Below are positions 1 to 64,000 of a DNA stretch of 64,000 bases, piece by piece. A program made the position numbers and the translations under genes. The notes under the pieces are model-generated. The model was given only the letters and a program-made list of their open reading frames with translations. It had not been told where the DNA came from and ran no database searches. Source of the DNA: Alistipes sp. An66 (GTDB lineage Bacteria > Bacteroidota > Bacteroidia > Bacteroidales > Rikenellaceae); contig NZ_NFHT01000010.1 in NCBI RefSeq assembly GCF_002161445.1, forward strand, positions 1-64,000. Direction: 5' to 3'. Within the stretch, counting starts at the first letter, position 1. Each line of letters starts with the position of its first letter.

Positions 1-21
1 GCGGAAAGTGAGGGATTCGAA
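1..21 (-). repeat. Duplicate of the tRNA-Ser 3' end (att-like)
   Basis: These 21 bases are identical, in the same orientation, to 249-269, which is the 3' acceptor and T-arm end of the tRNA-Ser gene. The identity stops at base 22 and nothing beyond it folds into a tRNA body. Such a copy is what an integrase leaves when an element inserts at a tRNA 3' end. The 227 bp between the copies carries no gene, so this would be a remnant or one end of an element lying left of the window. Confidence 0.5.
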
Positions 22-34
22 GGGCGAAGCCCTC

Positions 35-72
35 GCGGGGTTACCGCTGAAAATAAACGCCTGTAACCCCGC
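35..72. repeat. 10-bp inverted repeat beside the att-like copy
   Basis: Bases 35-44 (GCGGGGTTAC) are perfectly complementary to 63-72 across an 18-base spacer. The repeat starts 13 bases after the duplicated tRNA-Ser end. It could be a recombinase binding site or an RNA hairpin. No T-run follows on either strand, so it is not an obvious terminator. Confidence 0.45.
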
Positions 73-192
73 AACCCCCGACCCGTGAGAACCCGGTCCG
101 ACGCGCTGCAAGGGATGACTACGGCAATCTGCCGGAAGATGTTTTCCGGAGGTGCCCGAAATTCATTTCGAAGGACCTCCGGAAAACAACGA

Positions 193-220
193 AAACGACG
201 GATCCGAAGATCCGTCGTTT
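193..220 (-). terminator. Terminator downstream of tRNA-Ser
   Basis: A 12-bp perfect stem (193-204 with 209-220) closes a CGAA/TTCG tetraloop. Read on the minus strand it ends in a T-rich run and lies 30 bases past the tRNA-Ser 3' end. It fits an intrinsic terminator for that gene. Confidence 0.65.
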
Positions 221-249
221 GTCATCCCGCGCATTGTGCTGCGTGCCGG

Positions 250-334
250 CGGAAAGTGAGGGATTCGAACCCCCGGAACCTTGCGGTTCAACGGTTTTCA
301 AGACCGCCGCGATCGACCACTCCGCCAACTTTCC
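250..334 (-). tRNA. tRNA-Ser(UGA)
   Basis: The minus strand gives a 7-bp acceptor stem (GGAAAGT with ACTTTCC), G discriminator, anticodon TGA, a long class II variable arm and a GTTCGAATC T-loop. CCA is not encoded. A clear promoter lies just upstream (340-371) and a hairpin terminator downstream (193-220), so it is an independent unit. Its 3' end is duplicated at 1-21. Confidence 0.95.
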
Positions 335-339
335 GGAGA

Positions 340-371
340 CAAAAGTAGCACCGATTTTCCATTCCGCCAAA
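340..371 (-). promoter_or_regulatory. Promoter of tRNA-Ser
   Basis: On the minus strand TTTG (368-371) is followed after 20 bases by TACTTTTG (340-347), a full match to the Bacteroidota -33/-7 consensus. Transcription would begin a few bases before the tRNA 5' end. Confidence 0.8.
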
Positions 372-452
372 TCTTCTCCGGAATTTCAACGCCGTACCGG
401 ACCTCGAATGTCAAAAAAACAGGGGAATTTTTCGCTTTATTCAAAATTTCCG

Positions 453-460
453 TATCTTTG
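453..460 (+). promoter_or_regulatory. -7 element for the HU gene
   Basis: TATCTTTG matches the TAnnTTTG -7 motif and lies 36 bases before the HU start codon. The -33 region is only T-rich and lacks a clean TTTG. Confidence 0.65.
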
Positions 461-496
461 TCAACAGGTTAGGTTACTCCCATCACGCACCACGTC

Positions 497-757
497 ATGA
501 ACAAAGCCCAGTTTGTCGAGGCCATCGCCCTCGACGCACACCTCACGAAAGTCGAAGCCCGCAAGGCTGTCGATGCCATGATCCGGGTCACGGTTCAATC
601 GCTCCGTGAGGGCGAACGGCTGACGCTGACGGGGCTCGGGACGTTCAGCGTGCAACAGAAGGCCGAGCGCGTGGGCCGCAACCCCCGAACGGGTGCCGCC
701 GTAAAGATTCCGCCGCGGAAGGTCATCAAGTTCCGTCCGACGGTGGAGATCGAATGA
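497..757 (+). CDS. HU family DNA-binding protein
   Basis: This 86-residue protein is a small basic nucleoid protein of the HU/IHF family, which bends and compacts DNA as a dimer. The N-terminal helical part (MNKAQFVEAIALDA, with KVEARKAVDAM) is followed by the family signature GLGTFSVQ near residue 46 and the arm motif RVGRNPRTG near residue 58, which inserts into the minor groove. Its length is normal for HU. A -7 promoter motif lies at 453-460. The stop codon overlaps a possible ATG of the downstream aminotransferase, so the two genes are probably co-transcribed. HU rather than IHF is a family-level call, and the paralogue cannot be named. Confidence 0.93.
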   Translation: MNKAQFVEAIALDAHLTKVEARKAVDAMIRVTVQSLREGERLTLTGLGTFSVQQKAERVGRNPRTGAAVKIPPRKVIKFRPTVEIE

Positions 758-783
758 CCTCCCAGCAAAAAGAAAAAACAGAA

Positions 784-1980
784 ATGCCGCAGATTTCACT
801 TCGGGCCGAGCAGATGCCGGCCTCCCCGATACGCAAACTCGTGCCGCTGGCCGATGCCGCCCGGGCACGAGGGATCAAGATCTACCACCTGAACATCGGA
901 CAACCCGACCTCCCGACCCCGCAGGTAGGACTCGACGCGCTGAAACGCATCGACCGCAAAGTATTGGAATACAGCCCCAGCGACGGCTATCGTTCGCTGC
1001 GTGAGAAGCTGGTCTCCTACTACGACCAGTACCAGATCAAACTCACGCCCGAGGAGATCATCGTCACCACGGGCGGTTCCGAAGCGGTTCTGTTCGCCTT
1101 CATGACGTGTTTGAATCCGGGCGACGAGATCATCGTCCCCGAACCGGCCTATGCCAACTACATGGCCTTCGCGATCTCGGCCGGAGCGGTGATCCGCCCG
1201 GTGGTGTCGTCGATCGAGAACGGCTTCGCGCTGCCCCCGATCGAGGAGTTCGAGAAACTGATCAACGAACGCACGCGCGGCATCCTGATCTGCAACCCCA
1301 ACAACCCGACGGGTTACCTCTATACGCGGCGGGAGATGAACCAGATCCGCGATCTGGTCAAGAAATACGACCTGTTCCTCTTCTCGGACGAGGTCTACCG
1401 CGAATTCATCTATACGGGTTCGCCCTACATCTCGGCGTGCCATCTCGAAGGGATCGAGCAGAACGTCGTGCTGATCGACTCGGTGTCGAAACGCTACTCG
1501 GAGTGCGGCATCCGCATCGGGGCGCTGATCACCAAGAACCGGAAGCTGCGCGACGCGGTGATGAAGTTCTGCCAGGCGCGCCTCTCGCCGCCGCTGATCG
1601 GGCAGATCGTGGCCGAAGCGTCGATCGACGCCCCGCGGTCGTACAGCACGGAGGTCTACGAGGAGTACATCGAACGCCGGAAGTGTCTGATCGACGGTCT
1701 GAACCGCATTCCGGGCGTCTACTCTCCGATCCCGATGGGAGCATTCTACACGGTGGCACGGCTGCCGGTGGATGACAGCGACAAGTTCTGCGCCTGGTGT
1801 CTGGAACACTTCGAATACGAGGGCGAGACGGTGATGATGGCTCCGGCGTCGGGCTTCTACTCCGATCCGGGCTGCGGCCGCAACGAGGTGCGGATCGCCT
1901 ATGTGCTGAAAAAGGAGGATCTCGAACGGGCCCTGTTCATTTTGAGCAAGGCGCTCGAAGCCTACAACAACCGGGCATAG
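784..1980 (+). CDS. Pyridoxal phosphate-dependent class I/II aminotransferase
   Basis: This fold-type I aminotransferase of about 398 residues resembles aspartate aminotransferases. Visible motifs are the substrate-loop start LNIGQPDLPTP, the cofactor-contacting TTGGSEAV, the NPNNPTG signature, the aspartate-containing SDEVYREF, and the SVSKRYS segment carrying the Schiff-base lysine. The substrate is not fixed by sequence, but aspartate or an aromatic/branched amino acid is likely. An ATG at 754 overlaps the HU stop codon. I prefer 784 because it follows an A-rich leader and because MPQISLRAEQMPASPIRK looks like the conserved N-terminus. A hairpin terminator at 2131-2160 closes the unit. Confidence 0.9.
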   Translation: MPQISLRAEQMPASPIRKLVPLADAARARGIKIYHLNIGQPDLPTPQVGLDALKRIDRKVLEYSPSDGYRSLREKLVSYYDQYQIKLTPEEIIVTTGGSEAVLFAFMTCLNPGDEIIVPEPAYANYMAFAISAGAVIRPVVSSIENGFALPPIEEFEKLINERTRGILICNPNNPTGYLYTRREMNQIRDLVKKYDLFLFSDEVYREFIYTGSPYISACHLEGIEQNVVLIDSVSKRYSECGIRIGALITKNRKLRDAVMKFCQARLSPPLIGQIVAEASIDAPRSYSTEVYEEYIERRKCLIDGLNRIPGVYSPIPMGAFYTVARLPVDDSDKFCAWCLEHFEYEGETVMMAPASGFYSDPGCGRNEVRIAYVLKKEDLERALFILSKALEAYNNRA

Positions 1981-2130
1981 CGGGGGGGGGTCGGACACGC
2001 CGGATCGACCAACCCCGACGGCACACCGGATCATAGCAGCGGACCGCTCCCGACCGGCCACAGCCGAATCCCCCGACTGGCAAAACCCCAATGCCCCCAG
2101 GCGACATCCGCCTCCCCACAACCGATATAG

Positions 2131-2160
2131 AAACGGCTTCCGAACAGGGAAGCCGTTTTT
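2131..2160 (+). terminator. Terminator after the aminotransferase
   Basis: AAACGGCTTCC (2131-2141) pairs with GGAAGCCGTTT (2148-2158), and the stem runs into a T-tract. It is a standard intrinsic terminator. The rest of 1981-2321 holds this hairpin, a GC-rich stretch with no recognisable gene, and the next promoter. Confidence 0.85.
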
Positions 2161-2236
2161 TATTGCGGGAGCAATTCGCCAAATCGTCCAAAACTATGCC
2201 ATATATTCCAATTTTTACGAATTTCAGACCAAAAAG

Positions 2237-2268
2237 TTTGGCCCGCGGGGATAGTTTTTATACTTTTG
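2237..2268 (+). promoter_or_regulatory. Promoter of the OmpP1/FadL gene
   Basis: TTTG (2237-2240), a 20-base spacer and TACTTTTG (2261-2268) match the Bacteroidota consensus. It lies about 55 bases before the start codon. Confidence 0.85.
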
Positions 2269-2321
2269 CCCCCGATTTTGCGTGTCGTGAGACCCGCCAG
2301 GTATAAACCAAACTTTTGATT

Positions 2322-3803
2322 ATGAAAAAAATTCTCCTTGCATTGGCAGCCGCAGGCATGACCGCCGGGGCATTCGCCGAAGGGTATCAGGTGAACAACT
2401 TTTCGGCCCGTCAGGCCGGAATGGCCAACGTCGGAACCGCGATGAAACTGGGGTCCGAATCCATCTACTTCAACCCGGCCGCTGCCGCATTCCAGGAGTC
2501 GAAATTCGACATCTCGCTCGGCGCCACGGGCATCCTTTCGTCGGTTACGGCCTCGACGCTTCCCACGGCCGCCAATGGTTACAAAAGCGACTTGCAGGAG
2601 ACCTCCGACAACAAGATGTCGACGCCGCTGCACATGTACATCAACTACAAGCCGTCGAAACGCTGGTCGGTGGGTCTGGGCTTCTACACGCCGGACGGCT
2701 CGTCGATGAACTGGGGCAGCAACTGGTCGGGAGCACACCTGATCCAGGAGATCAACCTGGCGGCCTATACGGTACAGCCGACGGTTTCGTTCAAGATCTG
2801 CGACCGCCTGTCGATCGGTGCGGGTCTGATGATCACGTGGGGCAACTTCGACCTGTCGCGTTCGCTGCTCTCGCAGGCGACCCGCCAGGGACTGATTACC
2901 AGAATGCTCGATCCAAAGATCACCCAACTGACCGCCGCAATCGGCAGCGGAGCCCTCACGGGCGAGGAGCTTGCCCAGGCTCAGGCTACGCTGCAAATGC
3001 TCCAGCAGGGAAAAGGCTATCTGGAGAATACGATGGATCAATCGATCGTGTCGGCCAAGCTCTCGGGCAATGCCAATGTAGCCGTAGGCGTGAATGCCGG
3101 TATTCTGTGGGACATCAACGACCAGTGGTCGCTGGCGATGAGCTACCGCTCGCGGATGAACATGAAGGTGGACCGCGGCCGCGCCGTCATGAACATCGCT
3201 CCGGAAGCTGCGGCGCTGATCGAACAGCTCGGACAGCTAAGCAGCAATACGCAACTGATTCCGGCTCTCGACAAGGGGACGTTCCACACCGAGCTGCCGT
3301 TGCCGACGACCGTGACGTGGGGCGTGTCGTACCGCCCGAACGCCAAATGGCAGATGGCCGTCGACCTGCAATGGATCGGCTGGTCGGCCTACAAGGATCT
3401 GAACGTCGCATTCAACGAGACGGAGCTGGGGATCAAGGACATCTACTCGGTGAAGAACTACTCGAACACGTTGTCGGCACGCTTCGGAGCCGAGTATCAG
3501 GCGCTGAACTGGCTGACGGCCCGCGCGGGTATCTACTTCGACGAGAGCCCCGTGGACAGCAACTACCTGAACCCCGAGACGCCGTCGATGACGAAGATCG
3601 CCTACTCGCTGGGTGCGTCGTTCCGGCTGGCGCGGAGTTTGTCACTCGACCTTGCATACTGCTACGTTTCGTCGGCGGATCCCGAGCGTACGGGCTCCTA
3701 CCCGATCTACGGCTATTCGAGCGGCCAGCTCGAAGAGGTCTTCACGCGGAACTACAAGCTCCACGCACACGTGGTTTCGTTCGGCATGCGGATCAGTTTC
3801 TGA
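2322..3803 (+). CDS. OmpP1/FadL family outer-membrane transporter
   Basis: The 493-residue precursor has a signal peptide (MKKILLALAAAGMTAGAFA). Next comes the family hallmark EGYQVNNFSARQAGMANVGTA and an FNPAA motif near residue 50, as in FadL/TodX/OmpP1 beta-barrels that move hydrophobic substrates across the outer membrane. Many alternating aromatic beta-strands follow and the chain ends in an aromatic residue (RISF), which supports barrel assembly. Long-chain fatty acids are the usual family substrate, but the actual cargo is unknown. The reading frame also opens at a TTG six bases upstream. ATG 2322 fits the signal peptide and the promoter at 2237-2268. Confidence 0.92.
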   Translation: MKKILLALAAAGMTAGAFAEGYQVNNFSARQAGMANVGTAMKLGSESIYFNPAAAAFQESKFDISLGATGILSSVTASTLPTAANGYKSDLQETSDNKMSTPLHMYINYKPSKRWSVGLGFYTPDGSSMNWGSNWSGAHLIQEINLAAYTVQPTVSFKICDRLSIGAGLMITWGNFDLSRSLLSQATRQGLITRMLDPKITQLTAAIGSGALTGEELAQAQATLQMLQQGKGYLENTMDQSIVSAKLSGNANVAVGVNAGILWDINDQWSLAMSYRSRMNMKVDRGRAVMNIAPEAAALIEQLGQLSSNTQLIPALDKGTFHTELPLPTTVTWGVSYRPNAKWQMAVDLQWIGWSAYKDLNVAFNETELGIKDIYSVKNYSNTLSARFGAEYQALNWLTARAGIYFDESPVDSNYLNPETPSMTKIAYSLGASFRLARSLSLDLAYCYVSSADPERTGSYPIYGYSSGQLEEVFTRNYKLHAHVVSFGMRISF

Positions 3804-3821
3804 AAGTTTGCAAAAAATTAC

Positions 3822-3829
3822 TATATTTG
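3822..3829 (+). promoter_or_regulatory. -7 element upstream of tRNA-Arg
   Basis: TATATTTG matches the -7 motif 36 bases before tRNA-Arg. No good TTTG stands at the usual -33 distance, so it is a moderate call. Confidence 0.5.
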
Positions 3830-3856
3830 CGGAGCGCTTTGCAGGAAGTGCTCCGC
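3829..3856 (+). other. Hairpin between OmpP1 gene and tRNA-Arg
   Basis: GCGGAGCGCTT (3829-3839) pairs with AAGTGCTCCGC (3846-3856) with one G-T wobble. It could terminate the upstream gene (AAATATTT follows) or sit in the 5' leader of the tRNA transcript. Confidence 0.5.
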
Positions 3857-3865
3857 AAATATTTC

Positions 3866-3937
3866 GGCCTCATAGTTCAAGGGATAGAACGAGGGTTTCC
3901 TAAACCCTAAATTCGCGTTCGAGTCGCGGTGGGGCTA
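3866..3937 (+). tRNA. tRNA-Arg(CCU)
   Basis: A cloverleaf can be drawn with acceptor GGCCTCA/TGGGGCT, D-stem GTTC/GAAC, anticodon stem AGGGT/ACCCT with loop TTCCTAA (anticodon CCT), and T-loop TTCGAGT. It decodes AGG. CCA is not encoded. The first acceptor pair is G-T. A terminator follows at 3949-3970. Confidence 0.92.
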
Positions 3938-3948
3938 CACAAGGGGGG

Positions 3949-3970
3949 GGGTGAAAGCCACCCTTTTTTT
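3949..3970 (+). terminator. Terminator after tRNA-Arg
   Basis: GGGTG (3949-3953) pairs with CACCC (3959-3963) and is followed by seven T. The stem can be lengthened slightly within the preceding G-run. Confidence 0.75.
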
Positions 3971-4053
3971 GAATGCGGAGCGGGCGTTCCCTGCGCCGCG
4001 ACAGATCGCTCTACCCCGCGGCAAGGAACAGAAGAGAAGGAAAACGAACGAAT

Positions 4054-5256
4054 ATGGAATCGCTGAAAGAACTCTACAAGATCGGTAACGGACCGTCGAG
4101 CAGCCACACGATGGGTCCGAAACGGGCGGCGGAACGCTTTGCGGAGCGCTGCCGGGAGGTCGACGCCTACCGCGTCACGCTCTACGGATCGCTGGCCGCG
4201 ACGGGCAGGGGCCACCTCACGGACGTGGCAATCCGCTCGGTGCTGGAACCCGTCGCCCCGACGGAGATTGTCTGGAAGCCGGAGATCACCCTCCCCTTCC
4301 ACCCCAACGGGATGCTGTTCGAAGGGCTGAAAGGGAGTGAGCCGGTCGATTCGTGGACGATTTACAGCATCGGCGGCGGAGCGCTGGCCAACGAGACATC
4401 GCGGTTGGAGGTTCCGCGGAGCATCTACCCGATGTCGACGATCGCCGAGATCAAGGAGTGGTGCTACCGCGAAGGGAAGACCTACTGGGAGTATGTGAAC
4501 GACTGCGAAGGGCCCGAGATCTGGGACTACCTCGATACGATCTGGACTTCGATGTGCGAGACGATCCAGCGGGGGCTGAACAACGACGGGGTGCTGCCGG
4601 GCGGTTTGAAGGTGGCGCGGAAAGCATCGACCTATTTCGTGAAGTCGAAGAGCTACACCGGGACGCTGGCCTCGCGTGCGAAGATCTACGCCTACGCACT
4701 GGCGACCTCCGAGGAGAATGCCTCGGGCGGCATCGTCGTCACGGCTCCGACGTGCGGATCGAGCGGTGTGGTTCCGGCGGTTCTCTATCACCTGGCCACC
4801 TCGCGGGACTTTCTGCGCATCCGGCTGCTGCGGGCGCTGGCTACGGCAGGGCTTTTCGGCAACGTGGCGAAGACGAACTCCTCGATTTCGGGGGCCGAGG
4901 TGGGGTGCCAGGGCGAGGTCGGCGTGGCGTGCGCCATGGCGGCCGCCGCGGCGTGCCAGCTCTTCGGCGGGACGCCGTCGCAGATCGAGTACGCCGCCGA
5001 AATGGGGTTGGAACACCACCTGGGTCTGACCTGCGATCCGGTCTGCGGGCTGGTTCAGGTTCCGTGTATCGAGCGCAATGCCATCGCGGCGGCCCGGGCG
5101 CTGGATGCGAACATCTACGCGACGCTGTCGGACGGTGCGCATCTGGTCTCCTACGACAAGGTCGTGGAGGTGATGAACGAGACGGGCCACAACCTGCCGA
5201 GTCTCTACCGGGAGACGGCCGAAGGGGGTCTTGCCAAGCGTTACGACCGCAAATAA
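4054..5256 (+). CDS. sdaA: L-serine ammonia-lyase (iron-sulfur, single chain)
   Basis: This 400-residue enzyme deaminates L-serine to pyruvate and ammonia using a [4Fe-4S] cluster in the cytoplasm. The N-terminal beta domain begins with ELYKIGNGPSSSHTMGPKRAA, the family signature. The alpha domain carries TAPTCGSSGVVPA and GLTCDPVCGLVQVPC, which supply cluster cysteines. Both domains are in one chain, as in SdaA of Gram-negative bacteria. The reading frame is open 27 codons further upstream, but ATG 4054 starts exactly at the conserved N-terminus and follows an A-rich leader. The stop overlaps the start of the next gene (TAATG), indicating coupling. Confidence 0.95.
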   Translation: MESLKELYKIGNGPSSSHTMGPKRAAERFAERCREVDAYRVTLYGSLAATGRGHLTDVAIRSVLEPVAPTEIVWKPEITLPFHPNGMLFEGLKGSEPVDSWTIYSIGGGALANETSRLEVPRSIYPMSTIAEIKEWCYREGKTYWEYVNDCEGPEIWDYLDTIWTSMCETIQRGLNNDGVLPGGLKVARKASTYFVKSKSYTGTLASRAKIYAYALATSEENASGGIVVTAPTCGSSGVVPAVLYHLATSRDFLRIRLLRALATAGLFGNVAKTNSSISGAEVGCQGEVGVACAMAAAAACQLFGGTPSQIEYAAEMGLEHHLGLTCDPVCGLVQVPCIERNAIAAARALDANIYATLSDGAHLVSYDKVVEVMNETGHNLPSLYRETAEGGLAKRYDRK

Positions 5257-5663
5257 TGGAGGCCCGGAACGGAAAGGTGCTTCTGAAATCGGCAGCCGTC
5301 TGGCTGGCCATCGTTCCGTGCGCGATTCTCAACGGCGCCTTGCGGGAAGGCGTGCTCCGTCCCATGCTGGGCGAATCCGTTGCCCTGCCCGTCAGCGGGC
5401 TGTTGCTGATGGGCATCATCCTGCTGCTCTCCTGGCTGTTTATCCCGCGTCTGGGCACACAAGGCCATCCGATCCCCGCCTGGCGAATCGGCCTGTTGTG
5501 GTTTGTACTGACCGTTGCTTTCGAAACGGGTGCGGGCATTGCACAGGGAGCCGACCTCTCCGCGCTGCTCCACAACTACGACATGAGCCACGGCAACCTT
5601 TGGCCGCTTGTCGTTCTGTTCACCGGATGTGCCCCACGCCTGGCTCTCTGGCTCCGTCGTTAA
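5256..5663 (+). CDS. Small integral membrane protein of unknown function
   Basis: This 135-residue protein has four predicted hydrophobic segments: near residues 10-27, 44-63, 76-92, and 117-129. I recognise no catalytic motif. Short charged loops contain RLGTQGHPIPAWR and ETGAGIAQGADLS. The start codon overlaps the sdaA stop (TAATG), so it is translationally coupled to serine ammonia-lyase. A role linked to serine use or transport is only suggested by position. The frame has no stop for some distance upstream inside sdaA, but the overlapping ATG is the only sensible start. Confidence 0.8.
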   Translation: MEARNGKVLLKSAAVWLAIVPCAILNGALREGVLRPMLGESVALPVSGLLLMGIILLLSWLFIPRLGTQGHPIPAWRIGLLWFVLTVAFETGAGIAQGADLSALLHNYDMSHGNLWPLVVLFTGCAPRLALWLRR

Positions 5664-5816
5664 ACCGCCCCACCCTCCTATCGCGCCGACCCGGGTCCTT
5701 CAGCCTGGCCCTCATCCACGACCCCACGGCATCCCACCCTCCGAATCGGTTCCTGAAACCGGGCCTTTTCGCATGGTCCGTCCACCACCATCCTTGTTTC
5801 GTAACCTTAACCACAC

Positions 5817-5852
5817 AAAAAATCCCCTCTCGAATCGAGAGGGGATTTTTTC
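5817..5852. terminator. Bidirectional terminator between the membrane protein gene and rpoC
   Basis: A 10-bp core stem (AATCCCCTCTCG with CGAGAGGGGATT, loop AAT) is flanked by A-runs on the left and T-runs on the right. It can stop transcription from both convergent genes. The rest of 5664-5909 shows no gene. Confidence 0.9.
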
Positions 5853-5909
5853 ATGCGGGCAGAAACCGGAAGCGCTCTCCGCTGGAGAGCCTGCCTCCAG
5901 TCACGGCCG

Positions 5910-8900
5910 TTACTGAGCCATCTGGAGCTTCTCCAGATCGGACTTGGCACCGACCACGAGATCGTCGTACTCGCGCAGACCCGTACCGCCGGGGATCAGG
6001 TGTCCGCAGATGACGTTCTCCTTCAGGTTTTCCAGCGGGTCGACCTTCGCCTGGATGGCAGCCTCGTTGAGGACCTTGGTGGTCTCCTGGAACGAAGCGG
6101 CCGAGATGAAGCTCGAAGTTTGGAGTGCAGCGCGGGTAATACCCTGCAAGACCTGGGTCGAGGTTGCCGGCACGATGTCACGCACCTGTACGGGGCGCAG
6201 ATCGCGGCGTTTGAGGCTCGAATTCTCGTCGCGGAGTTTGCGCAGCGAGACGATCTGTCCGGGTTGCAGCGCCGTGGAGTCGCCGGCGTCCGTTACGACG
6301 ACCTTGTCGTAGAGTTCGTCGTTGACATCCATGAACTCCCACTTGTCGACGATCTGGTCCTCGAAGAAGCGGGTGTCTCCCGGATCCTCGATCTTGACCT
6401 TCGACATCATCTGGCGGACGATCACCTCGAAGTGTTTGTCGTTGATCTTCACGCCCTGCATGCGGTAGACCTCCTGGACCTCGTTGACGATGTACTCCTG
6501 CACCTTCGTCGGACCGAGGATGTTGAGGATGTCGCTCGGCGTGATGGCGCCGTCCGAGAGCGGGCTTCCGGCCTTCACGTAGTCGTTCTCCTGCACGATG
6601 ATCTGGCGCGACAGCGGCACGAGGTAACGCTTCACATCGCCCTGCTTCGAGGTGATGATGATCTCGCGGTTACCGCGCTTGATCTTGCCGAAGGTCACCT
6701 CGCCGTCGATCTCCGAGACAATGGCGGGGTTCGACGGGTTGCGGGCCTCGAAGAGCTCCGTGACACGCGGCAGACCTCCGGTGATGTCGCCTCCGGACTT
6801 GCCGACGGCGCGCGGGATCTTGATCAGGATATCGCCGGCCTTGATTCGGGCATTGTCCTTGATGACGATGTGCGCCGAGACGGGCAGGTTGTACTGCTTG
6901 ACCTCCTCGCCCTCCTTGTTCTGGATCTTGATGACGGGGTTCTTGGTCTTGTCCTTGGACTCGATGACGACCTTCTCCGAGAGACCGGTCTGCTCGTCGC
7001 GCTCGTCGCGGTAGGTGACGCCCTCGATGATGTTCTCGTAGACGGCGCGTCCCTCGTACTCCGAAATGATCACGGCGTTGTAGGGGTCCCACTCGCAGAT
7101 CAGGTCGCCCTTCTTGACCTCGGCACCGTCCGCCATGAAGAGCGTGGCGCCGTAGGGCAGGTTGTGCGTATAGAGAACGATCTCGGTCTTGGGATCGACG
7201 ATGCGGAACTCCGACTGACGCGAGATGACGATGTCGATCGCCTCGCCGGCGGCGTTCTTGCCCTTGACGGTGCGCAGTTCGTCGATTTCCAGACGGCCCT
7301 CGTACTTCGAGATGACGTTGGTCTCGACGGCCGTACCGCCGGCCACGCCACCGACGTGGAACGTACGGAGCGTCAGCTGCGTACCCGGCTCGCCGATGGA
7401 CTGTGCGGCGATGACGCCGACGACTTCGCCCTTCTGGACCATGCGGGCCGTTGCGAGGTTGCGGCCGTAGCACTTGGCGCAGACGCCGCGACGCGACTCG
7501 CAGGTGAGCACCGAACGGATCTCGACGGATTCGAGCGGCGACTTCTCGATGGCCTCGGCGATCGACTCGGTGATCTCCTCACCGGCCTTGCACATCACCT
7601 CGCCCGTCAGCGGGTGGATCACGTCGTTCAGGGCCACACGTCCGAGGATGCGGTCGTAAAGCGTCTGCACGACATCGTCGTTGCGTTTGATGGCCGTAGC
7701 GGTCAGACCGCGCAGCGTGCCGCAGTCCTCCTCGTTGATGATGACGTCCTGTGCGACGTCGACCAGACGGCGGGTCAGATAACCGGCGTCGGCCGTCTTC
7801 AAGGCGGTATCGGCCAGACCCTTGCGGGCACCGTGCGTGGAGATGAAGTACTCCAACACCGAAAGTCCCTCCTTGAAGTTCGAGAGGATCGGGTTCTCGA
7901 TGACCTGCTGGCCGCCTTCGACACCCGACTTCTGCGGCTTGGCCATCAGACCGCGCATACCGCTCAACTGACGGATCTGCTCCTTCGAACCGCGGGCTCC
8001 GGAGTCGAGCATCATGTAGACCGGGTTGAAACCGTCGTCGTCCTTGACCAGCGTGTCGATCACGGCTTTGGTCAGTTTCGAGTTGATGTTCGTCCAGACG
8101 TCGATGATCTGGTTGTAACGCTCGTTGTTGGTGATCAGACCCATGTTGTAGTCCTCCATGATGGCGTCCGACCGGTCGTATCCCTCCTGCACGAGTTTCT
8201 CCTTCTCCTGGGGGATGATCACGGCATCGAGGTTGAACGACAGACCGCCCTGGAATGCCATCCGGTATCCCATGTCCTTGATGTCGTCGAGGAAGTTGGC
8301 CACCTTGTCGGCACCGGCCTTCTTCATCACGACGGCGATGATGTCACGCAGCGAACGCTTCGTGAGGACCTCGTTGATGTATCCGACCTCCTTCGGTACG
8401 ACCTGGTTGAAGAGGATGCGGCCGATGGTGGTCTCCTTCAACACGCGCACGGGGTTGCCCTGCTCGTCGATGTCGTCGACCAGGCACTTCACGATGGCGT
8501 GCAGATCGGCGCGCTTCTCGTTGTAGGCGATGATCGCCTCCTCCGGGCCGTAGAAGACCTGCCCCTCGCCCTTGACGCCCTTGCGGGGTTTGGTGATGTA
8601 GTAGAGTCCGAGGACCATGTCCTGCGAGGGCACGGTGATCGGGGCTCCGTTGGCGGGGTTGAGGACGTTGTGCGACCCGAGCATCAGCAGCTGGGCTTCC
8701 AGAATGGCGGCATTGCCCAGCGGGAGGTGCACGGCCATCTGGTCACCGTCGAAGTCGGCGTTGAAGGCCGTACAGGCCAGCGGGTGGAGCTGCATGGCCT
8801 TGCCCTCGATCAGCTTGGGCTGGAAGGCCTGAATACCCAGACGGTGCAGCGTCGGGGCACGGTTCATCAGCACGGGGTGACCCTTGATGACGTTTTCGAG

Positions 8901-10169
8901 AATGCCCCAGATGACGGGATCCTTGCGGTCGATGATCTTCTTGGCCGACTTCACCGTCTTGACGATGCCGCGCTCGATGAGCTTGCGGATGACGAACGGC
9001 TTGTACAGTTCGGCGGCCATGTCCTTCGGGATACCCATCTCGTGCATCTTCAACTCGGGGCCGACGACGATGACCGAACGGGCCGAGTAGTCGACACGCT
9101 TACCGAGCAGGTTCTGACGGAAACGTCCCTGCTTTCCTTTGAGCGAGTCGGAGAGCGATTTGAGCGGGCGGTTCGATTCGTTCTTCACGGCGTTCGACTT
9201 GCGCGAGTTGTCGAACAGCGAGTCGACGGCCTCCTGCAACATGCGCTTCTCGTTGCGGAGGATGACCTCCGGGGCCTTGATCTCGATGAGCCGTTTCAGA
9301 CGGTTGTTGCGGATGATGACGCGGCGGTAGAGGTCGTTCAGGTCCGACGTGGCGAAACGGCCGCCGTCCAGCGGCACCAGCGGGCGCAGCTCGGGCGGGA
9401 TCACCGGAATGACGCTCAACACCATCCATTCGGGTTTGTTCTTGCCCTGCGAAGCGCGGAACGACTCGATGACGTTCAGGCACTTCAAGGCTTCGGACTT
9501 ACGCTGCTGCGAGGTCTCGGTCGAGGCCTTGTGACGCAGGGCGTAGGACATCGAGTCGAGGTCGACCTGTTTCAGCAGCGTGTAGATGGCCTCGGCACCC
9601 ATCTGCGCGACGAACTTGTTGGGATCCGAGTCGTCGAGGGCCTGGTTTCCCTTCGGGAGGGCAGCCAGCACGTCGAGATACTCCTTCTCGGAGAGCGTGG
9701 CCAGACGCTCGATGCCCTGTTCCGATGCGGCACCGGGGTTGATGACGACGTAACGCTCGTAGTAGATGATAGCTTCGAGCTTCTTGGAGGGGATCCCGAG
9801 CAGGTATCCGATCTTCGACGGCAGCGAGCGGAAATACCAGATGTGCACCACCGGCACCACGAGGGAGATGTGTCCCATGCGTTCGCGGCGGACCTTCTTT
9901 TCGGTCACCTCGACACCGCATCGGTCGCAGACGATCCCCTTGTAGCGGATGCGCTTGTACTTGCCGCAGTGGCACTCGTAATCCTTCACCGGGCCGAAAA
10001 TCCGCTCGCAGAACAAGCCGTCGCGTTCGGGCTTGTAGGTGCGGTAGTTGATGGTCTCGGGTTTCAGGACCTCGCCGCTCGACTGGGCCAGGATCTCCTC
10101 CGGAGAAGCCAGGCCGATCGAGATCCGGCTGTACCCGTTGTTCAGTTTATTGTCTTTGGTAATTGACAT
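5910..10169 (-). CDS. rpoC: DNA-directed RNA polymerase subunit beta'
   Basis: This 1419-residue subunit forms the clamp and catalytic centre of RNA polymerase with RpoB. The N-terminal zinc ribbon ([19 protein letters not shown], near residue 67) and the second zinc site ([13 protein letters not shown]) are present. [12 protein letters not shown], near residue 465, carries the three Asp residues that hold the catalytic magnesium. The length is normal for the phylum. It is the last gene of the secE-to-rpoC operon, starts 36 bases after the rpoB stop, and is followed by the terminator at 5817-5852. Confidence 0.98.
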
Positions 10170-10205
10170 ATCTGTTTTCGTTTATCTTGTCCTCTTGAAC
10201 ACACC

Positions 10206-13200
10206 TTATTCGAGTTTCACCGAGAGTGCCAGACCGCGCAGCTCGTGCAGCAGGACGTTCATGGCCTCGGGGATACCGGGTTTGGGGAGGTTTTCGCCCT
10301 TGACGATGGCCTCATAGGCCTTGGCGCGTCCCATGACGTCGTCGGACTTGATCGTCAGGATCTCCTGCAGGATGTTGGCGGCACCGAATCCTTCGAGGGC
10401 CCAGACCTCCATCTCACCGAAACGCTGACCGCCGAACTGGGCCTTACCGCCGAGGGGCTGCTGCGTGATGAGCGAGTACGGGCCGATCGAACGGGCGTGC
10501 ATCTTGTCGTCGATCATGTGGCCGAGTTTGAGCATGTAGATCACGCCGACGGTTGCGGGCTGGTCGAACTTCTCGCCCGTACCGCCGTCGTAGAGGTACG
10601 TGCGGCCGCTGTGCGGGAGCCCGGCCTGCGCGGTGTACTCGTTGATCTGGTCGAGCGAGGCGCCGTCGAAGATCGGGGTGGCGAATTTCAGCCCGAGTTC
10701 GCGTCCGGCCCAGCCGAGGACGGTCTCGTAGATCTGCCCGAGGTTCATACGCGAAGGCACGCCCAGCGGGTTCAGACAGATGTCGACGATCGTTCCATCC
10801 TCGAGGAACGGCATGTCCTCGTCGCGCACCACCTTGGCCACGATACCCTTGTTGCCGTGCCGTCCGGCCATCTTGTCACCGACTTTCAGCTTGCGTTTCT
10901 TGGCGATGTAGACCTTGGCCATCTGGATGACGCCCGTCTGCGGGAGTTCGTCGCCGTTGGTGAGGTTGTACTTCTCGCGCTTGATGGCGGCGTCGGCCTT
11001 CTTCCACTCGATGGTGTAGTTGTTGACCGTAGCCTCGATCAGCCCGTCGACATGCGCGTCGCCGGTCCAGTTGCAGGATCCGAGGTTGAGATAACCCATC
11101 TCGACGCCGGTCTTCTCGTCGGCCGACTTGCGGGCGATCTCTTCGAGCATCTTCTGCGAGAACTTCGTGCCGGCGGGATAGAGTTCCACACCGAAGTAGT
11201 CCGTAATTCCCGTAGTGGTCTTGCCCTGGAGCAGCGTCCAGAGTTTGCCGACCAGACGCTTGGTGAGTTCGGCGATCTCGGCGGCGAACTTCTCGTCGAG
11301 TTTTTCGAGCTGTGCCTTTTCGGCGCTCTTGCTCTTCTTGCCCTCCTTGTTGGCGCGGCTGTACAGCTTGGTGTCGATCACCACGCCGTGCAGCGACGGC
11401 TGGGCTTTCAGCGAAGCGTCCTTCACGTCGCCGGCCTTGTCGCCGAAGATCGCACGCAGGAGCTTCTCCTCGGGCGACGGATCGCTCTCGCCCTTCGGGG
11501 TGATCTTGCCGATGAGGATGTCCCCCGGGTGGATGTTGGCCCCGATGCGGACGATACCGTTGGCATCGAGGTCCTTCGTGGCGTCCTCCGAGACGTTGGG
11601 GATGTCCGAGGTCAGCTCCTCGACGCCGCGCTTCGTGTCGCGCACCTCCATGATGTACTCGTCGACGTGCACCGAGGTGAAGATATCCTCACGCTGGATG
11701 CGCTCCGAGATCACGATGGCGTCCTCGAAGTTGTAACCCTTCCAGGGCATGAAGGCCACTTTCAGGTTGCGGCCCAGGGCCAGTTCGCCGTGCTGCGTCG
11801 AGTAGCCTTCGGTCAGGATCTGACCCTTGGTCACGTGGTCGCCCGTGAGGACCGTCGGTTTCAGCGTCACCGAGGTGTTCTGGTTCGTGCGGCGGTAACG
11901 GGGCAGCTCGTAGGTCGTGATTTCGGGATCGAACGACGCGAGGATCTCGTCCTCCGTGCGCTCGTACTTGATCTGGATCTTCGTGGCATCCGCGAATACG
12001 ACTTCGCCGTCGCCCTCGGCGACGATCTGGATGCGGCTGTCGGAGATCATGTCCTTCTCGATACCCGTGCCGACGATCGGGGCTTCCGAGGTCACCAGGG
12101 GCACGGCCTGGCGCATCATGTTCGAACCCATCAGGGCACGGTTTGCGTCGTCGTGCTCCAGGAAGGGGATCAGGCTGGCGGCGATCGAGGCGATCTGGTT
12201 CGGCGCCACGTCCATGAGGTTGACCTCATCGGCGGTCACCACGGGGAAGTCGGCACCCTCACGCGCCTTGACGCGGTCGGGCTCCAGGAACGAGCCGTCG
12301 TCGCCGAGCGGAACGTTCGACTGCGCCACGATCTTGCCCTCCTCCTCTTCGGCCGAGTAGTAGCGGATGTGCGAGTTGTCGAGATCGACCTTTCCGTTCT
12401 CGACGGTGCGGTACGGGGTCTCGATGAATCCCATCGGAGAGATCTTCGCATAGACGCACAGCGAGGAGATCAGACCGATGTTCGGGCCTTCCGGCGACTC
12501 GATCGGGCAGAGACGTCCGTAGTGGGTGTAGTGCACGTCGCGAACCTCGAAACCGGCGCGGTCACGCGACAGACCGCCGGGGCCGAGGGCCGAAAGACGG
12601 CGCTTGTGGGTGATTTCGGCCAGCGGGTTGATCTGGTCCATGAACTGCGAGAGCTGCGAGGTCCCGAAGAAGGAGTTGATCACCGACGAGAGGGTCTTGG
12701 CGTTGATCAGGTCCACCGGGGTGAAGACCTCGTTGTCGCGCACGTTCATGCGTTCGCGGATGGTCCGTGCCATGCGCACGAAGCCGACCGAGAACTGGTT
12801 CGAGAGCTGCTCTCCGACGGTGCGCACGCGGCGGTTCGACAGGTGGTCGATATCGTCGACGTCGGCCTTGGAGTTGATCAGCTGGATCAGGTACTTGATG
12901 ATGGCGATGATGTCCTCGCGCGTCAACGTGCGGATGGCCGGATCGATGTCCAGATCCAGCTTCTTGTTGATGCGGTAGCGGCCCACGTCGCCCAGGTCGT
13001 AGCGCTTGTCGGAGAAGAAGAGCTTCTCGATGACATCGCGGGCCGTGGCCTCATCGGGCGGCTCCGAAGCGCGCAACTGCCTGTATATGTAAACCACAGC
13101 CTCCTTTTCGGAGTTGCAGGGGTCCTTTTGCAGCGTATTGTAGATGATCGAGAAGTCGATGCCCGACTGGTTCTCCTTGTGGAGGAGGATGGTCTTGGCG

Positions 13201-14066
13201 CCGCTTTCGATGATCTGGTCGATGTGCTCCTCTTCGAGGACGGTTTCACGATCGACGATGACGTTGTTACGCTCGATGGAGACGACCTCTCCGGTATCCT
13301 CGTCGACGAAGTCCTCGACCCAGGTCGAAAGCACACGGGCGGCGAGTTTGCGGCCTACGGCCTTTTTGAGCGTAGCCTTCGAGACCTTGACCTCGTCGGC
13401 GAGGTCGAAGATTTCGAGGATCTGCTGGTCGGCCTCATAACCGATGGCGCGCAGCAGCGTGGTGACGGGCAGCTTCTTCTTGCGGTCGATGTAGGCATAC
13501 ATGACGTTGTTGATGTCCGTCGCGAACTCGATCCACGAACCCTTGAAGGGGATGATACGTGCCGAGTAGAGTTTCGTACCGTTCGTGTGCATGCTCTGAC
13601 CGAAGAAGACGCCGGGCGAACGGTGCAGCTGGGAGACGATGACGCGCTCGGCGCCGTTGATGACGAACGTACCGCGTTCGGTCATGTAGGGGATCGTCCC
13701 GAAATAGACGTCCTGCACCACGACCCCGAAATCCTCGTGTTCATCGTCCGTGCAGTAGAGTTTCAGCTTGGCCTTCAAGGGGACGCTGTACGTAAGTCCC
13801 CGTTCGAGACACTCCTCGATGGAGTATCTGGGTGGATCTATATAATAGTCGATAAACTCCAGAACGAAGTTGTTCCGGGTATCCGTAATGGGGAAATTTT
13901 CCTGAAAGACCTTGTAAAGTCCCTCGTTCTTACGGTTTTCGGCCGTCGTGTCCATCTGGAAAAAGTCCCGGAATGATTTGAGCTGCACCTCCAGCAGATC
14001 GGGATAAGGCACCCGGTTCTTGATGGAGGAGAAGCTGATTCTCTGTTGTGTTTTTGGTGCGGACAT
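10206..14066 (-). CDS. rpoB: DNA-directed RNA polymerase subunit beta
   Basis: This 1286-residue beta subunit forms the other half of the polymerase active-site cleft and the rifampicin pocket. Recognisable segments are the rifampicin region ([45 protein letters not shown] region), [12 protein letters not shown], and the C-terminal [20 protein letters not shown]. The frame extends 15 codons further upstream, but ATG 14066 (MSAPKTQQ) is the plausible start because the upstream residues are not conserved in type. A 232-base gap with hairpins separates it from rplL. Confidence 0.98.
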
Positions 14067-14298
14067 CGTAGAATCCAAATTAATTGACTTGTAATGGGTT
14101 ACCGAACCCAAATAAGCGGGTTACCATCCCGTCAATGCTCCCGTGTGGAGGGCATGACGCCCCGGGAGCATTTCAACATCCAAGGAACGGACACAGCTCC
14201 GACTCGGCACTTCCGATCCTTAGACCAAGAAAAGGCATAGAGCCTACACTGGGTAAGCCCTATACCTGTTCGTCATCTGTCGAGCTCAAGCAGCAATG
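14067..14298 (-). other. rplL-rpoB spacer with hairpins
   Basis: This 232-base spacer lies inside the operon. AATGCTCCCG (14134-14143) pairs with CGGGAGCATT (14162-14171). A second imperfect 15-bp hairpin spans about 14234-14271. A third (about 14282-14310) covers the rplL stop codon. None has a good T-run on the minus strand. In E. coli the same spacer holds an attenuator and an RNase III site, so a partial terminator or processing site is plausible here. Confidence 0.45.
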
Positions 14299-14676
14299 CT
14301 ACTTGAGCTCAACTTCTGCACCTGCCTCCTCGAGCTGGCCTTTGATCTGCTCGGCCTCCTCCTTGGAAACACCCTCTTTCACGGCCTTGGGAGCACCGTC
14401 TACGAGAGCCTTTGCATCACCGAGCGAGAGACCTGCGATATCCTTCACGGCCTTGATGACCTGGAGTTTAGCCTGGCCGGCGTTCTTCAGGATCACGTCG
14501 AAGGTCGATTTCTCGGCAGCAGCGGCCTCACCGGCACCGGCAGCGGGAGCTGCAACGGCAACAGCGGCAGCAGCCGGCTCAATGCCATACTCCTCCTTGA
14601 GGATCTGAGCGAGTTCGTTAACCTCGGTAACCTTCAGGTTTACCAGTTCTTCAGCGAGTTTCTTTACGTCTGCCAT
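14299..14676 (-). CDS. rplL: 50S ribosomal protein L7/L12
   Basis: This 125-residue acidic stalk protein recruits translation factors to the ribosome. The N-terminal dimerisation part ([23 protein letters not shown]) is joined by an Ala-rich hinge (residues about 37-52) to the C-terminal domain. That domain contains the factor-binding stretch KIDVIK-like [28 protein letters not shown]. The length is normal. It lies 43 bases downstream of rplJ, its stalk partner, in the conserved L10-L12 order. Confidence 0.97.
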
Positions 14677-14719
14677 AGTTGTAAGCTTATTAATTTGTTT
14701 TTGATTCTTGTTTGTGAAA

Positions 14720-15244
14720 TTAGTTGTTTCTGGATTCGAGCGTCTTCACGAGGCCCGCAATCTTTTGGCCTGCATTAGCCTGCAATGCAGAAATAACATT
14801 CTTGGCCGGGGACTGCAACAGCGCGATAACGTCTGCGATGAGTTCCTCCTTGCTCTTGATGTTGCAGAGGGCGTCCAGCTGATTGTCGCCGACATAGATG
14901 CATCCCTCGGCGAAAGCGGCCTTGAGGACGGGTTTGTCGGACTTCTTGCGGAACTCCTTGATCAGCACGGCCGGGGCTTTGGCCACGTTCGCGAACATGA
15001 TCGAGGTAGGACCCTCCAATACTTTTACCAGATCAGCGTCGGCTTTCTCCACCTTTTCGAGGGCTTTGCCCAGCAGGGTGTTCTTGACGACCACCAGTTT
15101 GACATCGCTTTCGAAGCACTTGCGGCGCAGGGCAGCGGTCTGCTCGGCGTTGAGCGAAGCGATATCGGCGATATAGAAGTGAGGATAGGCCTGGAGCTGC
15201 TCGGCGAGGCTGTTGATTACAACCAGTTTTTCTTCCTTAGTCAT
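14720..15244 (-). CDS. rplJ: 50S ribosomal protein L10
   Basis: This 174-residue protein anchors the L7/L12 stalk to 23S rRNA. The N-terminal [17 protein letters not shown] and the central [10 protein letters not shown] block are typical. The C-terminal helix that binds L12 dimers follows. The gap to rplA is only 16 bases, so the long autoregulatory L10 leader known from other bacteria is not present immediately upstream. Confidence 0.97.
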
Positions 15245-15260
15245 CTCTGTTATCCTCCTG

Positions 15261-15959
15261 TTATTTGGTTTCTACTGATTTGGCATCAATCTGCACGCCG
15301 GGGCTCATGGTGGTCGAGAGGTAGATACTCTTCACATAAGAACCTTTGGCAGCAGCCGGTTTGAGTTTGATGATGGTGCCGAGCACCTCCCGGGCGTTGT
15401 CGACGATCTGCTCCGGAGAGAACGAGATCTTGCCGACCGTCGTGTGGATGATACCGAACTTGTCGACCTTGAAGTCGATCTTACCGGCCTTGACCTCCGT
15501 AACGGCTTTTCCGACCTCCATGGTCACCGTACCGGTCTTGGGGTTCGGCATCAGGCCACGGGGACCGAGGATACGGCCCAGGGCACCGACTTTGCCCATC
15601 ACGTTGGGAGTACAGATGATCACATCGACGTCGGTCCAACCGCCCTTGATCTTGTCGACGAATTCGTCCAGTCCGACGAAATCGGCACCGGCAGCTTTTG
15701 CCTCGGCCTCCTTCTCGGGGGTGCAGAGCACCAGGACGCGGACGGTCTTACCCGTACCGTGGGGGAGCGTAACGACGCCGCGGACCATCTGATTGGCCTT
15801 GCGGGGGTCTACGCCCAGACGTACGTCGATATCAACGGAAGCGTCGAATTTCGTGAACGTAATTTCCTTCAGAAGAGCGGCAGCCTCCGAAAGTTTGTAA
15901 GCCTTACCGGCTTCCACCTTGGCGTAGGCGATCTTTTGATTCTTTGTCAACTTACTCAT
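15261..15959 (-). CDS. rplA: 50S ribosomal protein L1
   Basis: This 232-residue protein forms the mobile L1 stalk at the tRNA exit side and often represses its own mRNA. Typical stretches are [18 protein letters not shown], the glycine-rich [20 protein letters not shown], and the C-terminal [22 protein letters not shown]. The length is normal. It follows rplK by 12 bases. Confidence 0.97.
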
Positions 15960-15971
15960 CTTCTTCTGCGA

Positions 15972-16412
15972 TTACAAGTTAGGAAATTCTCCGACGACAT
16001 TGATACCCATACTGCGCGCAGTACCGGCTACCATTCGCATAGCGGATTCCAGCGTGAAGCAGTTCATGTCGGACATTTTGTCCTGTGCGATCTCACGGAT
16101 CTGCTCCCACGTAACCTGACCGACCTTGTTGCGGTTAGGCTGTGCGGAGCCGCTCTGTACTTTTGCTGCTTCCTTGAGCTGGATAGCTACGGGCGGCTGT
16201 TTTACAACGAAATCGAAAGACTTGTCGCTGTAAACCGTGATGATGACCGGAAGAACCTTGCCGGCCTTGTCCTGGGTGCGAGCGTTGAATTGCTTGCAGA
16301 AGTCCATGATATTGACTCCCTTGGAACCCAACGCGGGACCAACCGGGGGCGAAGGATTTGCGGCACCACCTTTGATCTGCAATTTAATAAATGCAGCAAC
16401 CTCTTTTGCCAT
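15972..16412 (-). CDS. rplK: 50S ribosomal protein L11
   Basis: This 146-residue protein binds the GTPase-associated centre of 23S rRNA. The N-terminal [37 protein letters not shown] region contains the prolines characteristic of L11. The C-terminal rRNA-binding domain ends with [19 protein letters not shown]. It starts 16 bases after nusG. Confidence 0.97.
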
Positions 16413-16428
16413 AGTTTTCCTTGGTTAA

Positions 16429-16989
16429 TTATTCTTTTTCAACTTGTGTGAAACCCAACTCCATAGGAGTTTTGCGCCCGAATATCTTCACCGATACCGT
16501 GAGTTTCTTGCGCTCGTTGTCGACTGCCTCGATAGTACCTTGGAAGCTCGAGAAAGGACCGTCCGTAACCTTTACGGTCTCGCCGACAAAGAATGGTATT
16601 TCGTTCTCCTCCTCCATGGCATTCATTTCGTCGACACGGCCGAGGATTCTCGCGACCTCCTGTGGACGGAGAGGCGTTGCGATCATCTTGCGGCTGTCCT
16701 CTTTGGTATCGCCGAGGAAACCCAGCACATTGGGAGTATTCCGAATCAGAATGGGGATTTGTCCTACGAAAGCGGCCTCGACCAGGACGTAACCGGGATA
16801 GGAAACCTTCTCCTTGGAGACTTTCTTGCCGTTACGGATGGTATAGACCTTTTCGGTCGGGATCAGCACCTGGGAGATATAGTCCTCAAGATGGTTATGG
16901 CGGACTTCGGCTTCGATATACTCTTTGACCTTCGCCTCCTTACCGCCGATAGCACGGACCACATACCACTGTTTCTTAATCTCGCTCAT
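16429..16989 (-). CDS. nusG: Transcription termination/antitermination protein NusG
   Basis: This 186-residue factor bridges the RNA polymerase clamp and couples transcription to Rho or the ribosome. The N-terminal NGN domain begins KKQWYVVRAIGGKEAKVKEYIE. The C-terminal KOW domain contains FFVGETVKVTDGPFSSFQGTIEAVD. The length is close to the usual 180. It sits between secE and rplK, its conserved position. Confidence 0.97.
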   Translation of the reverse strand: MSEIKKQWYVVRAIGGKEAKVKEYIEAEVRHNHLEDYISQVLIPTEKVYTIRNGKKVSKEKVSYPGYVLVEAAFVGQIPILIRNTPNVLGFLGDTKEDSRKMIATPLRPQEVARILGRVDEMNAMEEENEIPFFVGETVKVTDGPFSSFQGTIEAVDNERKKLTVSVKIFGRKTPMELGFTQVEKE

Positions 16990-17005
16990 TTCTTACGACA
17001 GACAA

Positions 17006-17203
17006 TTAACGGCCAAGATTACCCAGGGTCTTGTAGATGACGGCCATGAGGTTCTCGAAAGTCAGGTCCATAGCCAGAACGACCACGGCGAAGATGACCG
17101 AAGCCACCATCACGACGATCGTAGAGCTTTGGAGCTGCGGGAACGTGGGCCACGTCACCTTGTTGACAAGCTCGTTGTAGGACTCTTTGAAGTAGTTGAA
17201 CAT
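17006..17203 (-). CDS. secE: Preprotein translocase subunit SecE
   Basis: This 65-residue single-span membrane protein stabilises SecY in the Sec translocon. The amphipathic cytoplasmic helix with the family motif SYNELVNKVTWPTFPQLQ precedes one transmembrane segment (residues about 30-50). The short form is normal for the phylum. It lies directly between tRNA-Trp and nusG. Confidence 0.95.
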   Translation of the reverse strand: MFNYFKESYNELVNKVTWPTFPQLQSSTIVVMVASVIFAVVVLAMDLTFENLMAVIYKTLGNLGR

Positions 17204-17220
17204 AACCTAATCGTTTATTC

Positions 17221-17294
17221 TGGCAGGAGCAGAGAGATTCGAACTCCCATCAACGGTTTTGGAGACCGCTATTCTACCCTTGAACTATGCTCCT
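17221..17294 (-). tRNA. tRNA-Trp(CCA)
   Basis: The minus strand shows acceptor AGGAGCA/TGCTCCT, G discriminator, encoded CCA, anticodon CCA in a CTCCAAA loop, and a TTCGAAT T-loop. It lies between tuf and secE, a conserved bacterial placement. Confidence 0.95.
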
Positions 17295-17322
17295 AAAAAG
17301 AGGCGGTGCGGGACACCGCCTC
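17295..17322 (-). terminator. Terminator after tuf, abutting tRNA-Trp
   Basis: On the minus strand GAGGCGGTG pairs with CACCGCCTC (9 bp, loop TCCCG) and is followed by TTTTT, which ends at the first base of tRNA-Trp. It could reduce read-through from tuf into secE-rpoC or serve as a processing signal. Confidence 0.7.
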
Positions 17323-17343
17323 GGGAATTATCGGGAAAGATCC

Positions 17344-18531
17344 TTATTTCACGATTTTGAGGATCTGACCGGCACCTACCGTACGACCGCCCTCACGGAT
17401 TGCGAAACGCAGACCCTCGTTCAGGGCAACCGGGTAGATCAGCTTCACGGTGATGGTCACGTGGTCGCCGGGCATCACCATGTCGACGCCTGCGGGCAGG
17501 TGAACCTCACCCGTTACGTCCATCGTACGCAGATAGAACTGGGGACGATAGTTGTTGTGGAACGGCGTGTGACGGCCACCCTCCTCTTTTTTCAGGATGT
17601 AGACCTCGGCCTCGAACTCGGTGTGCGGGGTGATCGAACCGGGTTTGGCAACGACCATACCGCGCTTAACCTCCTTCTTGTCGATACCGCGGAGGAGCAG
17701 ACCTACGTTGTCGCCGGCCTCACCCTCGTCGAGGAGCTTGCGGAACATCTCGACGCCGGTGCAGGTCGAAGTCAGGGTCTTCTCTTCCAGACCGATGATC
17801 TCTACGGGGTCACCGACGTGGATGATACCGGTTTCGATACGGCCCGTAACGACGGTACCACGGCCGGTGATCGAGAAGACGTCCTCGATAGGCATCAGGA
17901 AGGGCTTCTCGTTGTCGCGCTGCGGCAGGGGGATGTAGGAGTCTACGGCATCCATGAGCTCCATGACCTTCTCCTCCCACTTGGCCTCGCCATTGAGGGC
18001 GCCGAGGGCCGAGCCGCGGATGACGGGAGCGTTGTCGCCGTCGTAGTCGTATTTCGAAAGCAGGTCGCGAACCTCCATCTCCACGAGGTCGAGCATTTCG
18101 GCATCGTCCACCATGTCGCACTTGTTCAGGAAGACGACGATCTTCGGCACGTTCACCTGACGGGCGAGCAGCACGTGCTCGTTGGTCTGGGGCATCGGGC
18201 CGTCGGTAGCGGCAACGACCAGAATGGCACCGTCCATCTGTGCGGCACCGGTAACCATGTTCTTCACATAGTCGGCGTGTCCCGGGCAGTCTACGTGAGC
18301 GTAGTGGCGGTTGGCGGTCTGGTATTCGACGTGGGCGGTGTTGATCGTGATACCGCGCTCTTTCTCTTCGGGAGCGTTGTCGATGGAGTCGAAGGAACGG
18401 AGTTCCGAGAGACCCTGTTTAGCCAGCACGGTGGTGATAGCTGCGGTAAGGGTGGTCTTACCGTGGTCAACGTGACCGATGGTACCGATGTTTACGTGCG
18501 GTTTCGACCGGTCGAATTTTTCTTTTGCCAT
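17344..18531 (-). CDS. tuf: Elongation factor Tu
   Basis: This 395-residue GTPase delivers aminoacyl-tRNA to the ribosome. All G motifs are visible: [10 protein letters not shown] (P-loop, residue about 19), the switch [27 protein letters not shown], and NKCDMVDD. Domains 2 and 3 follow, ending [13 protein letters not shown]. It forms an operon with the three upstream tRNA genes, as in many bacteria where tRNA-Thr/Tyr/Gly precede tufB. Confidence 0.98.
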
Positions 18532-18610
18532 AGTATTAAGTTATTTAAAGTATTGTTAAAAATTGCCAAGTTTTAAAATTCATTCCGCAGAACAAGCGGG
18601 CGACACAAAT

Positions 18611-18630
18611 CTCCGGCTTGAAGGCCGGAG
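18611..18630 (-). other. Hairpin between tRNA-Gly and tuf
   Basis: CTCCGGC and GCCGGAG form a 7-bp stem in the spacer between tRNA-Gly and the tuf start. It may be a processing or weak termination element. A similar 8-bp hairpin (GCATCCGG/CCGGATGC, about 18763-18781) separates tRNA-Tyr from tRNA-Gly. Confidence 0.45.
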
Positions 18631-18654
18631 TCTTTGCATCACACGCTGCTGCGT

Positions 18655-18730
18655 TGGAGCGGAAGACGAGGCTCAAACTCGCGACCCTCAGCTTGGAAGG
18701 CTGATGCTCTATCAACTGAGCTACTTCCGC
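18655..18730 (-). tRNA. tRNA-Gly(UCC)
   Basis: The acceptor stem is GCGGAAG/CTTCCGC, the discriminator is T, CCA is encoded, and the anticodon loop TTCCAAG gives anticodon TCC. It is third in the tRNA-Thr-Tyr-Gly-tuf operon. Confidence 0.95.
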
Positions 18731-18811
18731 AAAAATACCGTTGTCGGAGTGACCCGGAGCCGCATCCGGAGACCGGATGCGCCGGACTTTTGCATTCCGA
18801 ACGGATTTCAG

Positions 18812-18894
18812 TGGGAAGTGATGGATTCGAACCACCGAAGGCGTACGCCAGCAGATTTACAGTCTGCCCCATTTGGCCACTCTGGTAACTTCCC
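18812..18894 (-). tRNA. tRNA-Tyr(GUA)
   Basis: The acceptor stem is GGGAAGT/ACTTCCC with A discriminator. The gene has anticodon GTA, a long class II variable arm and a TTCGAAT T-loop. CCA is not encoded. Confidence 0.95.
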
Positions 18895-18990
18895 ATATAC
18901 GGTGCCGGCATCGCAGGGGAGCCGGGGAGATTCCGCGAGAGCGCCGAAGAGACGTTGTCCGGGGTATCGGGTCCGCCGTCTCGGCATTCG

Positions 18991-19064
18991 AGCCGATGGA
19001 GGGATTCGAACCCACGACCAGCTGATTACAAATCAGCTGCTCTGGCCAACTGAGCTACATCGGC
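18991..19064 (-). tRNA. tRNA-Thr(UGU)
   Basis: The acceptor stem is GCCGATG/CATCGGC, the discriminator is T, and the anticodon loop TTTGTAA gives anticodon TGT. CCA is not encoded. It is the first gene of the operon and starts 22 bases after the -7 element at 19086-19093. Confidence 0.95.
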
Positions 19065-19085
19065 AGAATTCACCGTTTTGGATTG

Positions 19086-19117
19086 CAAAAGTAGGCATAA
19101 AAAACGTATCCACCAAA
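19086..19117 (-). promoter_or_regulatory. Promoter of the tRNA-Thr/Tyr/Gly-tuf operon
   Basis: On the minus strand TTTG (19114-19117), a 20-base spacer and TACTTTTG (19086-19093) match the consensus fully. This is the obvious promoter for the tRNA-tuf block and perhaps for everything to rpoC. Confidence 0.85.
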
Positions 19118-19200
19118 TAATCGGGGACAATTTTTTAATTTTTTCACTCTTCTCAAAGAACGACGCCCGCACGGAGCAAGTTCGGGGGCGAAATCGGGTG

Positions 19201-19208
19201 CAAAGATA
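19201..19208 (-). promoter_or_regulatory. Possible second upstream -7 element
   Basis: TATCTTTG on the minus strand lies 115 bases upstream of the main tRNA-tuf promoter and points the same way. It may be a tandem promoter. The -33 is imperfect. Confidence 0.45.
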
Positions 19209-19495
19209 GGAAAAGTTTTGGATAACGCAACAACTCGTGCGAAAAATATCATCATCGGGGCGGAAGTCTGTCGTCGAAGAGCGAGTCGGGCCTTCTTTTG
19301 AGCCGGGCAGGCTCCGGAAGGCTCACGGGAATCTCCTCCGGATGGCGCCTTTCGGAAGCCCCGAAAGGCGCCATCCGCCCCGCGCCGCACCCCCGAACGA
19401 AGATCCGGCCCGACATCTCGCCCGGGCCTTATCACGGAGTTCCGCAGAGATCCGCCCCGCCCCCGGCCGGAAATCCGCACGAAATCCCGGCCCCT
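19209..19495. other. GC-rich non-coding spacer with a perfect hairpin
   Basis: No supported gene lies here. The notable element is a perfect 16-bp inverted repeat, 19340-19355 with 19361-19376 (GGATGGCGCCTTTCGG and its complement, loop AAGCC). It has no T-run on either side. The remaining sequence is C-rich and shows only frames with unnatural composition. Confidence 0.5.
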
Positions 19496-19546
19496 CCCAA
19501 AAATCCACTCCGCAGGCCGTGCGGGAAGACCCACGGTCTGCGGAGT
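19496..19546 (-). terminator. Terminator after the AraC gene
   Basis: A 15-bp stem (19507-19521 with 19532-19546, one G-T wobble) is followed on the minus strand by GGATTTTT. It lies 26 bases past the AraC stop. Confidence 0.7.
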
Positions 19547-19572
19547 AAGAAGGGTAACCCCCCGCCGGACTT

Positions 19573-20487
19573 TCATTTTTTCCGGAACGAGGAGATCAGT
19601 TGTGCGGGCGTTGCCTGCAAATAGTTTTTGCAGAAGCGGCTGAACTGCGTATAATGGCGGAACCCGTACTTGTTCATCAGCGAGCGTGTGCTGTTTTCGC
19701 CGTCGCGGATGTCGGCATAGATTTTCTGGGCCTTCTGCTGCATCATCCAGTGGTAGACGCTGTCGTTGAAGTGTTCGGCGAAGCGGCGTTTGAAGACCGA
19801 GAGGCTCATTCCGGCCAATGCGGCGAGTTCGGTCACCCCTTGTGCACGCTCGTAGTTATTGGTGACGAAGACGCGGAAATTGTCCTGGGGGCGGATCATC
19901 GACTGGAAGAAATAGGCGTGTTCGGTGGGAGTATAGAGCACCTTGATCATCATGAAGAGTTCGGCGGCCTTCATCCGGTGGAAGCGCGGGCATTCGGTCA
20001 GCCGGGGGATATTGAAGAAGAGGTCGAGCAGCTGCTCGATGAACGGGTGCGTGGCCAGAACGGGGATCGGCTCCGAGGGTATCGAATCTCCGAAGGAGAT
20101 GTTCTTGGCGAAAAAATCCTGTTCGCAGAGTTCGATCCGGTGGACGAGGGCGAGAGAGACGACGCGCGTATCGTCATCCTGTGCCGTTGCCTCGAAGGCT
20201 TCGTTGCAGGCCAGACAGACGCACTGTTTCGAGGTGACGAGTCTTACGGTATCGGAGCCGCATTTGAGGCGCAGGGATCCGGAGAACACGAAGAGCATAC
20301 GTACCACATGGTCTGCCGGGAAAGAGAAGTTTTCTCCTGCCGCGAGTTGTTTTTTCGAGAATCTGCAATTCGAGGAGTCTCCGATCCGCCGGAAAGGTGC
20401 TGGAAATGTAGGACAACTACTACAATCCGCAGTACAATCCTCCATCAAAACCGACTCCTCAAACCGCGGTTTGGTTTGAAAATCCAT
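19573..20487 (-). CDS. AraC family transcriptional regulator
   Basis: This 304-residue protein has a C-terminal AraC-type double helix-turn-helix of about 100 residues. The helix-turn-helix starts near VTELAALAGMSLSVFKRRFAEHF and continues with the signature MNKYGFRHYTQFSRFCKNYLQATPAQLISSF. The N-terminal part resembles cupin-like sensing domains (a Cys-rich start DCTADCSSCPTF, then RMLFVFSGSLRLKCGSD), but no ligand can be named. The frame is open 20 codons upstream of the chosen ATG. The -7 element TACCTTTG at 20513-20520 lies inside that extension, so the start must be 20487. It is a single-gene unit. Confidence 0.88.
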   Translation of the reverse strand: MDFQTKPRFEESVLMEDCTADCSSCPTFPAPFRRIGDSSNCRFSKKQLAAGENFSFPADHVVRMLFVFSGSLRLKCGSDTVRLVTSKQCVCLACNEAFEATAQDDDTRVVSLALVHRIELCEQDFFAKNISFGDSIPSEPIPVLATHPFIEQLLDLFFNIPRLTECPRFHRMKAAELFMMIKVLYTPTEHAYFFQSMIRPQDNFRVFVTNNYERAQGVTELAALAGMSLSVFKRRFAEHFNDSVYHWMMQQKAQKIYADIRDGENSTRSLMNKYGFRHYTQFSRFCKNYLQATPAQLISSFRKK

Positions 20488-20512
20488 AAGTCCAATATTG
20501 TTAATATTTTCA

Positions 20513-20520
20513 CAAAGGTA
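20513..20520 (-). promoter_or_regulatory. -7 element of the AraC gene
   Basis: TACCTTTG on the minus strand lies 26 bases before ATG 20487 and decides that start. The -33 element is at best weak. Confidence 0.65.
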
Positions 20521-20563
20521 ATAAAATAAGACTCGAAAAGCAAGCAAAAAGGCGCGAAAAGGA

Positions 20564-20593
20564 ACAAAAAAAGTCCCGACGGAAAGTCGGGAC
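20564..20593 (-). terminator. Terminator after the coiled-coil lipoprotein gene
   Basis: GTCCCGAC (20573-20580) pairs with GTCGGGAC (20586-20593). On the minus strand the stem runs into seven T. Confidence 0.85.
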
Positions 20594-20620
20594 GAAGGAT
20601 CCGAAAGGGATTCGGACCTA

Positions 20621-21493
20621 TTATTTATAGCTCACGATCAATGTTTTGGAGGTCTCCCAAAAGCGGGCCGGATCGGTGATGAGCAATTTCTCGACATTTT
20701 TATCGGCATCGACGACCAGCTGATAGGAGTCTTCGGGATGCGAGGAGACGACCGTCACCCGCTTATGGCCGACGGGGATTTCGGACAACAGCCGCGAATC
20801 GGCCATCGTAAAGCTGTCGAGGTTGGCCGTAGCGCCGACGGTGAGCGTGCGGCCGATGAATCCCTGCTTGTTGATGATCTGCGCATCGCGGAGTTCCTTT
20901 TCGGAGCCGACGATATAATAAACGGTATGGAGTTGGTTTTGGAGTTCGAGTTTTTCGCTGTTGAGGCTCTCGACCTGTGCGGATTGTTGGGCGACCTCCT
21001 CGGTCAGGGACTGCACTTCTATACCCATCTGGGCGAGGTTTTCACGAAGCCGGTCGATTTCGGCCGATTTTTCGGAGAGTCGGCCGTTCATGTCGGCGAT
21101 CATCTTTTCGAGCCCCTCGATCCGGAGATTTGCCTTGCGCAGCAGAGCTGCGGAGTGTTGCAGGGCTGCGATTTTCTCGCGGTTCTCCTTCAACAGGCGG
21201 TCGATGGCGGCGATGTCGTTGTTGATCTCCTCGACGGGACGGCGGACGCCTTCGGTTTCGCCGGCGACGGTGATTAGGTTTTCGCGGGATTTGATCAGGG
21301 TGAGGTTTTCCGAGATGGCGTTGATGTCGGCGAAGACGGCATTGATGAGCGAATCCTTCTGGCTGACGACGACGGCCAGCGAATCGCGCTGGCCCTCGGC
21401 CTGCACGGCGACCTGTTTGCTGACACAGGAGGAGAAGAGGGCTGCGGCAAGGGCGGCCGCAGCCAGAATCAACGCATGAACGGTTGTTTTCAT
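20621..21493 (-). CDS. Coiled-coil lipoprotein of unknown function
   Basis: This 290-residue precursor has a lipoprotein signal with cleavage expected before Cys in LFSSCVSK (near residue 23). Residues about 40-190 are a long heptad-rich coiled coil (RLLKENREKIAALQ, LRIEGLEKMIADMNGRL, EVQSLTEEVAQQSAQVESLNSEKLELQNQL). The C-terminal region (VYYIVGSEKELRDAQIINKQGF onward) looks globular and beta-rich. The family is common in Bacteroidota envelopes, but I cannot name a function. The frame extends 36 codons upstream. ATG 21493 fits the signal peptide and the -7 motif at 21539-21546. Confidence 0.8.
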   Translation of the reverse strand: MKTTVHALILAAAALAAALFSSCVSKQVAVQAEGQRDSLAVVVSQKDSLINAVFADINAISENLTLIKSRENLITVAGETEGVRRPVEEINNDIAAIDRLLKENREKIAALQHSAALLRKANLRIEGLEKMIADMNGRLSEKSAEIDRLRENLAQMGIEVQSLTEEVAQQSAQVESLNSEKLELQNQLHTVYYIVGSEKELRDAQIINKQGFIGRTLTVGATANLDSFTMADSRLLSEIPVGHKRVTVVSSHPEDSYQLVVDADKNVEKLLITDPARFWETSKTLIVSYK

Positions 21494-21538
21494 GGTTTTG
21501 ACAGTTAAGATTTTACATTTTCCGTTTGCCTGCGGGGG

Positions 21539-21546
21539 CAAATATA
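21539..21546 (-). promoter_or_regulatory. -7 element of the coiled-coil lipoprotein gene
   Basis: TATATTTG on the minus strand lies 46 bases before the start. The -33 is not clear. Confidence 0.55.
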
Positions 21547-21636
21547 GAAATAAAACGAAAATCTTGTAACGATTTTCCGCACAGGGGTGAAAAAAATTCA
21601 CCGGAGGCGCAGCATCCGGGGGGGGGAAAGCGCAAG

Positions 21637-21665
21637 ACGGGCCGCAACCTCCGGTTGCGGCCCGT
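21637..21665 (-). terminator. Hairpin after rpmE2
   Basis: ACGGGCCGCAACC (21637-21649) pairs with GGTTGCGGCCCGT (21653-21665), 13 bp perfect with a 3-base loop. The T-run is poor on both strands, so termination strength is uncertain. Confidence 0.6.
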
Positions 21666-21693
21666 TTCAGCCAAATTCGGAAAAAGCTCCCGA

Positions 21694-21963
21694 TTACTTG
21701 TTGGCGTTCTTCTTGTCGTAGCGCTTTGCGTATCGGCTCATGAACTTATCGACGCGACCGGCGGTGTCGACCAACTTCATCTTGCCCGTATAGAACGGGT
21801 GGGAGGTGTTGGAGATTTCCATCTTGTACACGGGATAGGTTTCGCCGTTCACTTCGATGGTCTCTTTTGTCGAAACGGCGGACCGACACAAAAACACGTG
21901 GTCGTTGGACATGTCCTTGAAGGCCACCAAACGATAATTTTCCGGATGAATACCCTTTTTCAT
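21694..21963 (-). CDS. rpmE2: 50S ribosomal protein L31, type B
   Basis: This 89-residue ribosomal protein starts MKKGIHPENYRLVAFKDMSND, typical of the type B form. It lacks the CxxC zinc ligands of type A L31 and has only one Cys (FLCRS). ISNTSHPFYTGK near residue 50 is the family signature. Type B is the ordinary form in Bacteroidota. The gene has its own -7 element at 22002-22009. Confidence 0.95.
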   Translation of the reverse strand: MKKGIHPENYRLVAFKDMSNDHVFLCRSAVSTKETIEVNGETYPVYKMEISNTSHPFYTGKMKLVDTAGRVDKFMSRYAKRYDKKNANK

Positions 21964-22001
21964 TTGCTTTTGTGTTTTGTGATTAATGCTTTTGGCGGGG
22001 A

Positions 22002-22009
22002 CAAAGGTA
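22002..22009 (-). promoter_or_regulatory. -7 element of rpmE2
   Basis: TACCTTTG on the minus strand lies 39 bases before the L31 start. A TTG-type -33 is possible about 20 bases further upstream. Confidence 0.65.
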
Positions 22010-22072
22010 CGAATTAATTTTCAAGAAACAAGGGGTGCGGAGAATTTTTTCACGCTCCCCGGGATTTCGGGG

Positions 22073-22103
22073 TTGCGGAATACGGATTGTTTTCTTATCT
22101 TTG
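22073..22103 (+). promoter_or_regulatory. Promoter of tRNA-Met/Ile(CAT)
   Basis: TTG (22073-22075), a 20-base spacer and TATCTTTG (22096-22103) lie 33 bases before the tRNA. Confidence 0.7.
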
Positions 22104-22136
22104 CGCTCACGAAGCCGCACGGAAGTGCGGCAGTCG

Positions 22137-22210
22137 GGGCCCATAGCTCAGTCGGTCAGAGCAGCGGACTCATAATCCGAAGGTCGTGGGATCATGCCCC
22201 TCTGGGCCCA
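22137..22210 (+). tRNA. tRNA with CAU anticodon (Met, or Ile2 after modification)
   Basis: The acceptor is GGGCCCA/TGGGCCC with A discriminator and no encoded CCA. The D-arm GCTC/GAGC is normal, and the anticodon loop CTCATAA gives anticodon CAT. The T-arm is odd: GTGGG and CCCTC enclose ATCATGC instead of the usual TTCGAnT, so position 54 is A and position 58 is T, and one stem pair is T-T. The gene has its own promoter and a terminator, so it is probably expressed. Elongator Met and lysidine-modified Ile2 cannot be told apart safely. Confidence 0.8.
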
Positions 22211-22219
22211 CGGAGAATC

Positions 22220-22247
22220 AAGACTTGCAGCGATGCGGGTCTTTTTT
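22220..22247 (+). terminator. Terminator after tRNA(CAT)
   Basis: AAGACTTGCA pairs with TGCGGGTCTT (a G-T and a mismatch tolerated) around a short loop, followed by a T-run. Confidence 0.7.
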
Positions 22248-22369
22248 CTTTTACCCCGCCACCGCGGGTTTGAGCGGATTTGAGCGGGGGGGGGCTGCTG
22301 CATAAACCCGTTTTAACGGCAAAATCCCCAAGAAACCGGAAAGATATTTTTCTTTTCAGTTTGTTTGCC

Positions 22370-22377
22370 TATCTTTG
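22370..22377 (+). promoter_or_regulatory. -7 element before the structured leader
   Basis: TATCTTTG lies 265 bases upstream of the 22643 gene, so the transcript would carry an unusually long leader. Confidence 0.6.
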
Positions 22378-22383
22378 TAGGAC

Positions 22384-22642
22384 ATACGACAAACACGGAA
22401 AGTGTTGCTTGTTCTCTGATTGCGAACGTAGGAAATTCGGCAGAAGAGAGAATAGGCGGACATCTTGCCGCGTCATATCCATTCGTGGGTATAGGCGTGG
22501 GGCTGTTGCTTATTTTATCTTCAAGGTTTCCTACGACCTGCAATCATTGAATAAGCGTGCGGCACCACGCTTTCTGCTTCTGTAAATCAAACAACATGAA
22601 CCGTCGTACAAGTGCCGGGACGACAGCCTAAACTTCACAGCC
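22384..22642 (+). other. Long structured 5' leader or separate small RNA
   Basis: Between the -7 element at 22370 and the ATG at 22643 there is no convincing gene, but there is nested pairing. TGATTGC (22417-22423) is complementary to GCAATCA (22540-22546), and inside it CGTAGGAAA (22427-22435) to TTTCCTACG (22527-22535). Local hairpins flank or fill it: AACAC/GTGTT, ATATCC/GGGTAT, GCGTG/CACGC and GTCGT/ACGAC. This arrangement resembles a multi-branched RNA. It matches no riboswitch or standard RNA I know. It could be a cis-regulator of the next gene or an independent RNA. Confidence 0.45.
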
Positions 22643-23038
22643 ATGAAAAAATTGATTGCCTTATTGGCCGCTATGGCGATTGCAGGGAGCATCTCCGCCC
22701 AAAACAAAACAGCCTATCTGGATCTTTACCAGCGAGGTGGGGCCATGCATTTGAAAACGACCTTGATTTTCAACAACAGACCCGTCTATCTCGGGAAAAA
22801 GAATCTCGGAGAGGTGCTCAACATGTTGGCTGAATCAGGTTGGGAGATAGACAAAACATTAAATGTAAGGAGAGTTTGCTGGTTTTGGCCTTTTACCCGT
22901 CACAAATTTCACTTTGTATTGAAGAAAGAATATCAAGCAGGCGAGAATCCGTTTGAACAAACACTGACCAACGTCATTAAAAGACTGCAACAAAAAGAAG
23001 ATCAAGACTATGATCAGGCCATCGGATGTGACTCCTAA
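22643..23038 (+). CDS. Small secreted protein of unknown function
   Basis: This 131-residue precursor has a signal peptide (MKKLIALLAAMAIAGSISA, cleavage after AQ or before QNK). The mature part has no Cys pairs or motif I recognise. It contains LKTTLIFNNRPVYLGKKNLGEVLNMLAESGWEIDKTLNV, which resembles short periplasmic proteins with an alpha/beta fold, and FWPFTRHKFHFVLKKE. Codon use is less GC-rich than in the neighbouring ribosomal genes. The gene follows a 265-base structured leader and ends before a 22-bp perfect inverted repeat. Confidence 0.75.
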   Translation: MKKLIALLAAMAIAGSISAQNKTAYLDLYQRGGAMHLKTTLIFNNRPVYLGKKNLGEVLNMLAESGWEIDKTLNVRRVCWFWPFTRHKFHFVLKKEYQAGENPFEQTLTNVIKRLQQKEDQDYDQAIGCDS

Positions 23039-23056
23039 ATAGCTTCTTATTAATCG

Positions 23057-23111
23057 GGGAGAGGCTTTGCCGATGGGAGTATATTGGAATCCCATCGGCA
23101 AAGCCTCTCCC
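23057..23111. terminator. 22-bp perfect inverted repeat between convergent genes
   Basis: Bases 23057-23078 are perfectly complementary to 23090-23111 across an 11-base loop. Position between two convergent genes suggests a bidirectional terminator, but the arms are much longer than the others here and the T-run is weak. A miniature mobile repeat is an alternative. Confidence 0.6.
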
Positions 23112-23190
23112 TTTACAAATTCAATACTTCGTTTTAACGCTGCACCCTGCGCAACCCACAAAAAAGAGCTGCAAGGCCGGAGTCGCCCCG

Positions 23191-24855
23191 TCAGGCCTTT
23201 TTGGCGGCATCGTCGTTGCGGATCTCCTTACGGCGGATCTTGCCGCTGATGGTCTTGGGCAGCGACTCGACGAACTCGATCACACGCGGATACTTGTACG
23301 GCGCCGTGATGCGCTTCACATGGTCCTGCAACTCCTTGATCAGCGCGGCATCGGCGCGGTCCCGGTAGGCGGCCGACAGGACGATCGTCGCCTTGACGAC
23401 CTGCCCGCGGATCTCGTCCGGCACCCCCGTGATGGCGCACTCCACCACGGCCGGATGGGTCATCAGCGCACTCTCGACCTCGAACGGCCCGATGCGGTAT
23501 CCCGAGCTCTTGATCACGTCGTCGGCACGCCCCACGAACCAGTAATAGCCGTCCTCGTCGCGCCAGGCCACATCCCCCGTGTAGTAGACGCCGTCGTGCC
23601 AGGTCTCGTCCGTGCGCGCCTCGTCGAGGTAGTACTCCTTGAACAGGCCGACGGGCTTTCCGCCGTCGGTGCGGATGACGATCTGCCCCTGCTCGCCGTC
23701 CTCGGCCGAGCGGCCGTCGGGAGTCAGCAGGTCGATGCGGTACTGCGGATTGGGCACGCCCATGCTCCCCGGCTTGGGCTCCATCCAGGGGAAGGTTCCC
23801 AGCGTGAGGGTGGTCTCGGTCTGCCCGAAGCCCTCCATGAGGCGGATCCCGGTCTGTTTGAGGAAGGTGTCGTAGACGGAACCGTTCAGCGCCTCACCGG
23901 CCGTCGTGCAGTATTCCAGCGACGAGAGGTCGAACTTCGAGAGGTCCTCGCGGATCAGGAAGCGGTAGATCGTCGGAGGGGCACAGAGCGACGTGATGCG
24001 GTACTGCCCGATCTTGTGGAGGATCTCCGCGGGGGTGAACTTCTCGTGGTCGTAGACGAAGATGTTGGCGCCGGCGAACCACTGGCCGTAGATCTTGCCC
24101 CAGGCGGCCTTGGCCCATCCCGTGTCGGCGATCGTCAGGTGAAGGCTCCCCTCGTGGAGGTTGTGCCAGTACTTGGCCGTGACGATGTGCCCCAACGGAT
24201 AGGTGAAGTCGTGGGCAACCATCTTGGGCTCGCCGGTGGTTCCCGACGTGAAGTACATGAGCATGATGTCGTCGTTATCGTTCGCGTGTTCGGGGCGCAC
24301 GAAGGGCGCGGCGGTCTCGATTCCGCGGTGGAAGTCGAGGAATCCTTCGGGGACCTCGGGCCCGACGCTGACGAGGGCCCTGACCGTGGGGCTTTCGGGC
24401 ATGGCGGCGGCGACATGGTCGGTGATGACCTTCTCGCCGGCCACGACGATGGCCTTGATCGACGCCATGTTGCAGCGGTAGACGACATCCTTTTTCGTCA
24501 GCAGGTGGGTAGCCGGAATCGCCACGGCGCCCAGCTTGTGGAGGGCCAGCATCGAGAACCAGAACTCGTAGCGGCGTTTGAGGATCAGCATCACGGGGTC
24601 TCCCTTCCCGATCCCGAGGCTCCGGAAGAAGGAGGCCGTGCGGTCGCTTTCGCGTTTGAGGTCGGCGAAGGTGAACTGGATTTCGCGGTCCTTGTCGTCG
24701 GTCCAGAGCAGAGCCTTCTTGTCGGGCTGCTCGGCGGCATAGGCATCGACCACGTCGTAGGCGAAATTAAAGCGTTCGGGCACCCGGATATGGAGGTGCT
24801 CCCGGAACTCCTCCTGGGAGGAGAACCCGGTTTGAGCAAGAAAACGTTCTACCAT
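23191..24855 (-). CDS. AMP-forming acyl-CoA synthetase
   Basis: This 554-residue member of the ANL adenylate-forming family activates a carboxylic acid to its CoA thioester with ATP. The P-loop-like YFTSGTTGEPKMVAH (near residue 210), GFGQTETT (near 345), and YYTGDVAWRDEDGYYWFVGRADDVIKSSGYRIGPFEVES block are complete. So is the C-terminal PKTISGKIRRKEI, with the catalytic lysine. It resembles medium-chain acyl-CoA/acetyl-CoA-type ligases of gut Bacteroidota, but the substrate cannot be read from sequence. It begins 10 bases after a cupin-type regulator, so the pair forms an operon. Confidence 0.9.
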   Translation of the reverse strand: MVERFLAQTGFSSQEEFREHLHIRVPERFNFAYDVVDAYAAEQPDKKALLWTDDKDREIQFTFADLKRESDRTASFFRSLGIGKGDPVMLILKRRYEFWFSMLALHKLGAVAIPATHLLTKKDVVYRCNMASIKAIVVAGEKVITDHVAAAMPESPTVRALVSVGPEVPEGFLDFHRGIETAAPFVRPEHANDNDDIMLMYFTSGTTGEPKMVAHDFTYPLGHIVTAKYWHNLHEGSLHLTIADTGWAKAAWGKIYGQWFAGANIFVYDHEKFTPAEILHKIGQYRITSLCAPPTIYRFLIREDLSKFDLSSLEYCTTAGEALNGSVYDTFLKQTGIRLMEGFGQTETTLTLGTFPWMEPKPGSMGVPNPQYRIDLLTPDGRSAEDGEQGQIVIRTDGGKPVGLFKEYYLDEARTDETWHDGVYYTGDVAWRDEDGYYWFVGRADDVIKSSGYRIGPFEVESALMTHPAVVECAITGVPDEIRGQVVKATIVLSAAYRDRADAALIKELQDHVKRITAPYKYPRVIEFVESLPKTISGKIRRKEIRNDDAAKKA

Positions 24856-24865
24856 ACTTATATAT

Positions 24866-25423
24866 TTATAATATAATGGCCAGGAACCGGACCGTTTTGC
24901 CGTCGAGGGCCTTCATGCCGTGCGGCAGGCTGGAATCGAAGTAGAGGCTGTCGCCGGGGTTGAGTTCGATCTCCTTCCCGTTGAGTCCGATCAACAGCCG
25001 CCCTTCGAGCACGTAGTTCATCTCCTGTCCGGGGTGGGTATTGAGGTGCATCGGGGCGTCGTCGGGGGTCGGTTCGACGGTTACGATGAAGGGGTCGATC
25101 CGGCGGTCGCGGAAACCGGCGGCGAGGGCCTCATACTTGTAGGCCTTTCGGCGCTCGACGGAGATGCCCTTCCCGGCGCGGGTGATGAAGTAGGAGTTCA
25201 TGCGGGGCTCCTCGCCGAACATCAGCACATCGAGGCTGATGCCGTAGTGGCGCGAAATGGTTTGCAGGAGGTTGACCGAAATATCGGTCTTCCCGCTTTC
25301 GAGTTCGCGATACTGTTCGAGGGAGATATGGCAGCTGTCGGCCACCTCCTGTTCGGAGAGTTCGAGGACTTCGCGCAGCCCGCGCAGGCGGGTCGCAATC
25401 GAGAGAATGGGATCGTCGCACAT
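24866..25423 (-). CDS. XRE-type regulator with C-terminal cupin domain
   Basis: This 185-residue protein has an N-terminal helix-turn-helix (residues about 9-65, LRGLREVLELSEQEVADSCHISLEQYRELESGK). A cupin_2 domain follows (residues about 110-180, HLNTHPGQEMNYVLEGRLLIGLNGKEIELNPGDSLYFDSSLPHGMKAL), which usually binds a small-molecule or metal ligand. ATG 25423 is preferred over the in-frame ATG four codons upstream. A TATCTTTA motif at 25558-25565 may be the promoter. The gene is fused by a 10-base gap to the acyl-CoA synthetase gene, which it probably controls. Confidence 0.88.
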   Translation of the reverse strand: MCDDPILSIATRLRGLREVLELSEQEVADSCHISLEQYRELESGKTDISVNLLQTISRHYGISLDVLMFGEEPRMNSYFITRAGKGISVERRKAYKYEALAAGFRDRRIDPFIVTVEPTPDDAPMHLNTHPGQEMNYVLEGRLLIGLNGKEIELNPGDSLYFDSSLPHGMKALDGKTVRFLAIIL

Positions 25424-25690
25424 GGTTCGGATCAATTTAACGGGTTATACGACAAACGGTTGCAGCAGCACCGAAGCAACATCGGTTACGATCCGGAAGT
25501 GCGGGTCGGGCGGCAGCGGGCCGCCTGGGCCTCCGGCATCGGGCAACAATCTGGCGGTAAAGATACTAAAAACTCTTAAAAACTGCAACTCCCCGCGCCG
25601 AAAGAGCGTGCCGCCTCCGGATCGGACGATCTGTAATCCATGCAGAACGGGCCGACACGGCCTCCGGGCGACGATTTTTCCGCCAAAGAT

Positions 25691-25721
25691 TTTGTTTTTC
25701 GGCGAAAAAAGATTATATTTG
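25691..25721 (+). promoter_or_regulatory. Promoter of the histidine operon
   Basis: TTTG (25691-25694), a 19-base spacer and TATATTTG (25714-25721) are a full consensus match. The start of the leader peptide lies only 20 bases downstream, so the 5' end of the transcript is short. No gene is seen in 25424-25690 ahead of it. Confidence 0.85.
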
Positions 25722-25740
25722 TCCCCAACGAACCGAACGT

Positions 25741-25794
25741 ATGACGATTTTCCTCCATATCCATCATCATCACTGCCACTTTACCGAGGGGTAG
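25741..25794 (+). CDS. hisL: Histidine operon leader peptide
   Basis: An ATG at 25741 opens a 17-codon frame, MTIFLHIHHHHCHFTEG, ending with TAG. Six of the 17 residues are histidine, four of them consecutive (codons 8-11). Such a peptide senses charged tRNA-His: ribosomes stall on the His codons when histidine is scarce. It lies between a consensus promoter and a strong terminator (25881-25909), 178 bases before hisG. The match of leader content to operon product is what makes the call strong. The peptide is too short to be tested by similarity. Confidence 0.85.
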   Translation: MTIFLHIHHHHCHFTEG

Positions 25795-25909
25795 ACGATC
25801 ATGTATGGAAGGGGTCAGGAAAAGAGGCCGGGCCGAAAACGGAATCCGGACCGAAACGATAAAAAATACCGACAGACATGAAGCTCACCCCTTGCGGGGT
25901 GGGCTTTTT
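25795..25909 (+). promoter_or_regulatory. Histidine attenuator (antiterminator and terminator)
   Basis: The terminator stem is AAGCTCACCCC (25881-25891) with GGGGTGGGCTT (25896-25906), loop TTGC, ending in a T-run. Its 5' arm can instead pair with AAGGGGT (25809-25815, with ACCCCTT at 25887-25893), giving an antiterminator. A third segment in the leader, TCCATAT (25754-25760, overlapping His codon 6), is complementary to GTATGGA (25803-25809) just ahead of the antiterminator arm. A ribosome stalled at the His codons would cover that segment and favour read-through. Pairings were found by eye. Confidence 0.65.
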
Positions 25910-25971
25910 GTTTGGCACAGCCGCAGGGGAGAGTTTCCGCGAAGGGAACGACAACCAAAAACAGAAACGAT

Positions 25972-26823
25972 ATGTTGAGAATAGCGATTCAGGCCAAGGG
26001 CCGACTGAACGAACAGAGTACGGGTCTGCTTGCGGAGGCAGGCATCCGGGTAGCCGAGAGCAAGCGGAAACTGATCTCGCAGGCCGAAGGTTTTCCGTTG
26101 GAGGTGCTTTACCTTCGGGACGACGACATTCCGCAGGCGGTTGCAATGGGTGTTGCCGATCTGGGGATCGTGGGGCTGAACGAGGTGGCGGAGAAGGGTT
26201 TCCGCGTGGATCAGCTCATGGACCTCGGGTTCGGGGGGTGCCGCATCTCGCTGGCCGTCCCGAAGGGCACGGCATACGAAGGCCCGGAGTATTTCCGGGG
26301 CAGGCGCATTGCGACCTCCTACCCGAACATCCTGACGCGGTACTTCGCCGAGCGGGAGATCGAGGCGGAGATCCACCGCATCGAGGGATCGGTGGAGATC
26401 GCCCCAGCGGTGGGGATGTCGGATGCGATTTTCGACATCGTGTCGTCGGGCGGGACGCTCATCTCGAACGGACTGGTGGAGGTTGAGAAGGTCTTCTTCT
26501 CGGAGGCGGTGCTGATCGCCAACCCGGATCTCGATGCGGAGAAACGGCGCGAGACGGCGCAGCTGACCTTCCGTTTCAACTCGATTCTGGAAAGCCGCGG
26601 GATGAAATACGTGCTGATGAACCTCCCGAAGGAGCGGTTGCAGGAGGCGATCCGGATCCTTCCGGGAATGCGGAGTCCGACAGTCCTGCCGCTGGCGCAG
26701 GAGGGGTGGTGCTCGATCCACGCCGTGATTGCGCAGGAGCAGCTCTGGGAGCGCATCGAGCAGCTGAAAGGGATCGGCGCCGAGGGCATCCTGATCCTGA
26801 ATCTCGAAAACATGATCCGCTAA
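25972..26823 (+). CDS. hisG: ATP phosphoribosyltransferase, long form
   Basis: This 283-residue enzyme catalyses the first committed step of histidine synthesis, joining ATP and PRPP. The catalytic domain starts MLRIAIQAKGRLNEQSTGLLAEAG and contains LGIVGLNEV and the PRPP-binding stretch ISNGLVEVEKVF. The last about 75 residues (KERLQEAIRILPGMRSPTVLPL onward) form the ACT-like allosteric domain for histidine feedback, so this is the long hexameric form with no HisZ needed. The frame is open 20 codons upstream across the attenuator terminator. ATG 25972 matches the conserved N-terminus. Confidence 0.95.
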   Translation: MLRIAIQAKGRLNEQSTGLLAEAGIRVAESKRKLISQAEGFPLEVLYLRDDDIPQAVAMGVADLGIVGLNEVAEKGFRVDQLMDLGFGGCRISLAVPKGTAYEGPEYFRGRRIATSYPNILTRYFAEREIEAEIHRIEGSVEIAPAVGMSDAIFDIVSSGGTLISNGLVEVEKVFFSEAVLIANPDLDAEKRRETAQLTFRFNSILESRGMKYVLMNLPKERLQEAIRILPGMRSPTVLPLAQEGWCSIHAVIAQEQLWERIEQLKGIGAEGILILNLENMIR

Positions 26824-26836
26824 ACGGCAACCGAAC

Positions 26837-28150
26837 ATGGAACGACTCACCATCTACAACCATCCGCCCCGCTCCGAGTGGGGTCGGCTGACCGAACGCT
26901 TCACGCGCCGCGAGGAGGAGATCACCGCACAGGTTGCGGCGATCCTCGCCGAGGTGCGCACGGGCGGGGACCGGGCGCTGCGCGCCCTCACGCAACGCAT
27001 CGAAGGGCGCACGCCCGACCGCTTCGAGGTCCCGGCCGGAGAGCTGCGGGCCGCGGAGAAGGAGCTCTCCGCCGGGTTGAAGGAGGCCTTGACCGCGGCA
27101 AAAGCGAATATCGAGGCCTTCCACCGGGCGCAACTTCCGCTCGAGGTGCGGTGCGAGACACAGCCGGGCGTAACGTGCATCCAGCGTGCGGTTCCGATCC
27201 GCCGCGTGGGGCTCTACATCCCGGGCGGGAAGGCGCCGCTCTTCTCGACGGTGCTGATGCTGGCCGTCCCGGCACGGGCGGCGGGCTGCCGGGAGGTGAT
27301 CCTCTGCACGCCGGCGCGCCTCGACGGAACGATCGCCCCGGAGATCCGCTACGCCGCGCAGCTCTGCGGCGTGGACCGCGTCTTCGCCGTGGGCGGAGCG
27401 CAGGCCGTGGCGGCGATGGCCTACGGCACGGAGAGCATCCCGCGCGTGGACAAGATCTTCGGACCGGGGAACCGCTACGTCACGAAGGCCAAACAGCTGG
27501 TCGGCGCGAACGACGTGGCGGTGGACCTTCCGGCCGGGCCTTCGGAGGTGCTGGTGCTGGCCGACGACGGCGCTTCGCCGGCCTTTGCGGCCGCGGACCT
27601 GCTCTCGCAGGCCGAACACGGGGGCGACAGCCAGGCGGTGCTGGTCTGCGCCTCGATGGAGTTTGCGCTGGCGACGCAGCGGGCCGTCGCGGAGCAGCTG
27701 CGGGAGCGCCGCCGCGGGGAGATCATCCGCGAGTCGCTGCAACAGAGCCGGATCATCGTCCTCGCGGAGCGTGCCGACCGTATCGCCTTCTCGAACGCCT
27801 ACGCCCCGGAACACCTGATCCTCTCGATGGAGGATCCGTGGGAGGCGGCCGCACAGATCACCGATGCCGGGAGTGTCTTCATCGGGCCGTGGTCGCCCGA
27901 AAGCGCCGGGGACTACGCCTCGGGGACGAACCACACGCTGCCGACGGGCGGCTGGGCCCGGGCATACAGCGGCGTGAATACGGACTCGTTCCTGCGGAAG
28001 ATCACCTTCCAGGAGCTGACGCGCGCTGGGCTCGAAGGCCTTGCCCCGACGATCGGGACGATGGCCGAAGCCGAGGGGCTGGACGCCCACGCCGCCGCGG
28101 TGCGCATCCGCCTGCACGCATCCTCCGCCCCAGCTCCCTCCGACGAATAA
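26837..28150 (+). CDS. hisD: Histidinol dehydrogenase
   Basis: This 437-residue zinc enzyme oxidises histidinol to histidine in two NAD-dependent steps, the end of the pathway. Visible family landmarks are the substrate loop YIPGGKAPLFSTVLM near residue 137, GGAQAVAAMAYGT, IFGPGNRYVTKAKQ, LADDGASPAFAAADLLSQAEHGGDS, YAPEHLIL, and TNHTLPTGGWARAYSG. The gene follows hisG by 13 bases. Confidence 0.97.
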   Translation: MERLTIYNHPPRSEWGRLTERFTRREEEITAQVAAILAEVRTGGDRALRALTQRIEGRTPDRFEVPAGELRAAEKELSAGLKEALTAAKANIEAFHRAQLPLEVRCETQPGVTCIQRAVPIRRVGLYIPGGKAPLFSTVLMLAVPARAAGCREVILCTPARLDGTIAPEIRYAAQLCGVDRVFAVGGAQAVAAMAYGTESIPRVDKIFGPGNRYVTKAKQLVGANDVAVDLPAGPSEVLVLADDGASPAFAAADLLSQAEHGGDSQAVLVCASMEFALATQRAVAEQLRERRRGEIIRESLQQSRIIVLAERADRIAFSNAYAPEHLILSMEDPWEAAAQITDAGSVFIGPWSPESAGDYASGTNHTLPTGGWARAYSGVNTDSFLRKITFQELTRAGLEGLAPTIGTMAEAEGLDAHAAAVRIRLHASSAPAPSDE

Positions 28151-28186
28151 CCGACTGCAAAACGCAACATAGCAGACCAACGACCC

Positions 28187-29221
28187 ATGAGACCCCTTGA
28201 AGAACTGGTACGCCCGAACATCCGGGCCCTGAAACCCTACTCCACGGCACGCGACGAATACGCCGGCGGGGCGATCACGACGTGGCTCGACGCCAACGAG
28301 AGCCCCTACGACAACGGGCTGAACCGCTACCCGGACCCGCACCAGCGGGATCTGAAACGCCGGATCGCCGCGCTGAAAGGCGTGCGCGAAGGGCAGATAT
28401 TCCTCGGGAACGGCAGCGACGAGGCGATCGACCTGGCCTACCGGATCTTCTGCCGGCCGGGCGTCGACAACGCCGTGTCGATCGCCCCGACCTACGGCAT
28501 GTACCGCGTGGCGGCCGACACGAACGACGTGGAGCTGCGCGAAGTGGCGCTCGGCGCTGATTTTTCACTGCCAACCGACGCCCTGCTGGCGGCCGCCGAC
28601 GAACGCACGAAACTGCTGTGGCTCTGCTCGCCGAACAACCCCACGGGCAACGCTTTCCCGACCGGAGAGATCGAACGGCTGGTACGGGCATTCGACGGCA
28701 TGGTGGTGCTGGACGAAGCCTACATCGACTTCGCCGCAGGGCCGGGTTTCCTGCCGCGCCTCGACGAATTCCCGAACCTGATCATCCTGCAAACCTTCTC
28801 CAAGGCGTGGGGCATGGCGGGCATCCGTCTCGGCATGGCCTTCGCCGCGGAGCCCGTTGCGGAGCTCTTCGCGCGGGTGAAATACCCCTACAACATCAAC
28901 GGCCCGACGCAGCAGACGGTCGCCGAACGCCTTTCGGCCGACATCGCGCCGCAGGTCGCCGAGCTGCGCTCCGAACGCAGCCGCATGGCCCGGGCCCTCG
29001 CAACCTGCCCCACCGTCGAGCGGGTCTACCCTTCCGACGCGAACTTCCTGCTGGTACGCACCGCGGCGCCCGACCGGCTCTACGACGCACTGATCGCCGC
29101 GGGGGTGATCGTCCGCAACCGCTCGCGCATCCCCGGATGCGAGGGATGCCTGCGCATCACCATCGGCCGTCCCGAAGAGAACGACCGCATGCTGCAAACC
29201 GTCCAAACCTTCCGCCCATGA
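28187..29221 (+). CDS. hisC: Histidinol-phosphate aminotransferase
   Basis: This 344-residue pyridoxal phosphate enzyme makes histidinol phosphate from imidazole acetol phosphate and glutamate. LWLCSPNNPTGN, VVLDEAYIDFA, and FSKAWGMAGIRLGMA (with the Schiff-base Lys) identify it. Its length is normal. Its stop codon overlaps the hisB start (ATGA), showing coupled translation in the operon. Confidence 0.96.
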   Translation: MRPLEELVRPNIRALKPYSTARDEYAGGAITTWLDANESPYDNGLNRYPDPHQRDLKRRIAALKGVREGQIFLGNGSDEAIDLAYRIFCRPGVDNAVSIAPTYGMYRVAADTNDVELREVALGADFSLPTDALLAAADERTKLLWLCSPNNPTGNAFPTGEIERLVRAFDGMVVLDEAYIDFAAGPGFLPRLDEFPNLIILQTFSKAWGMAGIRLGMAFAAEPVAELFARVKYPYNINGPTQQTVAERLSADIAPQVAELRSERSRMARALATCPTVERVYPSDANFLLVRTAAPDRLYDALIAAGVIVRNRSRIPGCEGCLRITIGRPEENDRMLQTVQTFRP

Positions 29222-30354
29222 AGCCCATGAAAAAAGCCCTCTTCATCGACCGCGACGGCACGATCCTCGCGGAGCCTGCCGACGAACAGATCGACAGCCT
29301 CGAAAAACTGACCTTTGTTCCCGGGGCGATCTCGGGACTGAAAGCCCTCGCGGGGCTGGATTTCGAGCTGGTGCTGGCCACGAACCAGGACGGCCTGGGG
29401 ACGCCGTCGTTCCCCGAGGAGAACTTCCGGCCGGCACACGAAAAGATGCTCGCGACGCTCGGCGGCGAGGGCATCCGCTTCGACGACGCCCTCATCGACC
29501 GCACCTTCGAACGCGACAACGCCCCGACGCGCAAACCCCGCACGGGGATGTTTTCCCGCTACCTCGACGGGAGTTACGACCTGTCGGCCAGTTACGTCAT
29601 CGGCGACCGCGTGACGGACATTCTGCTGGCGCGCAACCTCGGGGCACGGGGGATCCTGCTCCGTCCGGCGGCCGAAGGCCGGCGGATGGCGGAGGAGGCG
29701 GGGGTCGCGGACGCCTGCGTGCTGGCGACCGACTCGTGGTCGGAGATCGCGGAGTTCATCCGCCGCGGGAAGCGGCGCGTGGAGGTGCGGCGCGAGACGC
29801 GCGAGACGCAGATCCGCGTGCAGCTGGACCTCGACGGGCGGGGCGACTTCAACGACCGCATCGCGACGGGACTGCGCTTTCTGGACCACATGCTTTCGCA
29901 GATCGCCCACCACGGCGGGGTTTCGCTGGCGGTGGAGGCGCACGGCGACCTCGACGTCGACGAACACCACACCGTGGAGGACGTGGCCATCACGCTGGGC
30001 GAAGCCATCGACCGGGCGCTGGGCTCGAAGGCCGGAATCGCACGCTACGGTTTCGCGCTGCCGATGGACGACTGCCGGGCGCTGGTGCTGCTCGACTTCG
30101 GCGGGCGGATCGACTTCGAGTGGGAGGCGGAGTTCCGCCGCGAGCGGGTGGGCGACGTCCCGACGGAGCTGTTCCGCCACTTCTTCCAGTCGCTGTGCTG
30201 CGCCGCACGGTGCAACCTGCAAATCGCGGCCCGCGGCGAGAACGACCACCACAAGGCCGAAGCGATCTTCAAGGCCTTCGCCCGGGCGCTTCGCATGGCC
30301 GTACAGCGGCAAGGCTTCGGATACGACATACCCAGCAGCAAAGGAGTCCTATGA
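29218..30354 (+). CDS. hisB: Bifunctional histidinol-phosphatase / imidazoleglycerol-phosphate dehydratase
   Basis: This 378-residue fusion protein catalyses two pathway steps. Residues about 1-165 are a HAD-type phosphatase (FIDRDGTILAEP with the two Asp, later GDRVTDILLARNLGARGI). Residues about 178-378 are the dehydratase, with the HHTVEDVAI and ENDHHKAEAIFKAFARAL manganese motifs. The fused arrangement is the enterobacterial type and is common in Bacteroidota. ATG 29218 overlaps the hisC stop; ATG 29227 is an alternative two codons on. The stop overlaps hisH. Confidence 0.96.
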   Translation: MKPMKKALFIDRDGTILAEPADEQIDSLEKLTFVPGAISGLKALAGLDFELVLATNQDGLGTPSFPEENFRPAHEKMLATLGGEGIRFDDALIDRTFERDNAPTRKPRTGMFSRYLDGSYDLSASYVIGDRVTDILLARNLGARGILLRPAAEGRRMAEEAGVADACVLATDSWSEIAEFIRRGKRRVEVRRETRETQIRVQLDLDGRGDFNDRIATGLRFLDHMLSQIAHHGGVSLAVEAHGDLDVDEHHTVEDVAITLGEAIDRALGSKAGIARYGFALPMDDCRALVLLDFGGRIDFEWEAEFRRERVGDVPTELFRHFFQSLCCAARCNLQIAARGENDHHKAEAIFKAFARALRMAVQRQGFGYDIPSSKGVL

Positions 30355-31025
30355 TAGCCGTTGTCGATTACGATACGGGCAACCTGCGCTCGGTTGCCGA
30401 TGCGCTCCGGCGGGCCGGAGCGGAGTTCACGCTCACAGCCGCCCCGGCCGTGCTGCGCGCCGCCGACCGGGTGATCCTCCCGGGTGTGGGCGAAGCGTCA
30501 AGCGCCATGGCGAAGCTGCGGGAGCGGGGTCTGGACAGCGTGATCCCGGCGCTCACGTGCCCCGTTCTGGGGATCTGCATCGGGATGCAGCTCATGTGCC
30601 TTTCGAGCGAGGAGGGCGACGCCGAATGCCTGGGGATCTTCCCCACGCGGGTGCGCCGCCTCGACGCCGATCCGGAATTTGCATCTGTTTGCGGCGGGCA
30701 TCCGGAACGTCCCGATGCGGACAGCCGCACCGCCGCTCCGGAGGGCACGCCGGCCGCATCCCGGCTGAAAGTGCCCCATGTGGGATGGAATACGGTCACG
30801 GCATTGCGCACGCCGCTCTTCTCGGGGCTTCCGGAGGAGAGCTACGTCTACTACGTGCACTCCTATGCGGCGGACCTCTGCACGGCGACGGCCGCCACGA
30901 CGGAGTACGGACGGCCGTTCAGCGCGGCGTTAGTGCACGACAACTTCTACGGCACGCAGTTCCACCCCGAGAAGAGCGGCGCGGCGGGAGCGGCCATCAT
31001 TCGGAACTTCCTGACGCTGCGCTGA
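30351..31025 (+). CDS. hisH: Imidazole glycerol phosphate synthase, glutaminase subunit
   Basis: This 224-residue class I glutamine amidotransferase supplies ammonia to HisF. The nucleophile motif PVLGICIGMQLM holds the catalytic Cys near residue 76. YYVHSYAA and NFYGTQFHPEKSG carry the other triad members. The protein is about 20 residues longer than usual because of an insertion between VRRLDADPEFA and KVPHVGWN (residues about 103-140) that is Ala/Pro/Arg-rich. The gene starts on the hisB stop (ATGA). A 173-base gap then separates it from hisA. Confidence 0.95.
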   Translation: MIAVVDYDTGNLRSVADALRRAGAEFTLTAAPAVLRAADRVILPGVGEASSAMAKLRERGLDSVIPALTCPVLGICIGMQLMCLSSEEGDAECLGIFPTRVRRLDADPEFASVCGGHPERPDADSRTAAPEGTPAASRLKVPHVGWNTVTALRTPLFSGLPEESYVYYVHSYAADLCTATAATTEYGRPFSAALVHDNFYGTQFHPEKSGAAGAAIIRNFLTLR

Positions 31026-31198
31026 ACCATTCGGGCCGAAGCATTCCCATAAGCCCCTCCCGAGGGAGGGGTTTGGAGTGGGGTCAGATTTGGAAACGAC
31101 GCCGAAGGCGGCGAGAACGGGACGGCACAGAGGCTTCACCCGGGAATACGCTAAAAACGGGAACAAGATAAAAACGAATTGATCAAATACCTCCAACC
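31026..31198 (+). other. Intra-operon spacer with a strong hairpin
   Basis: AAGCCCCTCCC (31051-31061) pairs with GGGAGGGGTTT (31064-31074), leaving a very short loop. There is no T-run. The sequence around it (GGAGTGGGGTCAGATTTGG) does not code. It may be an RNA processing or stabilising element, or a small interspersed repeat. Confidence 0.45.
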
Positions 31199-31930
31199 AT
31201 GAACATCACCATCATACCCGCTACGGACCTGATCGACGGACAATGCGTGCGGCTGACGCAGGGCGACTATGCCAGCCGGAAGACCTACTACCGCGACCCG
31301 CTCGAAGCGGCCCTGCGCTTCGAGGAGGCGGGGATCCGGCGCCTGCACATGGTCGACCTCGACGGCGCGAAGGCCTCCGAACCGCGGAACCTCCGGGTGC
31401 TGGAACGCGTGGCGACGCGCACCTCGCTCGAAGTGCAGTATGGCGGCGGCATCAAGAGCCGCGAGGCGCTCCAAAGCGTCTTCAACGCCGGGGCGCGGCG
31501 GGCCATCTGCGGCAGCATCGCCGTGCGGCAGCCGGAGCTTTTCGCCCGGTGGCTCACGGAGTTCGGACCCGAACGGCTGATCCTCGGCGCCGACATCCGC
31601 GACGGAAAGGTCGCCGTGCAGGGGTGGCTCGAAACCGCCCCGACAACGGCCGAGGAGCTGATCGGACAATTTCAGCCGCAGGGCGTTGCGCAGGTTATCT
31701 GCACCGACATTTCACGCGACGGCATGCTCTGCGGCCCCTCGGCGGCGTTCTACGCCGCGCTGCAACAGCGATTCCCGACGGTCGAGATCACCGTCAGCGG
31801 GGGGATTTCGTCGCTGGACGACATCCGCCGGCTCGACGAACGGGGGCTGCGGAGCGTCATCGTCGGCAAGGCGCTCTACGAAGGACGTATCACCCTTGAA
31901 GAACTCGGACGATGCTTGCGAAACGGATAA
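31199..31930 (+). CDS. hisA: Phosphoribosylformimino-5-aminoimidazole carboxamide ribotide isomerase
   Basis: This 243-residue TIM-barrel isomerase catalyses the Amadori rearrangement in histidine synthesis. The N-terminal [20 protein letters not shown] contains the catalytic Asp. [11 protein letters not shown] and [15 protein letters not shown] carry phosphate-binding and second-Asp motifs. Its half-barrel similarity to HisF is visible. The last 19 bases overlap hisF. Confidence 0.96.
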
Positions 31931-32664
31931 TACCCTGCCTGGACATCCGTGACGGCCAGACCGTCAAGGGAATCCACTTCGAGGGGCTGCGGCAGGTCGG
32001 CGACCCCGTGGAGCTGGGGGCGAAATACGCCGCACAGGGCGCCGACGAACTGGTTTATCTCGATATCAGCGCCTCGGAGGAGGGGCGCCGGACCTTCACC
32101 GAACTGGTCACCCGCATCGCCGCACGCATCGACATCCCGTTCACCGTCGGGGGCGGCATCTCGTCGGTGGAGGATGCCGGGCGGCTGCTCGACGCCGGGG
32201 CCGACAAGGTGACGGTCAACAGCGCCGCGGTGCGCAACCCCGCGCTGATCGACGCCATCGCCGCCCGCTACGGTTCGCAGTTCGTCGTGGCGGCGATCGA
32301 CGCGCGGCAGGTCGACGGCCGCTGGGTCGTGACGACCCACGGCGGCAAGCGCCCCACCGACCGCGAACTCTTCACATGGGCCCGGGAGGCCGTCGAACGC
32401 GGCGCCGGCGAGATCCTCTTCACCTCGATGGACCACGACGGCACGAAGAACGGATACCCGTGCGAGACCTTCGCGCAACTGGCCGAACTGCCCGTGCCGA
32501 TCATCGCCTCGGGCGGCGCCGGAAGCGTCGGCCACATCGCCGAGGTCCTCACCCGCGGACGCGCCGACGCCGCGCTGGCCGCCAGCATCTTCCATTACGA
32601 CGAGATCCCGATCCCCGTCCTGAAACGCGAGTTGGACAGGCGGGGCATCCCCGTCCGACTTTGA
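31912..32664 (+). CDS. hisF: Imidazole glycerol phosphate synthase, cyclase subunit
   Basis: This 250-residue TIM barrel uses HisH-derived ammonia to close the imidazole ring. [17 protein letters not shown] carries the catalytic Asp near residue 11. [27 protein letters not shown] and [15 protein letters not shown] carry the second catalytic Asp and phosphate sites. The start overlaps hisA by 19 bases, which is typical for this pair. Confidence 0.97.
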
Positions 32665-32700
32665 AACGAACAGATACAAAAACATAAAATCACGAAGGCC

Positions 32701-33321
32701 ATGAAGATTCAAGCTGTTCCGTTCGCGGAACTCAACCTCGAAAAACTCCCCGACGGGCTCGTTCCCGCCGTCATCCAGGACGCCCGCACGCTGCAAGTGC
32801 TCATGCTCGGGTACATGAACCGCGAAGCCTACGAGAAGAGCCTCGCCGAAGGCCGCGTCACCTTTTACAGCCGCTCGCGGCAGTGCCTCTGGACCAAAGG
32901 CGAAACCAGCGGCCACTGGCTCGACATCGTCTCGGTGGCTGCCGACTGCGACGCCGACACGCTGCTCGTGCGCGTCATCCCTCACGGCCCCACCTGCCAC
33001 ACCGGATCGAAAACCTGTTTCGGAGAGGCCGTACCCGAGACCGAAGGCTTCATCCGCTACCTGCAAGGCGTCATCCAGGGCCGCCACGCCGAGATGCCCG
33101 AAGGCTCCTATACCTCGAAACTCTTCACGCGCGGCGTCAACAAGATCGCCCAAAAGGTCGGCGAAGAGGCCGTCGAGACGGTCATCGAAGCCGTGGCCGG
33201 GAACCGCGACGCCATGATCTACGAGGCCTCGGACCTCGTCTACCACCTGCTCGTGCTGCTCGAAGCCACCGGTTGCTCGATCGCCGACCTCGAACGCGAG
33301 CTGGCCCGCCGCCACTCCTGA
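32701..33321 (+). CDS. hisIE: Bifunctional phosphoribosyl-AMP cyclohydrolase / phosphoribosyl-ATP pyrophosphohydrolase
   Basis: This 206-residue fusion carries out steps two and three of the pathway. The N-terminal HisI domain (residues about 1-115) has RSRQCLWTKGETSGHWLDIV and DCDADTLLVRVIPHGPTCHTG, including zinc-binding Cys residues. The C-terminal HisE domain has YTSKLFTRGVNKIAQKVGEEAVETVIEA and a DLVYHLLVLL segment. It is the last gene of the operon and is followed by a terminator at 33374-33418. Confidence 0.96.
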   Translation: MKIQAVPFAELNLEKLPDGLVPAVIQDARTLQVLMLGYMNREAYEKSLAEGRVTFYSRSRQCLWTKGETSGHWLDIVSVAADCDADTLLVRVIPHGPTCHTGSKTCFGEAVPETEGFIRYLQGVIQGRHAEMPEGSYTSKLFTRGVNKIAQKVGEEAVETVIEAVAGNRDAMIYEASDLVYHLLVLLEATGCSIADLERELARRHS

Positions 33322-33373
33322 CCCCGGGCCGGGAAGGGGCATCCGGAGCGGTGCATCCCCGGACCTCATGCCG

Positions 33374-33418
33374 CGAATCCCGACCGATACAAGAATCGGC
33401 CGGGATTCGTGCGGTTTT
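33374..33418 (+). terminator. Terminator of the histidine operon
   Basis: CGAATCCCGACCGAT pairs with ATCGGCCGGGATTCG (one A-C mismatch) around ACAAGA, followed by GGTTTTAT. Confidence 0.75.
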
Positions 33419-33433
33419 ATCCGAATAAAATGC

Positions 33434-33441
33434 TATCTTTG
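33434..33441 (+). promoter_or_regulatory. -7 element of tatA
   Basis: TATCTTTG lies 98 bases before the tatA start. The -33 is unclear. Confidence 0.55.
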
Positions 33442-33539
33442 TCGGGAGGAGCCTCAAACAAGCAGACCTCCTTCCAGTCAGGAACGGTTTATTTCCCCAA
33501 AGGCTGGCACCCCGAAAAAACACCTAAAAAAGAAGAATT

Positions 33540-33767
33540 ATGTTCATACCTTGTGGCATGATTGGATTAAATGAATGGATCATCATCATTTTGGTCATCC
33601 TGCTGCTCTTCGGAGGTCGTAAAATTCCCGAACTGATGCGCGGCCTCGGCCGCGGCGTCAAGGAGTTCAAGGATGCCGTCAACACGGACTACTCCGACGA
33701 AGAGAGAACCCCGGCCCCCAAAAACGCCCGGAAACACGAGACGGTCGAAAAGGATTCGGAAAAATAA
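33540..33767 (+). CDS. tatA: Twin-arginine translocase subunit TatA
   Basis: This 75-residue protein forms the pore-like assembly of the Tat export system. It has one N-terminal membrane helix (LNEWIIIILVILLLF), the hinge FGGRKIPELMRGLGRGVKEFK typical of TatA/E, and a charged tail. ATG 33558 (MIGLNEW) is an alternative start that aligns better with other TatA proteins. tatC follows 42 bases later. No tatB is visible nearby, as is common where TatA serves both roles. Confidence 0.92.
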   Translation: MFIPCGMIGLNEWIIIILVILLLFGGRKIPELMRGLGRGVKEFKDAVNTDYSDEERTPAPKNARKHETVEKDSEK

Positions 33768-33809
33768 CATCCGATCGGCACGTCCGGTATTTCCACGGCC
33801 CTCCGCAAC

Positions 33810-34691
33810 ATGAAACACGCCGAGCAGGAATCCTCGGAGATGACCTTCTTCGAGCACCTCGACGCCCTCCGTCCCCATCTGGTGCGCGGGGCGTTGGCCA
33901 TCGTGATCGTCGGCATCGCGGCGTTCCTCTGCAAGCACCTCATCATCGACACCGTGCTCTTCGGGCCCAAGAACGCCGACTTCCCCACCAACCGCATGCT
34001 GTCGTGGATCGGTGCCGAATGGGCCCATCTGGCCGCGTGGCTCAACGCCACGTTCGGATCCGCGTTCGACACCGACGTCGCCGCGTTCCAGATCGCATCG
34101 GACCGCTTCCAGGTCATCAACACCTCGCTGGCCGGGCAGTTCAACCTCCACATGAAGATCTCGCTCATGGCCGGCATCGCCCTGGCCATGCCCTACGTGC
34201 TGTGGGAGTTCTGGCGGTTCGTACGGCCGGCCCTCACCCCGCGCGAGATTGCCGGGACCCGCTGGTTCGTCGCCAGCGTCTCGCTCTGCTTCTTCGCCGG
34301 ACTTCTCTTCGGGTACTTCATCATGGCGCCCCTCTCGATCAACTTCTTCGCGAACTATCAGGTCAGTCCCGAAATCACCAACATGATCGACATCGGCGAC
34401 TATCTCTCGACCGTGATCCTCGTCTCGATGGCCTGCGCCTTCCTCTTCGAACTGCCGCTGCTGATCTACTTCCTCACCCGCATGGGGCTGGTCTCCGCGG
34501 CCTTCCTGAAACGCTACCGCCGCCACGCCTTCGTCGTACTGCTCATCATCTCGGCGATCATCACCCCGCCCGACATTTTCAGTCTGATTCTGGTCGTCGC
34601 GCCCCTTTACGGTCTCTACGAGTTGAGCATCCGTCTGGCTGCGCGCATCGAGCGCAGGCGGCTCCGCGAAGAGACGGCCGGAACCGCATGA
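33810..34691 (+). CDS. tatC: Twin-arginine translocase subunit TatC
   Basis: This 293-residue protein is the signal-peptide receptor of the Tat system, with six membrane spans. The family N-terminus EMTFFEHLDALRPHLVRGAL and the FxxPxL-type loop WEFWRFVRPALTPREIAG are present. Compared with E. coli TatC the periplasmic loop after the first span is longer (residues about 50-105, ADFPTNRMLSWIGAEWAHLAAWLN). It is co-transcribed with tatA. Confidence 0.94.
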   Translation: MKHAEQESSEMTFFEHLDALRPHLVRGALAIVIVGIAAFLCKHLIIDTVLFGPKNADFPTNRMLSWIGAEWAHLAAWLNATFGSAFDTDVAAFQIASDRFQVINTSLAGQFNLHMKISLMAGIALAMPYVLWEFWRFVRPALTPREIAGTRWFVASVSLCFFAGLLFGYFIMAPLSINFFANYQVSPEITNMIDIGDYLSTVILVSMACAFLFELPLLIYFLTRMGLVSAAFLKRYRRHAFVVLLIISAIITPPDIFSLILVVAPLYGLYELSIRLAARIERRRLREETAGTA

Positions 34692-34731
34692 TTTTCGGAC
34701 TCCCGACCGTCCGAAATCCCCGAAAAATAGC

Positions 34732-34739
34732 TATCTTTG
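34732..34739 (+). promoter_or_regulatory. -7 element of the DUF3127 gene
   Basis: TATCTTTG lies 82 bases before the start at 34821. Confidence 0.6.
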
Positions 34740-34820
34740 CCGCAGATCGCAGCGGGAAGCGTCCCGAACGGTCCGTATTTGTGCAATCAACCGTTAAAAA
34801 ACAAAAAACAACAGATCATT

Positions 34821-35189
34821 ATGGAATTCGAAGGAACCGTTTACAAGATAATGCCCGTCACGAAGGGGACCTCGGCCCGCGGCGAGTGGCAGCGGCAGGA
34901 CGTGGTATTCGAGATGAACGAGGGTTCGTTCACGCGGAAGATCTGCGTCACCTTCTTCAACAAGCCCGACGACGTGGCCCGGCTGAAAGAGGGTGCCGCC
35001 TACAACGTCTCGGTGAACATCGAGTCGCGAGAGTACAACGGCCGCTGGTACACCGACATCCGGGCCTGGCGCATTCAGCCCAAGCAGCAGGAGCCGGCAG
35101 CGGCCCCGATGCCCGACATGCCCCCGATTGTCGAGGAGCCGACCTATGCCTCCACGCCTGCGCAGGAGGTGGATGACCTGCCCTTCTGA
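34821..35189 (+). CDS. DUF3127 family protein, OB-fold-like
   Basis: This 122-residue protein begins MEFEGTVYKIMPVTKGTSARGEWQRQDVVFEM, the typical DUF3127 N-terminus. About 90 residues of beta-rich sequence follow, and then a Pro/Glu-rich linker and an acidic end EVDDLPF. That tail looks like the C-terminal tip of single-strand DNA-binding proteins, which recruits partner enzymes. A nucleic-acid-binding role is inferred, not known. The frame opens 28 codons earlier, but the -7 element at 34732 and the conserved start point to ATG 34821. Confidence 0.88.
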   Translation: MEFEGTVYKIMPVTKGTSARGEWQRQDVVFEMNEGSFTRKICVTFFNKPDDVARLKEGAAYNVSVNIESREYNGRWYTDIRAWRIQPKQQEPAAAPMPDMPPIVEEPTYASTPAQEVDDLPF

Positions 35190-35272
35190 TCCCCGGATCG
35201 GGAGCCGAAGGCTGGTTTGCCGGATCGGGTATGAGCGATCGGCTCCTCCGGTTTCGGATCGGAATTCGACAC

Positions 35273-35310
35273 GACAACCCCTTCTCGCTTTTCGAGAAGG
35301 GGTTGTCTTT
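35273..35310 (+). terminator. Terminator after the DUF3127 gene
   Basis: GACAACCCCTTCTCG (35273-35287) pairs perfectly with CGAGAAGGGGTTGTC (35293-35307), followed by TTTT. Confidence 0.85.
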
Positions 35311-35360
35311 TATCGGGGAGTCCGACCGGCGGAATCGGTCGGCGGAGCGGAATCGGTCGG

Positions 35361-35408
35361 CGGAAAATCCGGACGGCGGAAAATCCGGACGGCGGAAAAT
35401 CCGGACGG
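35361..35408. repeat. Three tandem copies of a 16-bp unit
   Basis: The unit CGGAAAATCCGGACGG occurs at 35361, 35377 and 35393 without change. Just before it, CGGAATCGGTCGGCGGA-like units occur twice (about 35331-35363). The array lies between two terminators of convergent genes and codes for nothing recognisable. Confidence 0.85.
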
Positions 35409-35421
35409 CGGGAGGGGACGA

Positions 35422-35456
35422 AAAAATCCCGACGCGCGCTGCACGTCGGGATTTTT
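35422..35456. terminator. Bidirectional terminator before the FKBP gene
   Basis: AAAAATCCCGACG (35422-35434) pairs with CGTCGGGATTTTT (35444-35456). A-rich and T-rich ends allow use on both strands, chiefly for the minus-strand FKBP gene. Confidence 0.85.
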
Positions 35457-35512
35457 CATTTACAGGATTCGTATTGCGGAGCCCTTTCAGCCCCCCCCCT
35501 TACGCCCCGGAG

Positions 35513-36625
35513 CTATTTCGCAGGCTCGACAGCCGGAGTCTCGGCCGTAGCCGTCGAATCGGCAGGAGCCGGCTCCTCGTACGGAGTGACGTCGATCAGC
35601 TCAACCTCGAACTCCAAGGCCTCGTTCGGGCCGATGTCACGACCGGCACCACGCTGTCCGTATGCCAGGTCGGAGGGGATCCACAGCGTGATCGTACCGC
35701 CCTTGCCCACGAGCTGCATGCCTTCGGTCCAGCCCGGGATGACGCGGTTCAGCGGGAACTCGACCGGCTCGTCCTTGTCGTAGTCGTCCGGACGCTGCTT
35801 CTTGATCATCTCCTGCTGCTCCTTCGTGCGGTTGGCGAATTTCGACGTGTCGAAGACCTTGCCCTCACGCGTGCGGCCCGTATAGTGGACCTTCACCACG
35901 TCGCGCACATCCTTTGCCATGACCGTCGTGTCGCCCATCTTGTTCACCTTGTAGAGCAGACCCGACTCCGTCTTCTTCACACCCGACTTCTTCTCGATCT
36001 TCTCCAACCAGGCCTTCGAAGCCTCGGCATTCTCCGCAGGGCGCTTCACCATGAAATAGTACTGCAAGTACTTGTTCACCTCATCCTCGTTCATCTTGGC
36101 GTTGTTGTCGCGCACGTTCTGCATGGCCTCGCAGATCCATACCAGCTGCACCGGAATACCGCTCTGCGCGATGTTGTAGCCGATGTCGTTGCCGAACGCA
36201 TACGAAAGCTCCGTACGCTCCTCCTCCGACTCGAACATCTCCGGATCGGCTGCCGGATACTCCACCTTCGTGGAATCGCCGCCCGCCAGACGGATGCTGT
36301 CCGCCTCGGCACGCTTCTCCGCAATGGCACGCGCCCGCGTCGCACGCTTCGACATGAAGTACTCGCGGAGCATGTTCAGCGACTCGTCGTGCGGCTGCGA
36401 AGCCTTGTCGAGCGCACCCTCCTTGATACCCTGATCCATGGCCTTGAAGTCGAACGGAATGTCCTTCATCTCATAGCTCATGCCGTAGCCGATATTGGCG
36501 CCCAGAGCATACGACAGCGAGTCGAACTCCGACAGGCTGCCCATCGACACTCCGGTCTTGCCGCCCCCGCAGGAAGCGAGCATCGCGGCCCCCGCAAGCG
36601 CCGCTGCAAAATAGAGTTTTTTCAT
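35513..36625 (-). CDS. FKBP-type peptidyl-prolyl isomerase lipoprotein
   Basis: This 370-residue precursor has a lipoprotein signal (AAMLASCGGG, Cys near residue 19). Residues about 30-115 and 140-215 are two FKBP_N-like helical segments, both starting with a LSYALGANIGY / LSYAFGNDIGYN pattern, so the region looks duplicated. The catalytic FKBP domain (residues about 240-345) contains VKVHYTGRTREGKVFDTS, VIPGWTEGMQLVGKGG, and IPSDLAYGQRG...IGPNEALEFEVELIDV. It probably assists folding at the periplasmic side of an envelope membrane. The tail is Pro/Ala/Glu-rich. A -7 element lies at 36670-36677. Confidence 0.93.
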   Translation of the reverse strand: MKKLYFAAALAGAAMLASCGGGKTGVSMGSLSEFDSLSYALGANIGYGMSYEMKDIPFDFKAMDQGIKEGALDKASQPHDESLNMLREYFMSKRATRARAIAEKRAEADSIRLAGGDSTKVEYPAADPEMFESEEERTELSYAFGNDIGYNIAQSGIPVQLVWICEAMQNVRDNNAKMNEDEVNKYLQYYFMVKRPAENAEASKAWLEKIEKKSGVKKTESGLLYKVNKMGDTTVMAKDVRDVVKVHYTGRTREGKVFDTSKFANRTKEQQEMIKKQRPDDYDKDEPVEFPLNRVIPGWTEGMQLVGKGGTITLWIPSDLAYGQRGAGRDIGPNEALEFEVELIDVTPYEEPAPADSTATAETPAVEPAK

Positions 36626-36669
36626 GGTTGTTTTTGAATATGTTTGATGTTTGCTTCTTTTCGTACGCG

Positions 36670-36677
36670 CAAAGATA
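36670..36677 (-). promoter_or_regulatory. -7 element of the FKBP gene
   Basis: TATCTTTG on the minus strand lies 45 bases before the FKBP start and 39 bases beyond the end of the next gene upstream. Confidence 0.65.
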
Positions 36678-36715
36678 GTAAAATATTGTATGAATGACCG
36701 ATTTTATCGACTAAA

Positions 36716-37417
36716 TTATCGACGGCGGTAACGATTCGCATATTTGTCCACTTCGAGCAGCTCGATCTCGTAGTAGAGCGTCGAATTCGGCGCGATGCCC
36801 AGTTCCTTGTCTCCCTCGGCGCCATAGGCTTCCGAAGCCGGGAGCCACGACAGGATCTTACCCCCGCGGCCGATCAGTTTCACGCTCTCCCGGACGCCGC
36901 TGCGCAGATTCCGGAGCGTCGAGCGCACCGTGTCACCCCGTTCGTACGAAGAGGTCACCTCCTCGCCGTCCGCCGTGCGGATCACCCACCGCAGCGCCAC
37001 GCTGTCCCGGTCCGACGTCGGGATCAGGTCCTGATCCCCCACCTCCTCGACCGTATAGGTCACGCCCGACGAGGTTCGCGCATACGAACGGTTCGACCGG
37101 GCGATATCTTCCAGAAACTGCTCCTCATAGGCCCGGGCCTTCTCCGGCAGCGCATAGTTCACGTAACTCAAATAGAAGGTCTCAGCATCGTCCATCGTCA
37201 TCCGTGTCTTTCCCCGGAAGACGTCCCGGATCCCCTCGCACACGGCCTCCGCATTGAGCGTCGAGTCCATACGTTGCAGATTCAGCCCCACGTTCATCCC
37301 GATGACATACGCCACCGAATCCAGATCGGTTTTCAGCTTCACGCCCCCGCCCGAACCGTGCGAGCAGGCTCCGGCCGCCGACACGACCGGAATGAGATAT
37401 AGGAAGAGTCGTTTCAT
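36716..37417 (-). CDS. FKBP-type peptidyl-prolyl isomerase lipoprotein (second copy)
   Basis: This 233-residue precursor has a signal with lipobox SAAGAC (Cys near 17). A single FKBP_N-like helical part (LDSVAYVIGMNVGLNLQRMD, residues about 28-110) precedes an FKBP domain. That domain contains RESVKLIGRGGKILSWLPASEAYGAEGDKELGIAPNSTLYYEIELLEV. The usual VHYTG entry motif is replaced by VALRWVIRTADGEEV, so catalysis may be reduced. The ATG overlaps the nhaA stop (ATGA), showing co-translation with nhaA. Confidence 0.87.
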   Translation of the reverse strand: MKRLFLYLIPVVSAAGACSHGSGGGVKLKTDLDSVAYVIGMNVGLNLQRMDSTLNAEAVCEGIRDVFRGKTRMTMDDAETFYLSYVNYALPEKARAYEEQFLEDIARSNRSYARTSSGVTYTVEEVGDQDLIPTSDRDSVALRWVIRTADGEEVTSSYERGDTVRSTLRNLRSGVRESVKLIGRGGKILSWLPASEAYGAEGDKELGIAPNSTLYYEIELLEVDKYANRYRRR

Positions 37418-38796
37418 GATTCTTGACTTTTTTTCGAGAAGAGCAGGATCAGCAGACTCCCGAAAAGAGCGGCAGCCACCGATCCCATCAGAATGGCGAT
37501 CTTGCCCCGGTCGACCAGATCCGGATCGGTGTAGGCCAGCGAGTCCACGAACAGCGACATCGTGAAACCGATACCGCCCAGACAGGCTACGCCGAACAAC
37601 ATCCGCCACGAAGCCCCCGCCGGCATCTCCGCAAGGCCCGAACGGACCGCAGCCCAGCTCGCCAGAAAGATTCCCAGCGGCTTGCCGACCAGCAATCCGA
37701 AGAAGACGCCCATGCCGATCGACCCGATCTCGGGCGAATAGTGGAAGATATTGAGGTATTCGAGCGACCCGATCTCCACTCCGGCGTTCGCCAATGCGAA
37801 GATCGGCATGATCAGGAACGTGACATACGGTGTCAGGGCGTGTTCCAGACGATAGCTCATCCCCACCGAGTTCGCCGTCAGATGGGACATCCTGCGCAGG
37901 TAGAAACGCTGCGTCTCGTTCGGGAACGGCTCCTCGTTCCCGGCCTGCAACATCAGCGACTTCAACCAGCGCATCTTATATACGTAATACTCCTTGCTGT
38001 AACGCGGCTCCATCGGGATCAACAGCGCCATCGCCACGCCCGAAATGGTCGAATGAACCCCCGAATAGTAGAACAGCCCCCACACCACAACTGCGGGGAA
38101 GAGGTAGCAGGCCAGGCGTTTCTCGCCCATCCGGTTCATGAAATAGACCCCGAGCATGATCAGCAGCGCCAGCGCCAGCAGCCCGATCCGCACCTGCCCG
38201 CCGTAGAAGAGCGCAATCACCAGAATCGCACCCAGATCGTCGGCCACGGCCAGCGCCGTGAGAAAAATTTTCAGCGAGATCGGAACCCGGTCGCCCAGGA
38301 TCGACAGGATGCCGATGGCGAAGGCGATGTCCGTCGCCGTCGGGATTCCCCATCCGTTCGCCGCTCCCGTGCCGTGGTTGAACAGCGTGAAGATGACCGC
38401 CGGAGCCAGCATGCCTCCCGCAGCCGCCAGTACCGGAAGGATCGCCCGGCGGACCGACGAGAGTTGTCCGTTGACGATCTCGCGCTTGATTTCAAGCCCC
38501 ACGGTGAAGAAGAAGATCACCATCAGGCAGTCGTTCACGAACGTCTCAACGGTCATTCCCCGCGGGAACATCCAGTCGATCAGCCCCTCCGGAGAATGGA
38601 TCATCAGCGAAAGATCCGTTTCGAGCAGGTCGTGGTAGTAGGTTTTCGTGATCGGGAGATTGGCCAGCAGCATCGCGATGATGACGCAGACCACCAGCAC
38701 GACACCACCGGCCCAGGGGGTTTCGATGAAATTGCGACCGCGGAGGCCGATCATGTGTCGACCGCGAACCCAGCGGTACATGGAAAAGAGTCGCAT
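37414..38796 (-). CDS. nhaA: Na+/H+ antiporter NhaA
   Basis: This 460-residue inner-membrane antiporter exchanges sodium for protons and supports pH homeostasis. The paired aspartates of the transport site appear in ALAVADDLGAILVIALFYGG (near residue 185). FFFTVGLEIKREIVNGQL and GWGIPTATDIAFAIGIL are NhaA signatures. The protein is longer than the E. coli form (388), mostly through a cytoplasmic insertion around EPRYSKEYYVYKMRWLKSLMLQAGNEEPFPNETQRFYLRRM. It starts 2 bases after the arginase-family gene and overlaps the downstream FKBP gene. Confidence 0.94.
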   Translation of the reverse strand: MRLFSMYRWVRGRHMIGLRGRNFIETPWAGGVVLVVCVIIAMLLANLPITKTYYHDLLETDLSLMIHSPEGLIDWMFPRGMTVETFVNDCLMVIFFFTVGLEIKREIVNGQLSSVRRAILPVLAAAGGMLAPAVIFTLFNHGTGAANGWGIPTATDIAFAIGILSILGDRVPISLKIFLTALAVADDLGAILVIALFYGGQVRIGLLALALLIMLGVYFMNRMGEKRLACYLFPAVVVWGLFYYSGVHSTISGVAMALLIPMEPRYSKEYYVYKMRWLKSLMLQAGNEEPFPNETQRFYLRRMSHLTANSVGMSYRLEHALTPYVTFLIMPIFALANAGVEIGSLEYLNIFHYSPEIGSIGMGVFFGLLVGKPLGIFLASWAAVRSGLAEMPAGASWRMLFGVACLGGIGFTMSLFVDSLAYTDPDLVDRGKIAILMGSVAAALFGSLLILLFSKKSQES

Positions 38797-38798
38797 AT

Positions 38799-39869
38799 CT
38801 ATTTTTTGTTTGATTGTTGATTGGATTCAAGTGTCAGTCCGCAGAGTTTCCACAGCATGCGGGCCCCCGTAATGGCGTCGATCCGCTCCTCCGGGGAGGG
38901 GCACACCTCCACCATGTCGAATCCGATGATCCGGCGTCCGGAGTCGGCCAGCGTTTTGAGCAGCCAGACCGCCTCGTTGAAGGTCAGGCCTCCCGTCACC
39001 GGCGTCCCCGTATGGGGGCAGTTGTCGAACGTCAGGCCGTCGATGTCGAAGCTCACGTAGACCTCCGCGGGGAGCGCCGCGACGATCTTCCGGCACTGGG
39101 CGTCCCACGTCTCGCCCCGGAACGAAGCCCCGGCCAGCGTGAGGTCGTCGAACATGACGACCCGCTCCGTTGCGGCGGCCAGCCGCGCCTCCCCCTCGCT
39201 GAAATCCCGGACCCCGACCTGCACGATCCGGGTCACCTGCGGGATATCGCGCAGCACGTTGTACATGATCGAGGCGTGCGAATACTCGAAGCCCTCGTAG
39301 GCCTCGCGCAGGTCGCAGTGCGCGTCGACGTGCAGGATCCCGAACGACGCATGCCGCGCCCCCAGCGCCCGGAGCAGGCCGTAGGGGGTCGAGTGGTCGC
39401 CGCCCACGAGGCCCACGAGCCGACCCGCATCGAGCCAGCGCGATGCCTGCGCCTCGATGTTGGCGTTCATCGCCCGGCAGCCTTCGTTCACGCGCCGGAT
39501 CTTGCGGATGACCGAATCGTCATCCGGGTTCCCGCCCCCTTCCAGATGGTCGATCACCCGTTCGGCATCGCCGCGAAGGCGCTGCGACTGCTCCTGCAAG
39601 GTATAGTCCACGTCGGCCGTGGCAATGCCCCGACGCCAGGCGCCGGGTGCCAGCGGATCGTGGAAATCCAGTTGCGTGGAGGCCTCGATGATCGCATCCG
39701 GCGCATACGCCGTACCGGCCCCGTAGGAGACCGTCACGTCCCACGGCGCCGAGATCAGCACCAGTTCCGCCTCCTCCGGCTCGAACGGCAGTCCGAAATA
39801 GCTTCCGTTGGCCACGCCCACTCCATCCGGGTCGAATGTTCGCTCTTCCATAGCGTTCTCTTGAAACAT
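38799..39869 (-). CDS. Arginase/agmatinase family enzyme
   Basis: This 356-residue ureohydrolase has the manganese motifs GGDHST (near 159), HVDAHCDLRE, and SFDIDGLTFDN. That makes an active dinuclear metal enzyme likely. Arginase, agmatinase and formimidoylglutamase cannot be told apart safely, but agmatinase is the usual label for this type. ATG 39869 is preceded by an exact AGGAGG Shine-Dalgarno (39872-39877), unusual among its neighbours, which decides the start over ATG 39851. It is the first gene of an operon with nhaA and an FKBP gene. Confidence 0.87.
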   Translation of the reverse strand: MFQENAMEERTFDPDGVGVANGSYFGLPFEPEEAELVLISAPWDVTVSYGAGTAYAPDAIIEASTQLDFHDPLAPGAWRRGIATADVDYTLQEQSQRLRGDAERVIDHLEGGGNPDDDSVIRKIRRVNEGCRAMNANIEAQASRWLDAGRLVGLVGGDHSTPYGLLRALGARHASFGILHVDAHCDLREAYEGFEYSHASIMYNVLRDIPQVTRIVQVGVRDFSEGEARLAAATERVVMFDDLTLAGASFRGETWDAQCRKIVAALPAEVYVSFDIDGLTFDNCPHTGTPVTGGLTFNEAVWLLKTLADSGRRIIGFDMVEVCPSPEERIDAITGARMLWKLCGLTLESNQQSNKK

Positions 39870-39886
39870 ATCCTCCTTTTAACGGA

Positions 39887-39914
39887 CAAAGGTACTAATT
39901 TTTACCTATATTTG
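39887..39914. promoter_or_regulatory. Divergent promoters for the arginase-family gene and pdxB
   Basis: TACCTTTG on the minus strand (39887-39894) and TATATTTG on the plus strand (39907-39914) are only 12 bases apart. The two transcription units must share this short control region. Neither has a perfect -33. Confidence 0.65.
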
Positions 39915-39955
39915 CGCATCCGCCGGAAGATAAGCGCGGGAAAGTTCCGAATATC

Positions 39956-40951
39956 ATGAAGATTGTAGCCGATAATGCCATTCCTTTTCTGGACGGGGTT
40001 CTGGAACCCTTCGCCGAAGTGTGCCGCCGCCCCGGGCGGAAGATCTCCGCAGAGGACGTCCGCGACGCCGATGCGCTGGTGATCCGGACCCGAACCCGCT
40101 GCGACGAAACGCTCCTTGCCGGATCGCGCGTGCGGATGATCGCCACGGCCACCATCGGATTCGACCACATCGACCTTGCATGGTGCCGGCGGAACGGCAT
40201 CGAGGTAGCCACGGCCGCCGGATGCAACGCCCGCGGCGTCCTGCAATGGGTCGCCGCCGTGCTCGCCCTCCTCGCCCGGCGGCAGGGGTGGACGCCCGGA
40301 CAGCGGACCCTGGGCGTCGTCGGCGTGGGACACGTCGGATCGCTGGTCAAAAACTATGCCGAAGCGTGGGGATTCCGCGTGCTCTGCTGCGACCCCCCGC
40401 GCGAAGAGCGGGAACGGTGCGGATTCCTGCCCCTCGAAGAGGTGGCGCGCCAGGCCGACATCCTCACCTTCCACACGCCGCTCGACGACTCGACCCGCCA
40501 CATGGCCGGCGGGCGACTCTTCCGCATGATGAAGCCCGGGGCCGTACTCCTCAACTCCTCGCGCGGAGAGGTCGTCGACGGAGAGGCCCTGCTGCGGAGT
40601 GAGTTGGAATGGGCGCTCGACGTCTGGGAACATGAGCCGGAACTCAATCCGGAGCTCCTGCGCCGGGCGCTGGTCGCCACGCCCCACATCGCCGGATACT
40701 CCTTGCAGGGAAAGGCCAACGCCACGGCCCTCGCCGTCGCGGCCCTCGCCCGGAAGTTCGGACTCCCGGTCGAGGGGTGGTACCCGCCGGAGGTGACCCC
40801 CTCGCAACCCCACGCGATCTCCTGGCAGGAGCTTGTCCGCACCATCGTCGGCGCATACGACATCGAGGCCGAGAGCCGGCGTCTGAAACAGCAGCCCTCC
40901 GCGTTCGAATCCCTGCGCGACCGCTACGACTATCGGCAGGAATATTTTTAA
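39956..40951 (+). CDS. pdxB: 4-phosphoerythronate dehydrogenase
   Basis: This 331-residue NAD-dependent D-hydroxyacid dehydrogenase is in the pyridoxal 5'-phosphate (vitamin B6) branch. The N-terminus MKIVADNAIPFLDGVLEPFAEV is typical of PdxB. LGVVGVGHVGSLV is the nucleotide-binding glycine motif. LNSSRGEVVDGEAL with the catalytic Arg, and ATPHIAGYSLQGKANAT with the catalytic His, follow. A short C-terminal PdxB-type dimerisation part ends YDYRQEYF. It is shorter than E. coli PdxB (378). Confidence 0.92.
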   Translation: MKIVADNAIPFLDGVLEPFAEVCRRPGRKISAEDVRDADALVIRTRTRCDETLLAGSRVRMIATATIGFDHIDLAWCRRNGIEVATAAGCNARGVLQWVAAVLALLARRQGWTPGQRTLGVVGVGHVGSLVKNYAEAWGFRVLCCDPPREERERCGFLPLEEVARQADILTFHTPLDDSTRHMAGGRLFRMMKPGAVLLNSSRGEVVDGEALLRSELEWALDVWEHEPELNPELLRRALVATPHIAGYSLQGKANATALAVAALARKFGLPVEGWYPPEVTPSQPHAISWQELVRTIVGAYDIEAESRRLKQQPSAFESLRDRYDYRQEYF

Positions 40952-40967
40952 CTTGCCGTTTTTTCAT

Positions 40968-40975
40968 TACCTTTG
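40968..40975 (+). promoter_or_regulatory. -7 element immediately before pyrD
   Basis: TACCTTTG ends 9 bases before the pyrD ATG at 40985. Transcription would begin within a few bases of the start codon, so the mRNA may be leaderless. Confidence 0.65.
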
Positions 40976-40984
40976 CGCGCAACT

Positions 40985-42193
40985 ATGTATCGGAGAATCA
41001 TAAAGCCCATCCTCTTCTCGCTCCCCATCGAACGGGCCCACCGGATCGCCCTGCTGCTTCTGCGCATCATCGGGTTCATCCCCGGAGGACGCTGGCTGCT
41101 GCACAAGAGCTACGCCGTCGAGCACCCGGCGCTCGAACGCGAGGTCTTCGGCATGAAGTTCCGCAACCCCGTGGGGCTCGCCGCCGGATTCGACCGCAAC
41201 GGCGAAGCCTACCGCGAACTCGCCGCCATGGGATTCGGATTCGTCGAGATCGGAACCGTCACGCCGCAACCGCAGCCCGGGAATCCCCGCCCGCGCGTCT
41301 TCCGGCTCCCGAAGGACAAGGCGATCATCAGCCGCATCGGAATCGCAAACCGGGGACTCGAAACCGCCATCCGCCACCTCCGCCGCCCCCACGAGGGGGT
41401 TATCGTGGGGTGCAACATCGGGAAAAACACCGCCACACCCGTCGAGAACGCCGCGGCCGACTATCTGAAACTCTTCCGCAACCTCTATCAGTATGCGGAC
41501 TACTTCACCGTCAACATCAGCTGCGACAATGCCTGCCGGGAGGGAGCGACCCACGCCCGCGAACACATTCTCCGGATCCTCGAACCGCTGTTCGACTTCC
41601 GCCGCGGGCAGAACCAGTACCGCCCGATCATGCTCAAAATATCCCCCGACATGCCCGACGAGGTGATCGACCGCGTGACCGACATCCTGCTCGAAACGCC
41701 CCTCGACGGCATCGTCGCCACGAACGGCACGCATCTCCGCGAAGGACTCCGGACCAGCCGCACGTCGCTCGACAAGATCGGGACCGGACGCCTCGGAGGA
41801 GCCCCCCTGACCCGCCGGGCCGTGGAGATCGTCCGCAGGGTCCACGCCCGCTCGGGCGGAAACTACCCCATCATCGGCGTGGGCGGGCTGATGACGCCCG
41901 ACGACGTGCGCGCCATGCTCGACGCCGGCGCCGACCTCGTCCAGCTCTACACCGGCTACATCTACGAAGGCCCCGGGCTCGTCGGCGAAATCTGCCGCGC
42001 GCTGATCGACGACGCCCGCCAGCCGCAGGGCAACGCCGGACAGCCGCAGGACGAGGCCCGCGAAATCCCGGCCCCGACCGCCGAACCCCCGCAGGCGGAA
42101 GAGCAACACCCCGAAACCGATCCGACGGTCTCCCCCGAAACGGACGGTGAGAAACCGTCCGCTGCGTCCGAAGCCGCCGCAGAACAATCATAA
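40985..42193 (+). CDS. pyrD: Dihydroorotate dehydrogenase (quinone type)
   Basis: This 402-residue class 2 enzyme oxidises dihydroorotate to orotate in pyrimidine synthesis and passes electrons to quinone at the inner membrane. The N-terminal helix pair (residues about 1-40), GFDRNGEAYRELAAMGFGFVEIGTVTPQPQPGNPRPR, and the FMN-binding IIGVGGLMTPDDVRAMLDAGADLVQLYTGYIYEGP are typical. The active-site motif reads NISCDNACREG, so the catalytic base position carries Cys rather than the Ser of E. coli, and the usual Pro after it is Asp. A 60-residue Pro/Glu/Gln/Ala-rich tail from about residue 340 is unusual. The stop is 4 bases before cinA. Confidence 0.94.
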   Translation: MYRRIIKPILFSLPIERAHRIALLLLRIIGFIPGGRWLLHKSYAVEHPALEREVFGMKFRNPVGLAAGFDRNGEAYRELAAMGFGFVEIGTVTPQPQPGNPRPRVFRLPKDKAIISRIGIANRGLETAIRHLRRPHEGVIVGCNIGKNTATPVENAAADYLKLFRNLYQYADYFTVNISCDNACREGATHAREHILRILEPLFDFRRGQNQYRPIMLKISPDMPDEVIDRVTDILLETPLDGIVATNGTHLREGLRTSRTSLDKIGTGRLGGAPLTRRAVEIVRRVHARSGGNYPIIGVGGLMTPDDVRAMLDAGADLVQLYTGYIYEGPGLVGEICRALIDDARQPQGNAGQPQDEAREIPAPTAEPPQAEEQHPETDPTVSPETDGEKPSAASEAAAEQS

Positions 42194-42197
42194 ACCC

Positions 42198-43439
42198 ATG
42201 AAAGCTTCGATCATCACCATCGGCGACGAGATCCTCATCGGACAGATCGTCGACACCAACTCGGTATCCATCGCCAGGCACCTGAACGGAATCGGGATCG
42301 TCGTCCGCGAAAAAATCTCCATCGGCGACGACCGCCAGCAGATCATCGACACGGTCGACCGCGCCCGGGAGAACAACCAGGTGACGATCATCACCGGCGG
42401 ACTCGGCCCCACGAAGGACGACATCACCAAGAAGACGCTCGCCGAACTCTTCCACAGCGAGATGCGCTACGACGAAACCGTCGCCGCACACGTCGAGAAG
42501 ATGCTCACGGCGCGCGGCATCGAATTCAACGACCTGAACCGCTCGCAGGCCCTCGTCCCGGAGGCCTGCACGGTGCTCTTCAACGCCTACGGAACGGCCC
42601 CCGGCATGTGGTTCGAATGCGACGGACATGTCGTCGTCTCGCTGCCCGGCGTCCCCTATGAGATGGAGCACCTCATGCAGGACGAGGTCATCCCCCGGCT
42701 CAAAGCCCATTTCGCCCTGCGGCAGATCGTACACCGCACGATGATCACCGCCGGACTCGCCGAGTCGATGCTTGCCAAGCGCATCGAGAGCTGGGAAAAC
42801 GCACTCCCGCCCTACCTCAAACTCGCCTACCTGCCCAATCCGGGAGCCGTGCGGCTGCGGCTGTCGGCCTACGAAGTCGAGGGCGAAAGCGTCGCCCGCG
42901 AAATCGACCGGCAGTTCGAGGCGCTGCGGGAGCTCATCCCCGAGTACATCGTCGGGTTCGAAACCGCCTCCGTCGAGGAGCTCGTCCACGAAACCCTTAC
43001 CCGACGCGGGCAGAGCCTCGCCACGGCCGAAAGCTGCACCGGCGGCGTCATCGCCTCGCGTTTCACCGCCCAGCCCGGGGCTTCGGCCTACTTCCGCTGC
43101 GGCGTGGTCGCATACAGCAACGAGTCCAAAGCCGACGTGCTGGGCGTCCATGCCGCCGACATCGCCCGTTACGGCGCCGTCAGCGAACAGGTCGCCCGCC
43201 AGATGGCCGAAGGTGCCCGACGCATCGCGCACGCCGACTTCGCCGTCGCCACCACGGGAATCGCCGGCCCCACGGGCGGAAGCCCCGAAAAACCCGTCGG
43301 AACCGTCTGGATCGCCGTGGCGACCCCCGACCGCACCATCGCCGAATGCCGGCAGTGCGGAGCCGACCGCGGGCAGATCATCTCCCGGGCCAGCGCCTTC
43401 GCCATCGGCATGCTCAAAGACGAGCTCAACGCCGAATAG
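42198..43439 (+). CDS. cinA: CinA family protein (nucleotide pyrophosphatase / NMN deamidase)
   Basis: This 413-residue two-domain protein has an N-terminal MoCF-like domain (residues about 1-170: IITIGDEILIGQIVDTNS, TGGLGPTKDDITKKTLAEL). Its C-terminal PncC domain (residues about 260-405: TAESCTGGVIASRFT, CGVVAYSNESKADVLGV, AVATTGIAGPTGG) recycles NAD-derived NMN. The full-length form is normal. The frame runs 17 codons further upstream inside pyrD, but ATG 42198 matches the family start. It is co-transcribed with pyrD. Confidence 0.95.
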   Translation: MKASIITIGDEILIGQIVDTNSVSIARHLNGIGIVVREKISIGDDRQQIIDTVDRARENNQVTIITGGLGPTKDDITKKTLAELFHSEMRYDETVAAHVEKMLTARGIEFNDLNRSQALVPEACTVLFNAYGTAPGMWFECDGHVVVSLPGVPYEMEHLMQDEVIPRLKAHFALRQIVHRTMITAGLAESMLAKRIESWENALPPYLKLAYLPNPGAVRLRLSAYEVEGESVAREIDRQFEALRELIPEYIVGFETASVEELVHETLTRRGQSLATAESCTGGVIASRFTAQPGASAYFRCGVVAYSNESKADVLGVHAADIARYGAVSEQVARQMAEGARRIAHADFAVATTGIAGPTGGSPEKPVGTVWIAVATPDRTIAECRQCGADRGQIISRASAFAIGMLKDELNAE

Positions 43440-43471
43440 CACCGGCCGGCGTACAAAAAAAGCCGGCGCAC

Positions 43472-43502
43472 TTTGTGTTTTGACGAAAAGGTTGTATATT
43501 TG
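43472..43502 (+). promoter_or_regulatory. Promoter of rpmB-rpmG-DUF4295
   Basis: TTTG (43472-43475), a 19-base spacer and TATATTTG (43495-43502) are a full consensus match, 39 bases before rpmB. Confidence 0.85.
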
Positions 43503-43541
43503 CAGGCCCCAAACGGGCTTAAACAAAAAACAAAGTACAAA

Positions 43542-43775
43542 ATGAAAGTTTGCGAAATCACAGGCAAGGTGGCTGTCGTGGGCAACAACGTCTCGCACTC
43601 CCACCACAAGACCAAACGCAAATTCAGCCCCAATCTGAAAACCAAGCGTTTCTGGTCCGAGCAGGAGGGCCGCTGGATCACCATCAAGGTGTCGGCCGCC
43701 GGCATGAAAACCATCAACAAGAAGGGACTCGCAGTCGCCCTGCGCGAAGCTGCCGCTCCCAAAAGCGTGTACTAA
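43542..43775 (+). CDS. rpmB: 50S ribosomal protein L28
   Basis: This 77-residue ribosomal protein starts MKVCEITGKVAVVGNNVSHSHHKTKRKF, the full family signature. The promoter at 43472-43502 rules out the 23-codon upstream extension. L28, L33 and a DUF4295 protein form one small operon, a cluster common in Bacteroidota. Confidence 0.96.
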   Translation: MKVCEITGKVAVVGNNVSHSHHKTKRKFSPNLKTKRFWSEQEGRWITIKVSAAGMKTINKKGLAVALREAAAPKSVY

Positions 43776-43791
43776 AATCAACGAGTAATCC

Positions 43792-43974
43792 ATGGCAAAG
43801 AAAGGCAACAGAGTTCAGGTCATCCTCGAGTGCACCGAACAGAAAGAGAGCGGAGTTGCGGGAATGTCCCGTTACATCACCACGAAAAACAAGAAGAACA
43901 CGCCCGAACGGCTCGAACGCAAGAAGTACAACCCGTTCCTGAAACGTGTCACCGTACACCGTGAAATCAAATAG
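43792..43974 (+). CDS. rpmG: 50S ribosomal protein L33
   Basis: This 60-residue ribosomal protein contains [51 protein letters not shown], the usual L33 pattern. It has only one Cys, so it is the form without the CxxC zinc pair. It lies 16 bases after rpmB. Confidence 0.96.
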
Positions 43975-43987
43975 TTAGAGCAGACCT

Positions 43988-44146
43988 ATGGCAAAGAAAG
44001 TAGTCGCAACGCTGAAAACCGGTACCGGCAAGCAGTTCACCAAGTGCATCAAGATGGTCAAGTCGGAGAAAACCGGCGCCTACATGTTCAAGGAGGGCGT
44101 TATTGCAAACGACCAGGTGAAGGATTTCTTCGACGAGAAGAAATAA
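43988..44146 (+). CDS. DUF4295 family protein
   Basis: This 52-residue basic protein (MAKKVVATLKTGTGKQFTKC then IKMVKSEKTGAYMFKEGV) follows L33 by 13 bases in the same operon. DUF4295 genes typically sit behind rpmB-rpmG in Bacteroidota, and a ribosome-associated role is a reasonable guess. No catalytic motif is visible. A terminator follows at 44173-44206. Confidence 0.88.
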   Translation: MAKKVVATLKTGTGKQFTKCIKMVKSEKTGAYMFKEGVIANDQVKDFFDEKK

Positions 44147-44172
44147 CGTATTTTAAGAGTCGTCTCTTAAAT

Positions 44173-44206
44173 ACAAAGGGCATCTCATCAAGAGGTGCCC
44201 TTTGTG
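44173..44206 (+). terminator. Terminator of the rpmB operon
   Basis: ACAAAGGGCATCTC pairs with GAGGTGCCCTTTGT (one wobble) around ATCAA. A smaller A/T-rich inverted repeat precedes it (about 44149-44173). Confidence 0.8.
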
Positions 44207-44274
44207 TGTGAATGAATTTGGCTGTTTCGATAAAAAAAACTATTTTTATTGCAGTTTATTGTCAACCGACTACC

Positions 44275-45468
44275 ATGGACATCCGAACAATCGCTTTCTA
44301 TAACAGACCATTTCCCGAGGGCGGAGCAGAAACAGTTACCAGGAATTTAGCGCACTACTTCAAATCACAGGGACTCCGAATCATTATTTATACATCCCTG
44401 TTCAAGAGAGAACTGCTCACCGCAAAGGAACTCGAAGATTTTACAATAAAAATCCTTCCGGATGCCAACAACGAATGTCTCCCGATAAACGTAGAGTTTC
44501 TACGCAACTCTCTTAACGAAGAGCAAGTCGATGTCCTGATGATCCAAGGATCTACGGTTTTCCCCTTTGAAAAACTTTATCACATCGGCAAAACCCGGTT
44601 AATCTATTGTTTGCACAGCATCCCTTTATGGGAGATCTATGATTTGAGGAACTTGAAAAGCTGTCAATTATCCAATCCGACATTCATTCGAAGAATGGAG
44701 TTCATCTTTCTGCGCAAACCGGTCTATCGGTTCACCGACAAGTTAAAACGAAGATATTTGAAACTCTACTCAAAAATACATCACAATACAGACCGGTTTG
44801 TAACACTCTTTCCTGAATATTATCGACAATTGTTTCGTGATCTGCAAAAATACGATCATCATCCCGATCAAAAGAAATTCGCAGCGATTTCCAATCCGTT
44901 ACTTCCGCCCCAAGAGCCGACTCATTGCCCGAAGGAAAAGATCGTTCTTTTTGTCGGACGATTCTCCCATTGCGACAAACGAATAGATCGTCTGCTGAAA
45001 ATCTGGCACCAGATCGAGGATTCTGTACCCGGTTGGAGATTGATCCTGGTCGGAGACGGCCCCGAAAAAGAGAATCTGCATAAACTTGCAAAAACGCTAA
45101 AACTCAAAAACATCGAATTTACCGGATACCAATCCGACGTAGCCTCATTCTATCGCCGGGCCACCTTCGTCTGCCTGACATCAGACTTCGAAGGCTTCGG
45201 CATGTGCTTCGCTGAAGGACAACAATACGGAGCTATTCCCGTCTCATTCGATTCCTACGCCGGGATCCGGACAATCACCCGCAACGGAGAGGCTGGCATA
45301 CTTGTCCCCCCGTTCAGCAAACGGCAATACGCCAAACGTCTGAAAGCCGCCATGCTTGACCGGGAATGTCAAATCCGAATGCGGGAAAAATGCTATCAAC
45401 AGGCGTCCGAATACAAATTGGAACTAATTGGATCCCAATGGCTCCAACTCTTTAAGGATTTAGATTAA
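44275..45468 (+). CDS. Glycosyltransferase family 4 (AT-rich copy A')
   Basis: This 397-residue GT-B enzyme transfers a sugar from a nucleotide donor. The N-terminal Rossmann domain has FPEGGAETVTRNLAHYF. The C-terminal donor domain has KIVLFVGRFSHCDKRIDRLLKIW, RLILVGDGPEKENLHKLAKTL, and LTSDFEGFGMCFAEGQQYGAIPVSF with the GT4 Glu motif. Donor and acceptor are unknown. Base composition is clearly more AT-rich than in flanking genes. Its C-terminus is homologous to the GC-rich remnant at 46736-46912, so this gene is the incoming counterpart of a lost resident gene. ATG 44275 is preferred over the frame start 21 codons earlier. It lies 3 bases before the next glycosyltransferase gene. Confidence 0.88.
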   Translation: MDIRTIAFYNRPFPEGGAETVTRNLAHYFKSQGLRIIIYTSLFKRELLTAKELEDFTIKILPDANNECLPINVEFLRNSLNEEQVDVLMIQGSTVFPFEKLYHIGKTRLIYCLHSIPLWEIYDLRNLKSCQLSNPTFIRRMEFIFLRKPVYRFTDKLKRRYLKLYSKIHHNTDRFVTLFPEYYRQLFRDLQKYDHHPDQKKFAAISNPLLPPQEPTHCPKEKIVLFVGRFSHCDKRIDRLLKIWHQIEDSVPGWRLILVGDGPEKENLHKLAKTLKLKNIEFTGYQSDVASFYRRATFVCLTSDFEGFGMCFAEGQQYGAIPVSFDSYAGIRTITRNGEAGILVPPFSKRQYAKRLKAAMLDRECQIRMREKCYQQASEYKLELIGSQWLQLFKDLD

Positions 45469-45471
45469 AAC

Positions 45472-46710
45472 ATGAAGAGAATCGCTTTCATCATTATCCG
45501 TTACGGCAAAGATGTCAATGGTGGCGCCGAAGCACATTGCCGGATGTTGGCCGAGCGTTTAACTCCCTACTACGAAGTTGAGGTCCTCACGACAACCATC
45601 CGCATATTCAATGATCCGACACAGGACTTCAAAGAGGGAGCTTCAACCGAAAACGGAGTCTTGATCCGCCGATTCAAACCCCGGCCCGTCAACGCTGAAT
45701 TACATAACGACTACTACAAACACGGGAAACTGGCACGTCGGATACGGAGTCGCCTACATCGTTTGGGGATCTTGCGTCTTTTCTCCTCATTACATCCCCA
45801 TTGGAGCCTCGGCGTTGAGGCTGAACGCCGCACGATCGAATCGCAACCAAGCCATACTCCCGAGATGTTTGATTTTATTCGTCGACATCGAGACCTGTAC
45901 CACGCTTTCATCTTCATGAATTTTTATTCCAGTCAAACCATACTCGGCGCTGCCATCGCTCCTGAAAAGAGCATTCTCATCCCATTGGCACATCCTGAAA
46001 ATCCGCTTTACTACGGAATCAATGTTCCGATGTTCACTCGTGTACGGCATATTGCCTTCAACACATCAGCCGAAGAGCAACTCTGCCGACGAATTTTCGG
46101 ACGCTCAATGGCACCTTGCAGTCTGGTAGGATGCGGCATTGAAGAGGCTGAACCCGCAGACTGGGAAGAAGTCAAGAAACGCTACATGCTGCCCGAACGA
46201 TATGTCCTTTATCTGGGACGTGTCACAGGTCCAAAGATCAACCGAATCATTCCTGAATTTTTAAAGTACAAACAACAGTACGGCGGAGATGTCAAACTGG
46301 TATTGGTCGGAGGCATTGACGACAAGACGATCAGACATCCGGCATCCAATGAAGTTATTTTAACGGGATTTGTAAGCGAAGCAGAAAAAAGTGCCATCAT
46401 TCGACATGCTTCCGTCATGGTCAATCCTTCGCATCTGGAAAGCCTCTCGCTGCTAATGCTCGAAGCCATGCAGAATCGCATTCCGGTATTGGTCAACGGG
46501 AAAAGCAAGGTCATGAAAGATCACTGCAAGATCAGCGGAGCAGCTCTCTGGTACAACAACTGGCGCGATTTCCGTAAAAAACTTCATAGACTCCTCTTTG
46601 ATTCCGAATTACGGCAATCCATGACGGAAAAAGGCCCACGATACGTCCAGGATCATTACGAATGGAAGATCATTATCGGAAAACTTCGTGAAATAATAGA
46701 CTCGATCTGA
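45472..46710 (+). CDS. Glycosyltransferase family 4 (AT-rich copy B')
   Basis: This 412-residue GT4-type enzyme starts MKRIAFIIIRYGKDVNGGAEAHCRMLAERLTPYYEVEVLTTT. Its donor domain contains YVLYLGRVTGPKINRIIPEFLKYKQQYGG, VKLVLVGGIDDKTI, and VNPSHLESLSLLMLEAMQNRIPVLVNG. It is homologous along its whole length to the GC-rich gene at 46909-48153, with matching insertion patterns (IAFNTSAEEQLCRRIFG versus IAFNTPAEQRLCRRVFG). Its AT-rich composition marks it as transferred. The substrate is unknown. Confidence 0.88.
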   Translation: MKRIAFIIIRYGKDVNGGAEAHCRMLAERLTPYYEVEVLTTTIRIFNDPTQDFKEGASTENGVLIRRFKPRPVNAELHNDYYKHGKLARRIRSRLHRLGILRLFSSLHPHWSLGVEAERRTIESQPSHTPEMFDFIRRHRDLYHAFIFMNFYSSQTILGAAIAPEKSILIPLAHPENPLYYGINVPMFTRVRHIAFNTSAEEQLCRRIFGRSMAPCSLVGCGIEEAEPADWEEVKKRYMLPERYVLYLGRVTGPKINRIIPEFLKYKQQYGGDVKLVLVGGIDDKTIRHPASNEVILTGFVSEAEKSAIIRHASVMVNPSHLESLSLLMLEAMQNRIPVLVNGKSKVMKDHCKISGAALWYNNWRDFRKKLHRLLFDSELRQSMTEKGPRYVQDHYEWKIIIGKLREIIDSI

Positions 46711-46735
46711 CAAAAATACATACAAAAAACAAGTA

Positions 46736-46912
46736 TGCGGAATCGTCGTCCCGCCGTTCGACCAGCGGGAATATGCAGACAAGCTGGGCGATGCGCTGGA
46801 AGACTCCGCATGGCAGGAGACGATGAGCCGGGAAAACCGGACCGCAGCCCGGCGGTACGACCCCCGGGCCATCGGAGCGGAGTGGCTCCGGCTGTTCGAT
46901 GAACTCCAATGA
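46736..46912 (+). pseudogene. C-terminal remnant of a glycosyltransferase A gene
   Basis: Reading from TGC 46736 gives CGIVVPPFDQREYADKLGDA and a further 38 residues, ending DELQ and TGA at 46912. This matches the last 58 residues of the AT-rich gene at 44275-45468 (GILVPPFSKRQYAKRLKAAM and IGSQWLQLF versus IGAEWLRLF). It has no start codon or N-terminal domain, and its composition is GC-rich like the resident genome. It is therefore the 3' stump of the displaced resident gene. The stop overlaps the start of the following glycosyltransferase (ATGA). Confidence 0.85.
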
Positions 46913-48153
46913 GTAGTATGAAGAAAAAAATCGCATTCACCGCCTTCCGGTACGGAGAGGGGATTTTCGGCGGCACGGAGATCCATTGCCGGATGCTTGC
47001 CGAACGGCTGAAACCCTATTACGAGGTAGAGGTGCTGACCTCCACGCTCCGCCACCCGACCGCCTCGGAGGAGGACTTCCCCGCCGGTGAGCGGCTGGAA
47101 AACGGAATTCTCGTCCGACGCTTCCGTGCGGAACCCGACAGGGAGCACACCAACGAACGGCGCCGCGAGGCCAGCAAGGCCCGGAGGCTTCGCTACCTGC
47201 TCGACCAATGGCGGCTGCTCACCCCGCTGGCGGCCCTCCATCCCCTCTGGACGCTCAACGAAGAGGCCGAACGGCGCTTCTTCGCCACCCACGAAGAGTA
47301 TGCTCCGACGCTGGCGGATTTCATCCGCGAGCACAAGGAGGAGTATGCCGCCATCCTGCCCGTCGGATTCAACTTCACCTCCACGCTCACCGCCGCCCTG
47401 GAAGCCCCGGAACGGTGCATTCTGATCCCTACGGCCCATCCCGTGCGGTCGCTCTATTTCAGCCTCTTCACCCGGGTTTTCACCCGCGTGCGGCACATCG
47501 CCTTCAACACCCCGGCCGAGCAGCGGCTCTGCCGGCGGGTATTCGGGCCCGCGCTGGCGCCCAACAGCATCGTGGGATGCAGCATCGAAAAGGCCGCGCC
47601 CGTACGGTGGGAGGAGGTCAAGGCCCGGTACGGACTTCCCGACGACTACCTGCTGTATGTGGGACGGATGCACCCCCAGAAGATCGGATCGCTGATCCCC
47701 GACTTCCTCCGCTACAAGCAGCAATACGGCGGAGAGATCCGCCTGGTGCTGGTCGGGCCCGCCGACGCCGACAGCGGAAAGATCGACCGGTCGGAGATCA
47801 TCGTCACGGGAAGCGTCAGCGACGAAGAGAAACGGGCGATCATCCGCCATGCGACGCTCATGGTGAATCCATCGCTGGTGGAGAGTCTCTCGCTGCTGCT
47901 GCTCGAAGCGCTCGACAACGGGATTCCGATGCTCGTGAACGGCCGTTGCGAGGTGATGAAGGACCACTGCAAGTTCAGCGGCGCGGCACTCTGGTACGAC
48001 AACGGGCGCGACTTCCGCAAAAAGCTCCACCGGCTCCTCTCCGATCCGGCGTTGCGGCAATCCATGGCGGAGAGAGGCCCGCGCTATGTCCGGGAGAACT
48101 ATGGCTGGGAGCTCATCATCGGCAAGCTGCGCCGGCTCATCGAGAGCCTCTGA
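46909..48153 (+). CDS. Glycosyltransferase family 4 (GC-rich resident copy B)
   Basis: This 414-residue enzyme (411 from the ATG at 46918) has the same architecture as the gene at 45472-46710: GGTEIHCRMLAERLKPYYEVEVLTST, YLLYVGRMHPQKIGSLIPDFLRYKQQYGGEIRLVLVG, and VNPSLVESLSLLLLEALDNGIPMLVNGR. It is intact and GC-rich, so it looks like the resident member of a former A-B pair whose A member is now the remnant upstream. ATG 46909 overlaps the remnant's stop. Surface polysaccharide or lipid glycosylation is a likely but unproven role. Confidence 0.88.
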   Translation: MSSMKKKIAFTAFRYGEGIFGGTEIHCRMLAERLKPYYEVEVLTSTLRHPTASEEDFPAGERLENGILVRRFRAEPDREHTNERRREASKARRLRYLLDQWRLLTPLAALHPLWTLNEEAERRFFATHEEYAPTLADFIREHKEEYAAILPVGFNFTSTLTAALEAPERCILIPTAHPVRSLYFSLFTRVFTRVRHIAFNTPAEQRLCRRVFGPALAPNSIVGCSIEKAAPVRWEEVKARYGLPDDYLLYVGRMHPQKIGSLIPDFLRYKQQYGGEIRLVLVGPADADSGKIDRSEIIVTGSVSDEEKRAIIRHATLMVNPSLVESLSLLLLEALDNGIPMLVNGRCEVMKDHCKFSGAALWYDNGRDFRKKLHRLLSDPALRQSMAERGPRYVRENYGWELIIGKLRRLIESL

Positions 48154-48217
48154 ACGACACCCGAACCGACAAACAGCACCGGCTTATCGAAAACTTTCGA
48201 GCGTTTCCCGAACGACG

Positions 48218-48254
48218 AAAGGCCGGGCATGCGATCAGCAAGCCCGGCCTTTTT
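48218..48254. terminator. Bidirectional terminator between convergent genes
   Basis: AAAGGCCGGGC (48218-48228) pairs with GCCCGGCCTTT (48242-48252), followed by T on the plus strand and A/T on the other. Confidence 0.8.
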
Positions 48255-48274
48255 CGTTCGCGGCACCCCGGCGG

Positions 48275-49144
48275 TCAGAACTTGTGCACGGCGCGCACGA
48301 GGAACCTGTTGTATTTCGGAATCTCGACCACGTAGGGAGGTTCCATGCTCATGTGCGACGTATAGGCGTTCTTCTCGTCCATCTCCGTCGAGGAGAAGTA
48401 GTAAACCATCCGGTCCATGCGCTCGCCACCGGCACCCTTCAACGCATCGTTGAACTTGTTCCGCGCCTGACGGTCGTTCCGGATCCGCGTCCCGCCGTTG
48501 TAGTTGTGACCGATCGTCAGCAGTTCGTCGATCGCCGGGAGGTACCATCCCTCGCCCTTTTCCCGGCACCACTTGAAGGCCGGAAACGAATTCCACGTAA
48601 GGTCGTTTGCCTCGATATATTGTGCCACCTTCTCCATGTTCACCGTGCCGTCCGTGCGGTCATCGGCACCGACCACGCACAGATCCGGCTTCCGGAACTC
48701 GCTCCACGGCAGGTAAAGCTCGTCGAGCGAGATCACCAGTCCGTGCTGCTTGTCCTCCGTCAGCAGGCACACGACACCCTTCACGCCGTTCCGGTCGTAA
48801 AGTTCCCCGATCTCGTACGTTTTGAGCACGTAGCGGTCGTCGGGGATCTGCACCGCAGGTTCCGAGGCAACCGGAGTCGCCGGAACAAGTGGCGTAGCCG
48901 GGATGCTCCGCGTATAGTACTCCATCTCGCCGTTGGCATAGCGGATGTAGTGGATATCCGCAACGGGCAGGACATAGGTCGGACCGTCGGGATTCGAGAA
49001 GCGCTTGTAGCGCACGTTCTCCGGCGTGATTTCGATCACCTTGGCTTCGATTTTCGTGGAGTCCGTCTTGACGATCAACTCCTGGGCCGTGGCCGACAAA
49101 ACCCCGAAAACGGCGGCCGTCAGCAGCAACATGTATTTTTTCAT
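48275..49144 (-). CDS. Secreted protein with a DUF1566-like domain
   Basis: This 289-residue precursor has a signal peptide (MKKYMLLLTAAVFGVLSATA). The next about 60 residues (ELIVKTDSTKIEAKVIEITPENVRYKRFSNPDGPTY) are a beta-rich module common in Bacteroidota secreted proteins. The C-terminal half contains GEGWYLPAIDELLTIGHNYN, FNDALKGAGGERMDRMVYYFSSTEMDE, and YNRFLVRAVHKF, the pattern of DUF1566/Lcl domains in surface proteins. Function is unknown. A -7 element lies at 49168-49175, close to the divergent ftsY promoter. Confidence 0.83.
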   Translation of the reverse strand: MKKYMLLLTAAVFGVLSATAQELIVKTDSTKIEAKVIEITPENVRYKRFSNPDGPTYVLPVADIHYIRYANGEMEYYTRSIPATPLVPATPVASEPAVQIPDDRYVLKTYEIGELYDRNGVKGVVCLLTEDKQHGLVISLDELYLPWSEFRKPDLCVVGADDRTDGTVNMEKVAQYIEANDLTWNSFPAFKWCREKGEGWYLPAIDELLTIGHNYNGGTRIRNDRQARNKFNDALKGAGGERMDRMVYYFSSTEMDEKNAYTSHMSMEPPYVVEIPKYNRFLVRAVHKF

Positions 49145-49167
49145 TTCACTTAAAACGGGTTGTTCCG

Positions 49168-49205
49168 CAAAGATAACGCTTTTCCAAACATTCTTGTTAT
49201 CTTTG
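49168..49205. promoter_or_regulatory. Divergent promoters for the secreted protein gene and ftsY
   Basis: TATCTTTG on the minus strand (49168-49175) and TATCTTTG on the plus strand (49198-49205) lie 22 bases apart. The -33 regions of the two must overlap. Confidence 0.65.
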
Positions 49206-49227
49206 TCCCAAGATTAATTCTTTGCAC

Positions 49228-50229
49228 ATGGCATTTTTCGATATTTTCCGCAAGAAACAGCAGGAGACCCCCGTCTCCGAGGAGCAGGCCCGGCAGCAGC
49301 GACAGGAGCTCAACGCCGGATTGGAGAAGACCAAACAGGGGCTCTTCTCGAAACTCGCACGCGCCGTGGCCGGCCGCACGACCGTCGATGCCGAAGTGCT
49401 CGACGAACTCGAAGAGGTTCTCATCACGTCGGACGTCGGCGTGGAGACCACCGTGAAGATCATCCGCCGCATCGAGGAGCGCGTCGCACGCGACAAATAC
49501 ATGAACACCTCGGAGTTGCAGTCGATCCTGCGCAGCGAGGTTGCCGAACTGCTCGAACAGGCCCACGGATCGGCCGAGCACTTCGGACTGGACGCCCGCG
49601 AGGGTGAGCCCTACGTGGTGATGGTCGTCGGCGTGAACGGCGCCGGGAAGACCACCACCATCGGGAAGCTCGCCGCACAGCTCGTCAAGGCCGGGAAGAA
49701 GGTCTGGATCGGCGCCGCCGACACATTCCGCGCCGCGGCCATCGACCAGTTGCAGGTCTGGGCCGACCGCGCCGGCGCCACGATGATCCGTCAGCAGATG
49801 GGTTCCGATCCCGCGTCGGTTGCCTTCGACACGCTGACCTCGGCCCGTGCCAACGGCGCCGACGTCGTGCTGATCGACACCGCCGGGCGTCTGCACAACA
49901 AGATCAACCTGATGAACGAGCTGACGAAGATCCGCAACGTCATGTCGAAGGTGATTCCCGGAGCGCCCCACGAGGTGATGCTCGTGCTGGACGGCTCGAC
50001 CGGGCAGAACGCCTTCGAGCAGGCCCGCCAGTTCACGCAGGCCACGCAGGTCACCTCGCTCGCGATCACCAAGCTCGACGGCACGGCCAAAGGGGGTGTG
50101 GTGATCGGCATCAGCGACCAGTTCCACATTCCGGTCCGCTACATCGGCATCGGCGAGGGGATCGACCAGCTGCGCATCTTCGACCGCCGGGAATTCGTAA
50201 ACGCCCTGTTCGGAGATGAAAAAGATTAA
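49228..50229 (+). CDS. ftsY: Signal recognition particle receptor FtsY
   Basis: This 333-residue SRP GTPase brings ribosomes translating membrane proteins to the membrane. The NG domain is complete: four-helix N domain (GLFSKLARAVAGRTTVDAEVLDELEEVLITSDVG), P-loop GVNGAGKTTTIGKLA, DTFRAAAIDQL, DTAGRLHNK, and TKLDGTAKGG. The acidic A domain of E. coli FtsY is reduced to about 25 residues. ATG 49228 fits; the frame's earlier TTG at 49222 is unlikely. The last 14 bases overlap rimO. Confidence 0.95.
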   Translation: MAFFDIFRKKQQETPVSEEQARQQRQELNAGLEKTKQGLFSKLARAVAGRTTVDAEVLDELEEVLITSDVGVETTVKIIRRIEERVARDKYMNTSELQSILRSEVAELLEQAHGSAEHFGLDAREGEPYVVMVVGVNGAGKTTTIGKLAAQLVKAGKKVWIGAADTFRAAAIDQLQVWADRAGATMIRQQMGSDPASVAFDTLTSARANGADVVLIDTAGRLHNKINLMNELTKIRNVMSKVIPGAPHEVMLVLDGSTGQNAFEQARQFTQATQVTSLAITKLDGTAKGGVVIGISDQFHIPVRYIGIGEGIDQLRIFDRREFVNALFGDEKD

Positions 50230-51514
50230 CGTCATCACACTCGGCTGTTCGAAGAACACCGTCGACAGCGAGCACCTCATGGCACGGCTCGCGGCCGCCG
50301 GTTACGAGGTCCACTTCGACAGCGACCGAACCGACGCCAAGACCGTCGTCATCAACACCTGCGGGTTCATCGGCGATGCCAAGCAGGAGTCCGTCGAGAT
50401 GATCCTCCGCGCCGCCGAGGCCAAGAAGGCCGGGAAGATCGAACATCTGTTCGTCATCGGATGCCTCTCGGAGCGCTACGCCGACGAGCTGCGCACGGAG
50501 ATTCCCGAGGTCGACGAATACTTCGGGGCACGCACCTGGGACGGAATCATCCGGACGCTCGGGGCTGCCGGGGACCATGCGCTGGACACCGAACGGCTTC
50601 TCACCACGCCGAAGCACTATGCCTACCTGAAAATCTCCGAGGGATGCAACTGGAAGTGCGGCTACTGCGCCATCCCGCTCATCCGCGGGCCCCATGTCTC
50701 GGTGCCCATGGAGGTGTTGGAGGAGGAGGCCCGCAAGCTGGCGGCGCAGGGCGTCCGCGAACTGATCGTCATCGCGCAGGACTCCACCTACTACGGGCTC
50801 GACCTCTACGGGAAGCGGCAGATTGCCGAGCTCCTGCGGCGTCTGTGCCGCATCGACGGGATCGAGTGGATCCGGCTGCACTACGCCTATCCCGCGGCGT
50901 TCCCGGAAGAGCTCATCGGGGTGATGGCCGCAGAACCGAAGATCTGCAAATACCTCGACATCCCCTTCCAGCACATCTCCGACGCCCAGCTCGCAGCCAT
51001 GCTGCGCCGCCACACCAAGGCCGAGGCCATGGAGCTGATCCGCAAGCTGCGGGAGGCGATTCCCGACCTGGCGCTGCGGACCACGCTGCTGGTCGGATAT
51101 CCGGGTGAGAGCGAAGCCGATTTCGAGGAGCTGCTCGACTTCGTGCGCGAAGTGCGCTTCGAGCGGCTCGGCGTCTTCGCCTACTCCGAGGAGGAGGGGA
51201 CCCATTCGGCCGAGAAACTGAAAGACGACGTCCCGGAGGAGGTCAAGCAGCGGCGTGTGGACCGCGTCATGGCCTTGCAGAACCGCATCGCGACCGAGAA
51301 CAACGCACGCAGGGTCGGACGTATCGAGCGTGTGCTGATCGACTCCCGCCAGGGAGACTGGTATGTCGGACGCACGCAGTACGACTCCCCGGAGGTCGAT
51401 CAGGAGATCCTCATCCCCGCGGCGCCGAAGCGGCTGTTGAAAGGCCATTTTTACACCGTGCGGGTTACGGCCGCCGAGGAGTACGATCTCTACGGAGAGG
51501 TCGTTCCAAAATAA
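50216..51514 (+). CDS. rimO: Ribosomal protein S12 methylthiotransferase RimO
   Basis: This 432-residue radical SAM enzyme adds a methylthio group to an Asp of ribosomal protein S12. The N-terminal UPF0004 domain has cysteines in TLGCSKNTVDSE, NTCGFIGDAKQE, and IGCLSERY. The radical SAM cluster motif is CNWKCGYC (CxxxCxxC, near residue 145). The TRAM domain closes the chain. It overlaps ftsY by 14 bases, so the two are co-expressed. Confidence 0.95.
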   Translation: MKKINVITLGCSKNTVDSEHLMARLAAAGYEVHFDSDRTDAKTVVINTCGFIGDAKQESVEMILRAAEAKKAGKIEHLFVIGCLSERYADELRTEIPEVDEYFGARTWDGIIRTLGAAGDHALDTERLLTTPKHYAYLKISEGCNWKCGYCAIPLIRGPHVSVPMEVLEEEARKLAAQGVRELIVIAQDSTYYGLDLYGKRQIAELLRRLCRIDGIEWIRLHYAYPAAFPEELIGVMAAEPKICKYLDIPFQHISDAQLAAMLRRHTKAEAMELIRKLREAIPDLALRTTLLVGYPGESEADFEELLDFVREVRFERLGVFAYSEEEGTHSAEKLKDDVPEEVKQRRVDRVMALQNRIATENNARRVGRIERVLIDSRQGDWYVGRTQYDSPEVDQEILIPAAPKRLLKGHFYTVRVTAAEEYDLYGEVVPK

Positions 51515-51516
51515 AT

Positions 51517-51547
51517 TTTGTGTTTTCACCTTTTTTTCGTACCTTTG
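51517..51547 (+). promoter_or_regulatory. Promoter of the coiled-coil gene and zapA
   Basis: TTTG (51517-51520), a 19-base spacer and TACCTTTG (51540-51547) are a full consensus match, 30 bases before the start at 51577. Confidence 0.85.
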
Positions 51548-51576
51548 AAAAGCGAAACGTTTCTTTCTCCGGAACG

Positions 51577-51897
51577 ATGGCCGAAAAGAGTGTGATAACG
51601 AACATCGAAGCCCGCGTAAGGCTGTTGATCGACGACCACAAAAGGCTGTCGGGTCTTTGCACAGAGCTCGCGCAGCAGCGCGACGCCCTGCAACGGGAAA
51701 AAAGAGCCCTTCAGGAACAGGTCAGGGACCTCGAAGCCGAAGTGGCGAAACTCCAACTCGTCGACGGGCTCGCCGGAGGCAGAACGAATCGGGACAAGGC
51801 ACGGGCGCGCGTCAACCGACTGATGCGGGAGGTCGACAAATGTATCGCACTCGTGGGAAATCCGTCGCAGACAGATTCCGAACCCTCCGGAAAATAA
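51577..51897 (+). CDS. Small coiled-coil protein upstream of zapA
   Basis: This 106-residue protein is almost entirely helical, with a heptad-rich coiled coil over residues about 10-65 (IEARVRLLIDDHKRLSGLCTELAQQRDALQREKRALQEQVRDLEAEVAKLQ). The middle contains NRDKARARVNRLMREVDKCIALV. It has no signal peptide or catalytic motif. The promoter at 51517-51547 fixes the start. It is 57 bases ahead of zapA in the same unit, so a cell-division role (for example as a ZapB-like partner) is a reasonable hypothesis but nothing in the sequence proves it. Confidence 0.75.
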   Translation: MAEKSVITNIEARVRLLIDDHKRLSGLCTELAQQRDALQREKRALQEQVRDLEAEVAKLQLVDGLAGGRTNRDKARARVNRLMREVDKCIALVGNPSQTDSEPSGK

Positions 51898-51954
51898 GTG
51901 TCGCGACGACGGGACGGATACGGGATGTTACAGAGATAAACGAAACGAACGAAA

Positions 51955-52254
51955 ATGGCGAAACAGGCAATTACCCTCAAAATAGCCGGTAAAAGCTATC
52001 CTTTCAACATCGAAAGCGGAAAAGAGGAGATATACCGTTTGGCCGAAAGAGAGGTAAACAGCTACCTCGCGCTGATTAAACAGCAGCATATCAAGAACTG
52101 GAACGACCAGGACTATCTGGCCATGGCCGCGTTGAAGTTCGCAATCGCCAACGTCGGAATGAGGCAAAGCCGCGAGATCGACAGCGAAGATATGAAGCAG
52201 CTCGAAAAAATCGGCACGGAAATAGATGAATACCTCAACACCCTGAAACCCTGA
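51955..52254 (+). CDS. zapA: Cell division protein ZapA
   Basis: This 99-residue protein bundles FtsZ filaments at the division ring. The N-terminal beta part AITLKIAGKSYPFNIESGKEEIYRLAEREVNSYL is the family signature. A C-terminal coiled coil (residues about 60-97) makes dimers. Length is normal. It follows the coiled-coil gene and precedes a polypurine tract and a 6S-like RNA gene. Confidence 0.92.
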   Translation: MAKQAITLKIAGKSYPFNIESGKEEIYRLAEREVNSYLALIKQQHIKNWNDQDYLAMAALKFAIANVGMRQSREIDSEDMKQLEKIGTEIDEYLNTLKP

Positions 52255-52256
52255 CG

Positions 52257-52366
52257 GGGGGGGGCAAGAGAGAGGAAGTAAGGAGGAGACGAGGGAGAGA
52301 CAAGGAGGGAGACGAGAAGGAAGACGAGAAGGAAGAGACGAAGGAAGAGACGAAGGAGAGACGAAA
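52257..52366 (+). repeat. Polypurine tract with degenerate 12-bp tandem repeats
   Basis: About 110 bases are almost wholly A and G on this strand. The second half is built of 12-base units: GACGAGAAGGAA twice (52311-52334) and GAGACGAAGGAA-like units (52335-52366). It encodes nothing. Such purine runs can form triplex or G-rich structures and are prone to length change. Confidence 0.85.
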
Positions 52367-52422
52367 ACACCCCGAACCCCTTGTTACGATATCGACGTTC
52401 TTTATACATACACAGAATCTAC

Positions 52423-52626
52423 CCGCATAGATTCCTTACAGCTTTGCGAAACTGAACACTTTTTAAATTGGGGCAACTTGTGGCGCTTCAAAATCAGGCC
52501 TTACTACCCGCAATGGGGAGTGCGCTCCGGTGCACCGTTGGAAGATTGCGATTGTCCGAGACCCCACACATGACTGATCTTGCAGATTCGTCAAACAAGA
52601 ATAAGGAATCCTATGCGGTTTTTTTT
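52423..52626 (+). ncRNA. ssrS: 6S RNA (ssrS) candidate
   Basis: The ends of this segment pair: CCGCATAGATTCCTTA (52423-52438) with TAAGGAATCCTATGCGG (52602-52618), about 16 bp with one bulge, followed by eight T. The enclosed 160 bases show only loosely pairing stretches plus an apical hairpin near GGAGTGCGCTCCGGTGCACC. A long closing stem, a roughly 200-nt length and a position directly after zapA are what is seen for 6S RNA (ssrS follows zapA in E. coli). The internal bubble was not verified. The promoter is not clear; TTG 52381 and TTTATACATA 52401 are possible. Confidence 0.62.
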
Positions 52627-52681
52627 GATACAACAATACTCTGATATATTATATTAACCATTAAAAAAACCGTAGAAAACA

Positions 52682-54229
52682 ATGTATACCACCATTCTTA
52701 TTGCCTGCATCTCTGCGGTGGTTGCCGTGGTGGTTTACGCGCTCGTCACCAACTTCGTGGTCAAGAACTCGATCCGGAAACGGCGCGAAACCGCACTCAA
52801 AGAGGCCGAAGCAGAGGCCGAGATGATCAAGAAGGAGAGAATCCTTCAGGCCAAGGAGAAATTCATCCAGCTCAAAAGCGAATACGACCGGCAGGTCAAC
52901 GAACGCAACCAGAAACTCAACCAGAGCGAACAGCGCGCCAAACAGCTCGAACAGAACCTCCAGAACAAGGAACGCGAACTGGATAACAAGATCCGCGAGA
53001 ACGACCGGGTCAAGGAACACATGCAGAACCAGTTGCAGCTGCTCGAACACAAGAAGGAGGAGATCGACCAGGTGCGCCGCGAACAGAACGTACGGCTCGA
53101 ACAGATCTCCGGAATGAGCGCCGAAGAGGCCAAGAACATCCTCATGGAGAACATGAAGGCCGAAGCCAAGACCGAAGCCGCCGCCTATATCAACGAAACC
53201 ATCGAGGAGGCCAAGATGACCGCCACGAAAGAGGCCAAACGAATCATCGTGGCCTCGATCCAGCGCGTTGCGACGGAAACAGCCATCGAGAATGCCGTAA
53301 CCGTCTTCAACATCGAGAGCGACGAGGTCAAGGGACGCATCATCGGTCGCGAAGGCCGCAACATCCGCGCGCTGGAAGCCGCAACCGGCATCGAGATCAT
53401 CGTCGACGACACCCCCGAGGCGATCATCCTCTCGGGATTCGACCCCGTGCGCCGCGAAATCGCGCGACTGGCACTCCACCAGCTCGTCACCGACGGCCGC
53501 ATCCATCCCGCACGCATCGAGGAGGTCGTGGCAAAGGTCCAGAAGCAGATCGAGGAGGAGATCGTCGAGGTCGGGAAGCGCACAGCCATCGACCTCGGAA
53601 TCCACGGACTACATCCCGAAATGATCCGGCTCATCGGCAAGATGAAATACCGCTCCTCCTACGGACAGAACCTTCTGCAACACGCCCGCGAAACGGCAAA
53701 TCTCGCAGGGATCATGGCCGCCGAGCTGGGACTCAACCCCAAGATCGCACGGCGGGCCGGTCTGCTGCACGACATCGGCAAGGTGCCCGACGACGAACCC
53801 GAACTCCCGCACGCAATCATCGGCATGAAACTCGCCGAGAAATACAAGGAGAAGCCCGAAGTCTGCAACGCCATCGGAGCGCACCACGACGAGGTGGAGA
53901 TGTCGTCGCTCATCGCGCCGATCATCCAGGTCTGCGATGCCATCTCCGGAGCACGCCCCGGAGCACGCCGCGAGGTCGTCGAGAGCTACATCAAGCGGCT
54001 CAAAGAGATGGAGGACATCGCGCTGTCGTACCCCGGCGTCGTGAAGACCTACGCCATCCAGGCCGGGCGCGAGCTGCGCGTGATCGTCGGCGCCGACAAA
54101 CTCTCGGACCAGGAGTCGGAGGGACTTTCGCACGACATTGCCAAAAAGATCCAGGACGAGATGACCTATCCCGGACAGGTGAAGATCACCGTCATCCGCG
54201 AAACCCGCGCCGTCGCCTACGCAAAATAA
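52682..54229 (+). CDS. rny: Ribonuclease Y
   Basis: This 515-residue endoribonuclease starts mRNA decay at the membrane. One N-terminal membrane helix (residues about 4-24) is followed by a long coiled coil (to about 190), the KH domain with [27 protein letters not shown], and the HD domain with [18 protein letters not shown] and [10 protein letters not shown]. The C-terminal domain ends [16 protein letters not shown]. Length and order are standard. A terminator lies at 54262-54293. Confidence 0.95.
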
Positions 54230-54261
54230 GGTACGGAGAAGCGGCAAACAGCATCCCAACG

Positions 54262-54293
54262 AAATCCTCCGGGAATTCCCCGGAGGATTTTTT
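54262..54293 (+). terminator. Terminator of rny
   Basis: AAATCCTCCGGG (54262-54273) pairs with CCCGGAGGATTT (54279-54290), followed by T. Confidence 0.85.
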
Positions 54294-54307
54294 CCGAACA
54301 AGCGCCC

Positions 54308-54958
54308 ATGAATCCGGGACTCAAACGCTATATCGAACGGGAGATCATTCCGCGTTACGAACACTTCGACCGGGCACACGACGTCGGACACGTCCGCACG
54401 GTCATCGCCCGCAGTCTCGAACTGGCGGCCCGATACGAAGTCGACGCCGACATGGTCTACGCGATCGCGGCCTACCACGACACGGGACTGGTCAACGGAC
54501 GCGAGAACCACCACCTCGATGCCGGACGGATCCTCGCTGCGGACCGCGAACTGCGCCGCTGGTTCTCGGAGGAGCAGATCCGGACGATGCGCGAGGCGGT
54601 GGAGGACCACCGCGCCTCGTCGAAGAACGCCCCGCGGTCGATCTACGGACGGATCGTTGCCGAAGCCGACCGGGTCATTGATCCGGCGACGATCATCCGA
54701 CGCACGGTGCAGTACGGACTGGACCACTGCCCCGAACTCGATCGCGAGGGACATTTCGCGCGCTGCCTCGAACACCTGCACAACAAATACGCCGAAGGCG
54801 GCTATCTGAAACTCTGGATTCCCGAATCGGAGAATGCCCGGCGGTTGGAAGCCCTGCGTGAGGTGATCCGCGACCCGGAACGGATCCGCAAGGCTTTCGA
54901 CGAAGCATTCGATGCCGAAACCGCGAAACCGCCCCTCCCGGAGCCTGAAAAACGATAG
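54308..54958 (+). CDS. HD domain phosphohydrolase
   Basis: This 216-residue protein has the HD superfamily metal motifs: H near residue 24 (FDRAHDVGHVRTVI), the paired YHDTG near residue 57, and a later His/Asp (EDHRASS). The frame opens at ATG 54308, just after the rny terminator. Family members hydrolyse nucleotides or related phosphates, but no substrate can be named. The C-terminal tail is Pro/Glu-rich. It may be read through from rny. Confidence 0.85.
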   Translation: MNPGLKRYIEREIIPRYEHFDRAHDVGHVRTVIARSLELAARYEVDADMVYAIAAYHDTGLVNGRENHHLDAGRILAADRELRRWFSEEQIRTMREAVEDHRASSKNAPRSIYGRIVAEADRVIDPATIIRRTVQYGLDHCPELDREGHFARCLEHLHNKYAEGGYLKLWIPESENARRLEALREVIRDPERIRKAFDEAFDAETAKPPLPEPEKR

Positions 54959-55003
54959 CACCGGGCTGCACGCAAGGCCGCCCGTCATCACACGGACACA
55001 ACG

Positions 55004-55038
55004 AAAGTCCCCGACTTCTTGCAGGAATCGGGGGCTTT
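55004..55038. terminator. Terminator between convergent genes
   Basis: AAAGTCCCCGACTTC pairs with GAATCGGGGGCTTT (a wobble and a bulge) around TTGCAG. It separates the HD-protein gene from the minus-strand gene ending at 55069. Confidence 0.7.
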
Positions 55039-55068
55039 GCATCTATTGCGCCAACGCGCCTTCAATCT

Positions 55069-56037
55069 TTACTCGGCGTCGTGCGGGAAGTACTTCATGT
55101 ACTGCACACGCTGGTAGAATTCGCCTTCCGAAGAGCCGTAGTCCATGCGTCCGCGGAACGACGACAGCGTATCGAAGCCGTGGCGCGCGGCCCACTCGTC
55201 GATGAACGACCCGATCTGGCCGATCACCTCGTAGCCGTGTTTGTGGATCGCCGTGCAGAGCTGAACCGCCGAAGCGCCGCACAGCAGCGCCTTGACCGCT
55301 GCCGCTCCGTCGTGCACGCCCGTCGAGACCGAGATGTCCAGCTGCGGAAGGGCATGCGAACAAAGGGCCGTGCTGCGCAGCACGTGACGCAACTCCGTCG
55401 GCTGGCTGAACGGATCCGCCGGCTGGAACGTCAGTTTCTCGATGTCGATGTCCGGCTCGAAAAAGCGGTTGAACAGCACAACGCCCTTCGCACCGCGGGC
55501 CAGCAGCGTGTCGCACGTCGAGAGTACGTTCGTCAGGCGCATCGGCAGCTTCACCGACACCGGAATCGTAACCGCCGCACACACCTTGCGCACGATGTCC
55601 GCATAGTGCTGCTCGATCTCCGCGGCCGAAGCCCGGCGGTCGGTCGGAAGCAGGAAGATGTTCAGTTCCAGCGCCGAAGCCCCGGCGGCCTGCATCGACG
55701 TCGCATAGTCGATCCACGCATCGCCCGAACCCACGCAGTTGATGCTCCCGATCACCGGAACGCCCGTCTTCGCGGCATCGGCGACGAGTTGCAGCAACTC
55801 GGCCTTGTAGGCGTCGCCCAGGTAGCGTTCGAGATACTCGCCCGCATCGCCGTAACCCTCCATCTTGTCCAGCGAAGCCGCCTGGCGGTAGATCTGCTCC
55901 TCGAAGATCGACTTCAACACCACGGCTCCCGCACCCGCACGGACGCACGACTCGATATGGGAGAGGGTCGACGTATAGGGCGAACTGCTCACGATCACGG
56001 GACTCGACAGTTCCAGCCCCAGATATTCGGTTTTCAT
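55069..56037 (-). CDS. Dihydroorotate dehydrogenase-like flavoprotein
   Basis: This 322-residue TIM-barrel protein resembles class 1 dihydroorotate dehydrogenases: MKTEYLGLELSSPVIVSSSPYTST, SIFEEQIYRQAASLD, IGSINCVGSGDAWIDYATSMQAAGASALELNIFLLP, and SVKLPMRLTNVL. The class 1 NLSCPN signature is replaced by LELNIFLLPTDRR, so orotate formation is doubtful. The genome also has a true pyrD at 40985. It may use another substrate. ATG 56037 is the start, and the gene lies 20 bases downstream of gcvT. Confidence 0.85.
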   Translation of the reverse strand: MKTEYLGLELSSPVIVSSSPYTSTLSHIESCVRAGAGAVVLKSIFEEQIYRQAASLDKMEGYGDAGEYLERYLGDAYKAELLQLVADAAKTGVPVIGSINCVGSGDAWIDYATSMQAAGASALELNIFLLPTDRRASAAEIEQHYADIVRKVCAAVTIPVSVKLPMRLTNVLSTCDTLLARGAKGVVLFNRFFEPDIDIEKLTFQPADPFSQPTELRHVLRSTALCSHALPQLDISVSTGVHDGAAAVKALLCGASAVQLCTAIHKHGYEVIGQIGSFIDEWAARHGFDTLSSFRGRMDYGSSEGEFYQRVQYMKYFPHDAE

Positions 56038-56057
56038 GATTTTGCGTATTTGGTTCG

Positions 56058-57161
56058 TTAAACAAAAGGTATCTTGACCACTTCGGCCTTCACGGGCTTC
56101 TCGCGGATGACGACCGCAACCTCCGTACCGGGTTTCGCATACGCCGAAGCCACGTAGCCCAGCGCCACGCCCGTTTTCAGGCAGGGCGACATCGTACCGG
56201 AGGTTACATGCCCGATCTCCGTGCCGTCCGGAGCCGCCAGCCGGTAGCCGTGACGCGGAATCCCGCGCTCGACCATCTTCAATCCCACGAGCTTGCGCGT
56301 CAGCCCTTCGGCCTTCTGACGTTCCAGCAGCGGACGGTCGATGAAATCCTTCCCTTCGGCGAACTTCGTGATCCAGCCCAGGCCCGCTTCCAGCGGCGAG
56401 GTCCCGTCGTCGATGTCGTTGCCGTAGAGGCAGAAGCCCTTTTCCAGACGCAGCGTGTCGCGCGCCCCGAGTCCGATGTTTTTCAGTCCGTACCCGGCCC
56501 CGGCCTCCCAGAGCGCTTTCCAGAGTTTTGCGCCGTCCTCGTTGGCCACGTAGATCTCGCACCCCCCGGCGCCCGTATAGCCCGTGATCGAGAGGATCGC
56601 CCGGCAGCCGGCAACCTCCATCTTCCGGAAGGTATAGTACTCCATCTCCTCGACCGGTTCCGCGCACATCTTCTGCACGATCTTCATCGCCAGAGGTCCC
56701 TGCACGGCCAGCTGGCAGATCTCGTCCGAAGCGTTGTAGAGCTCCTTGCCCGGACCTGCCTCCATGCCGAACTCCGCGCGCCCCACGGCGCAGATATGCG
56801 CCCAGTCCTTGTCGATGTTCGCCGCATTGACGCACAGCATGTAGGTCTCGGCGTCGATCCGGTAGACCAGAATGTCGTCCACGATCCCCCCGCGGCCGTT
56901 CGGCATGCACGAATACTGCACCTTCCCGTCGTAGAGCTTCGCCACGTCGTTCGTCGTGATGCGCTGCAACAGCGCCTCCGCTTTCGGGCCCTTGACCCAG
57001 ATCTCGCCCATGTGGCTCACGTCGAAAACGCCGGCGCCCTGACGCACGGTCAGATGCTCGTCGGTGATGCCCGTGAACTCGATGGGCATGTTGTAGCCGG
57101 CGAATTCGGCCATTTTGGCCCCCGCGGCAATGTGATAATCGGTAAATACGGTGGTTTTCAT
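56058..57161 (-). CDS. gcvT: Aminomethyltransferase (glycine cleavage T protein)
   Basis: This 367-residue tetrahydrofolate enzyme releases ammonia and methylene-tetrahydrofolate from the aminomethyl-lipoyl H protein. MAEFAGYNMPIEFTGI, FDVSHMGEIWVKG, ARDTLRLEKGFCLYGNDIDD, and CLKTGVALGYVASAYAKPG are family features. The other glycine cleavage genes are not in the window. No glycine riboswitch is visible in the 15-base upstream gap. Confidence 0.95.
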   Translation of the reverse strand: MKTTVFTDYHIAAGAKMAEFAGYNMPIEFTGITDEHLTVRQGAGVFDVSHMGEIWVKGPKAEALLQRITTNDVAKLYDGKVQYSCMPNGRGGIVDDILVYRIDAETYMLCVNAANIDKDWAHICAVGRAEFGMEAGPGKELYNASDEICQLAVQGPLAMKIVQKMCAEPVEEMEYYTFRKMEVAGCRAILSITGYTGAGGCEIYVANEDGAKLWKALWEAGAGYGLKNIGLGARDTLRLEKGFCLYGNDIDDGTSPLEAGLGWITKFAEGKDFIDRPLLERQKAEGLTRKLVGLKMVERGIPRHGYRLAAPDGTEIGHVTSGTMSPCLKTGVALGYVASAYAKPGTEVAVVIREKPVKAEVVKIPFV

Positions 57162-57176
57162 ATCGGTTGGTTGGTG

Positions 57177-58382
57177 TTATTCACGGCGTTTGACGCCCAG
57201 ACGCGGGCAGCGGTGGAACTCCTTCGTGCGGTCGAACAGGTAGCGGTACGTCGTATGCACCTTGTGTCGCGTCGCGCAGACGTAGGTCTCGATCATCCGG
57301 TTCATCACCGGGTTGAAATCCCCGATCCACGCCAGCTCCATCGTCTTGTAGGGGTTTTTCGTCAGCTCCAGGAACTCGTAGTACTTCACCATGATCGCCG
57401 ACTCCACACCCTTGCCGTGGAACTCCGGCGTGATCCCGAAGATGATCCCGAAGATCCGGTCGCACGACTTGCGCACTTTCAGATCCCACATCAGCCGCAG
57501 CTTCTGCCACAGCCCGAACTTGCCGTTGAACTTCCCGATCAGACGGTTCAGGTCCGGGACCGTGATGAAGAAGCCGATCGGCTCGTCGTTGAAATAGGCG
57601 AAGAAGATGATGTTCGGGTCGATGATCGGCTTCATCTCGCGGACCATCGCCAGCGCCTCCTCCTGCGACATCGGACGAACGCCCGAAAAGAGCGCCCACG
57701 CCTTGTTGTAGATCACCCGGAAGCTCTCGGCGGCCTCTTCCAGATTCTTCATGTCGATCGTCTCGACCCGGTAGCCCGGAACCGTATAGAGCCGCTCGGC
57801 CCGCGCGAAGATCTGCTTGTTCGCCTCCGAATTGTTCACCCGCCAGATGAAGCTGTGCTGGTTGAAGTAGTTCCGGAAACCGTAATTCTCGAACAGATCC
57901 TTGTAGTAGGGCGGGTTGTAGGGGTTCTTGTACAGCGGCTGGAACTCGTAGCCCTCGACCAGAAGACCCCACCAGTCGCGCCGCTGCCCGAAGTTGATCG
58001 GTCCGTCCATCGCCTCCATGCCGCGGCTCGCCAGCCACATCCGCGCGGCGTCGAACAGCATGTCGGCCACCCGCTGGTCGTCGATCGACTCGAAGAAACC
58101 GCAGCCGCCCGTCGGCTGCTCCTCGATGGCGGCCTTTTCGCGGTTGTAGAACGCTGCGATGCGGCCCACGACCTCGCCGCGCGAATCGCGCACCACCCAC
58201 CGGATCGCCTCGCCGTCGGCAAACAGCTCGTTCCGCGCAGGATCGAACACCTCCAACACATCCTGGTCCAGCGGGCAGACCCAGTTGCGGTTGCCCTTGT
58301 AGATCCGTTTCGGCAGGTTCAGCCACTCCCGCTCGACGGCCGGCGTCGTCACCTCCTGCAACGTATATTTCTCCTGATTCAT
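57177..58382 (-). CDS. GNAT-fold family protein, substrate unknown
   Basis: This 401-residue cytoplasmic protein has an N-terminal NRNWVCPLDQDVLEVFDPARN and a GNAT-like core. Typical stretches are IRWVVRDSRGEVVGRIAAFYN, INFGQRRDWWGLLVEGYEFQPLYKNPYNPPYYKDLFENYGF, FFAYFNDEPIGFFI, and GVESAIMVKYYEFLELTKN. Such proteins occur widely in Bacteroidota and are labelled N-acetyltransferase-like or YghO-like. The acyl acceptor is unknown. It starts 15 bases before gcvT and may be co-transcribed with it. Confidence 0.78.
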   Translation of the reverse strand: MNQEKYTLQEVTTPAVEREWLNLPKRIYKGNRNWVCPLDQDVLEVFDPARNELFADGEAIRWVVRDSRGEVVGRIAAFYNREKAAIEEQPTGGCGFFESIDDQRVADMLFDAARMWLASRGMEAMDGPINFGQRRDWWGLLVEGYEFQPLYKNPYNPPYYKDLFENYGFRNYFNQHSFIWRVNNSEANKQIFARAERLYTVPGYRVETIDMKNLEEAAESFRVIYNKAWALFSGVRPMSQEEALAMVREMKPIIDPNIIFFAYFNDEPIGFFITVPDLNRLIGKFNGKFGLWQKLRLMWDLKVRKSCDRIFGIIFGITPEFHGKGVESAIMVKYYEFLELTKNPYKTMELAWIGDFNPVMNRMIETYVCATRHKVHTTYRYLFDRTKEFHRCPRLGVKRRE

Positions 58383-58414
58383 GACTATGGGTTATTTTCC
58401 TTGTTTCCGATTTT

Positions 58415-58443
58415 CAAAGGTAACAATTTTTTCCTTATTTTTG
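58415..58443. promoter_or_regulatory. Divergent promoters for the GNAT-like gene and the receiver/PEP-synthase gene
   Basis: TACCTTTG on the minus strand (58415-58422) and TATTTTTG on the plus strand (58436-58443) are 13 bases apart. The plus start at 58469 and the minus start at 58382 both fit. Confidence 0.65.
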
Positions 58444-58468
58444 TTCATCTATCAAATTTCGAATCCGA

Positions 58469-61450
58469 ATGAACAAAAGCCTCGAACAGTACATGCCCGA
58501 CGGGAGCAAACTCCCCTATCGTTTCATGAAATACAGGATCCACAAAATCCTGCTCGTCTGTTGCAGTTACGACGGCTACATCCTCGAGGAGGACGGACAC
58601 ATCGAATCCCAGATCAACCAGGAGTACATCGACCTCAACATGTCGAACCCGCCGTCGCTGACGCGCGTCAGCTCCACGGCCGAGGCCCTCGAAGCCCTGC
58701 GCGAGGACGACTCCTACGACTTCATCCTCACGATGTACAACGTCGGGGAGCCCGACGTCTTCCAGTTCGCCAAGATCGTCAAGGAGCGACACCCCAACAC
58801 CCCCGTGGCGCTGCTCACCTCCTTCTCGAAGGACATCTACCGCCGCATCGAGGAGCAGGACCATTCGGGTCTCGACTACATCTTCTCCTGGCACGGAAAC
58901 ACGGACCTGATCATCGGTATCATCAAGCTCATCGAGGACAAGATGAACGCCGACGAGGACATCCTCGAAGGCGGCGTGCAGGCCATCCTTCTGGTCGAGG
59001 ACTCGATCCGCTTCTACTCGACCTACCTGCCCGAGCTCTACAAGCTGATCCTGCTCCAAAACACCGAGTTCCTCAAAGACGCCTTCAACGAGCAGCAGCA
59101 GGTCCTCCGCAAACGCGCCCGGCCCAAGATCCTCCTCGCCCGCTGCTACGACGAGGCTGCCGAGCTCTACGACCGATACCGCAAGAACCTTCTCGGCGTG
59201 ATCTCCGACGTGGGCTTCGTCCTCCACCGCGACGACCCCTCGGAAAGCGAGAAACTCGACGCCGGAATCGACCTCTGCCGACGGATCAAGGAGGACAACC
59301 CCCTGATGCCCGTGCTGCTGCAATCCTCCCAGACCTCCTTCGAGGAGCAGGCCCGCGCTCTCGGCGCCGGATTCATCGCCAAGAACTCCAAGACGCTCCT
59401 CTCCCAGTTGAGCGAATACATCGCCAAGGAGTTCGCGTTCGGAGACTTCGTCTTCGAGGACCCCGAAACCGGAGCCGAGATCGGACGCGCCAAGGACCTC
59501 ACGCAGATGCAGCAGATGATCGCCTCGATCCCCGACGACGCCTTCGAGTTCCACACCTCCCAGAACCACCTCTCCAAGTGGTTGTACTCCCGCGGCCTCT
59601 TCCCGCTGGCAGCCTCGATCCGCCAGTACAACAAGAGCCACTTCACGTCGGTCGAGGAGCACCGCCGCGTGCTCGTGAACCTCATCCGCGACTACCGCAC
59701 GCTCCTCGGACAGGGCGTCGTCGCGCGCTTCGACCCCGAGACCTACTCCGACGCCGTGGCCTTCGCCCGCATCGGCGAGGGTTCGCTCGGCGGAAAGGCC
59801 CGCGGCCTGGCCTTCATGAACTCCATGCTCATGAAGCACCGCCAGTACGACAAGCACGAAAACGTCCGCATCATGATCCCCCGTTCGGTGGTCATCGCCA
59901 CCGAGTACTTCGACGAGTTCATCCGCCGCAACGGCCTGGAATACATCATCTCGCAGGACTTCTCCGACGAGGAGGTCCTCTCGGAGTTCGTCTCCTCGAC
60001 CGTCCCGCAGCGCCTCCAACAGGAGCTCAAAGCCTACATCCGCACCGTCCGCACACCGCTCGCCGTGCGCTCCTCCTCCAAGCTCGAAGACTCCCACTAC
60101 CAGCCCTTCGCCGGGATCTACTCCACCTACATGATCCCCTACGCCGACAACGAGGACCAGATGCTGCGCCTGCTGCTGCGCGCCGTCAAGAGCGTCTACG
60201 CCTCGGTCTACTTCGCCGCGTCGAGGGCCTACATCACCACCTCGCAGAACCTCATCTCCGAGGAGAAGATGGCCGTCATCATCCAGGAGGTCTGCGGCAC
60301 GGAGCAGAACGGACTCTGGTTCCCGACCTGCTCGGGCGTCGCACGCTCGATCAACTACTACCCCATCGGCGACGAACACGCCTCCGACGGCGTCTGCAAC
60401 GTCGCCATGGGCCTCGGGAAACTCGTCGTCGACGGCGGCCGCACCCTCCGCTTCTCGCCCCGATATCCGCAGAAGGTCCTCCAAACCTCCACGCCGGAGC
60501 TCGCGTTGAGCGAGACCCAGACCGAAGTCCTCGCCCTCAGCATGCGCCCCGAGGAGTTCCGCACCTCGATCGACGACGCCGTGAACCTCCACCGGTTGAG
60601 CCTGCGCGAAATCGACGGATACCGCAACGCCCGCTTCGTCTGCTCGGTCTGGGACCGCGAGAACGAACGCATCTCCGACAGCCCGTTCGACCGCGGACGC
60701 CGGGTTATCACGTTCAACAATATCTTGAAATACAACACATTCCCTCTGGCCGAAATCATCTCGGACATCCTCCGCATGGGCGCCGAGGAGATGCGCTGTC
60801 CCGTGGAGGTGGAGTTCGCCGTCAACATGGACGTCGCACCCGGCCAGCAGCAGATCTTCAACCTGCTGCAAATCCGCCCCATCATCGACAATCAGGACAA
60901 CCGCGCCATCGACTGGTCGGCCGAAAACCCCGACCGGGCTCTGATCTATGGTGAACAGGCCCTCGGAATCGGCATGATGGCCGATCTGGCCGACATCATC
61001 TACGTCAAGGACGACGCCTTCGACTCGCTCTCCACCGAAAAGATCGCCGCCGAACTCCTCACGCTGAACAACCGCATGCACGACGAAGGAAGGTCGTACA
61101 TCCTCGTGGGACCCGGACGCTGGGGCTCCTCCGATCCGTTCCTCGGCGTGCCCGTCAAGTGGAACCACATCTCCGAGGCGAAGGTCATCGTCGAGTGCGG
61201 CATCGAGAAGTTCGAGGTCGAACCCTCGCAGGGAACCCACTTCTTCCAGAACGTCACCTCGCTCGGCGTCGGGTATCTGACCATCAGCCCCTTCCGCGGC
61301 GACGGCATCTTCCGCGCCGACCGTCTCGACGCCATGCCCGCCCTCTACGACGGGACCTATCTGCGGCAGGTGCGCTTCGACCGCCCGCTCTGGGTCTGCG
61401 TCGACGGCCGTTCCAACAAGGGAATGATCCGCGAAAATGACGAAGAATGA
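58469..61450 (+). CDS. Two receiver-like domains fused to a PEP-synthase-type ATP-binding domain
   Basis: This 993-residue protein is presumably cytoplasmic. Residues about 26-158 are receiver-like but degenerate, with FILTMYNV where the phosphate-accepting Asp is expected. Residues about 172-320 form a better receiver: AILLVEDS, SDVGF with Asp247 in the acceptor position, LLQSS, and FIAKN with Lys305. Residues about 440-870 match the PEP/pyruvate-binding ATP-grasp domain of PEP synthase: GEGSLGGKARGLAFMNS, TPLAVRSSSKLEDSHYQPFAGIYSTYM, VEVEFAVN, and FNLLQIRPI. The phosphohistidine segment (TxGGxxxHxA) and the PEP-binding barrel are not visible. The C-terminal YILVGPGRWGSSDP and VEPSQGTHFFQN are conserved-looking but unassigned. 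Function is unknown; a signalling-controlled dikinase-like enzyme is one possibility. Confidence 0.85.
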   Translation: MNKSLEQYMPDGSKLPYRFMKYRIHKILLVCCSYDGYILEEDGHIESQINQEYIDLNMSNPPSLTRVSSTAEALEALREDDSYDFILTMYNVGEPDVFQFAKIVKERHPNTPVALLTSFSKDIYRRIEEQDHSGLDYIFSWHGNTDLIIGIIKLIEDKMNADEDILEGGVQAILLVEDSIRFYSTYLPELYKLILLQNTEFLKDAFNEQQQVLRKRARPKILLARCYDEAAELYDRYRKNLLGVISDVGFVLHRDDPSESEKLDAGIDLCRRIKEDNPLMPVLLQSSQTSFEEQARALGAGFIAKNSKTLLSQLSEYIAKEFAFGDFVFEDPETGAEIGRAKDLTQMQQMIASIPDDAFEFHTSQNHLSKWLYSRGLFPLAASIRQYNKSHFTSVEEHRRVLVNLIRDYRTLLGQGVVARFDPETYSDAVAFARIGEGSLGGKARGLAFMNSMLMKHRQYDKHENVRIMIPRSVVIATEYFDEFIRRNGLEYIISQDFSDEEVLSEFVSSTVPQRLQQELKAYIRTVRTPLAVRSSSKLEDSHYQPFAGIYSTYMIPYADNEDQMLRLLLRAVKSVYASVYFAASRAYITTSQNLISEEKMAVIIQEVCGTEQNGLWFPTCSGVARSINYYPIGDEHASDGVCNVAMGLGKLVVDGGRTLRFSPRYPQKVLQTSTPELALSETQTEVLALSMRPEEFRTSIDDAVNLHRLSLREIDGYRNARFVCSVWDRENERISDSPFDRGRRVITFNNILKYNTFPLAEIISDILRMGAEEMRCPVEVEFAVNMDVAPGQQQIFNLLQIRPIIDNQDNRAIDWSAENPDRALIYGEQALGIGMMADLADIIYVKDDAFDSLSTEKIAAELLTLNNRMHDEGRSYILVGPGRWGSSDPFLGVPVKWNHISEAKVIVECGIEKFEVEPSQGTHFFQNVTSLGVGYLTISPFRGDGIFRADRLDAMPALYDGTYLRQVRFDRPLWVCVDGRSNKGMIRENDEE

Positions 61451-61501
61451 AAAATTTTCCGAATTTTTCCAAAAAAGATTACAATCTATAATAAATATTG
61501 C

Positions 61502-61509
61502 TATATTTG
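61502..61509 (+). promoter_or_regulatory. -7 element of gdhA
   Basis: TATATTTG lies 36 bases before the gdhA ATG. The region upstream is A/T-rich without a clean TTTG. Confidence 0.65.
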
Positions 61510-61545
61510 TAACAGAAGAACACAAAACCTTAAAACTTCAATCCT

Positions 61546-62883
61546 ATGAACGTCAACAAAATCATGACGGACCTCGAACGCAAGCACCCCGGCGAAAGCG
61601 AATACCTGCAAGCCGTACGCGAGGTTCTGATGACCGTGGAGGGCGCCTACAACCAGCATCCGGAATTCGAAGCCAACCGCATCGCGGAACGCATCGTCGA
61701 GCCCGACCGGATCTTTACGTTCAAAGTCGTATGGGTCGACGACAAAGGCGAAGTACAAACCAATATCGGATACCGCGTACAGTTCAACAACGCCATCGGC
61801 CCCTACAAGGGCGGTCTGCGTTTCCACCCCTCGGTCAACCTCTCGATCCTCAAATTCCTCGGATTCGAGCAGATCTTCAAGAACGCCCTCACCACGCTCC
61901 CCATGGGCGGCGCAAAGGGCGGTTCGGACTTCAATCCCAAAGGCAAGTCGGACCGTGAGGTCATGCGCTTCTGCCAGGCCTTCATGACCGAACTCTGGCG
62001 CCACATCGGCCCCGAAACCGACGTCCCCGCCGGCGACATCGGCGTCGGAGGCCGCGAAATCGGATACCTCTACGGCATGTACCGCAAACTCGCACAGGAG
62101 AATACCGGCGTGCTGACCGGAAAGGGCATGACCTACGGCGGTTCGCTGATCCGCCCCGAAGCCACCGGTTTCGGCGCCGTCTATTTCCTGCGCCAGATGC
62201 TCGAAAAGGCCGGCATGGACATCAAGGGTCAGACGATCGCCATTTCGGGCTTCGGAAACGTCGCCTGGGGCGCCGCTACCAAAGCCACGGAACTCGGAGC
62301 CAAAGTCGTAACGATCTCGGGACCCGACGGATACGTCTATGACGAGGAGGGTCTCAACGCCGAAAAGATCGCCTACATGCTCGAACTGCGCGCGTCGAAC
62401 AACGACGTCGTGGAACCCTACGTGGAGAAGTTCCCCAACGCGAAGTTCTTTGCGGGCCGCAAGCCGTGGGAGGTCAAGGTCGACATCGCCATGCCGTGCG
62501 CCACGCAGAACGAGCTGGACGGCGAGGATGCCAAGAAGCTGCTGGCCAACGGCGTGAAGGTCGTGGCCGAGGTTTCGAACATGGGCTGCCGCCCGGAGGC
62601 CATCGACGCCTTCATCGCCGCGAAGATCCCCTACGGACCGGGCAAGGCCGTGAACGCCGGCGGCGTGGCCACCTCGGGACTGGAAATGACCCAGAACGCA
62701 CAGAAACTCAACTGGACGGCCGAAGAGGTCGATGCCAAACTGCATCAGATCATGTCGTCGATCCACCACGCCTGCCTGGAATACGGCACCGAGAACGACG
62801 GATACATCAACTACATGAAGGGCGCCAACATCGCCGGCTTCATGAAGGTCGCCAAGTCGATGGTCGAGCAGGGCATCCTGTAA
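61546..62883 (+). CDS. gdhA: NADP-type glutamate dehydrogenase
   Basis: This 445-residue enzyme makes glutamate from 2-oxoglutarate and ammonia. The substrate pocket PYKGGLRFHPSVNLSILKFLGFEQIFKNALT and the catalytic-Lys segment LPMGGAKGGSDFNPKGKS are intact. PAGDIGVGGREIGYLYGMYRKL and the nucleotide-binding ISGFGNVAWGAATKATELG complete it. The length and motifs indicate the hexameric form. It is followed by a strong terminator. Confidence 0.96.
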   Translation: MNVNKIMTDLERKHPGESEYLQAVREVLMTVEGAYNQHPEFEANRIAERIVEPDRIFTFKVVWVDDKGEVQTNIGYRVQFNNAIGPYKGGLRFHPSVNLSILKFLGFEQIFKNALTTLPMGGAKGGSDFNPKGKSDREVMRFCQAFMTELWRHIGPETDVPAGDIGVGGREIGYLYGMYRKLAQENTGVLTGKGMTYGGSLIRPEATGFGAVYFLRQMLEKAGMDIKGQTIAISGFGNVAWGAATKATELGAKVVTISGPDGYVYDEEGLNAEKIAYMLELRASNNDVVEPYVEKFPNAKFFAGRKPWEVKVDIAMPCATQNELDGEDAKKLLANGVKVVAEVSNMGCRPEAIDAFIAAKIPYGPGKAVNAGGVATSGLEMTQNAQKLNWTAEEVDAKLHQIMSSIHHACLEYGTENDGYINYMKGANIAGFMKVAKSMVEQGIL

Positions 62884-62907
62884 ACCGGCTGCCGACCGAC
62901 ACATACG

Positions 62908-62940
62908 AAGAGGGCCGCCCCAATGGGGCGGCCCTCTTTA
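62908..62940 (+). terminator. Terminator of gdhA
   Basis: AAGAGGGCCGCCCC (62908-62921) pairs with GGGGCGGCCCTCTT (62925-62938), 14 bp with a 3-base loop, followed by a few T. Confidence 0.85.
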
Positions 62941-62973
62941 TATTTGCAAACTTGTTTCAAGAAAACATCTACA

Positions 62974-63405
62974 TTATTTAAGAGTAAAAGTTCCTTTGGT
63001 GGTATAAGACACCCCAGAAGCTGTGGCTATATCTTTGAGTTGATAACTGCCGGAATTAGGTGTATCAAAAGTTAAATCCAACATGATAATCCAGCTACGG
63101 CCAGTAAGAGATTGTCTATCATTACTGCTCAATCGCGCCGTATTATCTCCAGTTAACTGATAAGTATAAGTTGCCGAAGAATAAGACGGTGAGATGGTCG
63201 GCTGACTTGTCTGGGCCCATTGTCCAGTCGAAGAACTCAATGCCCGAAAAAAGCCATGTCCAAGTGGAGACATTGAGCTCAATATAATTTCATCTCCTGC
63301 AGCCAGAGATGTAGGAATGCCCGAAGCTTTATCATTCTTCGAACAAGAAATGAACACAAAGCCTGCTAACAGACTTACAACCAGAATGCAAAGATTTTTT
63401 TTCAT
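62974..63405 (-). CDS. Lipoprotein of unknown function
   Basis: This 143-residue precursor has a lipoprotein signal (LLAGFVFISCSKND, Cys near residue 21). The mature part is Ser/Thr-rich (ALSSSTGQWAQTSQPTISPSYSSATYTYQLTGD) and likely beta-rich. I recognise no motif. Composition is AT-richer than the neighbouring gdhA, suggesting an accessory or transferred gene. It lies 26 bases downstream of the next lipoprotein gene and is probably in its operon. Confidence 0.75.
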   Translation of the reverse strand: MKKNLCILVVSLLAGFVFISCSKNDKASGIPTSLAAGDEIILSSMSPLGHGFFRALSSSTGQWAQTSQPTISPSYSSATYTYQLTGDNTARLSSNDRQSLTGRSWIIMLDLTFDTPNSGSYQLKDIATASGVSYTTKGTFTLK

Positions 63406-63431
63406 ACGAATATTACAATTAATTGTTGCTA

Positions 63432-63998
63432 TTACAAAATCTCCTCAATAGCACTACCCTGCCATGCGATTTTCGAAGATTGACCATCCGAAAGCATGAG
63501 CGAAAATTCAACGACAAATTTATTCTCTTCCAATCTTGATACATAGAGTTGACCTTTTGAAATCGTTACGTTTTCAGGACTGTCACCACTTAAATACAGA
63601 TCAACAGAATCAGGAAAATAGTAAATAGAGATCTTCTGCCCACGTTTCGACGAGATCAATAAAGATAACGTAGGCACCAACTCATCATAGTCACCAAGAG
63701 ATCTTGCGAGATCGATATTTTTTCCAATCAAAGATTCCGATATATCAATCATTACATAAACATTTGGATCGAATTCCTCGCTCGAGTTCTCAGATTCTTT
63801 ATACAATATCAGAGAAAAATGCGGCTCATAAATAGTATTTCTTGGATAATCATAATACATAGCCATCGCAACCGAGCCACTTTGCCCATTGACTTCCATT
63901 TCATTTCTGGAATGTTCTTCCACATGATCATTTTTGGAACAAGCGGCAATGATAAATACTACAGAAGGGAAAAACAATAAATAAAAGAATTGCCTCAT
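63432..63998 (-). CDS. Lipoprotein of unknown function
   Basis: This 188-residue precursor has a lipoprotein signal (VVFIIAACSKNDH, Cys near residue 20). The mature part has alternating beta-prone stretches (VAMAMYYDYPRN, PNVYVMIDISES, VTISKGQLYVSRLEENKFVVEFSLML) and no recognised motif. It is AT-rich like the gene after it. Both share the AxCSKND start, so they may be related products of one operon whose promoter lies beyond the window. Confidence 0.75.
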   Translation of the reverse strand: MRQFFYLLFFPSVVFIIAACSKNDHVEEHSRNEMEVNGQSGSVAMAMYYDYPRNTIYEPHFSLILYKESENSSEEFDPNVYVMIDISESLIGKNIDLARSLGDYDELVPTLSLLISSKRGQKISIYYFPDSVDLYLSGDSPENVTISKGQLYVSRLEENKFVVEFSLMLSDGQSSKIAWQGSAIEEIL

Positions 63999-64000
63999 AA

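Follow-up and report, generated by a model that had tools for sequence, protein, structure and literature searches.

A histidine-codon leader and predicted ribosome-mediated attenuator upstream of hisG in Alistipes and elsewhere in the Bacteroidota

How is histidine synthesis controlled where a complete his operon is preceded by a short reading frame crowded with histidine codons? The operon concerned, hisG-hisD-hisC-hisB-hisH-hisA-hisF-hisIE (25972-33321, + strand), lies in a 64,000-nucleotide stretch of the Alistipes sp. An66 genome, hereafter the window, to which all coordinates refer. Its first gene, hisG (25972-26823), was identified through TIGR00070 (2.3e-58) and TIGR03455; hisD, hisC, bifunctional hisB, hisH, hisA, hisF and hisIE follow at 26837-33321, all on the + strand. 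A sequence-only reading had placed a promoter, a leader of 17 codons (six of them His) and a terminator ahead of hisG, and direct inspection finds them all there. The leader micro-ORF, MTIFLHIHHHHCHFTEG (25741-25794, + strand), runs from ATG at 25741 to the stop codon TAG at 25792-25794 and carries His at codons 6, 8-11 and 13 (25756-25779), to which sequence and folds alike point as the regulatory codons. The intrinsic terminator (25880-25913, + strand) is made up of a 12-bp helix, 25880-25891/25896-25907, and a T tract at 25905-25909, closely matching the 25881-25909 originally proposed; the hairpin, with its T tract, lies 64 nt upstream of hisG. The RNA corresponding to 25725-25915 folds with an energy of -68.1 kcal/mol (z = -4.05 against 200 dinucleotide shuffles). 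Bare runs of His codons are no rarity in this genome, in which the four-CAY-codon pattern CAYCAYCAYCAY has 31 matches (overlapping matches counted) compared to 5 for the reversed pattern; the special feature is its placement before hisG.

The promoter (25691-25721, + strand) consists of TTTG at 25691-25694, a 19-nt spacer and TATATTTG at 25714-25721, a combination that we take to be the Bacteroidota consensus. Its assignment to this type is borne out by relatives: TAnnTTTG occurs no more than 80 nt upstream of the leader at the window's own locus, at 35 of 36 loci of the genus, 41/53 in the rest of the order, 19/28 in other orders of the class and 23/49 in other classes of the phylum, the corresponding figures for reversed sequences being 0, 1, 5, 2 and 2. 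The median distance from the end of the promoter box to the start codon in the genus is 19 nt. The leader had also been said to lack a Shine-Dalgarno sequence, and none is present in the 13 nt scanned 5' of the start codon. Shine-Dalgarno-like words are similarly scarce at the other leaders (genus 1/36, order 1/54, class 0/28, phylum 2/49; own 0/1), which fits the Shine-Dalgarno-independent initiation of Bacteroidota ribosomes described in the relevant parts of PMC6847099 and PMC9976891.

Searches for hisG, used to assess the distribution of the leader, succeeded in 44 of the 180 genomes searched within the window's genus, 54 of 150 relatives and 325 of 392 genomes from across the phylum; part of these hits were fetched. 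Among 240 hisG loci with kinship labels, 2 gave no tblastn match; of the remaining 238, 2 had less than 200 nt upstream and 19 were repeats, leaving 217 distinct upstream regions. Four or more His within eight codons of a micro-ORF are seen at the window's own locus and at 33 of 36 genus loci (34/37 together), in 50/96 other Bacteroidales, 25/28 from other orders of the class and 47/56 from other classes. Neither loss of the micro-ORF nor free drift of its His codons, the outcomes that it had been suggested to look for among relatives, is seen within the genus, where the three other loci each have three His. Dinucleotide-shuffled upstream regions reach four His in only 6 of 2660 cases, and three in 4.4%. 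In the real regions of the own, genus and order levels His stands far ahead (84/133), Leu coming next (23/133), and the leader peptides vary widely in everything except their His residues.

Record titles, available for 80 loci that are the best 80 of 133 matches and counted for 78 of them, give a finer picture, the titles of metagenome-assembled genomes being uncurated taxonomy. The His leader occurs in 18/18 Alistipes close to the window, 4/4 Tidjanibacter, Cryptobacteroides or Cacconaster, 7/9 Rikenellaceae-titled, 2/5 distant Alistipes-titled, 8/17 unplaced Bacteroidales and 0/1 Clostridiales-titled loci, as well as in 1/12 Muribaculaceae or Duncaniella, 0/7 Bacteroidaceae, Bacteroides or Prevotellamassilia and 0/5 Porphyromonadaceae-titled loci. 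The leader is thus found widely in the phylum, with an apparent gap in one branch of the gut Bacteroidales. Specifically, no micro-ORF with at least four His in eight codons lies within 400 nt of hisG in the Muribaculaceae-, Bacteroides- and Porphyromonadaceae-titled loci L061, L063-L065, L074, L080, L081, L083 and L084, nor at L086-L088, L090, L095, L097, L102, L104, L109 and L110. At hisG loci with such titles that have no His leader some other form of control, or none, must act.

Is the terminator conserved along with the leader? Loci with at least three His were retained for this count (at least four at order level, plus L003, L073, L085 and L236 by hand), giving 1, 36, 54, 28 and 49 loci at the own, genus, order, class and phylum levels; those left out for too few His numbered 42/96 in the order and 7/56 in the phylum. 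In 1/1, 36/36, 51/54, 19/28 and 23/49 of these loci, respectively, the spacer between leader and hisG contains a T-tract terminator whose hairpin reaches -12 kcal/mol or better, whereas a single shuffled spacer per locus yielded one such terminator, at order level, and none elsewhere. The window's own spacer, from leader stop codon to hairpin, measures 85 nt and is longer than in 34 of the 36 genus loci. At phylum level (non-Bacteroidia), 21 of 49 loci have no terminator even of -8 kcal/mol or better. Loci with a His leader before hisG and no convincing intrinsic terminator include L153-L159, L165, L167 and L169, which belong to a family (f83) outside the window's class, and also L171, L175, L239 and L259. 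The leader peptides of f83 share a core, VHHAHxGHH in 9 of 10 loci (VRHAHQGHH in L157), followed by pyrimidine-rich sequence; a common structure was looked for in this family and none was found.

An attenuator requires a partner that competes for the terminator, and side-by-side comparison of the loci shows the terminator 5' arm to be complementary to bases where the leader ORF ends. The leader of many Rikenellaceae and other Bacteroidales closes with GG[UAG]GUC or GG[UAA]GC opposite GGCUUACC, in another group CUCAAGCG lies opposite CGUUUGAG, and in many non-Bacteroidia GCCGG words face CCGGC; clades use unrelated complementary words in one layout. Duplex, covariation and fold tests were applied to the 137 loci whose terminator reaches -8 kcal/mol or better (own 1, genus 36, order 51, class 21, phylum 28). 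Mean duplex energies for a locus's own pair, for swapped partners and for shuffled sequences were -9.8, -7.3 and -9.9 at the window's own locus, -10.2, -8.6 and -8.0 in the genus, -10.3, -8.2 and -7.0 in the order, -10.7, -8.2 and -6.3 in the class, and -7.9, -6.5 and -4.6 in the phylum; over the 137 loci, own pairs differ from shuffled means with a Wilcoxon p of 6e-20. Individually the short duplex is significant in 70/137 loci (own 0/1, genus 14/36, order 27/51, class 15/21, phylum 14/28). It does not beat shuffles in the window's own sub-clade, with leaders of the type MTIFxHIHHH and similar (own p 0.53), and was therefore abandoned as the sole test; support for an antiterminator in that sub-clade comes instead from the longer stalled-state fold considered below.

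Counted from genus to phylum over the 70 significant loci, strand and stop codon overlap in 14/14, 18/27, 7/15 and 2/14 cases; the strand ends before the stop codon in 0, 2, 8 and 11 and begins after it in 0, 7, 0 and 1. It is separated from the last His codon by a median of 15 nt (3-18 for the 10-90% range), just past the assumed 12-nt ribosome footprint. Covariation was measured in the 66 of the 137 loci that show the searched words, the rest lying outside this register. The base next to GG[stop] is paired with the terminator arm in 49/66 loci, compared with a mean of 27.6 and a maximum of 44 in 5000 shuffles, which ignore relatedness, and all four Watson-Crick pairs are represented (GC 20, CG 8, AT 8, TA 7, with GT 5 and TG 1; 17/66 unpaired). 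Dereplication leaves 39/55 paired (shuffle mean 22.2, maximum 34). The next position is weaker, with 40/66 (mean 29.7, maximum 41), or 31/55 when dereplicated (mean 22.9, maximum 34). The proposal to align hisG upstream regions in search of His micro-ORFs and covarying stems has thus yielded both.

The modelled behaviour of the nascent RNA was expressed as the cost of freeing the terminator 5' arm in each of the 137 loci, with a 12-nt ribosome footprint. For a ribosome stalled in the middle of the His codons, a ribosome at the stop codon, no ribosome, and a stalled ribosome with a shuffled spacer, the values in kcal/mol were, respectively, 17.1, 9.7, 1.3 and 6.8 for the window's own locus, 11.9, 2.3, 3.2 and 5.7 for the genus (36 loci), 10.0, 2.2, 3.9 and 4.5 for the order (51), 10.0, 1.8, 3.6 and 4.1 for the class (21), and 9.6, 0.9, 4.3 and 3.1 for the phylum (28). 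The stalled state differs from each of the three other conditions with a Wilcoxon p of about 1e-23, a figure to be read with the non-independence of related loci in mind. Compared individually with 40 shuffled spacers, p is 0.05 or less in 1/1, 27/36, 37/51, 18/21 and 22/28 loci from own to phylum level, and the stalled state exceeds the stop state by at least 3 kcal in 1/1, 36/36, 44/51, 19/20 and 26/27; this difference persists when the footprint is varied from 9 to 15 nt, and is reached by just 2 of 40 ordinary gene-end terminators. In the folds of the window itself, 25785-25804 is exposed and can pair with 25876-25894 when any of His codons 6-11 occupies the ribosomal A site, and a ribosome at His 13 or at the stop codon covers it. 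In silico, stalling thus frees the antiterminator strand and a ribosome at the stop codon blocks it; covariation and folds together indicate a mutually exclusive antiterminator kept by selection.

With no ribosome, the window's own fold contains a putative protector hairpin (25761-25808, + strand), in which 25761-25771 pairs with 25797-25808 and, inside it, 25773-25782 pairs with 25786-25794, part of the antiterminator strand. The low arm-opening energy in the absence of a ribosome agrees with this structure. Direct pairing of His codons with sequence after the stop codon is significant in 0/1, 2/36, 8/51, 6/20 and 0/27 loci from own to phylum level, weak duplex-energy support that led us to drop it as a general element and to keep it as a putative arrangement of the window's fold. 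The pairing suggested earlier, TCCATAT (25754-25760) with GTATGGA (25803-25809), is correct as complementarity, and the His codons do pair downstream, although in the different register just given.

These observations very probably describe a transcription attenuator in which the ribosome serves as sensor of charged tRNA-His, as judged from sequence conservation and modelling: codons for the end product are clustered in a leader ORF, and an intrinsic terminator separates this ORF from the first gene. RNA polymerase would start about 15 nt before the leader ATG, a position deduced from the -7 box, and a ribosome would load without a Shine-Dalgarno and trail the polymerase, its positions likewise being deduced. 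Were His-tRNA scarce, the ribosome would stall at His codons 6-11, 25785-25804 would pair with the terminator 5' arm and hisG-hisIE would be transcribed. Were it plentiful, a ribosome at the stop codon would cover 25785-25804, allowing the 25880-25907 hairpin to form and transcription to end at about 25910. Without a ribosome, the His-codon region would pair with 25797-25808 and the antiterminator strand be held inside that hairpin. The response of the switch to histidine is what we infer from these states. The three-state logic of the sequence-only reading accordingly finds support from conservation, structure modelling and covariation, and that reading is partly supported as a whole, its choice of antiterminator being the main departure. 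The window's layout is nearer the three-strand trp-type switch than the multi-hairpin his leader of enterobacteria.

That choice was AAGGGGT (25809-25815, + strand), paired with ACCCCTT (25887-25893) in the terminator arm of what would otherwise be the same attenuator. The two words are indeed complementary, and their pairing appears in the nascent folds of the window with no ribosome or with one at His 13 or the stop codon; in the at-stop and no-ribosome folds it would oppose termination. The ribosome, however, leaves AAGGGGT exposed in both histidine states; GGGGT is found in the spacer of just 1 of the 37 own and genus loci, and folds stalled at His 6-11 employ 25785-25804 instead. Conservation and the stalled-state folds therefore led us to reject AAGGGGT as the working antiterminator, a role that we deem improbable, and the conserved strand, as predicted from covariation and folds, is the one that takes in the leader's final codons and stop codon, here 25785-25804 (+ strand). 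This second GGGGT copy is peculiar to the window's genome, the word AGGGG occurring also in L035, and the folds predict that it makes termination less efficient while the ribosome sits at the stop codon. The switch is in fact incomplete here, the at-stop state still having competing pairing worth 9.7 kcal/mol (genus mean 2.3), so that termination in this genome may be leaky.

Control mainly at hisG translation or via Rho, with the hairpin incidental, would suit those non-Bacteroidia in which a His leader has no intrinsic terminator at -8 kcal/mol (21/49), but a hairpin and T tract before hisG, 64 nt upstream in the window, are kept in 37/37 own and genus loci and the alternative pairing targets the terminator arm itself; we consider this very improbable. 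Still harder to credit is a micro-ORF encoding a functional His-rich peptide, for example a metal-binding one, or arising by chance. Four-His runs are, as noted, not rare in the genome (31 matches), but the peptide varies widely apart from His, its position before hisG recurs across the phylum, and leaders with Phe/Tyr before pheA and with Trp before some trpE genes obey the same rule.

Leaders before three further genes were examined. The pheA gene was found in 35 of 61 genomes, and 30 loci were taken, of which 3 were skipped for an incomplete flank. All 27 loci analysed have a micro-ORF with at least six Phe+Tyr in ten codons (15/1080 shuffles) and a terminator at least as stable as -10.9 kcal/mol, the latter a count made without a shuffled comparison. 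Phe alone is a poor statistic in such T-rich regions, since at least three Phe in ten codons arise in 499/1080 shuffles; Phe+Tyr separates the two. In the window's genome, which is among those 27, the leader MRLHGFAYFFYYFFFHARRESGTVCI and a -17 kcal/mol terminator precede pheA (L320 and L339; contig C1, 417880-418416, minus strand) and a gene that looks from its sequence like a DAHP synthase/chorismate mutase. A mixed leader of this kind may sense both amino acids. WWW leaders precede trpE at 6 of 12 loci of other Bacteroidales families (L323, L325-L329), five of the six having a strong terminator, again counted without a shuffled comparison; a search for the TrpE N-terminal domain gave no match in the window's genome. 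Clear Leu/Ile/Val-type leaders with terminators precede leuA in 2 of 10 loci analysed (L214 and L219), and also at L221, on the plus strand and outside the ten. The leaders of L214, L219 and L221, from three other Bacteroidales families, are Leu/Ile-rich. None was found before leuA in the scanned stretches of the window's genome.

The mechanism itself is classical and already known. The enterobacterial his attenuator (RF00514), as treated in the portion of PMC9413887 concerned with it, has the same His-codon leader, terminator before hisG, alternative antiterminator and use of ribosome position as sensor. The window's leader differs in having no Shine-Dalgarno, a Bacteroidota promoter and an antiterminator strand on the stop codon. 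RF00514 is absent from the window's gathering-threshold Rfam matches, which are all tRNAs, and from matches at E<=5 for 25600-26000, and it has no gathering-threshold match among 20 loci (13 of them hisG loci). Five weak matches below threshold fall in 25600-26000, among them Phe_leader at 17.9 bits and Thr_leader at 16.4 bits (cut-offs 55); no T-box or other Rfam riboswitch matches upstream of hisG in either search. Bacteroid-trp (RF01692), listed in Table 1 of PMC2864571, is likewise a Bacteroidetes peptide leader RNA in Rfam, but belongs to the Trp operon with Trp codons and has no match to the window's his leader in the gathering list or at E<=5 for 25600-26000; it matches 2 of 7 trpE loci below its cut-off of 49 bits (L326 41.7, L325 35.8). 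The His attenuators of Firmicutes belong to another phylum and have other sequences. Lopatovskaya et al. (2010), a work cited in PMC4833913, may hold related predictions.

Nearest to our locus among the open-access literature matches listed, none of which describes a His-codon attenuator in Bacteroidales, is a 2021 study of Flavobacterium psychrophilum (PMC9723704). The section concerned reports strong clues for leader-peptide attenuation before amino-acid operons and, separately, lists conserved elements in the 5' regions of pheA and hisG in this species and other Flavobacteriaceae; it covers one family, and contains no His leader peptide, antiterminator logic, Bacteroidales or phylum-wide scope. 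The main text of PMC9413887 does not contain 'Bacteroid'. A 2021 superphylum-wide survey of his genes mentions attenuation once in the passages concerned, for E. coli and S. enterica, and a 2020 map of Bacteroides thetaiotaomicron (PMC7366714) describes sORFs reminiscent of leader peptides in a main text from which 'histidine' is absent. Within the reach of these searches, what is new is the occurrence of the His leader with its switch in Bacteroidales, its extent across the phylum, the covarying antiterminator at the stop codon and the apparent loss from one branch of gut bacteria.

We incline slightly towards a broader view, in which leader-peptide attenuation would be the ancestral Bacteroidota control of the his, phe/tyr and, in part, trp operons, operating without Shine-Dalgarno sequences; the his switch would have been lost in the Bacteroidaceae/Muribaculaceae branch, and one non-Bacteroidia family would have swapped the terminator for another read-out. 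That branch includes common laboratory models, Bacteroides thetaiotaomicron itself lying outside the loci examined. If the ancestral reading is true, attenuation without Shine-Dalgarno initiation implies that ribosomes follow RNA polymerase closely in Bacteroidota. The mechanism needs prompt initiation on the nascent leader and a ribosome near the polymerase, which makes transcription-translation coupling in Bacteroidota directly testable. It also offers a basis for new Rfam families and a natural comparison of lineages with the switch and apparently without it, and the locus provides a predicted control point, its bases named, for histidine synthesis in common gut bacteria.
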